Of a stretch of DNA of 64,000 nucleotides, positions 1 through 64,000 are shown piece by piece (position 1 is the first letter of the stretch; every line of letters begins with the position of its first letter). The position numbers were made by a program, and so were the translations under genes. The DNA comes from Buttiauxella selenatireducens (GTDB taxonomy: Bacteria > Pseudomonadota > Gammaproteobacteria > Enterobacterales > Enterobacteriaceae), in contig NZ_CP133838.1 in the NCBI RefSeq assembly GCF_031432975.1, positions 3,658,001 to 3,722,000 of the forward strand, given 5' to 3'. The notes below the pieces were generated by a model, which saw nothing but the letters and a program-made list of their open reading frames with translations, searched no databases and was not told the origin of the DNA.

Positions 1-366
1 CTTTTTCTTCGGTTCGTGAGTGTTTAGCCAGCGAGTCTGTACACCCGTATAAGCCCCTCGGTCAGCCAGCCGCTGGCAATTTTCCCTCGCCTTGTCGGAT
101 GAACAGCAGATTGACATTCTTAATCGCGGCAATGGCGCCATACTCTTTTAGTCATGCGCATATAGACGCAGATAATTTATAAACAATTTGCTATATGCAA
201 CAGTGGCAGGAAGTACACTCTAAAAATATTATTGCCATAAAGCTATTTTTATGCATACACAAAGCCATCATGATTTCAAATCATGTTATTTACTATTATT
301 ATATGATGTGCCAATATTGATTTTTTGATAAATCAAAACAGTAATAGTTTTAAGTGGGTATTTTTA
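1..366. other. Left-edge region without a complete gene
   Basis: No complete reading frame with a plausible start lies here. The first ~110 bases read on the minus strand as a short coding-like stretch running out of the window (...QRLADRGAYTGVQTRW...), which may be the end of a gene outside the window or debris. From about 170 the base composition becomes strongly AT-rich, like the acyltransferase gene that follows, and probably holds its promoter. No clear sigma-70 hexamers could be assigned. Confidence 0.4.
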
Positions 367-1428
367 ATGAATAATAAAATCAGATATGAGTGGGTTGATG
401 CTTTAAAGTTTTTAGGGATTTTTGCAATTTATATAGGACATTTTGGCACTGCTGCCGGGAAAATATATCCCTTCGTTTTCAGTTATCATGTTCCATTATT
501 CTTCTTCGCTGCTGGTTTCTTTTCAAAAAACAAGAACACCCCACTCCATCAATTTACAATCGACAAAGCAAAAAGATTGCTTTTACCTTACTTTTCCTTT
601 GCATTTATGACTCTTGCGATCACATCTTTAAACGCTGGGGGTGACTTTCGATCATTAATAAATGCATCGTTGGATATTCTATATGGTGTTCGTAACAATC
701 CTTTCGTTGGTTCAATATGGTTCATAAACTGTCTATTCGCAATGATAATCATTGACAATTTGTTCGTAAGATTATTTAAAAATAATTTCCTTATTTTATG
801 CATATCGATTCTCTCATTTGCTTATACACAAACACTACTCAGTCACAACCCTCTGGTTGAACCTAAATGGTTCTGGAATGTGGATTCAGCATTAGCTTAT
901 TGGTGGCTTCTTGCCATGGGCCGATGCATGTTCAAAGAGTTGTGTGAAAATCGGTTTTTCGGAAAATCAATAGCTGGGGTTGTGATATTTATCTTACTTG
1001 CAGGCGCAACTGCTTATCAATTACTTAACGGCAATTCGTTGATAACTACAATAGCCAACCGATTACTACCTGTCATCACTCAAAGTCAAATATTTGCCAT
1101 ATTAAACTCAATCATATCAACAACAATTTTGATTTTATTTAATATTTTTATAGCCAAAATAATAAGCAAAAGTGAATTCATAATAAACGCCGGAAAAAAC
1201 ACACTTAATATATGTGGGCTTGAGTATATAACTAAGTTGCTCATCCCAGCGACTGCGGCTCTTTTAGGATTATCATTTGGAATCCCAAGTGTGATTTCTG
1301 CGATACTTTATACATTAATTTGCTTATATATTTCAAACATCATCGGCTACTGGCTATCAGATAAAATTGGCTACTCATTTTCAATTAACGTTCCGAAACC
1401 CAAAAATTATAAAACGTTGATACAGTAG
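367..1428 (+). CDS. Acyltransferase family 3 membrane protein (O-antigen/surface glycan O-acyltransferase-like)
   Basis: A 353-residue polytopic membrane protein with about ten hydrophobic segments. The N-terminal block (WVDALKFLGIFAIYIGHF, then YHVPLFFFAAGFF near residues 40-60) is the typical start of the acyltransferase-3 family, which acylates sugars of O-antigens, capsules or oligosaccharides in the inner membrane. The ATG at 367 is chosen over an upstream alternative start at 325 because it opens directly on the conserved domain; its ribosome-binding site is weak. The gene is much more AT-rich than the chromosomal backbone to its right, a sign of horizontal transfer. It has no SGNH extension, unlike the broken relative at 2147-3127. 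The substrate cannot be told from sequence. Confidence 0.75.
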   Translation: MNNKIRYEWVDALKFLGIFAIYIGHFGTAAGKIYPFVFSYHVPLFFFAAGFFSKNKNTPLHQFTIDKAKRLLLPYFSFAFMTLAITSLNAGGDFRSLINASLDILYGVRNNPFVGSIWFINCLFAMIIIDNLFVRLFKNNFLILCISILSFAYTQTLLSHNPLVEPKWFWNVDSALAYWWLLAMGRCMFKELCENRFFGKSIAGVVIFILLAGATAYQLLNGNSLITTIANRLLPVITQSQIFAILNSIISTTILILFNIFIAKIISKSEFIINAGKNTLNICGLEYITKLLIPATAALLGLSFGIPSVISAILYTLICLYISNIIGYWLSDKIGYSFSINVPKPKNYKTLIQ

Positions 1429-1543
1429 CACTTTCGGAGGAGTTTTCTAGAGTATTGCTTGTCATTTAAACAAGCATGCTTCTGATAATGAGCGCTTGCG
1501 ACTGAGATCTAACAGTTACAAGATTGGTCAACATGAACACAAG

Positions 1544-1568
1544 CCCCCCAGTCTTGAAAACAGGGGGG
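1544..1568. repeat. G/C-rich inverted repeat, possible terminator on the minus strand
   Basis: Six C and six G residues pair around a 13-base loop, just downstream of the minus-strand coding debris that ends at 1598. A weak T-rich stretch follows on the minus strand, so it could be that gene's old terminator. Confidence 0.35.
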
Positions 1569-1597
1569 AGTGGTGCAGCATCCCCTATTACTCGACT

Positions 1598-2058
1598 TTA
1601 TTGGAGATGGTTCGTTGATAAAGTATCTGGAAACTCAGCATTAAAATTGGGCGCATTGATATAACCTATCGGTTCATTACCCAGAAGAAAAATGTGTCTC
1701 TGGTATTCAATTCTGTCGCTTCCCGATGGTGAAAATTTGTCACCGTAATTATTTCCAGGGCGAACTTCATCAATCCACTCAGGCCTTCCGTATGGATAAC
1801 TGCCAGGGCTTAGACCATCAGGAAAAATACTGTTTTTTGTCGACCATCCCATGCTTCACCACTGGGTTATTACTCTTGTTCTCCCGCGAGATAAAGTTTT
1901 ACACCGTCACAAACTTCCTGTGGCCGTCGATGGCAAATGGGCGAAACATTCATCAAAATCAGTGGCCAGTTAAATACCTGAACAAACAGGTGCAGCAAGA
2001 TTACCGGATTATCAAACTGAGAGATATGGTGCGCAACGGGTAATATCAACATCCACAA
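1598..2058 (-). pseudogene. Degraded coding region, possibly a GtrII-like O-antigen glucosyltransferase remnant
   Basis: Two minus-strand reading frames that look like protein lie end to end in different phases. The first (2058 to 1870) has a hydrophobic stretch containing LPVAHHISQ and FVQVFNWPLILMN. The second (1852 to 1598) holds a soluble tail with PYGRPEWIDEVRPGNNYG and DRIEYQRHIFLLG and ends at a stop before a hairpin. Stops and phase changes separate them, so no intact product is made. The pattern of a membrane segment followed by a short polar C-terminus resembles the end of serotype-converting glucosyltransferases, and the neighbours (acyltransferases, phage integrase) fit that idea. 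The family assignment is from memory and weak. The rest of 1429-2146 shows nothing else I can identify. Confidence 0.3.
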
Positions 2059-2146
2059 AGTGATGGGTTATTGCCTGTGAATTAGTTTTATTTGCTGCCT
2101 GCCCGAATAACTGGCAATGCAGCTTTTTCTGGCATTCCGTCGTTAA

Positions 2147-3127
2147 CGCGACAGAGCACAACCGAAATATCATTGGCCATTAGCATCAATTTTAGTTACG
2201 CATAACCTAGGAAATAATAAACTTTTAGTTTTAACATTTTTAGTTCTCTCTGTTGTTCTTGGATATATATCATATAGATTTGTTGAAAATAATAAATACA
2301 TCCCTAAGAAAGTTATCGCCATTTTAGCTCTGGCGGCTGTTTTAACACCAGTTTTGGGGAAATACCTATATATGCATGAAAAATGGTTGAATAAAAATGA
2401 TCTGTTATTGGATTCGTATAGCAAATACGATATTAAGCCTCAATTTAATGGAGGCCTAAAAGATCCAACAAAAAGTTGTTTTTTAAGCAGCAAAAACCCA
2501 TCCATCAATGATTACGACTATAGTTATTGTACTAATACAGAAAAACACAAGAAAACAATTTTATTATTTGGCGATAGTCATGTGGCCGAGTTTTCTAAAG
2601 CTATCCGGGAAAAATACTGGAATTATAATATAATTCAAGCTACTTCCTCTGGATGTCCACCTATCATAAATGTAAAAGGTGAAGGAACTTGCCAAACTCT
2701 GTTTAACATGGTCTTTAACAAAATTATAAAAGATAAACAAATCGACATCGCTATAGTTGGTGCTAACTGGAGCGCTTTTGCTACAACCAATGATATAATT
2801 ACGGGAATAAGCCAGACAAACCAGTTACTTAAAGAAAGAATAGCTACCGTAAAATTCATTAGTCAAACAAAGAATTATCCTTCTTCACTTCCGATGTTAA
2901 TTATGAATTCAAAAAACATAAGTGAGATAGTTCCAGCAGAAGATAGTCATATTTTCTATAATAAAATGAAGAAAGAACTTCCGACAATTAATTTCATTGA
3001 TATTTATAATTATGGCTGCAAGAATGGTAAATGCAAATTATTAAATGACGATAACATACCCATGTTCTTTGACAATAACCACTACACATACGAATGGACA
3101 AAAAATATTGTTAACGATTTATTTTAA
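2147..3127 (+). pseudogene. 5'-truncated acyltransferase-3/SGNH O-acetyltransferase (OafA-like C-terminal part)
   Basis: The frame is open from 2147 with no start codon. From about 2165 it matches the last membrane segments of an acyltransferase-3 domain (HWPLASILV, then GYISYRFVENN), and the frame then runs on into an SGNH hydrolase-like domain: GDSHVAEF (nucleophile block), IVGANWSAF, and a terminal DNNHYT block for the catalytic Asp/His. Such two-domain proteins O-acetylate O-antigen or peptidoglycan sugars. The N-terminal ~300 residues are missing, with a breakpoint near 2147-2165. An internal TTG at 2354 or ATG at 2372 could in principle start the soluble part, but without the membrane domain it is probably not functional. 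AT-rich like the gene at 367. Confidence 0.7.
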
Positions 3128-3381
3128 CCAAGGTATTAGTGCCATTAATTGACGCCAATGTTTTATAAGTCGATGATTAATTCATAAGAATTGATCATCG
3201 ACTGTCGTTAACGGAAACACTGACTGCACCAGTTTTGATACATCAACTCGCATTAAAATCACCCGACATCTTTCCATGCAAGTATCTCGGAGAATAGCAG
3301 TACCTGCATCGACAGCATCCACAATTACACGCAAGTCAGTTCGTTGTTGATCTGCAATCCCAATGAGTTCTTCAGGTGTAG
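3128..3381. other. Intergenic stretch with a coding-like minus-strand fragment
   Basis: On the minus strand an open frame runs from about 3381 down to a TGA at 3182. It reads like real protein (PTPEELIGIADQQRTDLRV, then RVILMRVDVSKLVQ) but has no start codon and stops at the integrase breakpoint. It may be the C-terminus of a gene lost in the same rearrangement. I do not recognise the family. Nothing else is visible here. Confidence 0.3.
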
Positions 3382-4053
3382 GCTGCAGAACCTGTAACCA
3401 TCAATCTTGAGCAAAGCTATCTAAGCAGAATGTTTAGCGAGTTATCGCGTCCGGGAGAATGGACGCAACTGAATCCATTAGCAACCATGCGAAAGTTTAC
3501 CACTGCCGAGACAGAGATGGTCTGGCTCACGCATGAACAAATCACAGAATTGCTGACTAACTATAACTGGCTTGGCGAGGATTTAACTCTTTTCGTGAAG
3601 GTTTGTTTAAGTACCGGCGCACGCTGGCGTGAGGCTGAAAGTCTGGGACGTTCGCAGATATCAAAACACAAGATCACTTTCATTCGGACGAAGGGCAAAA
3701 AGAACCGCAGCATTCCGGCCAATAAAGAGCTTTATGAAGAACTGACAGCACGCAAAACTGAAAAGTTTTTTAAGGAGTGCTACTTCCAGTTTATGGGAGC
3801 TATAGAATCTACGTCTATTAAGCTGCCTCGCGGCCAACTCACCCACGTTCTACGCCATACATTTGCCGCACATTTCATGATGTCGGGCGGCAATATTCTT
3901 GCCCTGCAGAAAATCCTCGGTCACCACGATATTAAAATGACAATGCGTTATGCTCATTTAGTACCGGACCATCTTGAAACCGCTCTACGATTTAATCCCC
4001 TGGCAACCATGGATCAGTTATCTATAGATGCTCCTCGCGTGCGCACCTCATAG
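3382..4053 (+). pseudogene. 5'-truncated phage tyrosine integrase (P2-like)
   Basis: The frame is open from 3382 after a TAG at 3379. It contains the end of the core-binding domain (TINLEQSYLSRMFSEL) and the whole catalytic domain of a tyrosine recombinase: the first Arg in TGARWREAE, HVLRHTFAAHF, then LGHHDIKMTMRYAH with the catalytic His and nucleophilic Tyr. About 100-120 N-terminal residues normally present, including the arm-binding domain, are missing. The ATG at 3430 would give 207 residues. The breakpoint near 3382 coincides with the end of an unrelated minus-strand frame. It is most simply the relic of a prophage or island. Confidence 0.8.
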
Positions 4054-4101
4054 TTGCGGAGTATCATTAGGATAGTCTTGATTATCAGGGATAACATTAT
4101 T

Positions 4102-4371
4102 ATGAATGAGTTACAGAAACAGGGGTTAGAGCTTCGTACTAAAGCAAAAGAATTGGCTCTTGCTGCTTTGGCAAAGCATCCTGATGGACAGAAAAATGGC
4201 AAAGGAATTAAACAATCTGAAGTGTTCAAGCTCTGCGGCTTGGGTTGGGGAGCAAAGCCAAAGGCTACTAGCTCGAATCAACAATATTGGGTGGTAGCGT
4301 TGTTACGTGAACTCGAAGAAGATGGATTAGTCGAACAGATCAAAGATAGTGGTCCCTGGCGTTTAAAGTAA
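4102..4371 (+). CDS. Small conserved-looking protein next to the integrase, unknown function
   Basis: 89 residues starting at ATG 4102; an earlier alternative start at 4054 is less likely because MNELQKQGLEL opens a regular helix. The protein is charged and soluble, with an N-terminal amphipathic helix rich in Ala/Lys, then GIKQSEVFKLCGLGWGAK and a C-terminal YWVVALLRELEEDGLVEQIKDSGPWRLK. The last part looks like the recognition helix and wing of a small winged-helix protein, but that is an impression only. The position directly behind an integrase suggests a phage or island accessory gene. A hairpin followed by T residues lies 108 bases downstream. Confidence 0.6.
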   Translation: MNELQKQGLELRTKAKELALAALAKHPDGQKNGKGIKQSEVFKLCGLGWGAKPKATSSNQQYWVVALLRELEEDGLVEQIKDSGPWRLK

Positions 4372-4479
4372 ATCAGATTAAGTCTAGTGGCGACAAATTG
4401 GCGGCAAATCCCCCTATATCCTCCCCACTCACCGCCTGATTAAGTCATTGATAAACAAGTAACTCATTGTTTTTATTAG

Positions 4480-4504
4480 CCCATTTATATAAATGGGTTT
4501 TTTA
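4480..4504 (+). terminator. Rho-independent terminator
   Basis: CCCATT and AATGGG pair around a short AT loop, and a run of seven T residues follows. It ends the integrase-side transcription unit. Confidence 0.7.
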
Positions 4505-4641
4505 TTGCCTGAATTTTGTGTTTTCTTTTAAATCAGAAAGTTAGTTCCCCTCCCCTGACTCAAATGCGTGATGGCCTGAGCCGAATCTCAATACTTCATC
4601 CATAATTTTGACTGATGCATTCTGGTGAAGGGAAAAAAGCT

Positions 4642-5439
4642 ATGTTGGTTAAAGGCAAAGTAGCCGTGATCTTCGGTGGCAGTGGTGCTATCGGCAGCGC
4701 TGTTGCACATACTATGGCGCGTGAGGGAGCGCATGTGGTTATTGGGGGACGCAACCAGGAAAAGTTGGAGCGAGTTGCCAGCGAAATCCGCGCTGCGGGT
4801 GGTAAGGCCGAGACATTTACTATCGACGTGCTCGATGAGCAGTCAACCCTCGAGAAGACGGATCATCTGGCCCGGCAGGTCGGCGACTTTGACGTGGTAA
4901 TAAACACAACCGGTTTTATGCATGTTCAGGGCAAAGGCATTGCGGAGTTGTCCCTCGCCGAGTTCAGGCAAGGAATTGACCCGTTTTTGACAGCACATTT
5001 CAACATAGCAAAAGCAGTATCCCCACACATGGGCGGTGAACGCGCAGGCGCAATCATAACGGTCGTCGCTCCCGCAAGCACAATGGCGATTCCGGGCCAC
5101 CTTGGTCACGTCGTCGGTTGCGCGGGCACAGAAGCCTTCATCAAGGCACTTGCCAGCGAACTTGCACCGAGGAATATTCGAGTTATCTGCGTGCGTTCGC
5201 ATGCGATAGACGGCGCTGTGCAGGCCGGTTCCTATACCGGTGAGGTATTCGCCCCCAAGGCTCAAGCAATGGGATTGACGGTTGAACAGTGGGTCGGTGG
5301 CGCTGCACAAAGTACCATGCTCAAACGCCTGCCCACGCTTTCTCAAGTGGCCGAGCTCATGACATTTTTGGCATCAGATCATGCTGGTGCAATGACGGCA
5401 ACAGTGGTCAATATGACTGCGGGTACGACGACCCACTGA
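4642..5439 (+). CDS. SDR-family protein lacking the catalytic Tyr-x3-Lys
   Basis: 265 residues with the Rossmann start of short-chain dehydrogenases: VAVIFGGSGAIGSAV (Gly-rich NAD(P) motif, residues ~7-21), a basic GGRNQEKL after beta-2, and IDVLDE. Where classical members have NNAG it has NTTG. In the active site a Ser is present (APASTMAIPG), but the YxxxK that should follow about 13 residues later is replaced by a stretch reading HVVGCAGTEAF. It should bind nucleotide but cannot use the normal SDR mechanism; it may be a degenerate enzyme or a non-catalytic member. ATG 4642 is preferred over 4615 because GAAGGG lies upstream and the fold starts directly. Its codon use is GC-richer than the genes to its left, so it has a different origin. 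Confidence 0.75.
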   Translation: MLVKGKVAVIFGGSGAIGSAVAHTMAREGAHVVIGGRNQEKLERVASEIRAAGGKAETFTIDVLDEQSTLEKTDHLARQVGDFDVVINTTGFMHVQGKGIAELSLAEFRQGIDPFLTAHFNIAKAVSPHMGGERAGAIITVVAPASTMAIPGHLGHVVGCAGTEAFIKALASELAPRNIRVICVRSHAIDGAVQAGSYTGEVFAPKAQAMGLTVEQWVGGAAQSTMLKRLPTLSQVAELMTFLASDHAGAMTATVVNMTAGTTTH

Positions 5440-5546
5440 CAGATAGAACAGGTTGATGACGGCAGAGGTTGGTCATTTCCCTGTGCCGTCTTCCCACAAG
5501 TTGAATGAATTTTGGTATAAATATTCTATTAATTTATTGCCTAGGT

Positions 5547-6782
5547 TTACCCACTCTTTTTAAAATTCAAAGCATTACCTCCATTTCGCCCCACTCTCTG
5601 GTTTGCGACCAGCATACAAGTCATTACTGCAAACCCACCGCCGGAACTGAGATATAGCACCCATGCCGGGTCGTACGTGTCAGCGGCAAAGCCTGCTATT
5701 ACGGGTAAAATCAAGGTGATAACCAGTTGGAAGCGCCAGGCCTTTGCCATCGCTCTGCCGGTTATTGAAGCAGGAAAAGTCTGCATGATGTTTAGCGTGG
5801 CCAGCACGAACACGATGTTAGTAAAGATATGCGCCATGACTATCAATAACATCGCCACCCATTGCTTATCAGTGATTGAGACCAGCGCGTAGCAGCAAAT
5901 AAACAGGGCAAGCGAAATGATAAGCACATTGAGTTTCCCTGTATGGCGCTGCAACTGTGCTTCAGACAACAGCAACGGGCCGATGAGTTGTCCCACACTG
6001 CGAGCCAGTAACAACATCAATCCAGAGTCAGAAGATGTGCCGCCAAAGTTTGGCGCCAATGCAGGTAACAGGGCCATTGCGGGTGCACCAACGAATGCGA
6101 TTGCCGGTAGAAATAGCAAGCTGCGACGCTGCATTTGCGTGAGTTCCCGCCAGTTGAGGTTGGGTAAAACCTCAACATGTCCCGGAGTACAAACTGGGCG
6201 ATACGCCCTGTGTGCCGCGATTAGCAGAACTATCCCGAGAATAAAACTCATCGCATCCAGTGCGAGAATTGCCGATGTCGCCATACGTCCATAAAGCAAT
6301 GTGCCGATGCCGATACCAAGTATCACGTTTGCCGCGAAGATAAACGTCTCCAGGCCAGACGCAGCGGGTAATTCTGCGGATTTAAGGCCACTCTTTAACG
6401 TCTGGCTGAGCACCGGAACCATCATACCGCCCGCAAAAGCCGCCACTGCCTGACTTGAAAGTAACAAGATCTGGTTATCGCTAAATAACGACCATACAGG
6501 CAATCCAAGCCCCATCAACCCAATGATTTCACACAAAATCATAACTGGAATAGGCGATATTTTGGTGAGCAACTTTTCGGCCAGATAACTTCCCGGTAAG
6601 CCGGGAGCTAGCGCGAGAATATAGGCAAGAGTGAGTACCGAGGGTTTCGCCTCAAGAGCGAGGAGTTTTCCAAAAACGATGACGTAAGTCAGCCCGTTTC
6701 CAACTGAAGAGATGAGTAATGCCGCCCCAAGCAGGGCAAACCAGCGGTGCTGGCGAAGCGTACGCAGAATGAGAAAAAACAT
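5547..6782 (-). CDS. MFS transporter, unknown substrate
   Basis: 411 residues with about twelve hydrophobic segments, the architecture of the major facilitator superfamily. It begins MFFLILRTLRQHRWFALLGAAL and has a loop near the middle (GHVEVLPNLNWRELTQMQRR) separating the two six-helix halves. The type resembles drug or macrolide efflux-like MFS proteins, but no substrate can be named. It is transcribed away from rcdA on the same strand, 158 bases downstream of it, so regulation by that TetR protein is possible but not shown. The tail KKSG is short and no partner gene is present. Confidence 0.75.
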   Translation of the reverse strand: MFFLILRTLRQHRWFALLGAALLISSVGNGLTYVIVFGKLLALEAKPSVLTLAYILALAPGLPGSYLAEKLLTKISPIPVMILCEIIGLMGLGLPVWSLFSDNQILLLSSQAVAAFAGGMMVPVLSQTLKSGLKSAELPAASGLETFIFAANVILGIGIGTLLYGRMATSAILALDAMSFILGIVLLIAAHRAYRPVCTPGHVEVLPNLNWRELTQMQRRSLLFLPAIAFVGAPAMALLPALAPNFGGTSSDSGLMLLLARSVGQLIGPLLLSEAQLQRHTGKLNVLIISLALFICCYALVSITDKQWVAMLLIVMAHIFTNIVFVLATLNIMQTFPASITGRAMAKAWRFQLVITLILPVIAGFAADTYDPAWVLYLSSGGGFAVMTCMLVANQRVGRNGGNALNFKKSG

Positions 6783-6940
6783 GAGTTATCCCTTATCAAC
6801 AAGCACAAAGTAGTCGCCGACGATTCGTCGGTTTTAAAACTGTGTTTATCGCGAAAGGAACAACTACATTGGTAACAGACTCACATTAAGAAACTGCTTC
6901 AAACTCTAGCTAACAATACGCAGAAAATCACCTGCCAAAT

Positions 6941-7486
6941 TTATCCCACAATTTTTGCCAGCATTCTGCTGAGATCTTCGCGGCTCAGCGGATGCCTGTC
7001 AGTCACATAATGCAGTGTCATGCCTTCGATAAAAGCATCCAGCGTTCGGGCGGTTATCGGGTCAAAGAAGGTTTCCAGCACTTGCTGGCTACGACACATC
7101 CAGTCTTGCATGATGATTTTCAAGGCGGGGTTACGGTTGGCGTAGGCATAAAGTTGATACATCACTTGCAGGTTGTAGGACGTCGCCATTTTCTCGCCGC
7201 AAATCATATCGACGATCGCTTCGCAAGCCTCGGTGCGATTGCTGGCTTGCTCCATGCGACTTCGGTACTCATCTGACATCTGAAGGGCGAATTGCGTGAA
7301 TGCTTCGCTCAGCAATGATTCTATGCCGTCGAAATAATAGGTCATTGATCCTAACGAAACGTCTGCTGCCTCAGCAATTTTGCGGTGTGTAATATGGCTA
7401 ATTCCATGCTCTACCAGCATATCCAGTGTCGCTTGCAGAATGCGTTCACGTCGTGAAGGATCGTTACGGCGCGGGGCTTTGCTCAT
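6941..7486 (-). CDS. TetR-family regulator RcdA-like (YbjK)
   Basis: 181 residues. The N-terminal TetR DNA-binding domain covers about residues 12-60 (RRERILQATLDMLVEHGISHITHRKIAEAADVSLGSMTYYF), followed by an all-helical ligand domain. It is divergent from ybjJ, exactly the arrangement of rcdA and ybjJ in E. coli. RcdA of E. coli is known to influence csgD and stress genes. The 106-base divergent promoter holds a perfect 18-bp palindrome (7532-7549) that is the obvious operator for this repressor and for ybjJ. The symbol is given from synteny plus similarity. Confidence 0.8.
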   Translation of the reverse strand: MSKAPRRNDPSRRERILQATLDMLVEHGISHITHRKIAEAADVSLGSMTYYFDGIESLLSEAFTQFALQMSDEYRSRMEQASNRTEACEAIVDMICGEKMATSYNLQVMYQLYAYANRNPALKIIMQDWMCRSQQVLETFFDPITARTLDAFIEGMTLHYVTDRHPLSREDLSRMLAKIVG

Positions 7487-7531
7487 TATTTTCGCTCGTT
7501 TAAACCGGACTCAAAAGAGTTTACCAGGCAA

Positions 7532-7549
7532 TGTGTACATATGTACACA
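7532..7549. promoter_or_regulatory. Perfect palindromic operator between rcdA and ybjJ
   Basis: TGTGTACATATGTACACA is an uninterrupted 18-bp palindrome in the 106-base gap between the divergent rcdA and ybjJ starts. TetR-type dimers bind such sites, so RcdA autoregulation plus control of ybjJ is inferred. Confidence 0.7.
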
Positions 7550-7592
7550 ATCTTGCTAGTGTAATTCGCATTCATCGCCAACCGGTATCTCC

Positions 7593-8816
7593 ATGTCTGC
7601 CGCTATTAGCCAACGTAAAGCGACACAACGTCGCACCTGGGCATTATTCGCCTTCTTCTTTCTGCCGGGTCTTGTTATGGCCTCCTGGGCTACACGTACT
7701 CCTGCTATCCGGGACACGCTCAGCGTGTCGACCGCGGGTATGGGCATCGTGCTGTTTGGCCTGTCAATTGGCTCGATGAGCGGTATTCTCTGTTCCGGTT
7801 GGTTGGTTAAGCGTTTTGGTACGCGCAATATTATCCGTAGCGGCATGACGCTAATGGTGACCGGCATGTTGGTGATGGGGATTGCGCTGTTCCTTTCGTC
7901 ACCTTGGTTGTTTGCCCTGGGGCTTGCGATTTTAGGCGCGGGGCTTGGCTCGTCTGAAGTGGCGATGAACGTAGAAGGCGCCATTGTGGAAGGCCTGCTG
8001 AAAAAAACGGTGCTACCGATGATGCACGGTTTTTACAGCCTGGGAACACTTGCTGGCGCGGGCATTGGCATGAGTCTGACGGCCTTTAACGTCACTGCTT
8101 ATGGGCATCTGTTGGTGATTGGCCTAATCGTGATTGCACCGATTATTATCGCGATTACCGCAATCCCCCATGGCGTAGGAAAGGACAATGCCGATGCGAA
8201 CTCTGTTGATGCGCACGAACCGCACCCGCCGTTTTATAAAGATCTTCAGCTGATACTGATCGGCACTATTGTGCTGGCGATGGCGTTTGCAGAAGGCTCC
8301 GCCAATGACTGGTTACCTCTGCTGATGGTCGACGGTCATGGTTTTAGCCCCACATCCGGCTCAATGATTTATGTCGGCTTTACGCTTGGAATGACCGTTG
8401 GGCGCTTTACCGGCGGTTGGTTTATTGACCGCTACAGCCGCGTGACGGTGGTTCGTGCCTGTGCCGTGATGGGGATTTTAGGTATAGGTCTCATCATCTT
8501 TGTTGATAATGCCTTTGTGGCTGGCATTTCCGTGATTCTATGGGGATTGGGAACTTCACTTGGTTTCCCGCTCACCATCTCTGCCGCAGGTGATACCGGG
8601 CCAGACCCGGCAACTCGCGTCAGTGTCGTCGCCGCGTCAGGTTATATTGCGTTCCTTGTAGGCCCGCCTTTGCTGGGCTTCCTCGGTGAGCATTACGGCC
8701 TGCGTCTGGCCATGCTGGTAGTACTGAGTTTGATGGTGGTTGCAGCCCTGGTTGCGAAAGCCGTCGCTAAACCTACAGACCTTGTACCCGAGTTAATTCA
8801 ACGGAGAAATCGATGA
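7593..8816 (+). CDS. MFS transporter YbjJ
   Basis: 407 residues, closely similar to E. coli YbjJ (402 aa), including [27 protein letters not shown] at the N-terminus and [18 protein letters not shown] in the second half. Twelve predicted membrane helices of the major facilitator superfamily; the substrate is not established. Starts at ATG 7593 and overlaps ybjI by four bases (ATGA), so the two are translationally coupled. Divergent from rcdA, which probably represses it through the palindrome at 7532. Confidence 0.9.
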
Positions 8817-9628
8817 GTGTGAAACTAATTGCCGTCGACATGGATGGAACGTTCCTCGACGATAATAAAGAGTACAACCGCGCACGTTTTGCTGAACTAT
8901 ATGCGCAGATGAAAGAGCAAGGTATTCGGTTTGTGGTCGCCAGTGGCAACCAGTATTACCAGTTAATTTCGTTTTTCCCGGAGATTGCCCACGAGATTTC
9001 ATTCGTTGCCGACAACGGGGGATGGGTCGTTAACGAGGGCAAAGATACGTTCAACGGTGAGTTGACACAACAGCAGTTCAACACCGTTATCGACCATCTG
9101 CTGACACTGCCACATGTGGAGATTATCGCCTGTGGCAAGCGCAACGGTTATACCCTGAAAAGTTATGACGACGCGTTCAAAAAATTGGCACGCATGTATT
9201 ATCACCGCCTCGAATTAGTCGACAATTTCTCAAGACTCGACGATATCTTCTTTAAATTTGCTCTGAATTTACCCGACAGTTTGTTGGAAGACACCATGAG
9301 TTCGCTGGCAGAACAATTCGAAGGCATTATGGTGCCGGTTTCCAGCGGCCATGGCTCGATTGACCTTATCATTCCAGGCATTCACAAAGCTAACGGATTG
9401 CGGATACTGCAAGAAAAATGGGGTATTGATGACAGCGAAGTCGTCACGTTTGGCGATGGCGGTAACGATATAGAGATGCTGCGTCAGGCCAGATTCGGCT
9501 TTGCTATGGCCAATGCTCCTGAAAAAATTAAACACGTTGCATCTTATCAGGCTGGACATTGCAACCAGCAAGGTGTGTTGGATGTGATTGAAAAAGTTCT
9601 GAAGAAAGAGTCGCCGTTTAACGAGTGA
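8813..9628 (+). CDS. HAD/Cof-type sugar phosphatase YbjI
   Basis: 271 residues, the same length as E. coli YbjI, a HAD-superfamily (Cof type IIB) phosphatase acting on small phosphates such as FMN or sugar phosphates. Motif [10 protein letters not shown] is at residues 9-17, with the nucleophilic Asp first. The cap domain lies in the middle (residues ~85-185), and the C-terminal Mg-binding motif is [10 protein letters not shown]. Cytoplasmic. It is the second gene of the ybjJ-ybjI operon and is followed by a strong bidirectional terminator. Confidence 0.9.
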
Positions 9629-9632
9629 TTCG

Positions 9633-9661
9633 AAAAGAGGGGCAAATATGCCCCTCTTTTT
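9633..9661. terminator. Bidirectional terminator between ybjI and ybiR
   Basis: A 12-bp perfect stem (AAAAGAGGGGCA with its complement) around AATA, with T runs on both strands. It serves the convergent ybjI and ybiR units. It also marks a junction: ybjI and ybiR are not neighbours in E. coli. Confidence 0.85.
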
Positions 9662-9664
9662 ACT

Positions 9665-10783
9665 TTACAACGCTTTAAGCAACAACAATAAACCGTACCC
9701 CACCACCGCCGCCCACAATAACATCGGCAATGAATAGTAGTGGAAACGTACCCAAATACGGCGATCGTTGGCCATACGTAAGGCAATCAGATTCGCCAGC
9801 GAACCAGGCAGCAGACCAAAACCGCCAATATTTACCGCGAAAGCGAGCAACATTGACGCGGGCACATAATTCAGCAGCAAAATCGTCGAGGGAACATTAC
9901 TGATCACCTGCGACAAACCGATTCCCAGCGCGAATAGTCCCCCTGTAGAAAGCTGATTAATACCTGCTAATGCGTGCTGTAACACCGGGAGCTGCGTTAT
10001 CAGATACACATCGATAAACATCACCATAAATACCAACAGCAAACTCCAGTCGATATTCAGCAATACTCTGCGGGCCAGCACCAGAAACCCCGCGGCCACG
10101 ACGAGCAGTCCCCAGATCTCTTGTTTTAGCTCCAGCGCGACAATAAATACCCCATACAGGGCAACACAACTCAGCACCAGTTTTGGCTGCCAGTCATGTT
10201 TTTTATCATGACTCTGGTAAATGAGTTTTTTATTGGGAAAACAGAACCAACTAAGCGCCAACAGGCTGAGCATAATAGCCAGCGCCAGCGGGGCCATTTG
10301 CCAGCTAAATTCCCCGAACGATAAACCCGAACGCCCCCACAGCAAAATGTTCTGCGGGTTACCAATTGGCGTAAGCATTGAGCCAGCATTCACTGCCAAC
10401 GCTTCAAAAATAATGAGCCGATTAATGGGGATCGCGCACATTTTTTTCAGCGTGATGGTTAACGGCACGATGATAAACAGTGCAACGTCGTTGGTCAGAA
10501 ACGTTGAGAGCAATGCCGCCGCGCTGATTAAAAACAGGGCAAGCGTTCGCTCATTATCAAAACGTTTCACCATCCGACGGCCCAACACATCGAAATAGCC
10601 ACTTAGCTCCACGCCTTTGGTCAACATCATTAAGCCCGCAAGCGTAATAATGGTGTGCCAATCAATGGCATTAGCCCAAAGGGTTGGATGAAAAGGCGCG
10701 AAAAAACTCAGAACCACACCAATAAGTAGCAATAGATGAAGGAATCGATCGCGAGCAAAAGGGCGAACCAGGGTTAACAACAT
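9665..10783 (-). CDS. Ion-transporter superfamily membrane protein YbiR
   Basis: 372 residues, the length of E. coli YbiR. An integral membrane protein of the ArsB/NhaD ion-transporter superfamily with about ten to eleven segments; the conserved stretch FLTNDVALFIIVPLT and SMLTPIGNPQNILLW are the paired half-helix motifs of that fold. Substrate unproven. It starts two bases after the mntR stop, so it is cotranscribed with the manganese regulator mntR, as in E. coli, which hints at a link to metal or ion balance. Confidence 0.88.
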   Translation of the reverse strand: MLLTLVRPFARDRFLHLLLLIGVVLSFFAPFHPTLWANAIDWHTIITLAGLMMLTKGVELSGYFDVLGRRMVKRFDNERTLALFLISAAALLSTFLTNDVALFIIVPLTITLKKMCAIPINRLIIFEALAVNAGSMLTPIGNPQNILLWGRSGLSFGEFSWQMAPLALAIMLSLLALSWFCFPNKKLIYQSHDKKHDWQPKLVLSCVALYGVFIVALELKQEIWGLLVVAAGFLVLARRVLLNIDWSLLLVFMVMFIDVYLITQLPVLQHALAGINQLSTGGLFALGIGLSQVISNVPSTILLLNYVPASMLLAFAVNIGGFGLLPGSLANLIALRMANDRRIWVRFHYYSLPMLLWAAVVGYGLLLLLKAL

Positions 10784-10785
10784 TC

Positions 10786-11253
10786 CTACTTGAACCCTCG
10801 CTGCTCGCTAAACAAGCGAAAGGCTGCCAGGGTCTCTTCACTGACGTGATGCTCTACCCCTTCAGCGTCAATCCTTGCGGTTTCCGGGCTAATACCCAAT
10901 GCGAGGAAAAAGTTCTCGACGATCTGATGACGTTCACGACTGATTTGCGCCAGCTTTTCACCTTCGGCTGTCAGAAACACACCACGCCACGGTATTTGCT
11001 CTATAAGCCCAACCGAAGCAAGTCTTTTTAACATTTTTGCAACGGTCGGCTGAGAAACACCGAGTCGTGCCGCCATGTCTACCTGGCGCACTTCCCCAAC
11101 TTCGCGAATCAAATCTGAAATCAACTCTACGTAGTCATCAATTAATTCACGACGGTGCGCTTCACGCACCTGCCGAAAGCCTTCGACATGCTCTTCAACA
11201 TTTACCAACTGCGTCACTTTCTGTTTATTTTTTTGGCCAGGCGTACGGCTCAT
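10786..11253 (-). CDS. mntR: Manganese-responsive regulator MntR
   Basis: 155 residues, nearly identical in its core to E. coli MntR, a DtxR-family dimer that binds Mn(II) and represses mntH and mntS. The helix-turn-helix is at residues ~58-82 ([21 protein letters not shown]), and the metal-binding and dimerization region follows, with His/Glu ligands in [10 protein letters not shown] and [10 protein letters not shown]. It is divergent from mntS and forms an operon with ybiR. A clear MntR operator lies in front of mntS at 11363. Confidence 0.96.
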
Positions 11254-11362
11254 GATGCTTCCTCATGCAGTGGCGCGGCATCGTCCAATGACGACGTTTG
11301 GCCCCATTGTAAACCAGCATCACGTAAGCACAAAAATTTAACGAATTAGCAATAGCTATACA

Positions 11363-11380
11363 ATATAGCCTGTGCTATAT
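11363..11380. promoter_or_regulatory. MntR operator upstream of mntS
   Basis: ATATAGC-CTGT-GCTATAT is an 18-bp inverted repeat 64 bases before the mntS start. It matches the known MntR box pattern (ATAGC..GCTAT). Mn-loaded MntR should repress mntS from here. Confidence 0.8.
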
Positions 11381-11443
11381 CTGTATGTAATGCAATCAGC
11401 CCTAAAGGGAATCAAGGGCAGCAGAAGTGAACGGGAGGAAACA

Positions 11444-11572
11444 ATGAGCGAATTTAAAAGGTGCATGAAAGTGTTTACACATTCCCCATTTCAAGTGCGG
11501 CTAATGCTGCTGAACATGTTATGTGATTGGGTTTCCGGGAAACCAGAGCAGGGCGAAAAACCTAAGTCGTAG
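11444..11572 (+). CDS. mntS: Small manganese-management protein MntS
   Basis: 42 residues, the same length as E. coli MntS (the protein encoded within RybA). The core FKRCMKVFTHSPFQVRLMLLNMLCDWV differs from the E. coli sequence at only a few positions, while the C-terminal tail (SGKPEQGEKPKS) is variable. In E. coli it raises free Mn by blocking the MntP exporter when Mn is scarce. GGGAGGAA lies just before the ATG. Divergent from mntR with an MntR box between them. Confidence 0.93.
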   Translation: MSEFKRCMKVFTHSPFQVRLMLLNMLCDWVSGKPEQGEKPKS

Positions 11573-11590
11573 GCAGCCGCCCTGCCTTCT
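11572..11590 (+). terminator. Possible short terminator after mntS
   Basis: GGCAG pairs with CTGCC across a five-base loop and is followed by a pyrimidine-rich TTCTTCT. The stem begins at the stop codon of mntS. It is weak and may not be used. Confidence 0.4.
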
Positions 11591-11890
11591 TCTGCTTAAG
11601 TCTCTCAGAAATTTAACCGCAGCTTGTTTGTAACAGTTCATTTCAATAGATTCAGTGAATACCTCGCGCTGAGGCGCTTAAACCCTACTATTTGTCGGAT
11701 TTGCTACCTGTTTCGCAAAACACACTTCTCTTATCAGTTGATCTTCTTATCGTACCGCTCTATCTTCTTGCAGCCCTGCACATGAAACGGCTCGCAGATG
11801 CGGTCCAGTTCCCTTCTTTTCCGTCTGTCAGGCAGGTTCTTACCCTCGTCGCCAGGGTTTTCGCATGGCGTTTAGTAGATCTCGATAAAC
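11573..11890. other. Leader region upstream of opgE
   Basis: No gene is supported in these 318 bases apart from the weak hairpin behind mntS. A 71-codon frame (11692-11907) crosses into opgE in another phase and shows no family features. The region presumably holds the opgE promoter; I could not assign boxes with confidence. Confidence 0.4.
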
Positions 11891-13477
11891 ATGAATTTAA
11901 CGGTTAAAGATACCCTGACGATTCGCGCAGTTGCGCTTAATCCGTGGACTGGTTTTTATTTCCTTCAGTCTTTATTGATTAACTTTGCTCTCGGTTACGA
12001 ATTTAGCATTATGTATGCAGTGGCATTCAGTTGCGTCTTACTGCTGCTGTGGCGCAGTGCGCCCAAATTACAAAAAGGTTTACTGGCGATTTGCAGCCTG
12101 ATTGCTGCTATGTATTTCCCATTTGGCCAGGCCTATGGCTCGCCAAACTTTAATACCTTGCTTGCCCTACACTCGACTAATTTCGAAGAATCCACGGAAT
12201 TGATGACCATCTTCCCGTGGTACAGCTATTTAGTATCGCTATTTATTCTTGCGCTCGGTGTTATTGCTTTGCGCCGCAAAGTTGCGCCGAAAAAACGCCT
12301 CTGGTGCCATTTTGATAGTTTATGTCTGGTCATTAGCGTGGTGTGTTTTTTTGTCGCTCCGGTACAAAACCTGGCATATGGCGGCGTATTTAAAATCAAA
12401 GATTCCGGCTACCCGGTATTCCGCTTCGTTAAAGATGTTGTAGTCAATAATCAGGAAGTTATTGATGAGCAAACGCGCATGCAGGCCTTCGCGCAAATGA
12501 AGGACACCTGGAATGTGCTGGCAGTTAAACCAAAATATCAAACTTACGTGGTGGTAATTGGTGAAAGCGCGCGCCGCGACGTGTTAGGGGCATTCGGCGG
12601 CCATTGGGACAACACCCCGTTTGCCAGCCAGGTCAACGGCAATCTGTTTATGGATTATGTGGCCGCCAGCGGCTCGACGCAGAAATCACTGGGCATGACG
12701 CTTAACCGTGTGATTGATGGAAAACCGCAATATCAAGACAACATTATTACGCTTGCTAACCGTGCAGGTTTCCAGACCTGGTGGTTCTCAAATCAGGGGC
12801 AAATTGGTGAGTACGATACCGCCATTGCCAGTATCGCCAAACGCGCCGATGAAGTGCAGTTCCTGAAAAGCGGTGATTTTGAAGCAGATAAAAATACTCG
12901 TGACGAAGCCTTGCTCAAAATGACGGCACAAGTATTTGCGACACCGCGAACCACACCGCAATTAATTGTGCTGCATTTGATGGGCTCGCATCCACAAGCA
13001 TGCGACCGAACACAAGGTAAGTATAAAGATTTCGTCCAGTCGAAAGAGACGTCTTGTTATATCTATAGCATGACGCAAACCGACGATTTGCTAAAACAAC
13101 TCTACCAACAGCTACAAAATAGCGGCGAGAGTTTCTCGATGGTTTACTTCTCTGACCACGGTCTGGCTGTCAAAGAACGCGGTACTGATGTGCAGTATCT
13201 GGCGCATGATGATGCGTTCCAACAAAACTTCCAGGTACCGTTTATGGTGCTGTCCAGTGACGATAAAGTGCATCGCCAGATAAAAGCACGCCGTTCAGCA
13301 AATGATTTCCTGAACTTCTTCTCAGCGTGGACCGGGATTAAAACCAAGGAATTAACGCCGAAGTATAAGTTCATTTCTGAGCAAAATGCCGGGCCAATCT
13401 ACATCACCAACTTTAAGCTCAAAAAGGTGGACTATACTCACCTTCAGACGGATGTGTTTGAAACAAAGACTCGGTAA
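11891..13477 (+). CDS. opgE: Osmoregulated periplasmic glucan phosphoethanolamine transferase OpgE (YbiP)
   Basis: 528 residues (E. coli OpgE 527). It transfers phosphoethanolamine to osmoregulated periplasmic glucans. About five N-terminal membrane helices (residues ~10-165) are followed by a periplasmic sulfatase-like domain of the EptA/MCR superfamily. VVVIGESARRD carries the first metal-binding Glu, the nucleophilic Thr is near residue 263 (ASGSTQKSLGM), and HLMGSHPQACDRT and YFSDHGLA supply further metal ligands. Intact and in the E. coli context between mntS and ompX; it converges on ompX with a terminator between. Confidence 0.95.
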   Translation: MNLTVKDTLTIRAVALNPWTGFYFLQSLLINFALGYEFSIMYAVAFSCVLLLLWRSAPKLQKGLLAICSLIAAMYFPFGQAYGSPNFNTLLALHSTNFEESTELMTIFPWYSYLVSLFILALGVIALRRKVAPKKRLWCHFDSLCLVISVVCFFVAPVQNLAYGGVFKIKDSGYPVFRFVKDVVVNNQEVIDEQTRMQAFAQMKDTWNVLAVKPKYQTYVVVIGESARRDVLGAFGGHWDNTPFASQVNGNLFMDYVAASGSTQKSLGMTLNRVIDGKPQYQDNIITLANRAGFQTWWFSNQGQIGEYDTAIASIAKRADEVQFLKSGDFEADKNTRDEALLKMTAQVFATPRTTPQLIVLHLMGSHPQACDRTQGKYKDFVQSKETSCYIYSMTQTDDLLKQLYQQLQNSGESFSMVYFSDHGLAVKERGTDVQYLAHDDAFQQNFQVPFMVLSSDDKVHRQIKARRSANDFLNFFSAWTGIKTKELTPKYKFISEQNAGPIYITNFKLKKVDYTHLQTDVFETKTR

Positions 13478-13494
13478 CTCAAATTGTAGATATA

Positions 13495-13525
13495 AAAAAT
13501 CCGCCACTAAGGGCGGATTTTTTTT
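13495..13525. terminator. Bidirectional terminator between opgE and ompX
   Basis: AAAAATCCGCC pairs with GGCGGATTTTT around a six-base loop, with T runs on both strands. It serves the convergent opgE and ompX genes. Confidence 0.88.
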
Positions 13526-13545
13526 CACTCGATAAAAGAGTGAAA

Positions 13546-14052
13546 TTAGAAGCGGTAACCCACGCCTGCGATCCAGGTGCCAACATCAACGTTACGGATG
13601 CGGCTCTGCTCGTAGGAAACGTCCAGTGCAACGTTTTCGATTGGGTTAAACTGCATACCTGCGCCGTAAGAGAAACCGTAGTCGCTGGTGTCAGATTTGT
13701 TAGGGAAAGCGGTGTTCTGGAATTTACCGTAACCCACACCCACTACACCGTAGATGCTTGCCCAATCGTTGATGCGGTAAGCAGGACCAGCAGTGATACC
13801 GTAGTATTGGCCTTTGTTATAAACGCCATCTTCAGTACGGTTTTTCTCGGTGTAAGTGAAAGAACCGATGTAACCCAGTGGGGTGTCGTTTTCGTAACGG
13901 TATTTCAGGTTAAAACCGCTAGCTTTGTTAGCAACGCCCTGCATATCGCTCTGTGCGTAGCCACCGGTTACGGTGCTAGTTGCTGCAGATGCGGTACCAA
14001 CGGAAACGGCCAGAACACAAGCCAGTGCTGAAAGACATGCAATTTTTTTCAT
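13546..14052 (-). CDS. ompX: Outer membrane protein OmpX
   Basis: 168 residues from ATG 14052, preceded by GAGGTGG; an upstream TTG would add only four residues. An eight-stranded outer-membrane beta-barrel of the Ail/Lom/OmpX family: signal peptide of about 23 residues ending ASA, then the mature start ATSTVTGGYAQSD, the conserved GFNLKYRYE, YYGITAGPAYRINDWASIYGVVGVGYGKF and the terminal GVGYRF with the C-terminal Phe needed by the BAM machinery. Slightly shorter than the E. coli protein (171) through changes in the extracellular loops (ENDTPLG, TEDGVYNKG, FPNKSD), which are the variable, surface-exposed parts. Confidence 0.96.
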   Translation of the reverse strand: MKKIACLSALACVLAVSVGTASAATSTVTGGYAQSDMQGVANKASGFNLKYRYENDTPLGYIGSFTYTEKNRTEDGVYNKGQYYGITAGPAYRINDWASIYGVVGVGYGKFQNTAFPNKSDTSDYGFSYGAGMQFNPIENVALDVSYEQSRIRNVDVGTWIAGVGYRF

Positions 14053-14421
14053 AATCCACCTCAAATGTGCTTCAAGTAACTTCTAAGTTTTTAATATATC
14101 AAAATTGTGTCAGAAACTCTTCGACATTTACGTTGTCTAATGAACCCTTTCATGTAACAGATCATTTCCATTACATCCTACTACCTTAAATTCATAGACT
14201 TTTTGTCAGAAAGCGACGTAATTGTTGGCATAAAATGCAACATAGTCATCCAGATAATTCTTAAACAATTTCGAACAAATCTTATGCATTCACACAGTTA
14301 TCTTACTGCATCGGGCCATTATTTTTTTCAATGAAATCTCAACCAGCCATAACTTAATCATTTACACTGGGGTCACTTTTACTTTCTTGACCAAAATAGA
14401 CACTGACTGACAGGATGCTGG
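14053..14421. other. Regulatory region between ompX and rhtA
   Basis: 369 bases, AT-rich, separating two divergent genes. It must hold the ompX promoter and leader on the minus strand (GAGGTGG ribosome-binding site at 14056-14062) and the rhtA promoter on the plus strand. No open frame with a family signature and no convincing hairpin were found. Confidence 0.45.
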
Positions 14422-15309
14422 ATGCCGTTATCGCCACGTAAAACCCCCATATGGTTACCTATTGTTGTTCTTTTGATTGCGATGACCTCCATTCAAAGTG
14501 GTGCATCACTTGCGAAATCGCTTTTCCCACTAGTCGGTGCGCCTGGAGTGACGGCGTTACGCCTGGCGCTGGGAACATTGATTCTGGTGGTTGTCTTTAA
14601 GCCGTGGAGACTCCGATTCAAAGCTGAGCAACGCATCCCTTTATTGATGTACGGGCTGGCGCTCGGGGGCATGAACTACCTGTTTTATTTATCTATCCAA
14701 ACAGTGCCGCTCGGGATTGCTGTCGCGCTTGAGTTCACCGGCCCGCTTGCCGTGGCTCTGTTTTCATCACGCCGAGCGGTGGATTTTATCTGGGTGATTT
14801 TGGCGGTATTGGGCCTTTGGTTCTTGTTACCACTCGGGCAATCAATTTCGCATGTCGATCTCGCGGGTGCCGCCTATGCCCTGGGTGCCGGGGCTTGTTG
14901 GGCAATTTACATCCTGTTTGGACAGAAAGCGGGGGCCGACCATGGGCCAGCAACGGTGGCATTTGGTTCGCTTATTGCGGCAATTGTCTTTGTGCCAATT
15001 GGCGCATGGCAGTCAGGGGAACTCCTCTGGCATTGGTCACTTTTACCGTTAGGCCTCGGCGTTGCGGTGTTATCGACGGCTCTGCCCTACTCGCTGGAAA
15101 TGATTGCGCTCACGCGATTACCGACACGCACCTTTGGCACGCTAATGAGTATGGAACCCGGACTCGCAGCACTGTCAGGGATGTTGTTCCTTGGTGAACA
15201 TCTGACTTTGGTGCAATGGCTGGCGCTGCTCTCAATTATTGCCGCATCTGTCGGCTCGACGCTTACCCTCAAGCGCGAAACACAGATTACTAGCGTCGAT
15301 GTAAATTAG
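14422..15309 (+). CDS. rhtA: Threonine/homoserine exporter RhtA
   Basis: 295 residues, the E. coli RhtA length. A drug/metabolite-transporter-type exporter with two EamA repeats and ten membrane helices: SLAKSLFPLVGAPGVTALRLALGTL in the first half, and TALPYSLEMIALTRLPTRTFGTLMSMEPGLAALSG in the second. In E. coli it exports threonine and homoserine. It stands alone between ompX and dps, as in E. coli, and is followed by a long hairpin at 15321. Confidence 0.95.
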   Translation: MPLSPRKTPIWLPIVVLLIAMTSIQSGASLAKSLFPLVGAPGVTALRLALGTLILVVVFKPWRLRFKAEQRIPLLMYGLALGGMNYLFYLSIQTVPLGIAVALEFTGPLAVALFSSRRAVDFIWVILAVLGLWFLLPLGQSISHVDLAGAAYALGAGACWAIYILFGQKAGADHGPATVAFGSLIAAIVFVPIGAWQSGELLWHWSLLPLGLGVAVLSTALPYSLEMIALTRLPTRTFGTLMSMEPGLAALSGMLFLGEHLTLVQWLALLSIIAASVGSTLTLKRETQITSVDVN

Positions 15310-15320
15310 CCTTCTCTATT

Positions 15321-15357
15321 ATTATTTACCGTGGTTATTGTTATCACGGTAAATAAT
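15321..15357 (+). terminator. Long hairpin after rhtA
   Basis: A perfect 13-bp stem (ATTATTTACCGTG and its complement) around an 11-base loop begins 12 bases after the rhtA stop. The tail is only partly T-rich, so this is a probable terminator or RNA-stabilising hairpin. Confidence 0.65.
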
Positions 15358-16217
<860 letters not shown>

Positions 16218-16237
16218 TTGCTAGCGATTAGTGACTT

Positions 16238-16265
16238 CATCCTCCCGTCTTCGGGAGGATGTTTG
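16238..16265 (+). terminator. dps terminator
   Basis: CATCCTCCCG pairs with CGGGAGGATG around a TCTT loop, followed by a short TTTG. Perfect 10-bp stem; the T tract is short. Confidence 0.8.
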
Positions 16266-17328
<1,063 letters not shown>

Positions 17329-17358
17329 TAAATCTAAAATGATGTAAGCAAGACCTAA

Positions 17359-17386
17359 GGGGCGGCTTTCGCCCCTGATATTTTTG
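17359..17386 (+). terminator. Intercistronic hairpin between glnH and glnP
   Basis: GGGGCG pairs with CGCCCC around five bases, followed at 17381 by TTTTT. It probably acts as a partial terminator or 3'-end stabiliser, lowering glnPQ expression relative to glnH. Confidence 0.7.
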
Positions 17387-17421
17387 AACCACGGTAAATA
17401 ACAGTAAAACAGGAACACATC

Positions 17422-18081
17422 ATGGAGTTTGACTGGAGTGCCATTTGGCCTGCAATCCCGCTTTTGATTGAAGGCGCCAAAATGACTTTGCTGATTTCGG
17501 TCATCGGGTTATTTGGTGGTCTGATCATTGGCCTGGTGGCCGGTTTCGCCCGTACCTACGGCGGCTGGATTGCCAACCACATCGCATTAGTTTTCATTGA
17601 AGTCATCCGCGGTACGCCAATCGTCGTACAGGTGATGTTCATCTACTTCGCGCTGCCTATGGCAGTCCCTGACTTGCGCATCGACCCGTTCACAGCGGCT
17701 GTCGTGACCATTATGATCAACTCCGGTGCTTATATTGCGGAAATTACCCGTGGTGCGGTGCTGTCGATTCATAAAGGCTTCCAGGAAGCCGGGCTTGCAC
17801 TCGGTCTGTCCAAGCGCGAAACCATTCGCCACGTCATTATGCCGCTGGCTCTGCGCCGTATGCTGCCGCCGCTGGGCAACCAGTGGATTATCAGCATCAA
17901 AGATACGTCGCTGTTTATCGTTATCGGTGTGGCTGAGCTGACCCGTCAGGGGCAAGAAATTATTGCAGGAAACTTCCGTGCGCTAGAGATTTGGAGCGCC
18001 GTTGCAGTCTTCTATCTGATTATTACTTTGGTGCTGAGCTTCGTGCTGCGTCGCCTTGAAAGAAGGATGAAAATCCTGTGA
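17422..18081 (+). CDS. glnP: Glutamine ABC transporter permease GlnP
   Basis: 219 residues, the E. coli length. A five-helix permease of the polar-amino-acid (HisMQ) family. The cytoplasmic EAA loop, where the ATPase docks, reads [29 protein letters not shown] (residues ~116-145). The last codons overlap the glnQ start, and AGGAACACATC precedes the ATG. Works as a homodimer with GlnQ and GlnH. Confidence 0.97.
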
Positions 18082-18800
18082 TTGAATTTAAAAACGTCTC
18101 TAAGCACTTTGGCAAAACCCAGGTGCTGCATAACATCGACCTCAACATTAAACAGGGCGAGGTGGTGGTGATTATCGGGCCGTCAGGCTCCGGCAAATCC
18201 ACATTGCTGCGTTGCATTAACAAACTGGAAGACATCACCAGTGGTGACCTGTTTGTTGACGGTCTGAAAGTGAATGATCCGAAAGTAGATGAGCGCCTGA
18301 TTCGTCAGGAAGCTGGGATGGTGTTCCAACAGTTCTATCTGTTCCCACATCTGACTGCGCTGGAAAACGTCGCCTTTGGTCCGATTCGTGTGCGTGGTCT
18401 GAAAAAAGACGCGGCCGATAAACTGGCTAAAGAACTATTGGCAAAAGTGGGCCTTGCTGAACGCGCACATCACTATCCGTCAGAGCTTTCCGGTGGCCAA
18501 CAACAGCGTGTGGCGATTGCCCGTGCGTTGGCTGTGAAGCCGAAAATGATGCTGTTTGATGAGCCTACCTCAGCCCTTGACCCGGAACTGCGCCACGAAG
18601 TGTTGAAGGTTATGCAGGATCTGGCAGAAGAAGGCATGACGATGGTTATCGTCACTCACGAAGTGGGATTTGCCGCCAAAGTCGCTTCGCGCCTGATCTT
18701 CATTGATAAAGGGCGCATTGCTGAAGATGGTAATCCGCAAGAGTTGATTGATAACCCACCAAGCCAGCGTTTGCAGGAATTCTTGCAGCACGTGTCTTGA
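18078..18800 (+). CDS. glnQ: Glutamine ABC transporter ATPase GlnQ
   Basis: 240 residues beginning with GTG at 18078, overlapping glnP by four bases (GTGA); E. coli glnQ has the same arrangement. Walker [10 protein letters not shown] at residues 34-42, Q-loop near FQQFYLFPH, signature LSGGQQQR at ~137, Walker [16 protein letters not shown], switch His in VTHEVGF. Energises glutamine import. Immediately behind the stop starts the 54-bp tandem array. Confidence 0.97.
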
Positions 18801-18805
18801 TTTCC

Positions 18806-19232
18806 CCCCTCACCCTAGCCCTCTCCCTCAAGGGAGAGGGGATAATCCGAAATTATCCCCCAAGACCGTCTTCTACCTCTCCTGGGGGAGATAGGATAAT
18901 CCGGAATTCTCCCTCAAGACCGTCTTCTCCCTCTCCTGGGGGAGAGAGGATAATCCGGAATTCTCCCCCAAGACCGTCTTCTCCCTTTCCTGGGGGAGAG
19001 GGGATAATCCGAAATTCTCCCCCAAGACCGTCTTCTCCCTTTCCTGGGGGAGAGGGGATAATCCGGAATTCTCCCTCAAGACCGTCTTCTCCCTCTCCTG
19101 GGGGAGAGGGGGATAATCCGAAATTATCCCTCAAGACCGTCTTCTACCTCTCCTGGGGGAGAGGGGGATAATCCGGAATTCTCCCTCAAGACCGTTTTCT
19201 CCCTCTCCTGGGGGAGAGGGCCGGGGTGAGGG
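18806..19232. repeat. Tandem array of seven ~54-bp units inside a CCCTCACCC...GGGTGAGGG element
   Basis: After glnQ comes CCCTCACCCTAGCCCTCTCC, then units beginning GGATAATCCG at 18840, 18894, 18948, 19002, 19056, 19111 and 19166 (54, 54, 54, 54, 55, 55 bp and a last partial unit), and the closing GGGAGAGGGCCGGGGTGAGGG. Each unit holds CAAGACCGT and an inverted pair CTCTCCTGGGGGAGAG that can fold as a hairpin. The outer ends are complementary, so the whole element can fold as one large structure. Because 54 is a multiple of three, long frames appear on both strands, but they are low-complexity artefacts. The same outer ends bracket two other arrays, at 52.6 and 60.8 kb. Confidence 0.9.
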
Positions 19233-19244
19233 TGTTCCATTGGA

Positions 19245-20192
19245 TTATGAAGGCTTGTAACGCGTTGCAGCCCAACGAGCACGTTGTGCATCATTCATAA
19301 AGGTCCAGGCAATGAAACGGCTCTGTTTCTGCCCCTGGGCCATCTCTTTTTTCACCACTTTCTCGACACCCGCTTCCTGCAATACGCGGTAAATCAGCGG
19401 CAGGTTTTCGCCACGGGACACTAACGAAGTGAACCACTGAACCTGACGGCCAAACGCTTTGCTCTCGTTAATCATCTGGCTGACGAATGCCACTTCGCCA
19501 CCTTCACACCACAGTTCTTGCTCACGGCCGCCAAAATTCAATGCGGCGTCTTTGTCCTGACCGAGGTTTACGCGTTTACGCTCACTACCGCTGCGAGCCG
19601 CTTGTGCAGAGTCGTGGAACGGAGGATTGCAGAGTGTGGCATCAAACATTTCATTCTTATGAATCACGCCGGGTAAAATCGCCGTAGGCGTTTTCTGGCG
19701 ACGCACACGAATAAGACGCGACAGTCCTGGGTTTGCATCAATAATCGCCGTCGCATTACGCACAGCTTCAGCATCCACATCTGTCCCAGTGAAGCGCCAG
19801 CCGTACTCGTGCTGGCCTATCAGTGGATAAATACAGTTCGCACCAACGCCCACATCCAACACCGAAGCCTGTGAAGGCACCACACCGCCGTTACCTTCAG
19901 CCAGTAAATCGGCCAGATGGTGAATATAGTCGGCACGTCCTGGCACCGGAGGGCAAAGAAAACCTTCTGGAATGTCCCACTGTTTCACCCCGTAGAAATG
20001 CGCCAATAACGCCTGATTGAGCGCTTTAACTGCCAGAGGGTCGGCAAAATCAACTGTCGTATCGCCATGTGGTCCTGGGCGTAGAAATGCGCTCAGCGCT
20101 GGGCTACTTTGCGTCAGCGCCGGGAAATCATAACGGTTACGGTGGCGGTTACGTGGGTGCAAACCTGGTTTAGTGGTGGCAGGGGTTTTCAT
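19245..20192 (-). CDS. rlmF: 23S rRNA m6A1618 methyltransferase RlmF (YbiN)
   Basis: 315 residues from ATG 20192, which has GGAGAAG upstream; longer in-frame extensions overlap the divergent flavin-reductase gene and are rejected. E. coli RlmF has 308. The protein methylates A1618 of 23S rRNA with SAM. Conserved N-terminus [19 protein letters not shown] site [16 protein letters not shown] (residues ~110-125), and the N6-adenine methylase NPPF motif in [12 protein letters not shown]. The C-terminus [17 protein letters not shown] is intact. Confidence 0.94.
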
Positions 20193-20282
20193 TGCGGCTT
20201 CTCCTTGTGTGGTCGCGTAAGATACTCTGTGAAACCTGCGGGGTAAATACGCCACGCCAATTTCATCACTGAATGAGGTCTT

Positions 20283-20909
20283 ATGTCCGCGAAACGCTAT
20301 TACTACGAACCTGCCGACGGCCACGGTTTGCCCCACGACCCATTGAACGCCATTATCGGTCCCCGCCCTATTGGCTGGATTGCCTCCTACAATCAGCAAG
20401 GCCAACGAAATCTGGCACCGTACAGTTTCTTTAACTGCTTTAATTATCGACCACCGATTATTGGGTTCGCCAGCAGCGGTTGGAAAGACAGCGTACAAAA
20501 TATTCTTGAGACCAAAGAGTTTGTCTGGAACCTGACCACGCGTGAACTGGCCGAACAGATGAATGAAACCTCCGCCTCCATCCCGCACGGTGAAGATGAG
20601 TTTACTCGCGCCGGATTGACCGCTGTTGCAGGACGAAAAGTCAAAGCCAGTCTGGTGGCAGAAAGTCCTGTCAATTTCGAGTGCCGCTTGTCTCAGTGCA
20701 TTCAGCTAACGGGTGCTGACGGGGCGGCTATCAATACCTGGCTTGTCCTGGGTGAAGTCGTCGCGGTACATATCGATGAATCCCTGCTGATCGAGGGCAT
20801 TTACCAAACTGCATTGGCAAAACCGGTGCTGCGCGCGGGCGGTCCATCAGCTTATTACACCATTGATGAAGCCCATCGCTTTGACTTAATTCGCCCTGAC
20901 GCGCGATAA
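20283..20909 (+). CDS. Flavin reductase-like FMN-binding split-barrel protein
   Basis: 208 residues of the flavin-reductase/FMN-binding split-barrel family, which bind FMN as dimers and reduce flavin or act in small-molecule metabolism. The family signature is near the N-terminus: [35 protein letters not shown] (phosphate- and isoalloxazine-binding segment), followed by [10 protein letters not shown] and [16 protein letters not shown]. No signal peptide, so cytoplasmic. It is divergent from rlmF with a 90-base gap. No partner oxygenase is adjacent; the electron acceptor is unknown. Confidence 0.8.
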
Positions 20910-21087
20910 AACCAACGAAATCATGATCCTGTATCTGCATGATTTGTAAGTATTCCGTCAAGTTGTGTTGTTCAAAAAATGAGCATAAGTTAATCAATTT
21001 TTTGCGTCTTTTATTTACCGCATTGCACCTACACTTCAAGTGCTGATTGTTTTTTTATCAGCCCCCCTAAAGCGAGAGGATGTGATT

Positions 21088-21348
21088 ATGAAAAAATTGC
21101 TGTATTTTTCTGCGGTTGTCACCCTTGCGACATTACCGTTTGCTACCATGGCCGCCGATCAACTTTCTAAAGACAACCTAGGTCAACTGCGTCCGGCAGG
21201 GACCGTCTCTGTCTCTGGCGCCGCTAATCTTGACGATCTACAAGCCAAACTTGGTGAGAAAGCGAAAGAAGAAGGTGCAAAAGGTTTTATTGTTAACTCT
21301 GCCAGTGGTGACGAACGTATGTTTGGCACCGCGACTATTTATAAATAG
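21088..21348 (+). CDS. mcbA: DUF1471/BhsA-McbA family periplasmic protein McbA (YbiM)
   Basis: 86 residues from ATG 21088, the length of E. coli McbA. Signal peptide of about 22 residues (KKLLYFSAVVTLATLPFATMA|AD), then the short mature DUF1471 domain with GQLRPAGTVSVSGAANLDDLQAKL and the family's end GTATIYK. In E. coli it affects colanic acid and biofilm formation. It is one of two paralogues here (the other is ybiJ at 26902); together they bracket the PTS/aminopeptidase operon. GAGAGGATGTG precedes the start. Confidence 0.9.
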   Translation: MKKLLYFSAVVTLATLPFATMAADQLSKDNLGQLRPAGTVSVSGAANLDDLQAKLGEKAKEEGAKGFIVNSASGDERMFGTATIYK

Positions 21349-21380
21349 TCTGAATAGTTTGTCCCCGGGGTATGTGTAAT

Positions 21381-21411
21381 AACGGCTTCTCTATCAGGGG
21401 GCCGTTTTTTA
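21381..21411 (+). terminator. mcbA terminator
   Basis: AACGGC pairs with GCCGTT across a 14-base loop, followed by TTTTTTATTT. Confidence 0.65.
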
Positions 21412-21567
21412 TTTACGCCCCCCCTCTTTTTCTTCACGGAAAAAATAAGTAATCACATGATACTTTTATTGACCATCTGTGAATGACCTCACTTTATTTG
21501 CTCCTGACAACGTCTACTGTAAGCAGCGCAAGAATTGTCTCTTGTGATGACTTACGGAGCGGTAATA

Positions 21568-22875
21568 ATGAAAAACCTGATGGCCGCAATAGAAGCAAAG
21601 CTGATGCCGCTTGCGGGAAGAATGGCACAACAACGCCATCTCGGAGCGATTCGCGATGCGTATATCTCGTTTATGCCGTTTATTATTGTGGGTTCTATTC
21701 TGCTGGTTATTTCCTCTTTCCCAAGCACTGCTTATCAACAGTTTATGGCATCAATTTTTGGTGAAGGTTGGTCTGCCACTATAGAAATCCCGTTTAATGC
21801 CATTTTCTCTACCATGGCGGTGTTTATTAGCTTTTTGGTCGCTTACCGTCTGGCCGAGCGTTATGACATTGACAAAATGTCAGCCGGTATTTTGTCGCTC
21901 TCCTGCTTTTTGATCCTCACACCTTTCGCTAAAACTCCAGAGATTGGCAACTTAATCCCGATGGAATGGCTGGGATCAAAAGGGTTATTTGTGGCGATGC
22001 TGGGTGCACTTGCCAGCACGGAATTATTTGCCTGGATGCTACGTCAAAACTGGGTGATACGTATGCCAGACGGCGTGCCACCAGCGGTACAGAAATCATT
22101 TGCCGCACTGATCCCATCACTGCTGATATTGGTCATTGCACTCGCAATTCGCGTGCTGTTCGCCAAAACGGATTACCACACCATTCACCAGTTTGTTTAT
22201 GAAGTCCTCGCAACGCCAATTCGTCACTTTGGTACCTCCTATATCGGGGCGCTGTTTACCTGCTTTAGCATTACCAGTTTGTGGTCGGTCGGTATTAACT
22301 CCGGTTCGATGGTCAATGGCATCCTGCGGCCTTTCTGGATGGAAAACCAGATGGAAAATCTGGCGGCAACTCAAGCCGGTTTGCTGCCACCGCATGTGGT
22401 GACCGAACAGTTCTACGATATGATTTGGATGGGGGGTGCCGGTGCAACTTTGTCTCTGGTGATTGCTATGCTGCTCTTTGCCCGCAGCCAGCACATTAAA
22501 AACGTTTCACGCCTTGCCGCAGGCTCTTCCATCTTCAACATTAACGAACCGGTGCTCTTTGGCCTGCCGGTTATCATGAACCCCATCATGCTCATCCCAT
22601 TCAACCTGGTTCCGCTGGTGCTGGTTACCGTGCAGTACATCGCCATGTCGATAGGTTGGGTTGCCACCACTACTGGAGTGTATATCCCATGGACACTGCC
22701 TCCGGTGCTAAGCGGTTTTATCGTTACCGGACATCTCAGCGGTGCCATCATTCAGCTTATTAACCTGCTGATCGGCGCCATCATCTATCTACCATTCCTT
22801 AAAGTGGTGGATAAGCAATATCGGGCCAATGAAACCCCGGCGCTTGTCCCATCAACCAAACCCGCCACGGAGTAA
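21568..22875 (+). CDS. PTS EIIC component, lactose/cellobiose family
   Basis: 435 residues from ATG 21568 (GGAGCGG upstream). A PTS membrane permease of the lactose/N,N'-diacetylchitobiose/cellobiose type: N-terminal MKNLMAAIEAKLMPLAGRMAQQRHLGAIRDAYISFMPFIIVGSI, a long hydrophobic body, and the substrate-loop block AAGSSIFNINEPVLFGLPVIMNPIMLIPF with the conserved Asn-Glu-Pro that contacts sugar. It transports and, with EIIB, phosphorylates a beta-linked glycoside. First gene of a four-gene operon (EIIC, aspartylglucosaminidase, aminopeptidase, EIIB), which points to a glycosylated amino acid or peptide as substrate. No EIIA gene is in the operon, so a EIIA encoded elsewhere must serve it. Confidence 0.88.
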   Translation: MKNLMAAIEAKLMPLAGRMAQQRHLGAIRDAYISFMPFIIVGSILLVISSFPSTAYQQFMASIFGEGWSATIEIPFNAIFSTMAVFISFLVAYRLAERYDIDKMSAGILSLSCFLILTPFAKTPEIGNLIPMEWLGSKGLFVAMLGALASTELFAWMLRQNWVIRMPDGVPPAVQKSFAALIPSLLILVIALAIRVLFAKTDYHTIHQFVYEVLATPIRHFGTSYIGALFTCFSITSLWSVGINSGSMVNGILRPFWMENQMENLAATQAGLLPPHVVTEQFYDMIWMGGAGATLSLVIAMLLFARSQHIKNVSRLAAGSSIFNINEPVLFGLPVIMNPIMLIPFNLVPLVLVTVQYIAMSIGWVATTTGVYIPWTLPPVLSGFIVTGHLSGAIIQLINLLIGAIIYLPFLKVVDKQYRANETPALVPSTKPATE

Positions 22876-22882
22876 GTAAAAC

Positions 22883-23851
22883 ATGACGTTATCGACAAAC
22901 TGGGGCGTGATAGCGACCTGGCGCATGGCCTGGGAAGGTGTCGCTGAAGCTGCAAATATGCTGCAAGAAAGCGGCGATGCCAGCAGCGCTGCTGTGCTGG
23001 CCGTGACCTGCGTGGAAGATTATCCCTACTATAAATCAGTCGGTTACGGCGGTTTGCCAAACGAGCAAGGCGTTGTCGAACTCGACGCTGCGTTTATGGA
23101 CGGCTCAACGCTTGCCATCGGCGCAGTCGCCAGTATCCGCGACATCGCTAACCCCATTCTGGTGGCCCAGGCATTAAGCCGCGAACGCTTTAATAGTTTT
23201 ATGGTGGGTGAAGGTGCCCAAACCTGGGCTTTTGCCCACGGCTTTGAACACAAAAACATGCTGACGGACCGCGCCCATCAGCATTACCTGAAACGCAAAC
23301 GTGAAACACTGGATCGTGGTTTAAGCCCGTACACCGGGCACGACACCGTCGGCGTTATCACGCTCGACCAAAATCAGCAAATGTGTGTCGCCACCTCAAC
23401 CAGCGGGTTGTTTATGAAACGCCCCGGCCGCGTCGGTGACTCCCCCGTCTCTGGTTCAGGATTTTATGCCGATAGCCAGATTGGTGCCGCAACAGCCACC
23501 GGCCTTGGCGAAGATCTAATGAAAGGCTGCATCAGCTACGAAATTGTCAGCCGCATGGGGCGCGGCATGTCACCGCAACAGGCGGCAGAATCCGCAGTTT
23601 ACGATTTGGAAAGCCAGCTCATTGCCCGCTTTGGTCGCGCCGGAGATTTGTCTGTCGTTTGCATGAATAATCACGGTGAATACGGTGCCGCAACCACTAT
23701 TGATAACTTCTCGTTTTCGGTCGCCACACCCGCACAAGCGCCAGCCGTGTTTTTGACCACTCGCGAAGGCAAGCACACGCTTATTCGCCCCGCAGATCAG
23801 GCCTGGCTTGATGCCTACCTGGAGCGCATAACTGCGGAGGTGATTGTATGA
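22883..23851 (+). CDS. N4-(beta-N-acetylglucosaminyl)-L-asparaginase (aspartylglucosaminidase family, Ntn hydrolase)
   Basis: 322 residues. The precursor should cleave itself before Thr155 in GHDTVGVI, creating the N-terminal nucleophile. The beta-subunit start TVGVITLD..VATSTSG, then GRVGDSPVSGSGFYAD and GAATATGLGEDLMKG, follow glycosylasparaginase rather than the plant-type isoaspartyl peptidase pattern. The family cuts the GlcNAc-Asn bond, giving aspartate and the amino-sugar. There is no signal peptide, so it acts in the cytoplasm on what the PTS imports, probably a phosphorylated GlcNAc-Asn or similar. It overlaps the aminopeptidase gene by four bases (ATGA). Substrate specificity is inferred, not proven. 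Confidence 0.85.
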   Translation: MTLSTNWGVIATWRMAWEGVAEAANMLQESGDASSAAVLAVTCVEDYPYYKSVGYGGLPNEQGVVELDAAFMDGSTLAIGAVASIRDIANPILVAQALSRERFNSFMVGEGAQTWAFAHGFEHKNMLTDRAHQHYLKRKRETLDRGLSPYTGHDTVGVITLDQNQQMCVATSTSGLFMKRPGRVGDSPVSGSGFYADSQIGAATATGLGEDLMKGCISYEIVSRMGRGMSPQQAAESAVYDLESQLIARFGRAGDLSVVCMNNHGEYGAATTIDNFSFSVATPAQAPAVFLTTREGKHTLIRPADQAWLDAYLERITAEVIV

Positions 23852-25317
23852 AATGCCAGATAACTACCCTTGCACAATGCCGGACAGACGCCCATTTAAT
23901 GTTGTGGAAAGCGCATACGGATGCGTGGCCAGAAGCATTGCGCCCGCTGCTTGCTGAAATGGCACACGGTGACGAGCCACAATCCACCCGCTTTGGTTTA
24001 AACGGCCTCTGCCAACAGCTCACTCTTTTGCCTTCGAGCCAGATTGAACGCCCCGAAATCCTGCGCCAGTTAACCGAAAGCCTGAATACTCTTTTGCCCA
24101 GCCCAGTTTTGCATCCCGTCGCGCTGGATATTTCCGCTTTCAATCTGGCAGACTGCACCGTATTTACTCGCCTGCGCACTCTGTTGGTTGCGTTGATGAA
24201 CCGCTTTTATCAGCTCCCACAATTGGGTTTTCGACAAGGCCAGCAAGAAAGCAACGGGCAGCTTTGGCTTTTGAGCACAGAGCACAACACGCTTGCCGAT
24301 GAGTTGGCCGCGCAAACTCAGGCTATTGCTCAAGGCATGTTTCTATCGCGCAAACTTTCCGACACACCTGCAAATGGCTGCCGTCCGCAAGATGTTGCGC
24401 AGCAGGCGCAAGCTTGGGCGAGCGCCCATCCGAAAACTCACTGCGATATTCTGGACGAAAACACCCTGCGCGAGCTGGGTTTAGGCTGTCTTGATGCCAC
24501 AGGGAAAGGCAGCAAGAATCCTCCACGCCTTGTGACACTTCGCTGGCAAGGCGCGGCAGAAAACGCGCCATATTACGCCTTCGTTGGCAAAGGCATCACC
24601 TTCGACACGGGTGGTATGTGGCTTAAAGAAGGCGAAGGGATGCGCACCATGAAATACGACATGTGTGGTGCTGCTGTGGTCTTCGGGCTAATGGAGATTG
24701 TTAAAACGCTACAACTTCCGCTGAACGTGGTCGCCGTGATGGCGCTGGCAGAAAACATGCCGGGTGAAAATGCCATGCTGCCGGGTGATGTGGTGAAATC
24801 TCATGCCGGTCTGAACGTCGAAATTATTAACACCGATGCAGAAGGTCGCCTGGTACTGGCTGATGCGCTCAGCTACACCGCAACACGCTTTAAACCGGCG
24901 GCATTAATCGACGTCGCCACGCTGACAGGCGCAGTAGTCAAAGCATTGGGTTACGACATTTCGGGTCTGATGAGTAATAACCCGCAATTGAGCCAACAAC
25001 TACAGCAGGCGGCCGACTTAACCCAGGACCGGATCTGGCCGCTACCGCTGGACGAAAGTTTTGATCCGCAGGTCAAAAGTCATATTGCCGATCTGACCAA
25101 TACACCTCCCAACAACGCGGCGATTGCCGTCTCAGCCGCTCATTTTTTAAGTAAGTTCTGCCATCAGTTGCCATGGGCGCACTTAGATGTCAGCGGAACC
25201 GCACTCTGTCGCGGTAAATTCACGCAGGCCAGCGGCCGTCCAGCTCTGCTATTGACGCAATACTTACTCGATCTGTGCAAAGGAAACTCCAATGAAAAAG
25301 ATTCTACTGGTATGTGA
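23848..25317 (+). CDS. M17 leucyl aminopeptidase family protein
   Basis: 489 residues. The C-terminal two-thirds is an M17 (PepA/PepB) metallopeptidase domain: GKGITFDTGGMWLK (first metal-binding Lys/Asp, residues ~247-260), MKYDMCGAA, AENMPGENAMLPGDVV and the signature NTDAEGRL (~327-334). The N-terminal part is divergent. A cytoplasmic two-metal aminopeptidase. It is translationally coupled to the asparaginase upstream and overlaps EIIB downstream by 26 bases, so its job is surely linked to that import system: either trimming peptides from imported glycopeptides or from the Asn/Asp product. It is additional to the housekeeping PepA and PepB expected elsewhere. Confidence 0.88.
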   Translation: MKCQITTLAQCRTDAHLMLWKAHTDAWPEALRPLLAEMAHGDEPQSTRFGLNGLCQQLTLLPSSQIERPEILRQLTESLNTLLPSPVLHPVALDISAFNLADCTVFTRLRTLLVALMNRFYQLPQLGFRQGQQESNGQLWLLSTEHNTLADELAAQTQAIAQGMFLSRKLSDTPANGCRPQDVAQQAQAWASAHPKTHCDILDENTLRELGLGCLDATGKGSKNPPRLVTLRWQGAAENAPYYAFVGKGITFDTGGMWLKEGEGMRTMKYDMCGAAVVFGLMEIVKTLQLPLNVVAVMALAENMPGENAMLPGDVVKSHAGLNVEIINTDAEGRLVLADALSYTATRFKPAALIDVATLTGAVVKALGYDISGLMSNNPQLSQQLQQAADLTQDRIWPLPLDESFDPQVKSHIADLTNTPPNNAAIAVSAAHFLSKFCHQLPWAHLDVSGTALCRGKFTQASGRPALLLTQYLLDLCKGNSNEKDSTGM

Positions 25318-25597
25318 TTTAGGGATGTCGACCAGTCTGGTCGTCAAACGGATGCAAGAAGCTGCCGCAAAACGTGAGCTGGAAGTTGAGATCCAGGCAA
25401 AAGGAATGAGTGATTTTAAAAACGCGATTACGGCTTTTGACTGCGCGCTGCTCGGCCCGCAGATTGCTTATAAGCTCGCTGATTACAAGCAAATCGCCGC
25501 CGCGCTCAACAAGCGCGTTGAAACCATTAACATGATGGATTACGGAATGGTCAATGGAGAGAAGATCCTCGATCACGCTCTATCTCTCTGTAATTAA
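25292..25597 (+). CDS. PTS EIIB component, lactose/cellobiose family
   Basis: 101 residues. A soluble phosphocarrier of the lactose/cellobiose type: KKILLVCDLGMSTSLVVKRM has the active Cys8 in the phosphate-binding loop, and the C-terminal MMDYGMVNGEKILDHAL is the usual end. Passes phosphate from an EIIA to the sugar bound in EIIC (gene at 21568). It starts inside the aminopeptidase gene, after AAAGGAAACTCC. Last gene of the operon; an ERIC element follows directly. Confidence 0.9.
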   Translation: MKKILLVCDLGMSTSLVVKRMQEAAAKRELEVEIQAKGMSDFKNAITAFDCALLGPQIAYKLADYKQIAAALNKRVETINMMDYGMVNGEKILDHALSLCN

Positions 25598-25603
25598 ACT
25601 CTA

Positions 25604-25716
25604 AATAATTCGAGTTGTAGGAAGGCGGCAAGGGAGTGAGTCCTCAGGAGCTTACTTAGGTAAGTGACTGAGGCGAGGGAGTGCAGCCAACGCACCTACA
25701 GCTTGAAGTATGACGA
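25604..25716. repeat. ERIC element (enterobacterial repetitive intergenic consensus)
   Basis: A ~113-bp imperfect palindrome with the ERIC core: GTGAGTCCTCAGGAGCTTAC, then AAGTGACTGAGGCGAGGGAG, ending in CTACAGCTTGAAGTATGACG. It lies between the convergent EIIB and regulator genes, 7 bases after EIIB and 3 before the regulator's stop codon, where it can act as a shared structured 3' end. Confidence 0.9.
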
Positions 25717-25718
25717 GT

Positions 25719-26540
25719 TTAGCGAGATTTTAGCCATGCAGCCGGTGTGAGATTCTTCAACCGGCTGCGGATAATTCGATGATTCAGCAAATCCTCAAAT
25801 TCCAGCAACACGGCTCCAAACCCTAACCGTTTATCGAACCGTTCACCATTGAGTAACTGCTCCAGAGGCTGCGCCCATTCACCACCAGCTGCCCTTTCCT
25901 GCCACGCTTCAGGTTGTGCTTCATGCAGGGGAACCTGGAGTTTTTGCGCCAGTTGCCGGGCAAGTTCGCCAGTATTCGCCGTCAATGACAGCACCTGCAA
26001 CAGCAAGCCCTGTTGCAAAAAGCCCACCAACGCATCAAGTGATTGCTCATCATTACGCTCCCGCAGCGCCACGGCAAGAAAACCTGAAACCGGGCAGCTA
26101 AACGCCAGCAACATGCCGTGCTTGTGGCTAATGCTTTCCGGCAGCGGGAAAACATCAAGACGAAGATGACCGGTAGGCTGTTTTAAATCGGGTTTAGTCA
26201 GGCGTGATTGTTGCCAGTTTTGCAGTGTTCTGCTGACACTCGCACGGGAAATCCCCTGCTGTACCAGCAATTGCGCCGCTTCCAGAAGCTCATCAAGCGA
26301 AAGTGCCAAACGCACACGCAAAAAGACCAGCATGGACTCTTGTTCATGGCTCAATGCGCGATGAATAGTATTAGGTCGATGAGATTTGTCATAACAGTCA
26401 TCCCGTTTGCGCCAGCGCCTTACGGTATCCACTGAAATATTCAGCTCTTCCGCCAGCTCGCTGTCGCTCTTGTCAGAGCTTTGAATATATTTACGGGTAC
26501 GCGGCGTCGTGGTGGCGTTGGAGTGCAGCTTAATCTCCAT
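25719..26540 (-). CDS. IS481-transposase-derived regulator-like protein
   Basis: 273 residues from ATG 26540 (AAGAGG upstream). The N-terminal ~110 residues match the DNA-binding part of IS481-type transposases: MEIKLHSNATTTPRTRKYIQ, a helix-turn-helix KSDSELAEELNISVDTVRRWRKRDD, SHRPNTIHRALSHEQE, then a second HTH-like segment ISRASVSRTLQNW. The rest aligns by pattern with the rve/DDE core (HLRLDVFPLPESISHKHGMLLAFSCPVSGFLAVAL, then LSLTANTGELARQLAQ). The first Asp is kept (LDV), but the usual TDNG is TANTG, and no DDE Glu is apparent. No inverted repeats of an insertion sequence flank it. It converges on the PTS/glycosylasparaginase operon. The likely role is a transcriptional regulator of that operon built from a tamed transposase; this is inference. 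Confidence 0.75.
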   Translation of the reverse strand: MEIKLHSNATTTPRTRKYIQSSDKSDSELAEELNISVDTVRRWRKRDDCYDKSHRPNTIHRALSHEQESMLVFLRVRLALSLDELLEAAQLLVQQGISRASVSRTLQNWQQSRLTKPDLKQPTGHLRLDVFPLPESISHKHGMLLAFSCPVSGFLAVALRERNDEQSLDALVGFLQQGLLLQVLSLTANTGELARQLAQKLQVPLHEAQPEAWQERAAGGEWAQPLEQLLNGERFDKRLGFGAVLLEFEDLLNHRIIRSRLKNLTPAAWLKSR

Positions 26541-26901
26541 CAAACCTCTTGTGGCAAACTGTTAATTAAGATCTTCATTATAAAAGTAAGTTAGCTCACG
26601 CAAAGAGCTAATAGCCACATTATCGTAAAAAGAGCGCGCAAGCGATTGCAGACCAGAGCGGGGCAGCGCTGACAAAAAAAGTAGCAAAAGGTGCGGTAAA
26701 CGAAGCGGATGCAAAGATATATAAAGTGAAATGATAATTCGCACGCTAATCATTTTTTATATCAATGATTTAACATAAATTCAAATTATTTGAACAAGCC
26801 AGTCAATTCTATTCGATTTATTATTCTGCTTAAAAGTGTGACCATAATCACATCGACGGAACATCGTCACCCTAAACAGAATAACCTGCGAGAAATTAAC
26901 T
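26541..26901. other. Gap upstream of ybiJ with a start-less coding-like stretch
   Basis: 361 bases holding the regulator's promoter (minus) and the ybiJ promoter (plus). From 26615 to 26734 a plus-strand frame of 39 codons reads like a charged helix (KKSAQAIADQSGAALTKK, ending AKIYKVK and stop) but has no start codon; it may be debris of a lost gene. No ERIC, hairpin or IS end was found. Confidence 0.4.
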
Positions 26902-27162
26902 ATGAAAACCATCAAATATGCTGTAGCCGCCATCGCCCTTTCAACTCTTTCTTTCGGCGCGTTCGCTGCACAATCTATCAATCCTGCTGAAGCTCAGAAT
27001 TTAAACAAAGTAGGCGTGGTATCTGCAGACGGCGCATCAACTCTGGATGGACTGGAAGCAAAACTGGCAGATAAAGCAGAAGCAGCAGGCGCAAAAGCGT
27101 ACTCCATCACTTCTGCTAATACTAACGGCAAGATGAGCGGCACCGCGGTTATTTATAAATAA
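26902..27162 (+). CDS. ybiJ: DUF1471 family periplasmic protein YbiJ
   Basis: 86 residues, the length of E. coli YbiJ. Signal peptide of 22 residues (KTIKYAVAAIALSTLSFGAFA|AQ), then a short DUF1471 domain with QNLNKVGVVSADGASTLDGLEAKLADKA and the end GTAVIYK. These small periplasmic proteins respond to stress and influence biofilm or envelope properties; the exact role of YbiJ is unknown. It has GCGAGAAATTAACT before the start and a strong terminator behind. Paralogue of mcbA at 21088, in the same orientation. Confidence 0.92.
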   Translation: MKTIKYAVAAIALSTLSFGAFAAQSINPAEAQNLNKVGVVSADGASTLDGLEAKLADKAEAAGAKAYSITSANTNGKMSGTAVIYK

Positions 27163-27225
27163 CCCTGAGCAACACCTGATATTCCCTCATTTTGAAGCAC
27201 TTAATGACTCTGTTATACCCTTGTT

Positions 27226-27253
27226 GCCCGCGCCAATTACGCGGGCTTTTTTT
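27226..27253. terminator. Terminator between ybiJ and ybiB
   Basis: GCCCGCG pairs with CGCGGGC around a seven-base loop and is followed by seven T residues on the plus strand. It serves ybiJ and may also stop the converging ybiB transcript. Confidence 0.88.
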
Positions 27254-27261
27254 CGTCTGAA

Positions 27262-28230
27262 TCAAAAAGCCTGATTAATCAGAGCAATACCTTCTTCAAA
27301 CGTTGTTACTTCGCCCGTCGCCACCAGGCAGCAGGCCATTTGCGTTTTTAAGGATTGCGGAATCGGCTCAACGCCGGCAACGCAACGTTCTATCCATCGA
27401 GCGGTCACTTCCGGATCTTTCCCGGCTGGCAGCACCACTTCCTCGTCACTGAATTCCGTTTGACGCTCGCTGACGACGCGTGCGCCCAACGAGTCGATAA
27501 GCGTAATCTGCGGGCAGCGTTGCGGATTGGCATACACCTCCCCTTCCGTACCGTGCATCAACAGGCCACGCCCACCAATGTCTGCAAAGAATTTTGCCAC
27601 TTTCGGGACATATTCAGGATGTGAAACGCTTGCCAGACGCAGTGCGGCGTCTTCTTCAAACGGTGTCGCCAGTTTTGCGAGGGTATGCGCACTGTTACGC
27701 ACGCCCATCCGCCAACGCATGGCGAGTTGATTTTCCATTGGCGGACATAGCGCACTGATGGGGATATAGACCGGATGATGTGAGTCCAGCCGGGCTTGCG
27801 CCTGGCCGGCATGCTCCGTCGGCTCAATGCCCATCAGCTTAAAAATAGTTTCTGTTAACACGCGCGTTGGATCGTGGCTAACGCCATGCACCACCACCGG
27901 GAAACCGAGACGGTTAAGCAGCATCGCCAGCAATGGCGTAAGGTTGGCTTGTTTGCGCGCACCGTTATAAGAAGGAATTACAATGGGCATCGGCTTGTTA
28001 ATCGGTGGCGTCAGGGAGATCAGATGATGTTTCATCGCGTCATAAAAGCCGAGCATCTCCGCCTCGCCTTCACCTTTGATACGCAGCGCAATCAGCACAC
28101 CGCCGAGCTCCAGTTCCGGCACCTCACCTCTGAGCATATGGGCATATAAGCCGCGAGCGGTGTCAAAATCCAGATCGCGTGCGTGGTTCTTACCCCGCCC
28201 AACTTCTTTAATGATCTTACGGTAATCCAC
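27262..28230 (-). CDS. ybiB: YbiB, TrpD2-like glycosyltransferase-fold nucleic-acid-binding protein
   Basis: 322 residues (E. coli YbiB 320). Anthranilate-phosphoribosyltransferase fold (TrpD2 branch): N-terminal helical domain MDYRKIIKEVGRGKNHARDLD, then PIVIPSYNGARKQANLTPLLA, HGVSHDPTRVLTE and MRWRMGVRNSAHTLAKL. E. coli YbiB is not a tryptophan enzyme; it binds nucleic acids through a basic surface, in line with its linkage to dinG. The gene lies 14 bases downstream of dinG on the same strand, so it belongs to the SOS-controlled dinG-ybiB operon. Confidence 0.93.
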   Translation of the reverse strand: MDYRKIIKEVGRGKNHARDLDFDTARGLYAHMLRGEVPELELGGVLIALRIKGEGEAEMLGFYDAMKHHLISLTPPINKPMPIVIPSYNGARKQANLTPLLAMLLNRLGFPVVVHGVSHDPTRVLTETIFKLMGIEPTEHAGQAQARLDSHHPVYIPISALCPPMENQLAMRWRMGVRNSAHTLAKLATPFEEDAALRLASVSHPEYVPKVAKFFADIGGRGLLMHGTEGEVYANPQRCPQITLIDSLGARVVSERQTEFSDEEVVLPAGKDPEVTARWIERCVAGVEPIPQSLKTQMACCLVATGEVTTFEEGIALINQAF

Positions 28231-28244
28231 TCACAGTCTCCTTT

Positions 28245-30407
28245 CTATTTCTTACTCGTACGTTTGCGCCGCACCGTGGTCTTTTTCGGTTTGGTATCAA
28301 TCAGTTTAGCTGCTGGCGCTTCAGGCTGGCTTATCGGAAATACCGGCAACGCCCCCAGTAGACGCTGACCATAATTTTTGGTCAACAGGCGCCGGTCGTA
28401 AATCACCACCTCACCATAACAGCCGTGGCTGCGAATTAAACGTCCGACTTGTTGAATAAGATTAAATGAAGCGCTCGGTAAACTCTGTACTTCAAAAGGA
28501 TAGCGTTTCAGTGTTTTTAACCATTCCCCTTCAGTCACTACGACCGGGCTGTCGATAGGCGGGAAGGCAATTTTATGGATATGCACCTGGCTGAGTAAAT
28601 CGCCCTTTAAATCCAGACCTTCTGCAAAGGATTGCAGGCCAACCAATACACTGGTTTCGCCTTGTTCAACGCGTTTACGGTGCGTTTCCACTAGACGATA
28701 ACGTGGCTGGTCGCCCTGCACTAACAGGGTCAGGCGCAGATCGGTGACATGAGTCAGGAACACCTGCATCGCTCGGTTACTGGCAAACAGCACCAGCATC
28801 CCTTTATGCTCACCTTTAGCCAATTCAGCACGGAAAAACGCCGCCATTTCAGCCAGATGTTGGGCTTCGTTTTCCATGGTCGGTTCAACCGTCAGCTGTG
28901 GAATAACCAGCTTTCCCTGTTCGACATGATTAAACGGTGAATCAAGCGCAACAAAGCGATCGCCCGCTTTTTCGCTTAAACCGCTCATCTCTTGCAGGCG
29001 GTCGAATTTATTGAGCGAACGAAGCGTCGCCGATGTCACGATAACGTGCGGCACATTACGCCACACCAGTTTCTCGAGCTGGTCGCAGACACGGATACCC
29101 ACGCAATGGAAGAACAGATGCGGCTGCCCTTCACGAACGTCGCGCGTTACCCATTTTGAGACGGGTGCGCCCGATGCCTGTTCCATCGCCGAGAGTCGCC
29201 ACAGTTTGCTTTGCGTCTCGAAATACCCCAATGCACGGTTCATATGCAATAACGAGCGGTGTAAACGCACAATGTCGTGAGTGCCCGTTTTTTCACTAAG
29301 ATCGTTAAGCAGCGCCTCTGCCAGGCTGCGTAGCCCTTCCATGAGTTTCGCCAGACGCTTACAAATCGCCATGATTTCATCTGGCAAAATGCCCATTTCA
29401 AAGCGGTGTTCGGCTTCCTGCTCACCCGGCAGCCACAACGACACAATGCTGTTAAACGAGCTCAGCAATTCGTAGATTTCATCGCAATGATTGGTCAAGC
29501 GCTCAGGGTTCGTCAGCGGCGGCGGGCTTTTCGGACGAAACTGCGCCATGCAGGTTTCTACCAGTTTGCTGAACAGATCAAACTGCAAACGACTATAGCC
29601 GGGAGTGATTTCCGCGCTCATTTCCAGCGCGTCGCGAGCGACATCCGGTAAATGGTGGCCTTCATCTAAAATCAGCAGCAGGTTCTTCGCTTCTGGCAAA
29701 ACCGCATCACTTTCCATGGCGGCCATCACCAGTGCGTGATTCGCCACCACGACTTCGGCATCGTCAATTTCACGCCGCGCCACAAAGAACGGGCATTCCC
29801 GATACCAATGGCAATTGCGGCCCAGGCAACTGGCTTTGTCGGTGCTCAAACGTCGCCACAAATCGTCATCAATGGATTGCGATGTGTGGTCGCGCAATCC
29901 GTCCCATTTGTAACCGTCGAGATCGGTTTTCAGTTTTGCGCAGCGCTGCTGTTCGTCTTTACTGGTTGGAGCCAGTTCATCTTCAAGAAAAGCCAGCAAA
30001 TCGCCTTGCGCCAGGTTATCCGTCGCAAGTGCTGCCAGGTTTCGTGGGCAAACATAGCGCCCGCGCCCGAAGGCTGCGGTAAATTTCAGGTCGGGGATAA
30101 TTTTGCGTAGCAGCGGTAAATCTTTGCTAAATATTTGATCCTGTAGGGCAACGTTGGCGGTGCTGACGACTAACGTTTTCTGCTCGCCACGCGCGATGGC
30201 GATCCCGGGGATCAGGTAAGAAAGGGTTTTCCCAACACCAGTGGGAGCCTCAATCGCCAGATGACGCCCTTCTTCACCCGCGAGCGTTTTCGCCACTTCG
30301 GCAATCATTTGCCGTTGCGGTGGGCGCGGAATAAAGTCCGGGATCTGTTGCTGTAGCGCCTTATACCAGGCAGCGATTTGCGCTTTTTGCGCAGAGGACA
30401 AAGCCAT
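28245..30407 (-). CDS. dinG: ATP-dependent DNA helicase DinG
   Basis: 720 residues from ATG 30407 (E. coli 716); a GTG-type extension to 30437 would read through the LexA box and is rejected. An XPD-like 5'-3' helicase of superfamily 2 that resolves R-loops and G-quadruplexes. Walker A EAPTGVGKT at residues 53-61. The four Fe-S cysteines are in RYVCPRN and in SCLGRNCHWYRECPFF. Walker B is LDEGHHLPD, and the C-terminal helicase motifs are VLVGLQSFAEGLDLKGD and QQVGRLIRS. The Lys/Arg-rich tail KPKKTTVRRKRTSKK is present. Damage-inducible through the operator at 30420. Confidence 0.97.
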   Translation of the reverse strand: MALSSAQKAQIAAWYKALQQQIPDFIPRPPQRQMIAEVAKTLAGEEGRHLAIEAPTGVGKTLSYLIPGIAIARGEQKTLVVSTANVALQDQIFSKDLPLLRKIIPDLKFTAAFGRGRYVCPRNLAALATDNLAQGDLLAFLEDELAPTSKDEQQRCAKLKTDLDGYKWDGLRDHTSQSIDDDLWRRLSTDKASCLGRNCHWYRECPFFVARREIDDAEVVVANHALVMAAMESDAVLPEAKNLLLILDEGHHLPDVARDALEMSAEITPGYSRLQFDLFSKLVETCMAQFRPKSPPPLTNPERLTNHCDEIYELLSSFNSIVSLWLPGEQEAEHRFEMGILPDEIMAICKRLAKLMEGLRSLAEALLNDLSEKTGTHDIVRLHRSLLHMNRALGYFETQSKLWRLSAMEQASGAPVSKWVTRDVREGQPHLFFHCVGIRVCDQLEKLVWRNVPHVIVTSATLRSLNKFDRLQEMSGLSEKAGDRFVALDSPFNHVEQGKLVIPQLTVEPTMENEAQHLAEMAAFFRAELAKGEHKGMLVLFASNRAMQVFLTHVTDLRLTLLVQGDQPRYRLVETHRKRVEQGETSVLVGLQSFAEGLDLKGDLLSQVHIHKIAFPPIDSPVVVTEGEWLKTLKRYPFEVQSLPSASFNLIQQVGRLIRSHGCYGEVVIYDRRLLTKNYGQRLLGALPVFPISQPEAPAAKLIDTKPKKTTVRRKRTSKK

Positions 30408-30419
30408 AAAAACCACTTC

Positions 30420-30439
30420 TACTGTATAAACAGCCACTA
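30420..30439 (-). promoter_or_regulatory. LexA (SOS) box of dinG
   Basis: On the minus strand TAGTGGCTGTTTATACAGTA, 13 bases before the dinG start. It matches the E. coli dinG SOS box almost base for base, with one half CAGTA canonical and the other GTG instead of CTG (E. coli has TTG). LexA binding should be moderate. Confidence 0.85.
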
Positions 30440-30573
30440 TTGTCCCACTTTTTGAAGATGGGCTGTATTGTTTTTTCTGATCCGGTGTTACAGCAAGGCT
30501 TGACGCATGACAAGGCGACCGGCGAGCGACCCTCTCTATAATTAAGCCCGTTTATCCTCCACTGGTGTCAAAA

Positions 30574-31695
30574 ATGGATTATCAACTTAATTTAGACTGG
30601 CCTGAGTTTATGGCGAAATACTGGCAGAAAAAGCCAGTTATTTTGAAAAATGCGTTTCCTAATTTTGTCGATCCGATTACGCCGGATGAATTAGCCGGTC
30701 TTGCTATGGAAGCAGAGGTGGATAGCCGACTGGTCAGCCACACCAATGGTCAATGGCAGGCTGCGAACGGGCCTTTCGAACACTTTGACGACCTGGGTGA
30801 AACGGGCTGGTCCCTGCTGGCACAAGCCGTTAACCACTGGCATGCGCCGTCTGCTGAACTGGTACGCCCGTTCCGCGTGTTACCTGACTGGCGCCTGGAC
30901 GATCTGATGATCTCCTTCTCCGTACCGGGTGGTGGCGTTGGCCCGCATATCGATCAATATGATGTGTTTATTATTCAGGGCATGGGCAGCCGTCGCTGGC
31001 GTGTCGGTGACAAACTGCCAATGCGTCAGTTCTGTCCACATCCAGCATTGCTGCACGTTGACCCATTTGAACCGATCATTGATGAAGATCTGGAACCTGG
31101 CGACATTCTCTATATTCCGCCTGGTTTCCCGCACGATGGCTTCACCCATGAAACTGCACTCAACTACTCCGTGGGTTTCCGTGGGCCAAATGGCCGCGAT
31201 CTGATCAGCAGCTTTGCCGACTACGCGCTGGAAAACGATTTGGGTGGCGAGCATTACAGCGACCCTGATTTAACCTGCCGTGAGCATCCGGTCAAAGTTG
31301 AAGGCTATGAGCTAAATCGCCTGCGCGACATGATGATGGACGTCATCAACCAGCCGGAAGATTTCAAGCAGTGGTTTGGCCGCTTTATCACCACTCCACG
31401 CCATGAACTGGACGTTGCGCCAGCAGAACCGCCATATCAGCAAGATGAAATCCTCGATGCATTACAAGGAGGTGAAAGCCTGACGCGTTTGAGCGGATTA
31501 CGCGTGCTGAACGTGGATGGAAAGTTCTTCGTCAATAGCGAACCGATGGAAGCGCCGGTTCCACAAGCCGCTGACGCGCTGTGCCGTTACACCACGCTGA
31601 GCCAAACTGAACTGGGTGACGCATTGCAGAACCCGGAATTTGTTAGTGTTTTGACTGAACTGGTTAACCAGGGTTACTGGTACTTCGACGACTAA
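30574..31695 (+). CDS. roxA: Ribosomal protein uL16 arginine hydroxylase RoxA (YcfD)
   Basis: 373 residues from ATG 30574, the E. coli length. A JmjC-type 2-oxoglutarate/Fe(II) oxygenase that hydroxylates Arg81 of ribosomal protein L16. The Fe ligands are in GPHIDQYDVF (His-x-Asp) and GFPHDGF (distal His). The N-terminal substrate-contacting part is WQKKPVILKNAF, and the C-terminal winged helix ends VNQGYWYFDD. In E. coli this gene sits near 25 min beside phoQ, not beside dinG, so its location here is a rearrangement. A long hairpin follows the gene. Confidence 0.95.
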   Translation: MDYQLNLDWPEFMAKYWQKKPVILKNAFPNFVDPITPDELAGLAMEAEVDSRLVSHTNGQWQAANGPFEHFDDLGETGWSLLAQAVNHWHAPSAELVRPFRVLPDWRLDDLMISFSVPGGGVGPHIDQYDVFIIQGMGSRRWRVGDKLPMRQFCPHPALLHVDPFEPIIDEDLEPGDILYIPPGFPHDGFTHETALNYSVGFRGPNGRDLISSFADYALENDLGGEHYSDPDLTCREHPVKVEGYELNRLRDMMMDVINQPEDFKQWFGRFITTPRHELDVAPAEPPYQQDEILDALQGGESLTRLSGLRVLNVDGKFFVNSEPMEAPVPQAADALCRYTTLSQTELGDALQNPEFVSVLTELVNQGYWYFDD

Positions 31696-31722
31696 CACAT
31701 TTAATGTCAGCCGTCGCTACGC

Positions 31723-31759
31723 TAATCCGCCCTACGTTATCTTTTCGTAGGGCGGATTA
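31723..31759. repeat. 14-bp inverted repeat after roxA
   Basis: TAATCCGCCCTACG and its exact complement are separated by nine bases. The GTAGGGCGGATTA half resembles a widespread enterobacterial REP-like intergenic hairpin. It can end or stabilise the roxA transcript, although no T run follows. Confidence 0.7.
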
Positions 31760-31897
31760 ACGCAAGAAACATTCCCCATTTCCCCTCAATGTACTCATAA
31801 AACACTTTTAGTTGCGCTCCGTAACTAAAAATCCCACAGAGTCTTTGCCACTGACTACAGTTATACGGGGGCTTCCCGGGAAGACTTTGGGGATAAC

Positions 31898-32653
31898 ATG
31901 GCGCTTTATACTATCGGTGAAGTGGCTCTGCTTTGTGATATCAATCCCGTAACGTTGCGGGCGTGGCAACGCCGTTACGGGCTACTGAAACCTCAGCGCA
32001 CGGATGGCGGTCATCGATTATTTGACGATGCCGACATCGAGCGCATTCGCGAAATCAAACACTGGATAGAGAACGGCGTTCAGGTCAGCAAAGTGAAAGC
32101 CTTGTTGAGCGGTGAACTTCAGGATCTGGAAAGCGGCTGGCGTGAACGTCAGGAACAATTGCTTCAGCAATTACAAAGCGGCAGCCCGAACCGGTTACGC
32201 AGCTGGATTGCCGACATTGGCCGCGACTACCCAGCAGAAATTCTCGTCAACCAGCTCTACATCCCTCTGCGTCGTCGCCTGCAATGCCATCAAGTCACCC
32301 TTAACACCCTACTCAGCCTGCTGGATGGCGCGCTGATCAATTACATTGCGCTGTGTCTGGCATCGGCCCGCAAGCGCAGTGGTAAAGATGCGTTATTGGT
32401 CGGATGGGATACGCCTGACACCACTCGTTTATGGATGGCGGCATGGATGGCAATACAGCAGGGTTGGCGTATTGATGTATTGGCACATCCACTGCATCAG
32501 CTGCGCCCCGAGCTTTTCGCTCAACAAACGTTATTAGTGTGGTGTGGCGATACGCCGACCCATAACCAGCTCGACCAACTGGAACTCTGGCGCTGTGCAG
32601 GGTTACAAATCTTCCCACTGATGAGCAATGGGCAATCGACTCAACGCGCATAA
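31898..32653 (+). CDS. mlrA: MerR-like transcriptional activator of csgD, MlrA (YehV)
   Basis: 251 residues. The first 75 residues (ALYTIGEVALLCDINPVTLRAWQRRYGLLKPQRTDGGHRLF) are almost identical to E. coli MlrA and form the MerR winged helix. The C-terminal part resembles a B12-binding-domain fold without the cofactor motif, as in MlrA. It activates csgD and so curli and cellulose, under c-di-GMP control in E. coli. It begins the block that in E. coli lies at about 47 min, with yohO and yehWXY following in the same order. Confidence 0.95.
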   Translation: MALYTIGEVALLCDINPVTLRAWQRRYGLLKPQRTDGGHRLFDDADIERIREIKHWIENGVQVSKVKALLSGELQDLESGWRERQEQLLQQLQSGSPNRLRSWIADIGRDYPAEILVNQLYIPLRRRLQCHQVTLNTLLSLLDGALINYIALCLASARKRSGKDALLVGWDTPDTTRLWMAAWMAIQQGWRIDVLAHPLHQLRPELFAQQTLLVWCGDTPTHNQLDQLELWRCAGLQIFPLMSNGQSTQRA

Positions 32654-32727
32654 GACAAACTTAATAGTTCATTAACAACCCAGCTTCGTCTTATAATCGC
32701 CCCTGTAACATTTGGAGCGAACTGAAT

Positions 32728-32835
32728 ATGAAATTAAGTAAAATTGCCCTGGTGGGCGGTATGCTGGTCATGGCTATCGGCGGGATTGGCGGCGTAATGC
32801 TGGTTGGCTATATCGTCATCCTTCATGGCGCGTGA
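32728..32835 (+). CDS. yohO: Small membrane protein YohO
   Basis: 35 residues, the length of E. coli YohO and in the same place between mlrA and yehW. One hydrophobic helix ([27 protein letters not shown]) after a basic start MKLSK. TTTGGAGCGA precedes the ATG. The last 20 bases overlap the end of the convergent yehW. Function is unknown; conservation of the [11 protein letters not shown] core while flanks vary argues that it is translated. Confidence 0.88.
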
Positions 32836-33547
32836 TGTAACGTAACAGGCGCTCAAACAGGCGGTCGATCACCACTGCCGCCAGCGCGACCAGCAAAGCC
32901 CCTTGAATCACATAGGCGGTGTTAAAGCCGCTCAGCCCGATGATTATCGGCGAACCCAGGGTACTGGCACCGACGGTTGAGGCAATCGCTGCGGTACCGA
33001 TATTAATGATTACCGAGGTGCGGACCCCCGCCAGAATCACCGGCGCGGCGAGAGGAAATTCTACTTTTCGCAGCATTTGCCAGCGGCTCATCCCGGCCCC
33101 CAACGCAATCTCTTTTGTCGATTCTGGCACCGCCCCCATTCCGGCCAACGTCCCCTGCAAAATCGGCAGCAGTCCGTACAGCACCAGCGCAATGATCGCA
33201 GGCTGTTGACCAAATCCCATCACCGGAACGGCAATCGCCAACACCGCGACGGGCGGAAAAGTTTGCCCAGCCGCCGCGATAGTCTCAACCAGTGAGCGAA
33301 ATTCAAGCCCTGCCGGTCGAGTGACTGCAATTCCCAGCCCTACCCCAATCACAATGGCGACCAGACTGGAAATCCCCACCAGCATGAAGTGCTTTAGCGC
33401 CAGCGCCACAAAACTGTCTTGCTGATACAACGGCCTTTCAAGATCCGGGAAAAGCCAACTGAACAAGGGGCTGCTGTAGGGCATTGCGACTAACAGCCCG
33501 ATAAATAGCGCAATGAGCCATAACAAGGGATCACGGAGCAGACGCAT
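32816..33547 (-). CDS. yehW: ABC transporter permease YehW
   Basis: 243 residues from ATG 33547, the E. coli length; longer in-frame starts overlap yehX and are rejected. A BetW-type permease of the osmoprotectant/choline family with six helices: [27 protein letters not shown], the ATPase-docking loop [33 protein letters not shown], and [16 protein letters not shown]. Forms the YehWXY-OsmF importer. The gene overlaps yehX by 17 bases; last gene of the operon. Confidence 0.94.
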
Positions 33548-34490
33548 TTTCACCTCGCATTTTTTCACCCTGAACCAGATCGCTAAAATGCAAAACACCG
33601 GAAGGTTCGCCATGCTGATTCACCACCGGTAACTGCTCGCACTGGCGGAAGACAAATAACGATAACGCCTCGCGTAGACTTAATGTTTCACTGATCGGTT
33701 CGCCCGCCATTCGCTCCTCGACTCGCACGCGATCGGCGACCTGGCGAAGTGACAATAGCCGCACGCCAAGCTCGCTGCGACCAAAGAAATCACGCACGAA
33801 ATCTGTCGCCGGGCGCGTTAATAGATCCAGCGGCGTGCCTTGCTGAATCACCTGCCCGCTATCCATCAGTACAATTCGGTCGGCGAGCGTCAGTGCTTCA
33901 TCGATGTCATGCGTAACCAACACAATCGTGCGCCCAAGAAGTTGATGGATGCGGATAATCTCTTGTTGCAGCGCGCCGCGTGTCACCGGGTCAAGCGCAC
34001 CAAAAGGCTCATCCATCAGCAACACTTCCGGATCGGCTGCCAGCGCACGCGCCACGCCGACTCGTTGCTGTTGCCCACCTGAAAGTTGATGCGGATAGCG
34101 GTCGCGAAATTGCGCCGCCTCAAGCCCGAGCAGATGCAGTAACTCGTCAATTCGCGCACTGACTCGCGCTTTCGGCCATTTCAGCAATTGCGGTACGGTG
34201 GCGATATTCTGGGCCACGCTCCAGTGAGGAAACAGGCCGATAGACTGAATCGCATACCCCATGCGGCGGCGCAGGACTTTCGCGTCAAAGTTGCGGATCT
34301 CTTCTCCGGCAAAACGAATACGCCCGCTATCGTGTTCGACCAGGCGATTTATCATTTTCAGCGTGGTGGATTTTCCGGAGCCAGAGGTGCCAATAAGCAC
34401 CGTGAACTCCCCTTCCTTGATATTCAGCGACAAGTTACTGACGGCCGCCTTGCCCTGGAAGGACTTGCTGACATTCTCAAATTCAATCAT
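33531..34490 (-). CDS. yehX: ABC transporter ATPase YehX
   Basis: 319 residues (E. coli YehX 308). Glycine-betaine-type ATPase: Walker [10 protein letters not shown] at residues 34-42, signature [10 protein letters not shown], Walker [14 protein letters not shown], switch VTHDIDEA. The C-terminal ~80 residues form a CBS-like region ([35 protein letters not shown]), often an ionic-strength sensor in this family. Start overlaps the yehY stop (ATGA). Confidence 0.94.
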
Positions 34491-35650
34491 GGCTGTTTTT
34501 CCTCAAGTAATGAGATAAACAGTTTAAAAAATGCGTCCAGAATCACTGCCAGCGCGATCACCGGGATCACGCCGAGCAACACCAGGTCGAGCGCGCTACT
34601 GAGTAATCCCTGGAAGATAATCGCCCCGAAACCGCCCGCACCAATCAGGGCTGCGATAACCGTCATACCAATGGTTTGTACGCACACGACGCGCAGGCTG
34701 CGTAATAAAACCGGCAGCGCGAGCGGCACTTCAGCCTGCCAGAACACCTGCCAACGCGACATCCCCATGCCTTCAGCGCTTTCAATGATATTGCGCGGAA
34801 CTTGCTGCAACCCTGACACCACGCCGCGTACCAACGGCAACAGCGCGTACAGCACTAGCGCAATTAACGCAGGCGCGACGCCAATCCCACTCACGCCCAG
34901 GGAGCCTAACCATGGAGCCAGCTTGACCAGTCCCGCCAGCGGTGCGATTAACAAACCGAACAGCGCCACCGAAGGCACCGTTTGAATCACATTGAGCACC
35001 GAAAATACAGATGATTGCCAGCCTGGGCGGTTGTAACACAGTACGCCCAACGGTACGCCAATCGACAATGCGGGCAATAACGTTCCTAATAGCAGAGCCA
35101 GATGGCGAGACAGTGAGTCATCAAACACGTCCTGACGATTGGCGTACTCTTTTAGCAACGAGAGTGAATCAAAATACCCGCTCACCAGCAGCGCCACCGG
35201 CACAATCCAGATTTGCAGATTCAGTAGCAAGCGCCAGAGAGCTTTAGGCGTCAGGCGGCTGATAGCATCGGCGCACAGTAACAAGCAGAGCGTTAATGAA
35301 AGCCACAGCCCGCTACCTGGAGAGGTGCGTGCAAGCGTGCTGCCATGCGCGGCGAATTGCGATGCGGTACGCCCCATCACCAACAAGATGGCAATAAACA
35401 ACAGCTCGCCCACCAGCAACGTCGACACCAGGGAGGTTGGCCGACACGGAAAGAGAGTAAGACATGCCAGAATGAAAACCGGAATGGAAAGAATCAACCA
35501 GGCATGGGCGGGGAGTTGGTTAAGCGCAATAGATTCCCCGGAAACCAGGCGGTTGGGTGCAAAATTAATAAACGGCAGTACCGCGCCCGCCACCACCAGT
35601 AAAATCACCAGCAGCAGCAGGACGCGATTATGAATCTTTAGCAAACGCAC
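34487..35650 (-). CDS. yehY: ABC transporter permease YehY
   Basis: 387 residues from GTG 35650 (E. coli 385). The start is uncertain: AGGAT lies very close to this GTG, and a TTG six bases later fits the spacing better. N-terminal ~150 residues carry four or five extra helices peculiar to YehY, then the permease domain with [36 protein letters not shown] and the docking loop [31 protein letters not shown]. Pairs with YehW as the heterodimeric channel of a glycine-betaine-type importer. Confidence 0.92.
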
Positions 35651-35657
35651 ATCCTGT

Positions 35658-36569
35658 CTATTTAACGAAACCTTTCTGTTTCAGGTAATCAGCAGCCACT
35701 TTCTTCGCATCCAGGCCTTCCACCGCAATGCTGGCATTGAGCTGTTGCAGCGTTTTCTCATCAAGCGAGGCAAAAACAGGTTTTAACCATTCGCCCATTT
35801 CCGGATACGCTTTCAGCACACTTTCACGTACCACAGGCGTTGGGGCATAAATGGGCTGCACGCCTTTTGGGTCGCTCAGGGTTTGCAAACCGAGCGCGGC
35901 CACAGGTCCATCGGTGCCATAAGCCATGGCTGCATTAACACCCGAAGTTTGCTGCGCGGCAGCTTTAATGGTTACGGCAGTATCGCCCCCGGCCAGTGAC
36001 AGCAATTGCGGCTGTTCGAGTTTAAAACCATAAGCTTTTTCAAAGGCAGGAAGTGCGTCGGAGCGTTCGATAAATTCAGCGGACGCCGCAAGTTTGAATT
36101 CACCGCCCTTTTTCAGATAAGCGCCGAGATCGTCAAGCGAGGTAAGTTTGTTTTTCTCAGCCAGGTCTTTGCGAACGGCGATCGTCCAGGTATTGTTCGC
36201 CGGAGCAGGGGTTAACCACACCAGATGATTTTTCTCAGCATCCAGTTTTTTGACTTTCTCATAGCCAAGTTGAGCGTTTTTCCAGGCAGGATCGTTTTCA
36301 TCTTTAAAGAAAAATGCCCCGTTGCCGGTATATTCCGGGTAGATATCCAGTTCACCCGCAGTAATGGCTCCGCGCACAACCGGAGTGGTCCCTAACTGGA
36401 CTTTATTAACGGTTTTGACGCCGTGACTATCGAGCACCTGCAAAATAATATTACCGAGCAATGAACCTTCGGTATCGATTTTAGAACCCACTTTCACGGG
36501 TTCTGCTGCCTGCACTCCTGCGGCCAACAACACTAATCCCGCCACACCCCAACGCGCTGATAAATTCAT
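35658..36569 (-). CDS. osmF: Osmoprotectant-binding periplasmic protein OsmF (YehZ)
   Basis: 303 residues from ATG 36569 (GAGGAAGCAC upstream). Signal peptide ends at GVQA|AE near residue 21. An OpuAC-type substrate-binding protein: [37 protein letters not shown], and [13 protein letters not shown]. It is first in the osmF-yehY-yehX-yehW operon. In E. coli the system is RpoS- and osmotically induced and binds glycine betaine only weakly, so the true substrate is open. No clear sigma-S promoter was fixed by eye. Confidence 0.94.
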
Positions 36570-36665
36570 TGTGCTTCCTCGCTGTTGTTCTCTCTTAAAA
36601 ATCATGGAGTCGCAAAAGTTTAGCCGAAAATTAAATGGTTGTGGGTGCATGGGGGCAGAATAAGA

Positions 36666-36692
36666 AAAGGGCCGGTAAGCCGGCCCTTTATT
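36666..36692. terminator. Terminator behind bglX
   Basis: AAAGGGCCGG pairs with CCGGCCCTTT around TAAG. T-rich on both sides, it lies 22 bases after the bglX stop and separates bglX from the osmF promoter. Confidence 0.85.
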
Positions 36693-36713
36693 TGGGAAGA
36701 TGATCGGAGAGAA

Positions 36714-39011
36714 TTACTTGAGTTCAAACTCGCCCTGTTTCACACGAGCCGAATCCAGCCCAATAAACACATTGAATTTGCCTGGTTCAGCAACATGCTT
36801 CATCTGCGCGTTCCAGAACTTCAGTGCTTCAACGTCAATCGGGAAACTTACCGTCTGAGTTTCACCCGGTTTCAGCGACACTTTCTTAAAGCCTTTCAGC
36901 TCTTTGACCGGGCGGCTCATTGAAGCGGTGACATCTCGCAGATACATCTGCACAACGGTTTCACCCTCGCGGTCGCCGGTGTTTTTCACTTCAACACTCG
37001 CTTCCACTTTGCCGTCAGCATTCATCGAAGGCGCAGACATTTTCACATCAGAAACGGTGAATGTGGTGTAGCTCAGGCCATAACCGAATGGGAACAGCGG
37101 GCCGTTAGCTTCGTCGAAGTAACGGGAAGTGTATTTGTTCGGTTTTTCCGGATTGTACGGACGCCCGGTATTTAAGTGGCTGTAGTACGTTGGGATCTGC
37201 CCAACAGAACGCGGGAAGGACATCGGCAATTTGCCTGACGGGTTGTAATCGCCAAACAAGATATCAGCAACAGCGTTACCGCCTTCGGTGCCGCTATACC
37301 AGGCTTCCAGCAGTGCATCAGCCTGTTGATTTTCTTTGACCAGAGCCAGCGGGCGACCATTCATTAATACCAGAACTAACGGTTTGCCGGTCGCTTTCAA
37401 CGCGGCAATTAAATCGCGCTGGCTTTGCGGCAGAACGAGGTCGGTACGGCTGGAGGCTTCGTGCGCCATACCTTGCGCCTCGCCCACTACGGCAACCACC
37501 ACATCAGCTGATTTCGCGGTGTTGACGGCTTCATCAATCATCGCTTTGGCAGAACGAGTGTCAACACTCACCGCCGGCTCGTACTGGTTCAGGAATGCCA
37601 CAATGTCTTTTTCATCGGTGACGTTAGCGCCTTTGGCGACCACAATTTTAGCGTTGTCACCCACCGCATTTTTGATGCCCTGCAACACGGTAATGGTTTG
37701 ATCGGCCACACCCGCAGCAGACCAGCTTCCCATCATGTCGCGTTTGCTATCGGCCAGCGGCCCCACCACGGCAATAGTGCCCGATTTTTTCAGCGGCAAG
37801 GTTTGCAGGCGGTTTTTCAGCAGAACCATACTTTCGCGTGCCACTTCACGAGCTTCTTTACGATGCAGGCGGCTTTCAGCGTTAGTATCTTCCGGGTCAG
37901 ACTCTTTCGGCCCTAAGTGGCTGTAGGGATCATTAAACAGACCCATATCATATTTCACGTTCAGCACGTGACGCGTTGCGTCATCGAGTTCCGCCATCGG
38001 CACCGCGCCACTTTTCACAAGCTCAGGCAAGTATTTGCTGTAGTACTCATCGCTCATACTCATGTTGATGCCGGAATTCAGTGCGACACGCACCGCATCT
38101 TTCGGATCACTCGCCACACCGTGTTTGATCAGTTCTTTGATTGCACCGTGGTCAGAAATGGTGATGCCTTTGAATTTCCACTCATCGCGCAGCAAATCTT
38201 TGAGCAACCAGGTATCCGACGATGCCGGTGTACCGTTCAGCGAGTTCAGCGCCACCATTACGCCACCGCTACCCGCATCAAGCGCGGCTTTGTATGGCGG
38301 CATATAGTCGTTGAACAAGCGTTGGGTGCTCATATCCACGGTGTTGTACTCTTTGCCACCTTCGACTGCGCCATAGGCTGCGAAGTGTTTGACGCTGGTC
38401 ATCACCGAGTAGCGTTCTGCCGGGCTTTTGCCTTGCATCGCTTCCACCATGGTGCGTCCCATGATTGAAGTCAGATAAGTATCTTCACCAAATCCTTCAG
38501 ACACACGGCCCCAGCGCGGGTCGCGGGAAACGTCAACCATCGGCGCCCACGTCATGTTCAGGCCATCGTCTGCGGCTTCATAAGCAGAAACGCGCCCTAC
38601 CGTTTTCACGGCATCCAGATTAAAGGATGAGGCTAAACCCAGGCTTATCGGGAACACGGTACGTTGACCATGCACCACATCGTAGGCGAAGAATAATGGA
38701 ATGTGCAGACGGCTCAGGCTCATCACCTGGTCTTGCATGGCACGGATATCGTGGCGGGTTACAGTGTTGAAAATCGCCCCAACCTGCCCGTCTTTGATCA
38801 TCTCGCGAATGGCTTCTTTCGGGTTATCCGGCCCGACGCTGATTAACCGCAGTTGACCGATTTTCTCGTCAGTAGTCATTTGTTTCAGCAAATCGGTGAC
38901 GAAGGCGTCACGTGCTTCTGGCGTTAACGGGTGCGGGCCAAACATTTCAGACGCTACCGCAGGTTGCAGCGCAAGGCTAACTGCGAAACTTACAGAACAG
39001 AGCCATTTCAT
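36714..39011 (-). CDS. bglX: Periplasmic beta-glucosidase BglX
   Basis: 765 residues from ATG 39011, the E. coli length; an ATG two codons earlier is equally placed for the AAGAGAG site. GH3 family: signal peptide of about 20 residues (KWLCSVSFAVSLALQPAVAS), catalytic TIM barrel with RDPRWGRVSEGFGEDTYL and the nucleophilic Asp in GITISDHGAI, a second alpha/beta domain with the acid/base region (GEAQGMAHEASSRTDL), and a fibronectin III-like C-terminal domain. Splits beta-glucosides in the periplasm. Its product sugars can enter directly, in contrast to the PTS-linked bgl operon at 53-59 kb. Confidence 0.96.
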   Translation of the reverse strand: MKWLCSVSFAVSLALQPAVASEMFGPHPLTPEARDAFVTDLLKQMTTDEKIGQLRLISVGPDNPKEAIREMIKDGQVGAIFNTVTRHDIRAMQDQVMSLSRLHIPLFFAYDVVHGQRTVFPISLGLASSFNLDAVKTVGRVSAYEAADDGLNMTWAPMVDVSRDPRWGRVSEGFGEDTYLTSIMGRTMVEAMQGKSPAERYSVMTSVKHFAAYGAVEGGKEYNTVDMSTQRLFNDYMPPYKAALDAGSGGVMVALNSLNGTPASSDTWLLKDLLRDEWKFKGITISDHGAIKELIKHGVASDPKDAVRVALNSGINMSMSDEYYSKYLPELVKSGAVPMAELDDATRHVLNVKYDMGLFNDPYSHLGPKESDPEDTNAESRLHRKEAREVARESMVLLKNRLQTLPLKKSGTIAVVGPLADSKRDMMGSWSAAGVADQTITVLQGIKNAVGDNAKIVVAKGANVTDEKDIVAFLNQYEPAVSVDTRSAKAMIDEAVNTAKSADVVVAVVGEAQGMAHEASSRTDLVLPQSQRDLIAALKATGKPLVLVLMNGRPLALVKENQQADALLEAWYSGTEGGNAVADILFGDYNPSGKLPMSFPRSVGQIPTYYSHLNTGRPYNPEKPNKYTSRYFDEANGPLFPFGYGLSYTTFTVSDVKMSAPSMNADGKVEASVEVKNTGDREGETVVQMYLRDVTASMSRPVKELKGFKKVSLKPGETQTVSFPIDVEALKFWNAQMKHVAEPGKFNVFIGLDSARVKQGEFELK

Positions 39012-39204
39012 CGACATTACTCTCTTGCTCAAGCCGCCACCCAGGGCAGCACGAAGTGTTAAGAGGTGCAGTGTGCCACAACGTCATGTCGGTAAGAAGA
39101 GCGAGCCTGATGTTATATGCTGATTTTTCGAGCGTTTCGGAAGATTCATTATCCATTTTCAGGCTATGCTTGAAGACTTCACTATTTTCACAAGGAGTGG
39201 ATAG

Positions 39205-40929
39205 ATGTCTAACCCGTTTATTAATGAGCTAAGCCGCCTGGTGGGCAGTCAACATGTGCTAACCGATGCGGCAAAAACGGCGCGTTATCGTAAAGGTTTC
39301 CGCTCCGGCCAGGGCGATGCGCTGGCGGTCGTTTTCCCCGGAACTTTGCTTGAGTTATGGCGAGTACTGAGCGCGTGTGTCAGCACCGACAAAATCATTC
39401 TGATGCAGGCGGCTAATACCGGTTTGACCGAAGGCTCAACCCCAAATGGCAACGATTACGATCGTGAAATTGTCATCATCAGCACACTGCGTCTGGATAA
39501 ATTACAGTTGTTGGATGGCGGAAAGCAGGTTCTCGCGTTTCCCGGCAGCACACTCTATCAACTGGAAAAAGCGCTTAAACCCCTTGGACGTGAGCCGCAC
39601 TCCGTTATCGGTTCGTCTTGTATTGGGGCTTCGGTCATTGGCGGGATTTGTAATAACTCCGGCGGCTCCCTGGTAAAACGTGGGCCAGCCTATACAGAGA
39701 TGGCGCTGTATGCGCGTATTGATGAGCAAGGCAAATTAACCCTGGTGAACCATCTGGGAATCGACCTCGGAGCCACACCGGAGCAAATTCTCGGCAAGCT
39801 CGATGACGAGCGAGTGAAGCCAGAAAATGTGCTACACGACCAACGCCAAGCATCTGATAAAGACTATGCAGAGCGCGTGCGCAACGTTGATGCGGACACG
39901 CCATCACGCTTTAATGCTGATCCAAGCCGCCTTTTTGAAGCCTCTGGCTGTGCCGGAAAACTCGCCGTCTTTGCTGTACGCCTCGACACCTTTGTTGCCG
40001 AAAAGCAAAACGAAGTGTTTTACATCGGCACCAACAAACCTGAAGTACTGACCGAAATCCGTCGCCATATCCTGGCAAATTTTGAAAACCTGCCCGTCGC
40101 GGGCGAATACATGCACCGGGATATTTACGATATTGCCGAGGTGTATGGCAAAGACACGTTCATGATGATCGATAAACTCGGTACCGACAAACTGCCGATG
40201 TTCTTCACCCTGAAAGGCCGTACGGATGCGTGGCTTGAAAAAGTCCCGTTCGTTAAGCCTCACTTCACCGATCGTGTTTTACAGCGCCTGAGTCGCTGGA
40301 CTCCGGGCCATTTACCGCCGCGTATGAAAGAGTGGCGTGGAAAATACGAACATCATCTGTTGTTGAAGATGTCCGGTGAAGGGATTGCCGAAGCACGCAA
40401 CTGGCTGGAAAGTTATTTCCAGCAGGCGGAAGGTGGCTTTTTCGTCTGTACGCCAACGGAAGGGGCGAAGGCATTTTTACACCGCTTCGCCGCAGCGGGT
40501 GCCGCGATACGTTATCACGCGGTACATGCTAACGAAGTCGAAGATATCCTGGCGTTGGATATCGCTCTGCGTCGTAACGACCAGGAATGGTTTGAGCATT
40601 TACCGCCGGAAATCAGCAGCCAGATAAGCCATAGCCTGTATTACGGCCACTTCATGTGCCATGTCTTCCATCAGGATTACATTGTGAAAAAAGGGGTTGA
40701 TGTCCATGCGTTGAAAGAGCAGATGCTCGAGCTGCTTCGCGCGCGCGGAGCACAGTATCCGGCTGAACATAACGTCGGGCATTTGTATGAAGCGCCAGAC
40801 AGCTTAAAGCAGTTTTATCAGGCCAATGACCCGACTAACAGCATGAACCCAGGCATTGGTAAAACCACCAAGCATAAATGGTGGGAGGAAAAGGACTGCA
40901 ACCACACGCATCACCACGGTCCTCATTAA
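39205..40929 (+). CDS. dld: Quinone-dependent D-lactate dehydrogenase Dld
   Basis: 574 residues (E. coli 571). A peripheral membrane flavoprotein oxidising D-lactate to pyruvate and feeding the quinone pool. N-terminal FAD-binding PCMH domain: MQAANTGLTEGSTPNG, then EPHSVIGSSCIGASVIGGICNNSGGSLVKRGPAYTEM. The C-terminal membrane-binding and cap domain is intact, with EHNVGHLYEAPDSLKQFYQANDPTNSMNPGIGKT near the end. CAAGGAGTGG precedes the start. Divergent from bglX, as in E. coli. Confidence 0.97.
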   Translation: MSNPFINELSRLVGSQHVLTDAAKTARYRKGFRSGQGDALAVVFPGTLLELWRVLSACVSTDKIILMQAANTGLTEGSTPNGNDYDREIVIISTLRLDKLQLLDGGKQVLAFPGSTLYQLEKALKPLGREPHSVIGSSCIGASVIGGICNNSGGSLVKRGPAYTEMALYARIDEQGKLTLVNHLGIDLGATPEQILGKLDDERVKPENVLHDQRQASDKDYAERVRNVDADTPSRFNADPSRLFEASGCAGKLAVFAVRLDTFVAEKQNEVFYIGTNKPEVLTEIRRHILANFENLPVAGEYMHRDIYDIAEVYGKDTFMMIDKLGTDKLPMFFTLKGRTDAWLEKVPFVKPHFTDRVLQRLSRWTPGHLPPRMKEWRGKYEHHLLLKMSGEGIAEARNWLESYFQQAEGGFFVCTPTEGAKAFLHRFAAAGAAIRYHAVHANEVEDILALDIALRRNDQEWFEHLPPEISSQISHSLYYGHFMCHVFHQDYIVKKGVDVHALKEQMLELLRARGAQYPAEHNVGHLYEAPDSLKQFYQANDPTNSMNPGIGKTTKHKWWEEKDCNHTHHHGPH

Positions 40930-41048
40930 GTTATGCCGCCAAATAACAGGATTGAGTTGTTGCTCGCTTGTTTTTTGTACTAGATTAAGATGCGACCAAA
41001 GTGGTGTGACCACATGCCACTTTACTATCCTGCGTACAGGAGCCAGAG

Positions 41049-41600
41049 ATGTCAGTGCTCGAAACCGTGCCGAGTGTACGATTACACGTTCGTGATGCCA
41101 CCGCCGACGACATTCCCGCCATCGCTGCCATTTATGAATGGCACGTCCTGCATGGCCGCAGTTCTTTCGAGGAAGTCCCGCCCACACTTACTCAAATGGC
41201 CGAACGCCTGACTGCGGTTCATGCCCAGCAACTTCCTTGGCTGGTCGCGGTGTACAGCGGAATTGTGGTGGGTTTTAGCTATGCGACGGCCTATCGCTCA
41301 CGTTCGGCGTACCGTTTTACCGTTGAAGACTCGGTTTATATTGACGCCAGTATGACGGGAAAAGGTGTAGGGCGAGAGCTATTAAGCACGCTGATTACTC
41401 GCTGCGAACAGGGCCCGTGGCGGCAAATGGTGGCGGTGATTGGCGATGGTGAGAACAATTCAGGTTCGTGTCGTCTGCACAAACAGCTCGGTTTCGAAGT
41501 GGCTGGGCAACTTCGCAATGTGGGATTCAAGCTGGGTGGCTGGCGAGATACCTTGATTATGCAGCGCCCGCTCAATGATGGAGACAGGACGCTGCCGTAA
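41049..41600 (+). CDS. GNAT N-acetyltransferase, phosphinothricin/methionine-sulfoximine type
   Basis: 183 residues with the GNAT fold of the Pat/MnaT (YncA) group: VRDATADDIPAIAAIYEWHVLHGRSSFEE is the N-terminal substrate arm typical of phosphinothricin acetyltransferases, and the acetyl-CoA loop is SMTGKGVGRELLSTLI (residues ~98-113), followed by NNSGSCRLHKQLGFEVAGQLRNVGFKLGGWRDTLIMQ. Such enzymes acetylate methionine derivatives or N-terminal residues. It is an insertion relative to E. coli, where pbpG follows dld. Cytoplasmic, single gene, convergent with pbpG. Confidence 0.82.
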   Translation: MSVLETVPSVRLHVRDATADDIPAIAAIYEWHVLHGRSSFEEVPPTLTQMAERLTAVHAQQLPWLVAVYSGIVVGFSYATAYRSRSAYRFTVEDSVYIDASMTGKGVGRELLSTLITRCEQGPWRQMVAVIGDGENNSGSCRLHKQLGFEVAGQLRNVGFKLGGWRDTLIMQRPLNDGDRTLP

Positions 41601-41635
41601 TACCCTTCATACTTCAAGTTGCAGGGTATTTATCG

Positions 41636-42577
41636 CTAGTCGTCTATTGCATTGCCCTGATGACTGTTATTCGCCATCTGTGCAGATTTTTGCTTTTTAT
41701 ACGCCAGAGCCGATGAAGGAACAGGCGTCACCTTGCCCGTCTCCATCCAGTTACGTAAACGGTTTGCATCGGCAAAGTGGGTATATTTTCCGAAGGCATC
41801 CAGCACCACCAGCGCCACCGGACGGTTGTTAATCATGGTGCGCATGACCAGGCAGTGACCAGCGTTGTTAGTGAATCCCGTTTTGGTGAGCTGAATATCC
41901 CATTTGTTGTTATAAACCAAATGGTTGGTATTGCGGAACGGCAGCGTATAAGCCGGATTAGCAAAGGTCGCCATATCTTCTTTCGTCGTGCTCAACTGGC
42001 CAAGCAGCGGATATTGCCGGGAAGCAATCAGCAGTTTCGATAAGTCACGCGCGGTGGAAACGTTTTGAATCGACAACCCGGTTGGTTCAACGTAACGGGT
42101 GTGTGTCATGCCCAGGGATTTGGCTTTCGCATTCATTGCGCGAATAAATGCGTTATACCCACCTGGATAATGATGGGCCAGACTCGCCGCCGCACGGTTT
42201 TCTGACGACATTAACGCCAGCAACATCATGTCTTTACGGTTAATTTTACTGTTCAAACGTACGCGCGAATAAACACCTTTCATTTCCGGTGTCTGGCTGA
42301 TGTCGACACTCAGCATTTCATCCATCGGCAGGTTCGCATCCAGAACCACCATCGCTGTCATCAATTTGGTTATTGAGGCAATGGGGCGCACCAGATCGGG
42401 ATGGCTGGAATACAAAATTTTATTGGTTTGCAGATCGACGATCATGGCACTGCCGGAAGCGATTTCTTGCCCGGCACTAACCTGTTGTACAGTGGCTTTT
42501 GTCGCAGCCTGAGAAGCGAATGGAACGGCAATCATCAGCGCGAGGCTGAGCAACGAGAGACGAATTTTTGTCGGCAT
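41636..42577 (-). CDS. pbpG: D-alanyl-D-alanine endopeptidase PbpG (PBP7)
   Basis: 313 residues from ATG 42577 (E. coli 310). A periplasmic penicillin-binding endopeptidase that cuts D-Ala-meso-DAP cross-links. Signal peptide about 24 residues ([19 protein letters not shown]). The three active-site motifs are SITK at residues 68-71, SSEN in [19 protein letters not shown], and KTG in [14 protein letters not shown]. Complete and in the dld-pbpG-yohC order of E. coli. Confidence 0.95.
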
Positions 42578-42787
42578 GGTGACACTTCTGTAATGATTCA
42601 GGTTACTCATCATCTTTCCAGTTGCAGATGCGTTGGCTTGCCGCCTTCCTGCCACTGGAAATCCATTGAATATATGTATGTGTCCATCGAATCTGTTCAC
42701 AGCACGTATGAATAGAGCGAGGCGCCAGCATAATACTCTGACGCCCCGGAGAACTACCACAATTGAATCGTAATTGTTTTATACCCT

Positions 42788-43375
42788 TCAAAACAGCCGG
42801 TATCCATAACCCCACAAAATGACACTCATGGCTAAAAGCACTTCAAGAACCAGTACACCAATGGCGAGCGTGGAGCTTGAAAAGCTCATCCCCTCTTCTT
42901 TATTGATACCCAGGAACTCAGGCACACCGACGTACAGCAAATAGCCGGTGTAAATCAGCGCAATAGCACCAACCAAAACACATAACCACACCAGTGGATA
43001 CAGTGCCACAAGGCCGCTTAGAAACAGCGGAGTCGCAACATATCCGGCAAACACCATGCAACGCGCCAACGACGGACGATGAGGATAGTTACGAGCCATC
43101 CACCAAATGACACGTCCCATCACGGCGACACCAGCCAACATCAGTGCATAAAACAGTACGCCTAAATAGAATCCGGTAAACATCGACAATTTAACGAAGG
43201 TACCATCACCAAAATTCCAGCCAATTTGGGTTGTGCCAATAAACGCACAGATAACCGGAATGGCCGCCATGATTAACACATGGTGCGTGTAGTGATGTGT
43301 TACCGTTTCGTTCTCGCGTTTTATGTTCTGCATTTCACGATTAGGATGGGAAAAAAGCCCCCAGACATGACTCAT
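42788..43375 (-). CDS. yohC: Inner-membrane protein YohC (YIP1 family)
   Basis: 195 residues, the E. coli length, highly similar throughout (MSHVWGLFSHPNREM, HHYTHHVLIMAAIPVICAFIGTTQIGWNFGDGT). Five predicted helices from the YIP1 domain. Function unknown. A 5' segment with GGCGTTATG and a strong GAGGCG site starts it. The gap between pbpG and yohC (42578-42787) contains ERIC-like fragments near 42618-42660 but no gene. Confidence 0.92.
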   Translation of the reverse strand: MSHVWGLFSHPNREMQNIKRENETVTHHYTHHVLIMAAIPVICAFIGTTQIGWNFGDGTFVKLSMFTGFYLGVLFYALMLAGVAVMGRVIWWMARNYPHRPSLARCMVFAGYVATPLFLSGLVALYPLVWLCVLVGAIALIYTGYLLYVGVPEFLGINKEEGMSFSSSTLAIGVLVLEVLLAMSVILWGYGYRLF

Positions 43376-43483
43376 AACGCCTCCTGAGATGCCAAAAAAA
43401 ATCGATTAAGCACAGATAAAGTATAATGCACAACGGCTGGATTGTTTTTTAATCAGTTATAAATTGGAGCGACCAGATTCACT

Positions 43484-44047
43484 ATGGATATCAATAATCT
43501 CATCGCGCATTACGGTTATGCCGCTCTGATTCTGGGCAGCATGGCTGAAGGGGAAACGGTGACGCTGTTGGGTGGCATTGCTGCGCACCAGGGGTTGCTG
43601 AAGTATCCGCTGGTAGTGCTGTCTGTCGCACTGGGCGGTATGATTGGCGACCAACTGCTGTACCTGATTGGCAGACGTTTTCGCGGCTCCATTCCAGAAC
43701 GTTTTAATAAGCACAAAAAGAAAATCACCAAAGCCCAGGATCTGATCAACCGCCATCCCTATTGGTTTGTCATTGGCTCGCGCTTTATGTACGGCTTTCG
43801 GGTGATAAGCCCCATCTTGATTGGCGCCAGTCACCTGCCTCCCAAAATCTTTCTCCCCCTCAACATTGTAGGCGCACTACTTTGGGCAACCATTTTCACC
43901 ACTCTGGGGTATTTGGGCGGCGAAGTTGTTGGCCCATGGCTACATAACCTGGACCAACATATTAAGCACTGGATTTGGCTGGTAGGCGTGGTTGCGGTGG
44001 TGTGGCTGGTGCGGTACTGGTTTAAACGCCGGGAGAGCGATAAATAA
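43484..44047 (+). CDS. yohD: DedA-family inner-membrane protein YohD
   Basis: 187 residues (E. coli 192). DedA/SNARE-associated family: NLIAHYGYAALILGSMAEGETVTLLGGIAAHQG has the conserved acidic residues of the first re-entrant segment, GGMIGDQLLYLIGRRFRG and FVIGSRFMYGFRVISPILIGAS the FxxR...G signature, and a C-terminal helix follows. These proteins move undecaprenyl phosphate or related lipids across the membrane. Divergent from yohC; ends two bases before the convergent yohF. Confidence 0.93.
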   Translation: MDINNLIAHYGYAALILGSMAEGETVTLLGGIAAHQGLLKYPLVVLSVALGGMIGDQLLYLIGRRFRGSIPERFNKHKKKITKAQDLINRHPYWFVIGSRFMYGFRVISPILIGASHLPPKIFLPLNIVGALLWATIFTTLGYLGGEVVGPWLHNLDQHIKHWIWLVGVVAVVWLVRYWFKRRESDK

Positions 44048-44049
44048 GC

Positions 44050-44823
44050 TTACCCTTTCGGTTTAAAATGAGGGTTGGCAAACATAAAACCGCCGTCGAC
44101 GATAAACGATTGTCCGGTGGTATAGCTGGCGCTGTCAGAACACAACCATGCGACAAGGCTCGCAATTTCTTCAGTTTCCCCCGCCCGACCTAAGGGGATC
44201 TCAGGGATTCTGCTTTTGCTTCCGTCACCTTCACTCATGTTATTCATCGGCGTGGCAATGGCTCCAGGCGCGACGGCATTAACCAGAATTTTATGCTGTA
44301 CCAACTCCATCGCCATTGATTTGGTTAACCCGCCCAACGCATGTTTCGCTGCGGTGTAGGCGCACGCTTCAGGCAGCGGGGTGTGCTCGTGAACCGACGT
44401 GATATTGACAATTCTGCCGCCATTACCCTGGGCAATCATGGCGCGCGCCACCTTCTGCGAACAGATAAATGCGCCATCAACATCCACGGTGAACAGCTCA
44501 CGCCACTCCTCCAGCGTGACATCCAGGAAAGGATTTTTGCTCATTGCCCCGGCGTTATTCACCAGCGCGTCCACGCGCCCGAAACGGCAAATCAATTCAT
44601 CAATCCCCGCCGCACCGTCTGGAAGATGGGCTAAATCGAGTTGCACTGTCTCAGCACGACGACCAAAACCGCCGACTAATCGTGCCGTTTCTTGTGCCCC
44701 CTGCTCATCCGAATGCCAGGTGATGCCGATATCGAACCCCTGCTGGGCCAATATCAGCGCACATTTTTTGCCAATACCCGAATCCGACGCCGTGACGATA
44801 GCCACTTTGTGAGCCGTTCTCAT
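44050..44823 (-). CDS. yohF: SDR oxidoreductase YohF
   Basis: 257 residues from ATG 44823, which has GGAGGTGGGGG directly upstream (E. coli 253). A classical short-chain dehydrogenase: VAIVTASDSGIGKKCA (NAD(P) motif), NNAGAM, catalytic Ser in NITSVHEHTP and YTAAK with Tyr and Lys present, then AVAPGAIATPM. Resembles acetoin reductase; the substrate is not certain. Its promoter must lie within or before the ERIC element that starts 11 bases upstream of the start codon. Confidence 0.92.
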   Translation of the reverse strand: MRTAHKVAIVTASDSGIGKKCALILAQQGFDIGITWHSDEQGAQETARLVGGFGRRAETVQLDLAHLPDGAAGIDELICRFGRVDALVNNAGAMSKNPFLDVTLEEWRELFTVDVDGAFICSQKVARAMIAQGNGGRIVNITSVHEHTPLPEACAYTAAKHALGGLTKSMAMELVQHKILVNAVAPGAIATPMNNMSEGDGSKSRIPEIPLGRAGETEEIASLVAWLCSDSASYTTGQSFIVDGGFMFANPHFKPKG

Positions 44824-44833
44824 CCCCCACCTC

Positions 44834-44951
44834 CCCTTCATACTTCGAGCTGCATCTTTGTTGGCTTTCCTCGCTCACCCCAGTCACTTACTCGAGTAAG
44901 CTCCAGGGCTTCGCTGTGTCGCCGCCTCAATGCATCTCGAATTATTTTGGG
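44834..44951. repeat. ERIC element between yohF and mdtQ
   Basis: About 118 bp with CGCTCACCCCAGTCACTTAC, then GTAAGCTCCAGGG, bounded by CTTCATACTTCGAGCTGCA and TGCATCTCGAATTATTTTGG. It is the ERIC consensus in the orientation opposite to the copy at 25.6 kb. It forms the leader of yohF and overlaps the distal part of its ribosome-binding region. Confidence 0.9.
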
Positions 44952-45002
44952 GAGAACTATTAAACTGCATCTAATTATAGGAGGTGGCGAGAATCCCGTA
45001 CG

Positions 45003-46448
45003 TTACGCTTTACCGGCCTGATAACCGCCGCCTAATGCGGAGATTAACTGCACATCGGCGTTAAGCCATTGGCCGTGAAGCTGGATGGCGCGCGCCTGTT
45101 CTGACAAATCCGGCAATGTCGCCGCACTCATCCGCGCACCGGAAATAATTCCTGCATGGTACTTTGCCTGCGCCAGGGCTTTGAGCTTTTGCGTACCCTG
45201 CATGATGGTAAGTTGATGCTCGTTTTCCGCCGCAACCGCATTCAGTTGACTGGCCGCTTTCTCGACATCGTTAACCGCGCCAACCACCGCCTTGTTGTAG
45301 CTGGCAATCGACAAGTTGCTTTGCGCACGCACGATATCGAGATTGGCGTTCAGGCGTCCGCTGTCAAAAATAGGTAACGTGAAGCCCCCGATGACGCCCA
45401 TTTGCTGTGCTGAACCACGGAACAAATCGCTCAGATGTAACGCATCATTTTGCAGAAAGGCACTCAGGTTTACATCGGGATAAAAAGCCGCTTTGGCAGC
45501 GTCGACGCTGCTAAGAGAAGATTCGATGTACCAGTGTGCTTCCTGAAGATCAGGACGACGGGCCAGCAGTTCATAACCCATATGGTCTGGCGCACGGCTA
45601 CTCACCTTAGGCAACGGCACAGGTTTAATCGTCGAGGCTGCATGCGCATCCCCGGTTATCGCTGCAAGCTGCGCTTTAGCGATGTTGATGCGTCCGTCGA
45701 TATCATCAATCTGTTGCTGAGTTTTCACGAAATCGATATTGGATTCGACGTCGTCAGTCGACGAGTTAATCCCCTCGGCGTACAGACTGGTTTCGACATC
45801 AACGATTTTTTTCTGTGCCTCCAGCGTTTGTTGCTTCACATCTTTTAACGCCAACAGCGTTTGCATATCCCAATACAGGCGCACGACATTGGTAGAAATG
45901 ACCTGTTTCGCCTGCGCAAGTTCGGCCTGTTTCGCTCGCATAACGCCGACTTTCGCTTCCACTTCTGCGCGATTCTTGCCCCACAAATCCAGATCCCAAC
46001 TGGCTGTCAGTCCAAAATTACCGTTGGTGTAGTATGGCCCTGTGGTACCTGCCGCGGGATCAGTCAGAGCAAACGGCCCCATCACCCCTTCCTGGGACAT
46101 TTTCTGGCGCTCGAGATTGGCTGAGAAATCCATTTGCGGGCCGTCGTTAGCTTCCTGCATCTGTGTTTGCGCTTGTGCAAGCTTGATACGCTGCTGCACC
46201 ACAGCGAGATCCGGCGAATCTTTAAGCGAGCGCTCCACCAGACTGTCTATTTGGCTGTCGTGATAACCTCGCCACCAGTCGCTGCCCGGCCAGCCATGCG
46301 CCAGTTCCGGAGGAAGCTGGGTTTCGAGTTGTTGTGGAGGCGTTTTTTGTGCAAGAGGTGCATCGTCATTGTGCATGGGTGCGCAGCCGGATAAAGCCAG
46401 CATTATCGCAACGCCAGTCGCCGCGAGAGGGAAACGTGAGGAAGTCAT
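45003..46448 (-). CDS. mdtQ: Outer-membrane efflux lipoprotein MdtQ, intact
   Basis: 481 residues. An RND/NodT-type outer membrane factor with a lipoprotein signal: LAATGVAIMLALSGC, where Cys22 is lipidated. Two OEP repeats follow, with NFGLTASWDLDLWGKNRAEV, SRAPDHMGYELLARRPDLQEAHW, YPDVNLSAF and LPIFDSGRLNANLD. It forms a trimeric channel for drug or dye export. In E. coli K-12 the orthologue is broken; here it is full-length, with the Tol-C-like helices complete. No inner-membrane pump lies beside it. Confidence 0.9.
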   Translation of the reverse strand: MTSSRFPLAATGVAIMLALSGCAPMHNDDAPLAQKTPPQQLETQLPPELAHGWPGSDWWRGYHDSQIDSLVERSLKDSPDLAVVQQRIKLAQAQTQMQEANDGPQMDFSANLERQKMSQEGVMGPFALTDPAAGTTGPYYTNGNFGLTASWDLDLWGKNRAEVEAKVGVMRAKQAELAQAKQVISTNVVRLYWDMQTLLALKDVKQQTLEAQKKIVDVETSLYAEGINSSTDDVESNIDFVKTQQQIDDIDGRINIAKAQLAAITGDAHAASTIKPVPLPKVSSRAPDHMGYELLARRPDLQEAHWYIESSLSSVDAAKAAFYPDVNLSAFLQNDALHLSDLFRGSAQQMGVIGGFTLPIFDSGRLNANLDIVRAQSNLSIASYNKAVVGAVNDVEKAASQLNAVAAENEHQLTIMQGTQKLKALAQAKYHAGIISGARMSAATLPDLSEQARAIQLHGQWLNADVQLISALGGGYQAGKA

Positions 46449-46617
46449 AAATAACCATGGAGTATAAGAAAGCGCTCAGGTTACGCATTCAGGCACTGAA
46501 ACTTTTAGGTATCAGTGGTAATACACCAATGGTTAATAAGGGATACAATTTGAAATTAGTTTCATTGAAAATTATAAGTCAGCTAAAAATAAGCGTCATA
46601 AGGTATTCATCCAATAA

Positions 46618-47451
46618 TTACATCGCTCGTTTACGCTCAGCACTTGGCGTCACGCCAAACACTTTCTTATAGGAGGTCGTGAAATGGTTGCTGTTGGCAA
46701 AACCACACAAAAACGCCACTTCGGTAATCGTCATATCGGTTTCTTTGAGTTTGACGCGTGCCGACACCAGCCGCAGTCGTTTCAGGTAGTTTTCCGGCGT
46801 CAGACCCGTCACTTCTTTTATATGACGAGAAGTGGTGCGCTGAGTGAGATGGAACTGGTTTGCGAGGTGCTGCCAATCAATTTCGTTAAAACAGTTTTCT
46901 TGCAAATGGCTGAGTAATTTATGCAGTTTGTAGCGCGTATTGCTGTATTCCGCCTGCGATTGCGCATAAGTAATATGAGTCACTAAGGTAAAAAATAGCG
47001 ACTCTTTTAATGCCTGATTGTCGGAACTCGAGAGCTCTTTGCGGAAAATTTCACTAATCAGCCGTTTGCACTGCGCTTTTGTTTCCGGCGTAAGCCAGCC
47101 GTAATTCGCCGCCCTGCTGCCAGTCATTCGGGTTAATAACCCTTCAATTCCGGTTAAAAAAACAAACTCCAGCTGCGGGTTAATTAAAATATTGATGAGC
47201 TTTAACGTGCCCAATTCATCGTAAAAATGAACATCGTTCTCGCAAATAAAAAACACATCACCCTGCTGGATAAAAATCGGCTTGCCATTAATGACATGCA
47301 GGCCGTGTCCTTCATCAACAATCACCAGTTCTTGAAAGCTGTGGCTATGCTCGCAATTATTGTCTTCCGGGTCGCTGGCATAGAGAGAAAGTTTGCAATG
47401 CTCATCGGGAAAGTACTGACTGATTTCTAGTTTATTCATCATGCCGTTCAC
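46618..47451 (-). CDS. AraC-family transcriptional regulator
   Basis: 277 residues from GTG 47451, which has GGTGGG five bases upstream; ATG 47442 is the alternative. An N-terminal cupin-like effector domain (CEHSHSFQELVIVDEGHGLHVINGKPIFIQQGDVFFICENDVHFY) and C-terminal AraC double helix-turn-helix (LANQFHLTQRTTSRHIKEVTGLTPENYLKRLRL and ITEVAFLCGFANSNHFTTSYKKVFGVTPSAER). The layout resembles the rhamnose regulators RhaS/RhaR. It is divergent from the glycosidase gene at 47642, so it is the probable activator of that operon. Confidence 0.87.
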   Translation of the reverse strand: MNGMMNKLEISQYFPDEHCKLSLYASDPEDNNCEHSHSFQELVIVDEGHGLHVINGKPIFIQQGDVFFICENDVHFYDELGTLKLINILINPQLEFVFLTGIEGLLTRMTGSRAANYGWLTPETKAQCKRLISEIFRKELSSSDNQALKESLFFTLVTHITYAQSQAEYSNTRYKLHKLLSHLQENCFNEIDWQHLANQFHLTQRTTSRHIKEVTGLTPENYLKRLRLVSARVKLKETDMTITEVAFLCGFANSNHFTTSYKKVFGVTPSAERKRAM

Positions 47452-47641
47452 TCAAACCCACCTGGCGAAAAAATAGAACACTCCAGCCCAAATAACGATC
47501 CCGATTTTGCAATTTGTGATCGCCCGCATCAGCACCCCACTCAAAATGCCAATTGCTGACCATTACTGGCAACCAGAGAAGAGATCGCCACAAGCGTTGC
47601 CCCCTAAACTCCGGTCATTCCTTCATCACAAAGGGCGCGGT

Positions 47642-49216
47642 ATGTCACAAGCATTGCAGCAAAATGGTCACATTAAGATGGTTCGACATCCATACATGTT
47701 GTCCAAAGCGCAGGAACTCATTCCTGACCTCTGGCATCACGATATTCTCCCCCACGCGATTGTCAGCGCACAGCCTGACTCTCAGCAAATTCATGGTTGG
47801 CGGGCGAATGTGGTGAACACCCGGGATGAATTCTTTCAACACGATCTCGCTCAAGGTGAGCATGTCATTATTGATTTCGGCCAGCACTGCGTAGGCTATC
47901 TTGAGTTTGCCTGCGAAGCGGTCGGCAGCCCACCCGATGCCCCGGCACATTTGCAATTTATCTTTGGTGAAACGCTGCCGGAAGTGGTTGAGCCTTTTTC
48001 TGAATATAACGGCTGGCTGAGCAGCAGTTGGCTCCAGCAACAAGACTGTTATCTGGATGAATTACCGAACCGTACACGCCTGCCACGCCGTTACTGTTGC
48101 CGCTATTTGCGCATAAATGTGGTGGCATTATCGCGTAAATTCCAGTTGCGCTTTACCTCTCTAAAGCTGGATACCGTCACCTCGGCATCCCTTGCCAATC
48201 TTCCCGCTTACAACAGTGCTGACCACCCGTTAACCCGCATTGATGATGTGGCCGTTAAAACATTGAAAAACTGTATGCAGGTAGTCTTTGAAGACGGGCC
48301 AAAACGCGACCGCCGCCTGTGGCTCGGGGATTTACGTCTGCAAGCGTTGGTGAATGATGTCACGGTGAAAAATTATGCCCTGGTGAAACGCTGCCTGTAT
48401 CTGTTTGCCGCCATGACACGGGAAGACGGTATGGTTTCGGCCAATATCTTTGTTAAACCACAGGTTATCGCCGACGATACTTTCCTGTTCGATTACGCGC
48501 TGTTTTTCGTCGATGTGCTGCAAGAATACGTCGCCGCCACCCACGATAACGCAACGCTTGCCGATCTCTGGCCGGTCGCCTGGCGGCAAATTGAACTGGC
48601 GATGGAGCGTGTCGCTGAAAACGGTATCGTGCGTGACAGCAACGACTGGTGGTCATTTATTGACTGGCATGAAGACCTTAACAAACAGGCTGCGTCACAA
48701 GGGGTACTGATCTATTGTCTGAACAAAGCGTTAGAGCTGGTACGGACTTATGACAGCAGCAAAGTCACCTGGCTTGAAGCACAAATTGCGACCTTGAAAA
48801 GTGCAGCACTGCGCGAACTTTGGGATCAAAAAAGTGGCTTTTTCGTCAGTGGGTCAGCGCGGCAAATTTCCTGCGCCTCGCAAGTCTGGATGGTACTGGC
48901 TGATATCGGCACGCCGGAAAGCCAGCGCCAATTACTGGCAAAACTCCAATCTCATCCCCCTGAAATCCAGATGAACACACCCTACATGATGCATCATTAC
49001 GTCGCGGCGTTATTGCAGGTAAATGAAAGGGAGCAAGCCACTCAGGAAATCAAACGTTACTGGGGGGCGATGGTGGAACACGGAGCCGATACCTTCTGGG
49101 AGCTTTTCGACCCGCAGCGGCCCGATTTTTCCCCCTATGGCAGCAAACTTATCAACAGCTATTGCCACGCCTGGAGCTGTACACCCTCGTGGTTCATTAG
49201 AAAATACCAATTATAA
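47642..49216 (+). CDS. Alpha-L-rhamnosidase-like six-hairpin glycosidase
   Basis: 524 residues from ATG 47642; the upstream in-frame extension lacks a start context. A beta-sandwich N-terminal part (NVVNTRDEFFQHDLAQGEHVIIDFGQHCVGYLEF) is followed by an (alpha/alpha)6 barrel with the GH78-type block FEDGPKRDRRLWLGDLRLQA (general-acid region), then DSNDWWSFIDWHEDLNKQA and NTPYMMHHYVAALLQV. No signal peptide, so it works on an imported oligosaccharide. It is shorter than most alpha-rhamnosidases (600-1000 aa). Rhamnosidase activity is inferred from family resemblance; another deoxy- or uronic-acid sugar is possible. Paired with the GPH transporter 24 bases downstream. Confidence 0.75.
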   Translation: MSQALQQNGHIKMVRHPYMLSKAQELIPDLWHHDILPHAIVSAQPDSQQIHGWRANVVNTRDEFFQHDLAQGEHVIIDFGQHCVGYLEFACEAVGSPPDAPAHLQFIFGETLPEVVEPFSEYNGWLSSSWLQQQDCYLDELPNRTRLPRRYCCRYLRINVVALSRKFQLRFTSLKLDTVTSASLANLPAYNSADHPLTRIDDVAVKTLKNCMQVVFEDGPKRDRRLWLGDLRLQALVNDVTVKNYALVKRCLYLFAAMTREDGMVSANIFVKPQVIADDTFLFDYALFFVDVLQEYVAATHDNATLADLWPVAWRQIELAMERVAENGIVRDSNDWWSFIDWHEDLNKQAASQGVLIYCLNKALELVRTYDSSKVTWLEAQIATLKSAALRELWDQKSGFFVSGSARQISCASQVWMVLADIGTPESQRQLLAKLQSHPPEIQMNTPYMMHHYVAALLQVNEREQATQEIKRYWGAMVEHGADTFWELFDPQRPDFSPYGSKLINSYCHAWSCTPSWFIRKYQL

Positions 49217-49240
49217 AACAGCAATATAGAGAACAAAATT

Positions 49241-50581
49241 ATGTCTACCTCAACGGTTTGGCGGCAACGCTTTGGCTACGGTATTGCGGATTTATCCTGC
49301 AATCTGGTCTGGCAAATGATCTCTTTGTACCTGATGTACTTTTATACCGATGTAATGGGATTACCCGCCTATTATGTTGGCCTGATGTTCCTGGTGGCGC
49401 GTCTGGTGGATGGCGTCGCGGATGTGTTGATGGGGTTAGTTATTGACAACACCAGCACCCGTTGGGGCCGCTGCCGGCCCTACTTACTGATCGGCGCTGC
49501 CCCTTTCGGTTTGCTGTGTGTCCTGGCGTTTTATGTACCCGATTTTGGTACCACTGGCCGGTTGATTTATGCCTTCATCACCTATTTATGTTTGTCGTTC
49601 CTCTACACCATCGTCAACATCCCGTTCTGCGCGATGCTGCCCTTCCTGACCAGTGAATCAAAAGAGCGCACTACGCTTTCGACGGTACGAATTTTGTTGG
49701 GATCGCTGGGTTCGACGATTGTCGCCGTTGCCACGTTGCCGTTGGTCAAAACATTGGGCCAGGGTAATCAAGAACACGGTTTTTTATATACCGCGATAGT
49801 GTTCGGCATGATTGCGACTTTCTTTTTGCTGGTCAGTTTTCGTAATGTCGAAGAGAAAATAAACATCACCTCAGAAAAGATGACGTTGAAACGTGCCTGG
49901 TTGAGCCTGCGCCACAACCCGCCGTGGTTTGTTTTTGCCGTGAATATCTTTCTGATGTGGGGGGCTTTTTTCTTCCAGACCGGCGCACTGGTTTACTTCT
50001 TTAATTACTACGTTGGAAATAGCGAATTAACGGCACTGGTGGCGGGTATCTCGACCTTCGTGCCGTTATTAGGCACGCTGACCGTACCGCTGCTGGCAAA
50101 GCGCATGAAAAAACGCCACGTTTATCTTGTTGCCTCAGCCATCAATCTTGCGGGTATGGCGGTAATGATATTTGCTGGCGTTAACGTGATGGCTCTGGTC
50201 GTGGGGGCGGTAATTTTGTCACTCGGTGCAGGGCAACGTACCGCAATTTATTTCTCAATGCAGGCCGACCCGGTAGATTATGGCGTCTGGAAAACGGGAA
50301 TTAATACCGCCGGGATTTTAACCTCAATCAACGGTTTTTTGGGCAAAGTCGCGATGGCAGGCGCGGGAGCGATTACCGGGATCATGCTTTCCGCCAGCGG
50401 CTATGTGGCGAATCATGCGCAAAGTGTCGATGCCTTATTTGCCATTAAATCCTGTTATCTTTATATCCCTGCTGCGTTAATCGTCATATCCATGCTGTGG
50501 ATAGGGAAGTTTTACCGCCTTGATGATGAATATGAAAAAATACGCGCTGATTTAGATGCTGCAAATGTACAGGAGTGCTAA
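49241..50581 (+). CDS. GPH-family glycoside:cation symporter
   Basis: 446 residues, twelve helices. Glycoside-pentoside-hexuronide (MelB/YicJ) type: RFGYGIADLSCNLVWQMISLYLMYFYTDVMG at the N-terminus, LVARLVDGVADVLMGLVIDNTSTRWGRCRPYLL (the Asp-rich cation site and the RWGRxRP loop), and RTAIYFSMQADPVDYGVWKTG in the C-half. Imports a glycoside with Na+ or H+, most likely the substrate of the neighbouring rhamnosidase-like enzyme. The stop codon overlaps the next gene's start (TAATG), so the three genes form an operon. Confidence 0.87.
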   Translation: MSTSTVWRQRFGYGIADLSCNLVWQMISLYLMYFYTDVMGLPAYYVGLMFLVARLVDGVADVLMGLVIDNTSTRWGRCRPYLLIGAAPFGLLCVLAFYVPDFGTTGRLIYAFITYLCLSFLYTIVNIPFCAMLPFLTSESKERTTLSTVRILLGSLGSTIVAVATLPLVKTLGQGNQEHGFLYTAIVFGMIATFFLLVSFRNVEEKINITSEKMTLKRAWLSLRHNPPWFVFAVNIFLMWGAFFFQTGALVYFFNYYVGNSELTALVAGISTFVPLLGTLTVPLLAKRMKKRHVYLVASAINLAGMAVMIFAGVNVMALVVGAVILSLGAGQRTAIYFSMQADPVDYGVWKTGINTAGILTSINGFLGKVAMAGAGAITGIMLSASGYVANHAQSVDALFAIKSCYLYIPAALIVISMLWIGKFYRLDDEYEKIRADLDAANVQEC

Positions 50582-51317
50582 TGACACAAAATATCTATGA
50601 TAACCCGGCTTTTTTTGAAGGTTACGCCACCCTTGACCGCTCAATTAAAGGATTGGATGGCGCACCAGAATGGGCGGCCATTCAGTCACTGTTACCTGAA
50701 CTTCGCGGCAAGAAGATCGTTGATTTAGGCTGTGGCTATGGTTGGTTTTGCCGCTATGCGCGCGACCAGGGGGCGGCACAGGTTTTAGGTCTGGATGTCT
50801 CAGTAAAAATGCTGGAAAAGGCACGCGAGATGACCGCGGGCACCGGCATTGTTTATCGTCGTGAAGATCTCGAACGGTTAGATCTTGATGCACAAAGCGT
50901 TGATCTGTTTTACAGCTCACTGGCGCTGCATTATCTGGAAAATATAGACACATTATTTGCCACCCTTTACCAGTCTTTGGTTCCCGGGGCAGGTTAGTTT
51001 TTTCAGCGGAACATCCGATTTACACCGCGCCGCTGCAACAGGGATGGCTTGCCGATCAGTCCGGGCAAAAATCCTGGCCGGTTAATCATTATCAGCAAGA
51101 AGGCGAGCGCATCAGTAACTGGTTTGCTGACGGCGTGAAGAAGCAGCATCGCAAACTTTCGAGCTGGCTTAACGCGTTGATTGCCAGCGGCTTTATTATC
51201 GAAAAACTCGATGAATGGGGGCCGAGTGCAGAGCAAATTGCGCAAAACCCTGCGCTGGCTGAAGAAAAAGAACGCCCGATGATTTTCCTGCTTGCGGCGC
51301 GCAAACCGCTCATCTGA
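50581..51317 (+). pseudogene. Class I SAM-dependent methyltransferase with a single-base frameshift
   Basis: Starts at ATG 50581, overlapping the transporter's stop. N-terminal part: IYDNPAFFEGYATLDRSIKGL, SAM motif I IVDLGCGYGWFCRYAR, LGLDVSVKML, and DLFYSSLALHYLEN. At 50987-50992 the run reads GGGG; with one more G the frame continues as VPGGRLVFSAEHPIYTAP and then runs without a stop through FSAEHP...PMIFLLAARKPLI to 51317. As it stands the protein ends after about 139 residues (VPGAG). It is either a recent pseudogene or a homopolymer sequencing error. The restored protein would be ~245 residues. Its role in a glycoside operon is unknown. Confidence 0.8.
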
Positions 51318-51423
51318 TGACCTTCAATTTGTCTTAATTTCCATTCACGGGGAGGCATCTCCCCGTGCTTCCCGTCATCCTTGCCTATACTCTTAAACAC
51401 TAGCCATTCACCAGGGAACCTCG

Positions 51424-51507
51424 ATGAAAATTATTCTTTGGGCAGTTTTAATTATCTTTATTATTGGCTTACTGGTCGTGACAGGCGTGTTTAAGATGAT
51501 TTTCTAA
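51424..51507 (+). CDS. yohP: Small membrane protein YohP
   Basis: 27 residues, MKIILWAVLIIFIIGLLVVTGVFKMIF, which differs from E. coli YohP by one conservative change. A single membrane helix; in E. coli its mRNA is targeted to the membrane and the peptide inserted by SecYEG/YidC. AGGGAACCTCG precedes the ATG, and a strong terminator follows six bases after the stop. In E. coli yohP lies between mdtQ and dusC; here the AraC/glycosidase cluster separates it from mdtQ and the LysR/bgl genes from dusC. Confidence 0.92.
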   Translation: MKIILWAVLIIFIIGLLVVTGVFKMIF

Positions 51508-51511
51508 TCAC

Positions 51512-51540
51512 AAAAGGTGCCACTCCTGTGGCACCTTTTT
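51512..51540 (+). terminator. yohP terminator
   Basis: AAAAGGTGCCAC pairs perfectly with GTGGCACCTTTT around TCCT, followed by TT. A strong 12-bp stem. Confidence 0.9.
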
Positions 51541-51657
51541 GATTTTCCCTTCTGCACAATCACATTGAATTCACCTTCATTTTGCCCACATTACGCAGTT
51601 CAACTTGCAGACACTCTGCGCGAAGCTTTATTATCACTCCAATTGATTGGAGACATA

Positions 51658-52572
51658 ATGACTATCAAAGAAAGTGATTTCCGCAAAATCGACCTCAATT
51701 TGTTGATTGCCTTTGCGGTGTTATTTCGCGAACAAAGCGTGTCGCTGGCGGCGGATAAACTGCATCTTGGTCAGCCTGCAGTAAGCGGGTCACTCGCCCG
51801 CTTGCGGGAAATGTTTGACGACCCGTTGTTTATTCGCAGCGGTCACCGCATGCAGCCTACCGCGCGAGCAACAGAACTGCACACCGAGCTGATGCCACTG
51901 CTTGAGCAGTTGCAAAGCGCACTGTTCCAGCAGGCAGATTTCAATCCCGCCAACGCCAAAGCGACGGTCACTATCGGTATGACAGATTGGGTGGAAATGT
52001 GGCTGATGCCGCGTCTGGTGCCTGCATTGCGTGAACATGCTCCCGGCGTGCGTTTGAATGTGGTTGCAAGCGACCCGTTTACCGATGCGCAGCGTCTGGA
52101 AGGGGGTGACCTGGATATGGCAATCAGCGTGGCAAATCAGTCAGCGCGCTGGATGGAACGCGAATTATTGGCGTCGATGCCGTTTGTTACGCTCTGGCAC
52201 CCCGCGCAGTTACAGCTCGATACCCCGCTGTCTGCGGAGGTTTACGCTGCACAACAACACGTGTTGGTCAGTTACCGTGAAGCCGCCAGCAGTCATATCG
52301 ATACGCTGTTAGCGAAACAAGGTCTGAAGCGGGAAATTAGCTACACCACGCCGCATTTTTCCGCGTTGCCCGGTCTGCTTAGCAAGATGCCAACGCTTGC
52401 AACGGTGCCGCAGGGTTTATGTGAGAACTGGCTGCAAATATGGGGGTTACAGAGCAGCCCCGTCCCGCTGGAGATGGCCCCGTTTGACGTGGCGCTGCTG
52501 TGGCATCAGCGCCATAACAGTGATGCGGCGCTGATGTGGGTACGCGGGTTTATCAAGCGGTTAGTGGTGTAA
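51658..52572 (+). CDS. LysR-family transcriptional regulator
   Basis: 304 residues from ATG 51658 (TTGGAGACAT upstream). N-terminal winged helix (FRKIDLNLLIAFAVLFREQSVSLAADKLHLGQPAVSGSLARLREMFDDPLFIRSGHRMQPTARA), then the periplasmic-binding-like effector domain with VTIGMTDWVEMWLMPRLVPAL and DLDMAISVA. It looks like the NodD/SyrM-like branch (KIDLNLL start). No divergent target is next to it: the terminator of yohP is upstream and a repeat array plus bglA downstream on the other strand. The target is unknown. Confidence 0.88.
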   Translation: MTIKESDFRKIDLNLLIAFAVLFREQSVSLAADKLHLGQPAVSGSLARLREMFDDPLFIRSGHRMQPTARATELHTELMPLLEQLQSALFQQADFNPANAKATVTIGMTDWVEMWLMPRLVPALREHAPGVRLNVVASDPFTDAQRLEGGDLDMAISVANQSARWMERELLASMPFVTLWHPAQLQLDTPLSAEVYAAQQHVLVSYREAASSHIDTLLAKQGLKREISYTTPHFSALPGLLSKMPTLATVPQGLCENWLQIWGLQSSPVPLEMAPFDVALLWHQRHNSDAALMWVRGFIKRLVV

Positions 52573-52575
52573 TTC

Positions 52576-52766
52576 CCCCCCCCCTCATCCCAGCCTTCTC
52601 CCCAGGGAGAAGGGGAAAACCATACCGATTCTCTCCTGGATGAAAGGGGAAAACAAAACAATTCCCTCTCCTGGATAAAAGGAGACAACAGAACAATCCC
52701 CTCTCCCTGATAGTGAGGGAGAAACTGGACAATCCCCTCTCCCCGGGGAGAGGGTTAGGGTGAGGG
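52576..52766. repeat. Second CCCTCA...TGAGGG element with degenerate internal repeats
   Basis: Opens with CCCCCTCATCCCAGCCTTCTCC and closes with GGAGAGGGTTAGGGTGAGGG. Between them are four or five imperfect 40-46-base units built around CCCTCTCC and GGGAGA, with AAAACAAAACAATT-like or ACTGGACAATCC joints. It has the same ends as the arrays at 18.8 and 60.8 kb but different, decayed interior. It separates the LysR gene from the convergent bglA. Confidence 0.8.
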
Positions 52767-52782
52767 CATCCCGACTAAAAAC

Positions 52783-54177
<1,395 letters not shown>

Positions 54178-54192
54178 CTACTTCTCCTTGGT

Positions 54193-56064
<1,872 letters not shown>

Positions 56065-56097
56065 TCACTTTTCAGCGTATGTGTCTGAGTAATAATC

Positions 56098-56172
56098 AAA
56101 AAAAAACCTGAGTCCGGCATCCCGCGAGGGAAGCCAGAGCTCAGGTTTTGCCTGCCGAAGCAGTAACAATCC
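56098..56172 (-). promoter_or_regulatory. RAT antiterminator/terminator element between bglG and bglF
   Basis: On the minus strand the RAT begins GGATTGTTACTGCTTCGGC and continues AGGCAAAACC (56144-56172); this is the BglG/LicT target. It overlaps the 5' side of a terminator (CCTGAG...CTCAGG, 56107-56145) that ends in a T run at 56098-56106. Binding of dimeric, unphosphorylated antiterminator to the RAT prevents the terminator and lets bglF-bglA be read. Confidence 0.93.
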
Positions 56173-56249
56173 GTTTTATCCGTCATACTTAGAGCCGCAG
56201 ATGCGTTGACTGCGACTCGTATTATTTTGGGTAAATATTTTTTAAGCCG

Positions 56250-57172
<923 letters not shown>

Positions 57173-57244
57173 AATTCGATAAATCTACCAGCTTCGCCAG
57201 GCTCCACAACCTGCCGGTTGGAAAAGCGTGATACGGATCGCTAT

Positions 57245-58129
57245 CTACGGTTTTACGGTGACGATCAGGCTGCGATACTGTTTATCTAACTGCGGCGCAT
57301 TCCACTGGCCGTCAAACGGCGTCCAGGTGATGTAGCCTTTGTTTAGCCAGCCGGTATCGGTGTCAGCCAGAGTCGGAGCTAATGCATCGCTGCTCATCAA
57401 CTGCTGTGCTTTGCCATCTTCCAGAATCTTGTAAGAGAGCTGTGGTTGCGGATGCTGTTCGTTCCCCACGATTTTCACCCCGTGAATGGCACTTTTTTCA
57501 ATCGGGGGATAATTGATACTCAGCCCTGAACCCGCGGGCAATAACGGTTTTCCTGGCTGCCATTTTGCGCCAAGGGAATCCACCAGCGTCACCACATAAT
57601 CCACCGCTTCCGGCCAGTATTTATGGGTTGAAGGCCATTTCGCTTTCATCTCTTCTTCGCTAAAGATATAGCCGATACTGGCCGCAATGGCCGGGTAACC
57701 ATAACGCACGGCGCGCGCTGCGGCTGCAACCGTTCCGGAATTAAGCTGCGCCGCGCCGGTATTCGGCCCATCATTGACGCCGGAAATCACTAAATCAGGC
57801 GGGTTATCTTTCAACACGCCAAACAATCCAAAATCGACGGAATCAGCCGGTGTGCCAGGGAAGCAATAGCGTTTTTCCGCGACCTTTTTCACATCGAAAA
57901 TTTTATTCGGTTTAAAGGTGATGGCTGTCCCAATACCACTTTGGTTTGTTGCGGGAGCCACCATCCAGACGTCATAACCCTTGGCGGTCAATTTTTCCTG
58001 AAGGGACGTGGTGCCCACCGACTCGCAACCATCATCATTGACGATAAGAATACGCATTGGCCGATCGACTGCATGAGCAATACCGCAAATAAATGGCACC
58101 AATACGATGGCCAGAAGATATTTTTTCAT
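57245..58129 (-). CDS. SurE-like phosphatase with a signal peptide (periplasmic)
   Basis: 294 residues. A SurE-family acid phosphatase core: ILIVNDDGCESVG (metal-binding Asp-Asp), KRYCFPGTPADSVDFGL, VISGVNDGPNTGAAQLNSGTVAAAARAVRYGYPAIAAS. Unlike cytoplasmic SurE (~253 aa), it starts with a cleavable signal peptide (KKYLLAIVLVPFICGIAHA|VD) and has a longer C-terminus, so it acts in the periplasm. It lies 25 bases behind the porin in the bgl operon. It may dephosphorylate sugars or nucleotides before uptake; the link to beta-glucosides is inferred only from position. No second SurE motif change was seen, so it should be active. Confidence 0.83.
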   Translation of the reverse strand: MKKYLLAIVLVPFICGIAHAVDRPMRILIVNDDGCESVGTTSLQEKLTAKGYDVWMVAPATNQSGIGTAITFKPNKIFDVKKVAEKRYCFPGTPADSVDFGLFGVLKDNPPDLVISGVNDGPNTGAAQLNSGTVAAAARAVRYGYPAIAASIGYIFSEEEMKAKWPSTHKYWPEAVDYVVTLVDSLGAKWQPGKPLLPAGSGLSINYPPIEKSAIHGVKIVGNEQHPQPQLSYKILEDGKAQQLMSSDALAPTLADTDTGWLNKGYITWTPFDGQWNAPQLDKQYRSLIVTVKP

Positions 58130-58154
58130 TGGTTATTTCCTTATATGTGATGAA

Positions 58155-59480
58155 TCAGAACAAATTAAATTTATATTCAACCCGTAAAGCCGCACCAATC
58201 CCTTTTGCTCGATTAAAGTTTCGCTTATCATCGGTTAGCGACGGTGTTTTTTTAGGCGTTAATTTCCATGAATAACTGGGTCCAACGCCCGCAAAAATAC
58301 TGAATCCTTTAATAGCTTCTGGTGACCATAAGAAGTAACCGCCATATTCCCACTCTTTGAGCGCTACATTTTGATATTCGACACCGTAACCATAGTTACC
58401 GTAAATTCCCGCCATCAACTCCGGCGAAAACTTATATTGGCTATAGGCATAAATCATCTGCTCGCCGTCGTTAATATAATCGTTACCTTCACCATCCGCC
58501 GGGCTATTAAATGCGCCGCGACTGTTTTTACCGAAATGCCAGTAAAAATTACCCAGACCATTATCGAGCGGCGCGCGGGTTTTAGACCAACCAATGCCGG
58601 ATTCCGACCCTCCATATTGATAGCCTAGTTGCAAATAGAGATGTTCTGCATCGTCGTTAAATGACCGCGTCCCTTCCCAGGCACTTAAACCCCGGTTGTA
58701 GTAAAAGACACCTTTGGTCAGCAAACTGAATTTATCCGTCACCGGCAGGCGGGCGTTAGCTTCAATGCCATGACGCAAAAGATAGTCTTTTGCTTCGCCC
58801 ATCACATACGTGATTCTCGTCCCCTTTGACGGCGACCAGGTTGCGTCCCCGGTCGCGATATAGTCAATTTGTTGACCACTTGAAAGCGTCATAAAACGCC
58901 GTTTTTCCGGTTCGTCACGTTCAGAAAAACGCGTAACAATCGCGCCGCGAACGGTGAAATCATTCCACGCTACTTCTGAGCTGATACCTTCCCAGGTGCT
59001 GGGCGTGGCGCGGCTATGGGAGGAGGTGAGCGTGCCGAACTTATACATATCTTTCCAGCCCGCCCACAGATAAAGATGCTGCGCTTTATCGCCCCAGCGA
59101 CCTTTGCCGTAAATCTGCCCGAGCTTGTTAAACCCTTCTGCATGGCCGTTATTATCGCGCACCAAATCTCGGCCGTAGAACGCGTCATTGGCGTACAATT
59201 TTGCGACGCCGTACCAGGAGGCATCCAGACCCACAGTGTCCCAGATCCAGCCACTTTCCCAGTTCAGATGCACCGCCTGAGCCCAGGCGTTCTGGTCGCC
59301 GACACCCTGGTCGGCAAGCTGATCGGTGGTATTTAACATCCAGACGTTTTGCAGGATGAGATCCATATGGCTGCTTTCAAAGAAGCCGCCGGTCGAGAAA
59401 TTCGCAGCATTTGCCAGAGGCATAAAACTGCATCCAGCCGTCAGAATAACCAGAGGTATTGATTTTGTTTTTAAGAACAT
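58155..59480 (-). CDS. Outer-membrane porin, OprD-like, of the beta-glucoside operon
   Basis: 441 residues from ATG 59480 (AGGATG upstream); an ATG three codons earlier is too close to that site. Signal peptide to about residue 28 (ILTAGCSFMPLANA|AN). The mature protein is a beta-barrel with alternating aromatic strands, SHSRATPSTWEGISSEVAW resembling OprD-type porins, SYQYKF-like strand ends, and a final YKFNLF whose C-terminal Phe is the outer-membrane signal. It does not look like LamB/BglH. It should let larger beta-glucosides cross the outer membrane. First gene after the leader RAT at 59593. Confidence 0.8.
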   Translation of the reverse strand: MFLKTKSIPLVILTAGCSFMPLANAANFSTGGFFESSHMDLILQNVWMLNTTDQLADQGVGDQNAWAQAVHLNWESGWIWDTVGLDASWYGVAKLYANDAFYGRDLVRDNNGHAEGFNKLGQIYGKGRWGDKAQHLYLWAGWKDMYKFGTLTSSHSRATPSTWEGISSEVAWNDFTVRGAIVTRFSERDEPEKRRFMTLSSGQQIDYIATGDATWSPSKGTRITYVMGEAKDYLLRHGIEANARLPVTDKFSLLTKGVFYYNRGLSAWEGTRSFNDDAEHLYLQLGYQYGGSESGIGWSKTRAPLDNGLGNFYWHFGKNSRGAFNSPADGEGNDYINDGEQMIYAYSQYKFSPELMAGIYGNYGYGVEYQNVALKEWEYGGYFLWSPEAIKGFSIFAGVGPSYSWKLTPKKTPSLTDDKRNFNRAKGIGAALRVEYKFNLF

Positions 59481-59592
59481 AATTAACATCCTGTCATTAC
59501 ATTTACTTCAGGGAATCGCTATTACCCTTTCCTTTAATTAACAACAGGCATGTGCACTTATTCACTCATATAAAAAGTGACAAACAAAAAGC

Positions 59593-59667
59593 AAAAAAAA
59601 ACCTAATCACCTGACACCCCAAAGGGTATCAAATGATTAGGTTTTGCCTGTCAGACAGTTACAATCC
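59593..59667 (-). promoter_or_regulatory. RAT antiterminator/terminator element upstream of the porin gene
   Basis: RAT at 59640-59667, reading GGATTGTAACTGTCTGAC and continuing AGGCAAAACC; it overlaps a terminator stem CCTAATCA...TGATTAGG (59602-59641) that ends in nine T residues. Slightly divergent from the other two RATs (TAACTG instead of TTACTG). The gap 59668-59830 towards dusC holds the presumed operon promoter; no hexamers could be assigned. Confidence 0.9.
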
Positions 59668-59830
59668 TGTTATCAATTGTTGGCAACGCTAACATCGCAA
59701 TTGCGATTTATCCAGAGGCAAATAATACTAATACTCTGAAGTGTGAGTCATGTCTTAAAAGAGGTGTAATTAGAGTGAAGGCATGAATGGTCATTAAATA
59801 CATTCATGCCGAAAATAAATCATAACAATG

Positions 59831-60763
59831 CTATAAACGCTGAATAGCCAGCGCAATCTCTTTTGATGTTTTTAATGCGCGGATTTCGCTAAAAAGATCG
59901 GTTGCCTCAATATATTCTTTACGCAAATAACCCAGCCACTGTTTGATACGTGCGACATGATACATTCCGGTATCACCCTGCTTCTCAAGTTGGCTATATT
60001 TTTGCAGTAATTTCACTACGCCCGGCCACGGCATACGCGGCTCGTTGTATTTAATCACGCGGCTTAAATTTGGCACGTTGAGCGCACCGCGTCCGATCAT
60101 CACAGAATCACAGCCCGTTGTGGCCATGCAGTCTTGTGCGCTTTGCCAGTCCCAAATTTCACCGTTAGCAATCACCGGAATCGACAAGCGTTTACGGATT
60201 TCACCAATCGCCGCCCAGTTAATACGCTCGGCTTTGTAGCCGTCTTCTTTGGTACGCCCGTGTACCGCAAGTTCAGTGGCACCGGCCTGTTGAACGGCAT
60301 CAGCAATTTCAAACTGGCGCGCATCGCTGTCCCAACCGAGGCGGATTTTAACCGTCACCGGTAAATGCGCGGGCACCGCTTCCCGCATCGCTTTCGCGCC
60401 ACGGTAAATCAAATCGGGATCTTTCAGCAGCGTAGCTCCGCCACCGCTGCCGTTAACCAGTTTGGACGGGCAACCGCAGTTGAGATCAACGCCCCAGGAA
60501 CCGAGTTCCACCGCGCGAGCTGCGTTTTCTGCCAGCCATTGCGGATGCTGCCCCAGCAACTGAATACGCACCAGCGTACCTGATGTCGTACGGCTGGCGT
60601 GATGAAGCTCCGGGCAAAGTTTGTGAAATGATTTTACCGGTAAAAGCTGATCGACCACGCGCAGAAACTCGGTGATACACAAGTCGTAGTCATTAACCTC
60701 AGTCAGCAGTTCACGAACCAGTGAGTCGAGAACCCCTTCCATTGGCGCGAGCAGTACACGCAT
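59831..60763 (-). CDS. dusC: tRNA-dihydrouridine(16) synthase DusC (YohI)
   Basis: 310 residues (E. coli 315). An FMN TIM-barrel dihydrouridine synthase followed by a helical tRNA-binding domain. [36 protein letters not shown] at the N-terminus, [22 protein letters not shown] with the catalytic Cys near residue 98, and [12 protein letters not shown]-type FMN loop [19 protein letters not shown]. Modifies U16 of tRNA. It is the last gene of the block homologous to the E. coli 47-min region. Confidence 0.95.
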
Positions 60764-60776
60764 AGTGTTTTCCGGT

Positions 60777-60807
60777 AAAAAAAAGAGGCGCTATGTTAGC
60801 ACCTCTT
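60777..60807 (-). terminator. Terminator on the minus strand between rhlE and dusC
   Basis: AAGAGGTGCT pairs with AGCGCCTCTT around five bases (one mismatch) and is followed on the minus strand by eight T residues. It stops transcription coming from rhlE through the repeat array; dusC must use a promoter inside or after it. Confidence 0.78.
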
Positions 60808-60825
60808 GATTGAGTCTTAAAACTA

Positions 60826-61088
60826 CCCTCACCCCGACCCTCTCCCTCAGGGAGAGGGGGAAGATCAGCCAGTCTCCTCTCCTGATGCCAGGGGAGAAAA
60901 CCGGTCAGTCCCCTCTCCTGATACCCGGAGAGAAAATCAGCCACTCCCCTCTCCTGATACCAGGGGGAGAAAACCGGTCAGTCCCCTCTCCTGATACCCG
61001 GAGAGAAAATCAGCCAGTCCCCTCTCCTGATATCAGAGGGAGAAAACCGGTCAGTCCCCTCTCCTGCGGGAGAGGGTTAGGGTGAGGG
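60826..61088. repeat. Third CCCTCACCC...GGGTGAGGG array with two alternating units
   Basis: Opens CCCTCACCCCGACCCTCTCC, closes GGAGAGGGTTAGGGTGAGGG. Inside, units of ~35-37 bases alternate: one with AAAATCAGCCA(G/C)T and one with AAAACCGGTCAGT, each joined by CCCCTCTCCTGATACC and a GGGAGA or GGAGAG end. Seven or so units form three to four ~71-bp pairs. The same ends as the arrays at 18.8 and 52.6 kb with an unrelated interior. Confidence 0.9.
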
Positions 61089-61096
61089 CTTAACGA

Positions 61097-62470
61097 TTAG
61101 TTTGAAGCCGCTGGCTTACGCGGTGGACGACGACGTCCGTTAGCACCCGCAGGTTTTGGCGCACCATCACCTTGTGGACGTGATGGACGGCGCGGCGCAT
61201 TACTGCGATCCGACGCTGCACCGCCGCCATTGCCACCACGACGTTGCCCCTGGCCTTGACCGCTGCCGTTTCCACGACCGCCGCCACGCTGTTGCTGGCG
61301 ACCATTAACGATCGGTTCAGCAGGAATGGATGGATCCACTTCATAGCCTGGGAGTGCCATACGCGGAACTTCGCGCTTGAGCAGGCGCTCGATGTCGCGC
61401 AACAGTTTGTGTTCATCAACACAAACCAAAGACAGCGCTTCACCCGTTGCCGCTGCACGACCAGTACGACCAATACGGTGCACGTAATCTTCTGGTACGT
61501 TTGGCAACTCGTAGTTCACAACATGTGGCAACTCTTCGATATCAAGGCCACGTGCCGCGATGTCCGTTGCAACCAGCACACGAATGCCACCGTTTTTGAA
61601 GTCAGCCAATGCACGCGTACGAGCGCCCTGGCTCTTGTTACCGTGAATTGCCGCCGCGGTGATACCGTCTTTACCCAGCTGCTCTGCCAGGTGGTTCGCA
61701 CCATGTTTGGTACGGGTAAACACCAGCACTTGCTGCCAGTTACCTTCGCCAATCATCTGGGACAGCAGTTCTCTTTTACGTTTCTTATCAACGAAATGAA
61801 CGTGTTGAGTGACTTGCTCAGAAGCCGTGTTGCGGCGCGCAACAGACACTTCTTCCGGGTTATGCAGCAGTTTTTCTGCCAGCCCTTTGATGTCGTCCGA
61901 GAAGGTCGCGGAGAACAGCAGGTTCTGGCGACGTGCTGGCAGTTTGGCCAGTACGCGACGAATATCGTGGATGAAGCCCATGTCCAGCATGCGGTCAGCT
62001 TCGTCCAGTACCAGGATTTCGACCTGGTCGAGTTTCACGGCGTTCTGGTGTTCCAGATCTAACAGACGGCCCGGTGTTGCCACCAGCACATCCACACCGC
62101 TACGCAGTTTCATCATCTGCGGGTTAATGCTCACGCCGCCGAAAACCACCAGCGAGCGGATATCTAAATATTTGCTGTAGTCACGCACGTTTTCGCCAAT
62201 CTGAGCGGCAAGCTCACGGGTTGGCGTCAGGATCAGCGCGCGCACCGGGCGGCGGCCTTTGGCGTGCGGTTCTTTATTGACCAGGCGCTGTAACAGCGGC
62301 AAGGTAAAACCTGCCGTTTTGCCGGTGCCGGTTTGGGCACTGGCCATCAGGTCACGACCTGCTAAGACGACCGGGATCGCCTGGCGTTGAATAGGGGTAG
62401 GCTCACGATAGCCCTGCTCTTCCACTGCACGCAGAATATCGGCGTTCAGGCCGAGAGAATCAAAAGACAT
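61097..62470 (-). CDS. rhlE: ATP-dependent RNA helicase RhlE
   Basis: 457 residues from ATG 62470 (GGAGTACCT upstream; E. coli 454). DEAD-box helicase: Q motif with [13 protein letters not shown], motif [11 protein letters not shown], Ia [13 protein letters not shown] in [17 protein letters not shown] in FSATFSDDI, and the C-domain motifs [21 protein letters not shown] and [10 protein letters not shown]. The last ~75 residues are a basic Gly/Arg/Gln-rich tail ([17 protein letters not shown]). Acts in ribosome maturation and RNA decay. Divergent from cecR, which in E. coli regulates it. Confidence 0.96.
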
Positions 62471-62684
62471 AGGTACTCCAGAATCGCCCTGACCGCGAGG
62501 TGCGGTGTAGTTTCCAGGGGTTCGTATGACGCCAGTCATTCTGGCGCAAGAGAGGGGCACAAACCACGGTGCCGTAAGCCGCGCAGTGTAACAGGTTTTG
62601 TGACTTTGCGCACAAATTCTATTTTCCGACGCATTCACAAGATAAATACCACGGACTAGACAGATATAGGCATCAAGCCTACTC

Positions 62685-62704
62685 TTAATCAATCGATTGA
62701 TTAA
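62685..62704. promoter_or_regulatory. Perfect 20-bp palindrome before cecR, probable CecR operator
   Basis: TTAATCAATCGATTGATTAA is an exact palindrome 19 bases before the cecR start, in the rhlE-cecR divergent region. TetR-family CecR regulates rhlE and the ybhGFSR genes in E. coli, so this is the natural operator. Confidence 0.8.
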
Positions 62705-62722
62705 CTTTTTTAAGAGGTCGGT

Positions 62723-63418
62723 ATGAATGCGACACCGGCACCTGTCACGACCCGTGGTGAACAGGCAAAAAAGACACTGATTGCTGCGGCACTCGCGCAA
62801 TTTGGTGAATACGGATTACATGCCACCACGCGCGATATCGCCGCACTGGCCGGGCAGAACATTGCCGCTATCACCTACTATTTTGGCTCGAAAGAAGAGC
62901 TGTATATGGCCTGCGCGCAATGGATAGCCGATTTCATCACGCGTAATTTTAAGCCTCACGTTGAACGCGCCGAGGCCATTCTCAGCCAACCGCAAGTCGA
63001 TAAGTCACAGATTCGGCAGCTGATTCATACGGCATGCAATCACATGATTATCCTGCTGACTGCCGATGAGACGCTTAATCTCAGCAAATTTATCTCTCGC
63101 GAGCAGCTCTCGCCAACGCCTGCTTATCAGCTCATTCACCAACAGGTGATTGCGCCAATGCACACACATCTCACCCGCCTCGTCGGGTGTTATACCCATC
63201 GCCACCCGGATGACACCGAAACGATTCTCCATACTCACGCGTTGCTCGGGCAGGTGCTGGCATTCCGTCTGGGGCGAGAAACCATTCTGCTTCGTGCCGG
63301 ATGGACTGCCTTTGATAGTGAAAACGTTAAAAAAATCAGTGATGTGGTGGGCAGCCATATCGACTTCATTTTACAAGGGTTAGCTTGCCAACAAGGAAAC
63401 AACGGCAATGAAAAGTAA
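62723..63418 (+). CDS. cecR: TetR-family regulator CecR (YbiH)
   Basis: 231 residues (E. coli 223). Helix-turn-helix at residues ~12-60 ([48 protein letters not shown]), then the ligand domain ([34 protein letters not shown]). In E. coli CecR controls sensitivity to chloramphenicol and cefoperazone through rhlE and the ybh exporter genes. It overlaps ybhG by 11 bases, so it heads the cecR-ybhGFSR operon. Confidence 0.94.
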
Positions 63419-64000
63419 GAAACCGATCATTATCGTCGCAATTGTGGTGTTGATTGCAGCAGGGATTGCCGGCTGGATGTGGTACCAAAGTCAGCAGGAT
63501 AAAGGGCTGACGCTTTATGGCAACGTTGATATTCGCACCGTGAATTTAAGCTTCCGCGTCGGCGGGCGTCTTGCGGCTTTGCAGGTGGATGAAGGGGATT
63601 CGATTAAAGCCGGTGAAACCCTGGGCGAACTGGACCAGGGGCCGTATCAAAACGCGCTGCTTCAGGCTCAGGCCAATGTCGCGGCAGCACAGGCCAAGTT
63701 TGACCTGATTATCGCCGGTTATCGTGACGAAGAAATCGCACAAGTTGCAGCCCAGGTGAATCAGGCTCAGGCGGCGTACGATTACGCGCAGAACTTTTAT
63801 CAACGCCAGCAGGGTTTGTGGGCACGACGCGTGATTTCCGCCAACGATCTGGAAAATGCCCGTTCATCAAGCGATCAGGCCAAAGCGACGTTAAAAGCGG
63901 CGCGCGATAAGTTAAGCCAATACCGCACGGGTAACCGCCCGCAGGAAATTGCTCAGGCGCAGGCCAGTCTGCAACAAGCGAAAGCTCAGCTTGCTCAGGC
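63408..64000 (+). CDS. ybhG: HlyD-family periplasmic adaptor YbhG, cut by the window end
   Basis: The first 197 codons; the gene runs off the right edge. One N-terminal membrane helix ([21 protein letters not shown]), then [30 protein letters not shown], the lipoyl-like domain, and a long coiled coil of Gln/Ala-rich helices ([27 protein letters not shown]). The membrane-fusion partner of the YbhFSR ABC exporter. Start ATG 63408 overlaps the cecR end. Confidence 0.94.

Follow-up and report, generated by a model that had tools for sequence, protein, structure and literature searches.

The four-gene operon described here, which lies in a window of 64,000 nucleotides of Buttiauxella selenatireducens DNA, probably encodes a pathway for the breakdown of GlcNAc-Asn, or of an N4-glycosyl-asparagine very similar to it, with import by a PTS and cleavage in the cytoplasm. 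The source of the substrate would be the GlcNAc-Asn stub remaining after N-glycoprotein digestion. EIIC and EIIB, working with an EIIA supplied by another locus of the genome, would import GlcNAc-Asn and phosphorylate its sugar at C6, and a cytoplasmic glycosylasparaginase would cut the N-glycosidic amide, yielding aspartate and 1-amino-GlcNAc-6-phosphate. Loss of ammonia from the latter product, either spontaneous or assisted, would leave GlcNAc-6-phosphate for NagA and NagB. An M17 peptidase might act as an accessory that removes the N-terminal residue from an imported small glycopeptide, and a transposase-derived DNA-binding protein would govern the operon via operators flanking a CRP-like site. 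The core of this proposal is backed by the relatives of the enzyme, by its linkage to a PTS in two bacterial groups, by an Asn site in EIIC, and by EIIA, NagA/NagB-like, or ChbG-like genes near some relatives. If true, many Enterobacteriaceae, Vibrionaceae, and clostridia would be able to take up the N-glycan stub of glycoproteins through a PTS, and this prediction is directly assayable.

An earlier note on this DNA had claimed four tightly packed genes for EIIC, a glycosylasparaginase, an M17 aminopeptidase, and EIIB. A Pfam scan of ten window genes (the four operon genes and six neighbors) confirmed all four on the forward strand with scores far above chance (Table 1). The packing is as claimed for the second and third genes, which overlap by ATGA, and for the third and fourth genes, which overlap by 26 nt, but the EIIC gene does not overlap the second gene and is separated from it by 7 nt. 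The mechanically called EIIC reading frame begins at 21535, and the ATG at 21568 is preceded by GGAG. No Rfam match was found in positions 20800-26700, and promoter and terminator scans gave nothing above chance level. The missing EIIA, the regulator gene on the opposite strand, and the published alf-2 precedent were all absent from the earlier reading.

Table 1. Genes and candidate regulatory sites of the operon region (window coordinates).
Feature	Position	Strand	Basis
Operator-like palindrome AAGTAATCACATGATACTT, candidate regulator binding site	21447..21465		Palindrome upstream of operon
CRP-like site TGTGA-N6-TCACT	21478..21493	+	Read from sequence
Second, imperfect operator arm (candidate), just 5' of ribosome-binding site	21529..21554		77% complementary to 21446-21471
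EIIC, lactose/cellobiose/chitobiose PTS family	21568..22875	+	PF02378 PTS_EIIC 6e-56; TIGR00410 445 bits; Asn244 (GIN) at ChbC His250 site
Glycosylasparaginase (predicted)	22883..23851	+	PF01112 Asparaginase_2 1.3e-61; HDT155 motif; no evident signal peptide
M17 aminopeptidase	23848..25317	+	PF00883 Peptidase_M17 2e-109; NTDAEGRL motif present
EIIB, lactose/cellobiose family	25292..25597	+	PF02302 PTS_IIB 7.7e-19; candidate phospho-Cys = residue 8
Probable dedicated regulator, DDE-transposase-derived	25719..26543	-	HTH_23; sub-threshold IS481 match; AF2 model; co-occurrence

The second gene is predicted to encode a glycosylasparaginase (EC 3.5.1.26) on the basis of a modeled Ntn-hydrolase fold, the HDT motif, and a conserved Trp; the catalytic threonine of HDT and the equivalent of Flavobacterium W11 are both kept in the enzyme alignment. 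Its best PDB relatives in a sequence search are the Flavobacterium glycosylasparaginases (4e-51), with isoaspartyl peptidases behind (4e-33), and a fold search, in which an AF2 model of the protein matched 9gac and 1p4k, returned the same order with a narrower gap (5e-28 versus 6e-24). Thus, identity as an isoaspartyl peptidase is the weaker assignment by both measures. That the protein is an isoaspartyl peptidase or L-asparaginase, in an operon for damaged or sugar-modified peptides, is accordingly very improbable: these enzymes share its Pfam family and it matches the PRK10226 beta-aspartyl-peptidase model below the cut-off (117.7 versus 567 bits), whereas the window's genome encodes a separate, 37% identical paralogue and a more distant homologue also occurs in 56 of the 135 Enterobacteriaceae genomes that lack a close copy. 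The window enzyme is 55% identical to a copy in L. curvatus (L035). A megablast search of 5,426 E. coli genomes gave no match, although copies below ~85% identity could escape it.

The proposed glycosylasparaginase is linked to a PTS across both Gammaproteobacteria and Bacillota. The earlier note had called for a neighborhood search, and among 80 homologous loci kept out of 527 found, a lactose-family EIIC gene is present in 73 and an M17 gene in 60 within the compared stretch. Clusters of Vibrionaceae, Hafnia, Serratia, Histophilus, and most Bacillota carry both EIIB and EIIA, and the Bacillota relatives have extra genes for EIIA, CutC, or NagA/NagB-like or ChbG-like proteins. In one such cluster (L190), NagA-like (Amidohydro_1) and NagB-like (Glucosamine_iso) genes adjoin CutC, which starts 2.7 kb past EIIB, and ChbG-like and GH4 genes lie beside EIIA/EIIB in L078, L102, L105, and L119. 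At another locus (L194), a ROK-family gene adjoins the enzyme gene and the search turned up no PTS gene. The four Vibrionaceae clusters and five Bacillota clusters yielded neither an M17 nor an M20 gene, and a pepV mutant of Lactobacillus casei grew like the wild type (PMC6960285). Of the pathway envisaged in the earlier note, PTS import and cytoplasmic cleavage of an N4-glycosyl-asparagine are supported, but peptide import and a requirement for the peptidase are not.

The window EIIC belongs to the lactose/cellobiose/chitobiose family, scoring 445.4 bits against the TIGR00410 cut-off of 236, and it is accompanied by an EIIB with a candidate phospho-Cys8. When aligned with 3qnq, it has Asn rather than His at the position of ChbC His250. 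The same Asn is found in 89 of 91 enzyme-linked EIIC rows, in which some genomes are counted twice and the two remaining rows are pieces of one split gene missing the site, and likewise in L189, L190, L191, L192, and L195. At 30 lactose-family EIIC loci in nine Buttiauxella genomes, the five adjacent to the enzyme gene have Asn, and the other 25 have His. The change, confined among the EIICs surveyed to those linked to the enzyme, may reflect one inherited event and offers a single-site handle for PTS specificity. This distribution bears on whether the PTS is a chitobiose-type importer that shares only its regulation with an enzyme and peptidase acting separately on peptides. Membership of EIIC in the ChbC/CelB family and the ChbG-like and GH4 genes in some Clostridia clusters fit such an arrangement, but it is improbable given that the Asn change is found only in enzyme-linked EIICs, that the linkage is kept in two phyla, and that a chb-like cluster (L217; EIIB, EIIC, and EIIA with AraC-, GH4-, and ChbG-like genes) is already present in the window's genome.

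Phosphorylation of the imported sugar would depend on borrowed partners, because a genome-wide search located no EIIA gene in the window and a similarity search of the compared stretch found no EIIB in 47 of 64 loci of gammaproteobacterial type. Two lac-type EIIA genes lie elsewhere in the genome, and a lac-type EIIA is also encoded in all 13 other enzyme-positive genomes. A pocket for a 6-phosphate was sought through conserved polar residues in 31 enzymes, three of which (L087, L106, L127) have no EIIC in the compared stretch, and none was identifiable; the kinase-linked L194 copy departs from the others at only four of the conserved positions, W7, K137, T173, and D197. The AsnA2 enzyme of L. 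casei cleaves GlcNAc-Asn at 20.91 and its 6-fucosylated form at 0.26 umol/mg/min (PMC6960285), so a substituent on O6 is tolerated. Acceptance of the fucosylated compound and the departure from ChbC at the His250 site would also suit a pathway in which the same machinery handles some other N4-glycosyl-asparagine, such as glucosyl-Asn or core-fucosylated GlcNAc-Asn, in place of plain GlcNAc-Asn. This is rather unlikely, as the NagA/NagB-like, ChbG-like, and GH4 genes near some relatives point to an N-acetylhexosamine and no fucosidase is among the ten window genes scanned.

CutC is a TIM-barrel family, still named for copper homeostasis, that has a human member; PDB entry 3iwp is a named CutC homolog. 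Among 299 Bacillota genomes, CutC occurs in all eight that carry a close copy of the enzyme and in 19 of the 291 others. Its gene lies between those for EIIC and EIIB in related Bacillota operons and elsewhere in the window's genome. Co-occurrence within Enterobacteriaceae is uninformative, since CutC exceeds the cut-off in 14/14 enzyme-positive genomes yet also in 91/149 overall; 17 of the 20 genomes of this family listed without CutC are no larger than 1.4 Mb. It is conceivable, as a tentative proposal, that CutC hydrolyzes the glycosylamine (1-amino-GlcNAc or its 6-phosphate) freed by the glycosylasparaginase. The corresponding step is regarded as nonenzymatic in the alf-2 study (PMC6960285), and no report of a link between CutC and glycosylasparaginase was found in the open-licence PMC literature. 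The association opens the function of an unsettled family to testing.

The gene beyond EIIB probably encodes an operon-dedicated regulator derived from a DDE transposase, which would represent the conversion of a bacterial transposase into an operon-specific transcription factor. Among 149 Enterobacteriaceae genomes, it is found in exactly the 14 that also carry the close glycosylasparaginase and is absent from the remaining 135; each of the 14 has one match, within a few kb of the enzyme gene. The protein scores below the IS481 family cut-off (51.4 versus 224 bits), and the fold of its AF2 model is similar to those of IstA and retroviral integrases. In 70 regulator sequences, the column of the first Asp holds D in 17, and columns 188 and 189 show no D among the residues listed (68/70 and 69/70 sequences); this check spans the first two triad residues, with the columns placed visually and with the help of the modeled strand pattern. 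A mobile insertion sequence was rejected because each genome has a single operon-adjacent match and the catalytic positions are not kept. These same features set the protein apart from IS481/IS21 transposases, with which it shares an N-terminal HTH and an integrase-like fold, and are those of a regulator.

The palindrome upstream of EIIC has no second exact copy anywhere in the 5.2 Mb genome; allowing three mismatches adds one other place, and a pattern-reversed control gave one place. A related 19-base consensus is matched at 14/19 or better in 61 of 62 regulator-linked upstream regions, compared with 2 of 1160 random segments, and in Enterovibrio (L061) a full palindrome can be read close to the start codon. 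The neighboring site resembles the CRP consensus and is a predicted CRP site. Similar sites are visible in many orthologous upstream regions (e.g., L049, L055, L070) and not clearly in L061, L064, and L080.

Besides the transposases, three known systems invite comparison. The fra locus of Salmonella also uses a sugar-asparagine conjugate whose sugar is phosphorylated, as proposed for the window operon. However, fra handles an Amadori compound with a kinase and a deglycase (its parts are the FraB deglycase, FraD kinase, FraE asparaginase, and FraA transporter), and the two are not known to have a gene in common. Both E. coli and L. paracasei have an N,N'-diacetylchitobiose PTS (chb) whose EIIC/EIIB family is that of the window operon, and the phosphorylation of GlcNAc at C6 with NagA/NagB downstream, described for chb (PMC12791066), would likewise apply here. 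The window operon differs from chb by having an amide hydrolase and no phospho-glycosidase, Asn for His250, and no EIIA in the window.

No report of a PTS-glycosylasparaginase operon in Enterobacteriaceae was found in the open-licence PMC literature. The published precedent is the alf-2 pathway of L. casei, composed of AlfH, AlfC, AsnA2, PepV, SugK, and AlfR2 (PMC6960285); the Fig. 7 legend of that paper lists clusters of relatives, including L. curvatus (MRS6) and L. sakei, and spells out PTS. Wild-type L. casei did not grow on plain GlcNAc-Asn, which the authors attribute to uptake (PMC6960285). The two systems would share a cytoplasmic autoprocessed glycosylasparaginase, a linked peptidase, and GlcNAc-Asn as key intermediate, as predicted for the window operon. 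The AlfH MFS permease, AlfC fucosidase, SugK kinase, AlfR2 GntR regulator, and PepV M20 peptidase are all absent from the ten genes scanned in and around the operon. The ROK-family gene beside the L194 enzyme parallels SugK. The peptidase is M20 in alf-2 and M17 here, and the regulator is GntR there and transposase-like here. Overall, the Buttiauxella operon differs from alf-2, with its MFS permease, fucosidase, and ROK kinase, by a lactose-family PTS that would take the place of the permease and kinase and both transport and phosphorylate the substrate.

The window lies in a single-contig chromosome of 5.2 Mb, and ORF and profile checks found the four genes claimed in the earlier note (EIIC, glycosylasparaginase, M17 peptidase and EIIB) present as stated. 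Their claimed tight packing holds for the ATGA common to the enzyme and M17 genes and for the 26-nt overlap between the M17 and EIIB genes, but EIIC and the enzyme gene are spaced by 7 nt. Small BhsA/YdgH-like genes flank the operon and the putative regulator gene.

Among solved structures, those closest to the enzyme are Flavobacterium glycosylasparaginases (4e-51), followed by isoaspartyl peptidases (4e-33), and the AlphaFold2 model (mean pLDDT 83) likewise matches glycosylasparaginases first (5e-28) and isoaspartyl peptidases from 6e-24. The catalytic Thr (HDT155) and Trp13 align with T152 and W11 of the Flavobacterium enzyme, and no signal peptide was evident when the sequence was inspected by eye. 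The top contig match is from Buttiauxella sp. A111 (96% identical), the copies of Latilactobacillus curvatus and Enterococcus are 55-56% identical, and a separate paralogue (37%) resides in the same genome at C1:1627448.

The EIIC aligns (5e-113) with PDB entry 3qnq, titled cellobiose-specific IIC, which we take to be ChbC of Bacillus cereus. The window protein keeps Glu334 and carries Asn244 in place of His250, the two ChbC residues that presumably contact the sugar. The motif GIN occupies the His250 site in 89 of 91 aligned enzyme-linked EIIC rows, which include the window and some genomes twice; the other two are pieces of a split gene that miss the site (L044, one Enterobacteriaceae genome, ORFs 8602-9174 and 9199-9921 (-)). 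Bacillota EIICs (L189, L190, L191, L192, L195) have GIN or GLN. Among the Buttiauxella matches listed (30 lactose-family EIIC loci from nine genomes, taken from a longer list), Asn is present in 5/5 with the enzyme in their flanks versus His in 25/25 others. Because the change to Asn may be a single inherited event, it marks a substrate class and is no proof of substrate.

A genome-wide search located two lactose-type EIIA genes, both outside the window. One belongs to a chb-like cluster (EIIB, EIIC, EIIA, then AraC-, GH4- and ChbG-like genes named by motif). The other adjoins an EIIB 47% identical to that of the window, which makes this EIIA (locus L218) a candidate partner.

Enzyme homologues (E<=0.001) occur in 70 of 149 Enterobacteriaceae genomes, and a close enzyme in 14 (64-100% identity; next best 38%). 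Scanning genome contigs gave 527 confirmed relatives, the best 80 of which were retained as loci and scored for gene content by similarity inside the stretch examined around each enzyme. EIIC was found in 73/80, M17 in 60/80 and EIIB in 27/80; the putative regulator was found in 62, EIIA in 25 and an M20 peptidase in 13, with contig ends cutting several stretches and four loci being contigs of one Clostridium strain. Neither EIIC nor EIIB was found in the examined stretches of six loci (L087, L106, L107, L108, L111, L127; four from one strain). By similarity in the stretch examined, EIIB was found in 17 of 64 gammaproteobacterial-type loci and not in the other 47. Some Buttiauxella and Cedecea copies have an EIIB that is short or was not found (L054, L051, L055-L059), which suggests EIIB loss and the use of partner EIIBs. 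EIIC was found beside the enzyme in 5/9 Buttiauxella genomes. In a FastTree phylogeny of 91 enzyme sequences, the Buttiauxella/Cedecea enzymes group with those of Vibrionaceae and Oceanospirillales, apart from an Enterobacter/Klebsiella/Kluyvera group, which may point to separate acquisitions.

The putative regulator has an HTH_23 domain and a sub-threshold IS481 match (51 vs 224 bits). Its AlphaFold2 model (mean pLDDT 88) matched IstA transposase and retroviral integrases (E 2e-7), although only partially (TM 0.37 by query length, low). The first catalytic Asp is present in 17/70 sequences; the second seems to be missing from all of those listed. Regulator genes were found in exactly the 14 close-enzyme genomes, each time within a few kb of the enzyme, and in none of the other 135/149 (Fisher 6e-20, genomes counted as independent despite kinship). 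Among the retained loci, the gene is divergent from EIIC in 46, seven of these with EIIB and EIIA; in another 16 it sits at the 3' side of the operon on the other strand, the arrangement of the window. Since the EIIB and regulator genes overlap by 4 nt in L050 and L053, the palindrome-rich stretch of ~110 nt that separates them in the window could be a small repeat that was inserted; the window has one occurrence of a 23-base piece taken from it.

The palindrome upstream of the operon, a candidate operator, has one exact match and one with three mismatches in the genome, versus one for a backward-pattern control. A related 19-base consensus scores at least 14/19 upstream in 61/62 regulator-linked loci versus 2/1160 random segments, counts that are descriptive only because the consensus was derived from these loci. 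Two loci with such an EIIC and no regulator scored 13 and 9.

Coordinates of features in the window and in compared loci
Feature	Location	Strand	Remark
Tandem repeat	18832-19220		54 bp, ~7 copies, 93% matches; after gene 18078-18800
BhsA/YdgH-like gene	21094-21348		PF07338
Palindrome AAGTAATCACATGATACTT	21447-21465		candidate operator
Second, imperfect palindrome arm	21529-21554		CRP-like site between arms
EIIC	21568-22875	+	
Glycosylasparaginase	22883-23851	+	
M17 peptidase	23848-25317	+	
EIIB	25292-25597	+	last of four
Palindrome-rich stretch	25605-25715		between EIIB and regulator
Putative regulator	25719-26543	-	
BhsA/YdgH-like gene	26902-27162		from sequence only
Short EIIB	L054 10468-10695		
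GRDB-like gene	L102 5059-5583		PF07355
GRDB-like gene	L113 7403-7921		PF07355
GRDB-like gene	L035 11695-12219		PF07355
CutC-family gene	L191 10907-11599		
CutC-family gene	L192 6319-7011	-	
CutC-family gene	L195 6217-6906	-	
CutC-family gene	L193 9720-10424		
CutC-family gene	L102 10039-10713		

The usual peptidase neighbour is M17 in Gammaproteobacteria and M20 in Firmicutes, and since these unrelated families fill the same role, small glycopeptides are suggested as occasional substrates. Neither family was found in the examined stretches of Vibrionaceae loci L060, L061, L063 and L065 or of L190, L191, L192, L193 and L195. The peptidase is not core to the pathway; a Lactobacillus casei pepV mutant grew on 6'FN-Asn like wild type (PMC6960285).

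The gene order EIIA-enzyme-EIIC-CutC-EIIB recurs in Bacillota (L191, L192, L195), with EIIA-enzyme-CutC-EIIB in L193 and EIIA-EIIB-EIIC-GRDB-like-enzyme-M20-CutC in, for example, L119. L190 has EIIA-enzyme-EIIC-EIIB and, on the opposite strand from 2.7 kb past EIIB, CutC together with NagA-like (amidohydrolase) and NagB-like (isomerase) genes. ChbG-like and GH4 genes adjoin EIIA/EIIB in L078, L102 (both Pfam-confirmed), L105 (where GH4 is split in two) and L119. Clusters from Clostridia and L. curvatus repeatedly encode a short GRDB-like protein (~174 aa) that matches the first half of PF07355. Oceanospirillales locus L062 also has CutC immediately 3' of the enzyme, and in L066 CutC lies divergently next to the Histophilus operon.

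The copper role of CutC is doubted, given the MicL sRNA inside cutC. CutC is too common in Enterobacteriaceae for its presence to inform. It exceeds the Pfam cut-off in 27/299 Bacillota genomes: 8/8 with a close enzyme (57-100% identical to the Romboutsia query) versus 19/291 others (Fisher 1.5e-9, genomes again treated as independent despite kinship), or 7/7 when the query genome, picked knowing that it has both, is excluded. Seven of these eight enzyme copies are linked to PTS genes and one to a ROK gene; CutC lies in the cluster or within ~5 kb in six (G160, G204, G316, G343, G368, G417). The other two (G411, G465) have it elsewhere. G448, with a distant enzyme copy (39%), lacks CutC. Genomes reached through loci, chosen after CutC was noticed beside some of them, gave 8/8, near the enzyme in six; well-known control genomes gave 3/14. 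This linkage makes CutC a candidate enzyme for breakdown of the enzyme product 1-amino-GlcNAc, which decays non-enzymatically according to Becerra et al. (PMC6960285).

No publication on a PTS-glycosylasparaginase operon in Enterobacteriaceae was found in the open-licence PMC literature. For lactobacilli, a PTS next to the enzyme has probably already been depicted, since the Fig. 7 legend of PMC6960285 expands the abbreviation PTS and names clusters of L. curvatus and L. sakei. The published precedent is the alf-2 pathway of L. casei. One Bacillota cluster (L194), in which no PTS gene was found, has a ROK-family gene adjoining the enzyme, resembling SugK of alf-2; from this locus and the L. 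casei case, PTS and kinase look like alternatives.
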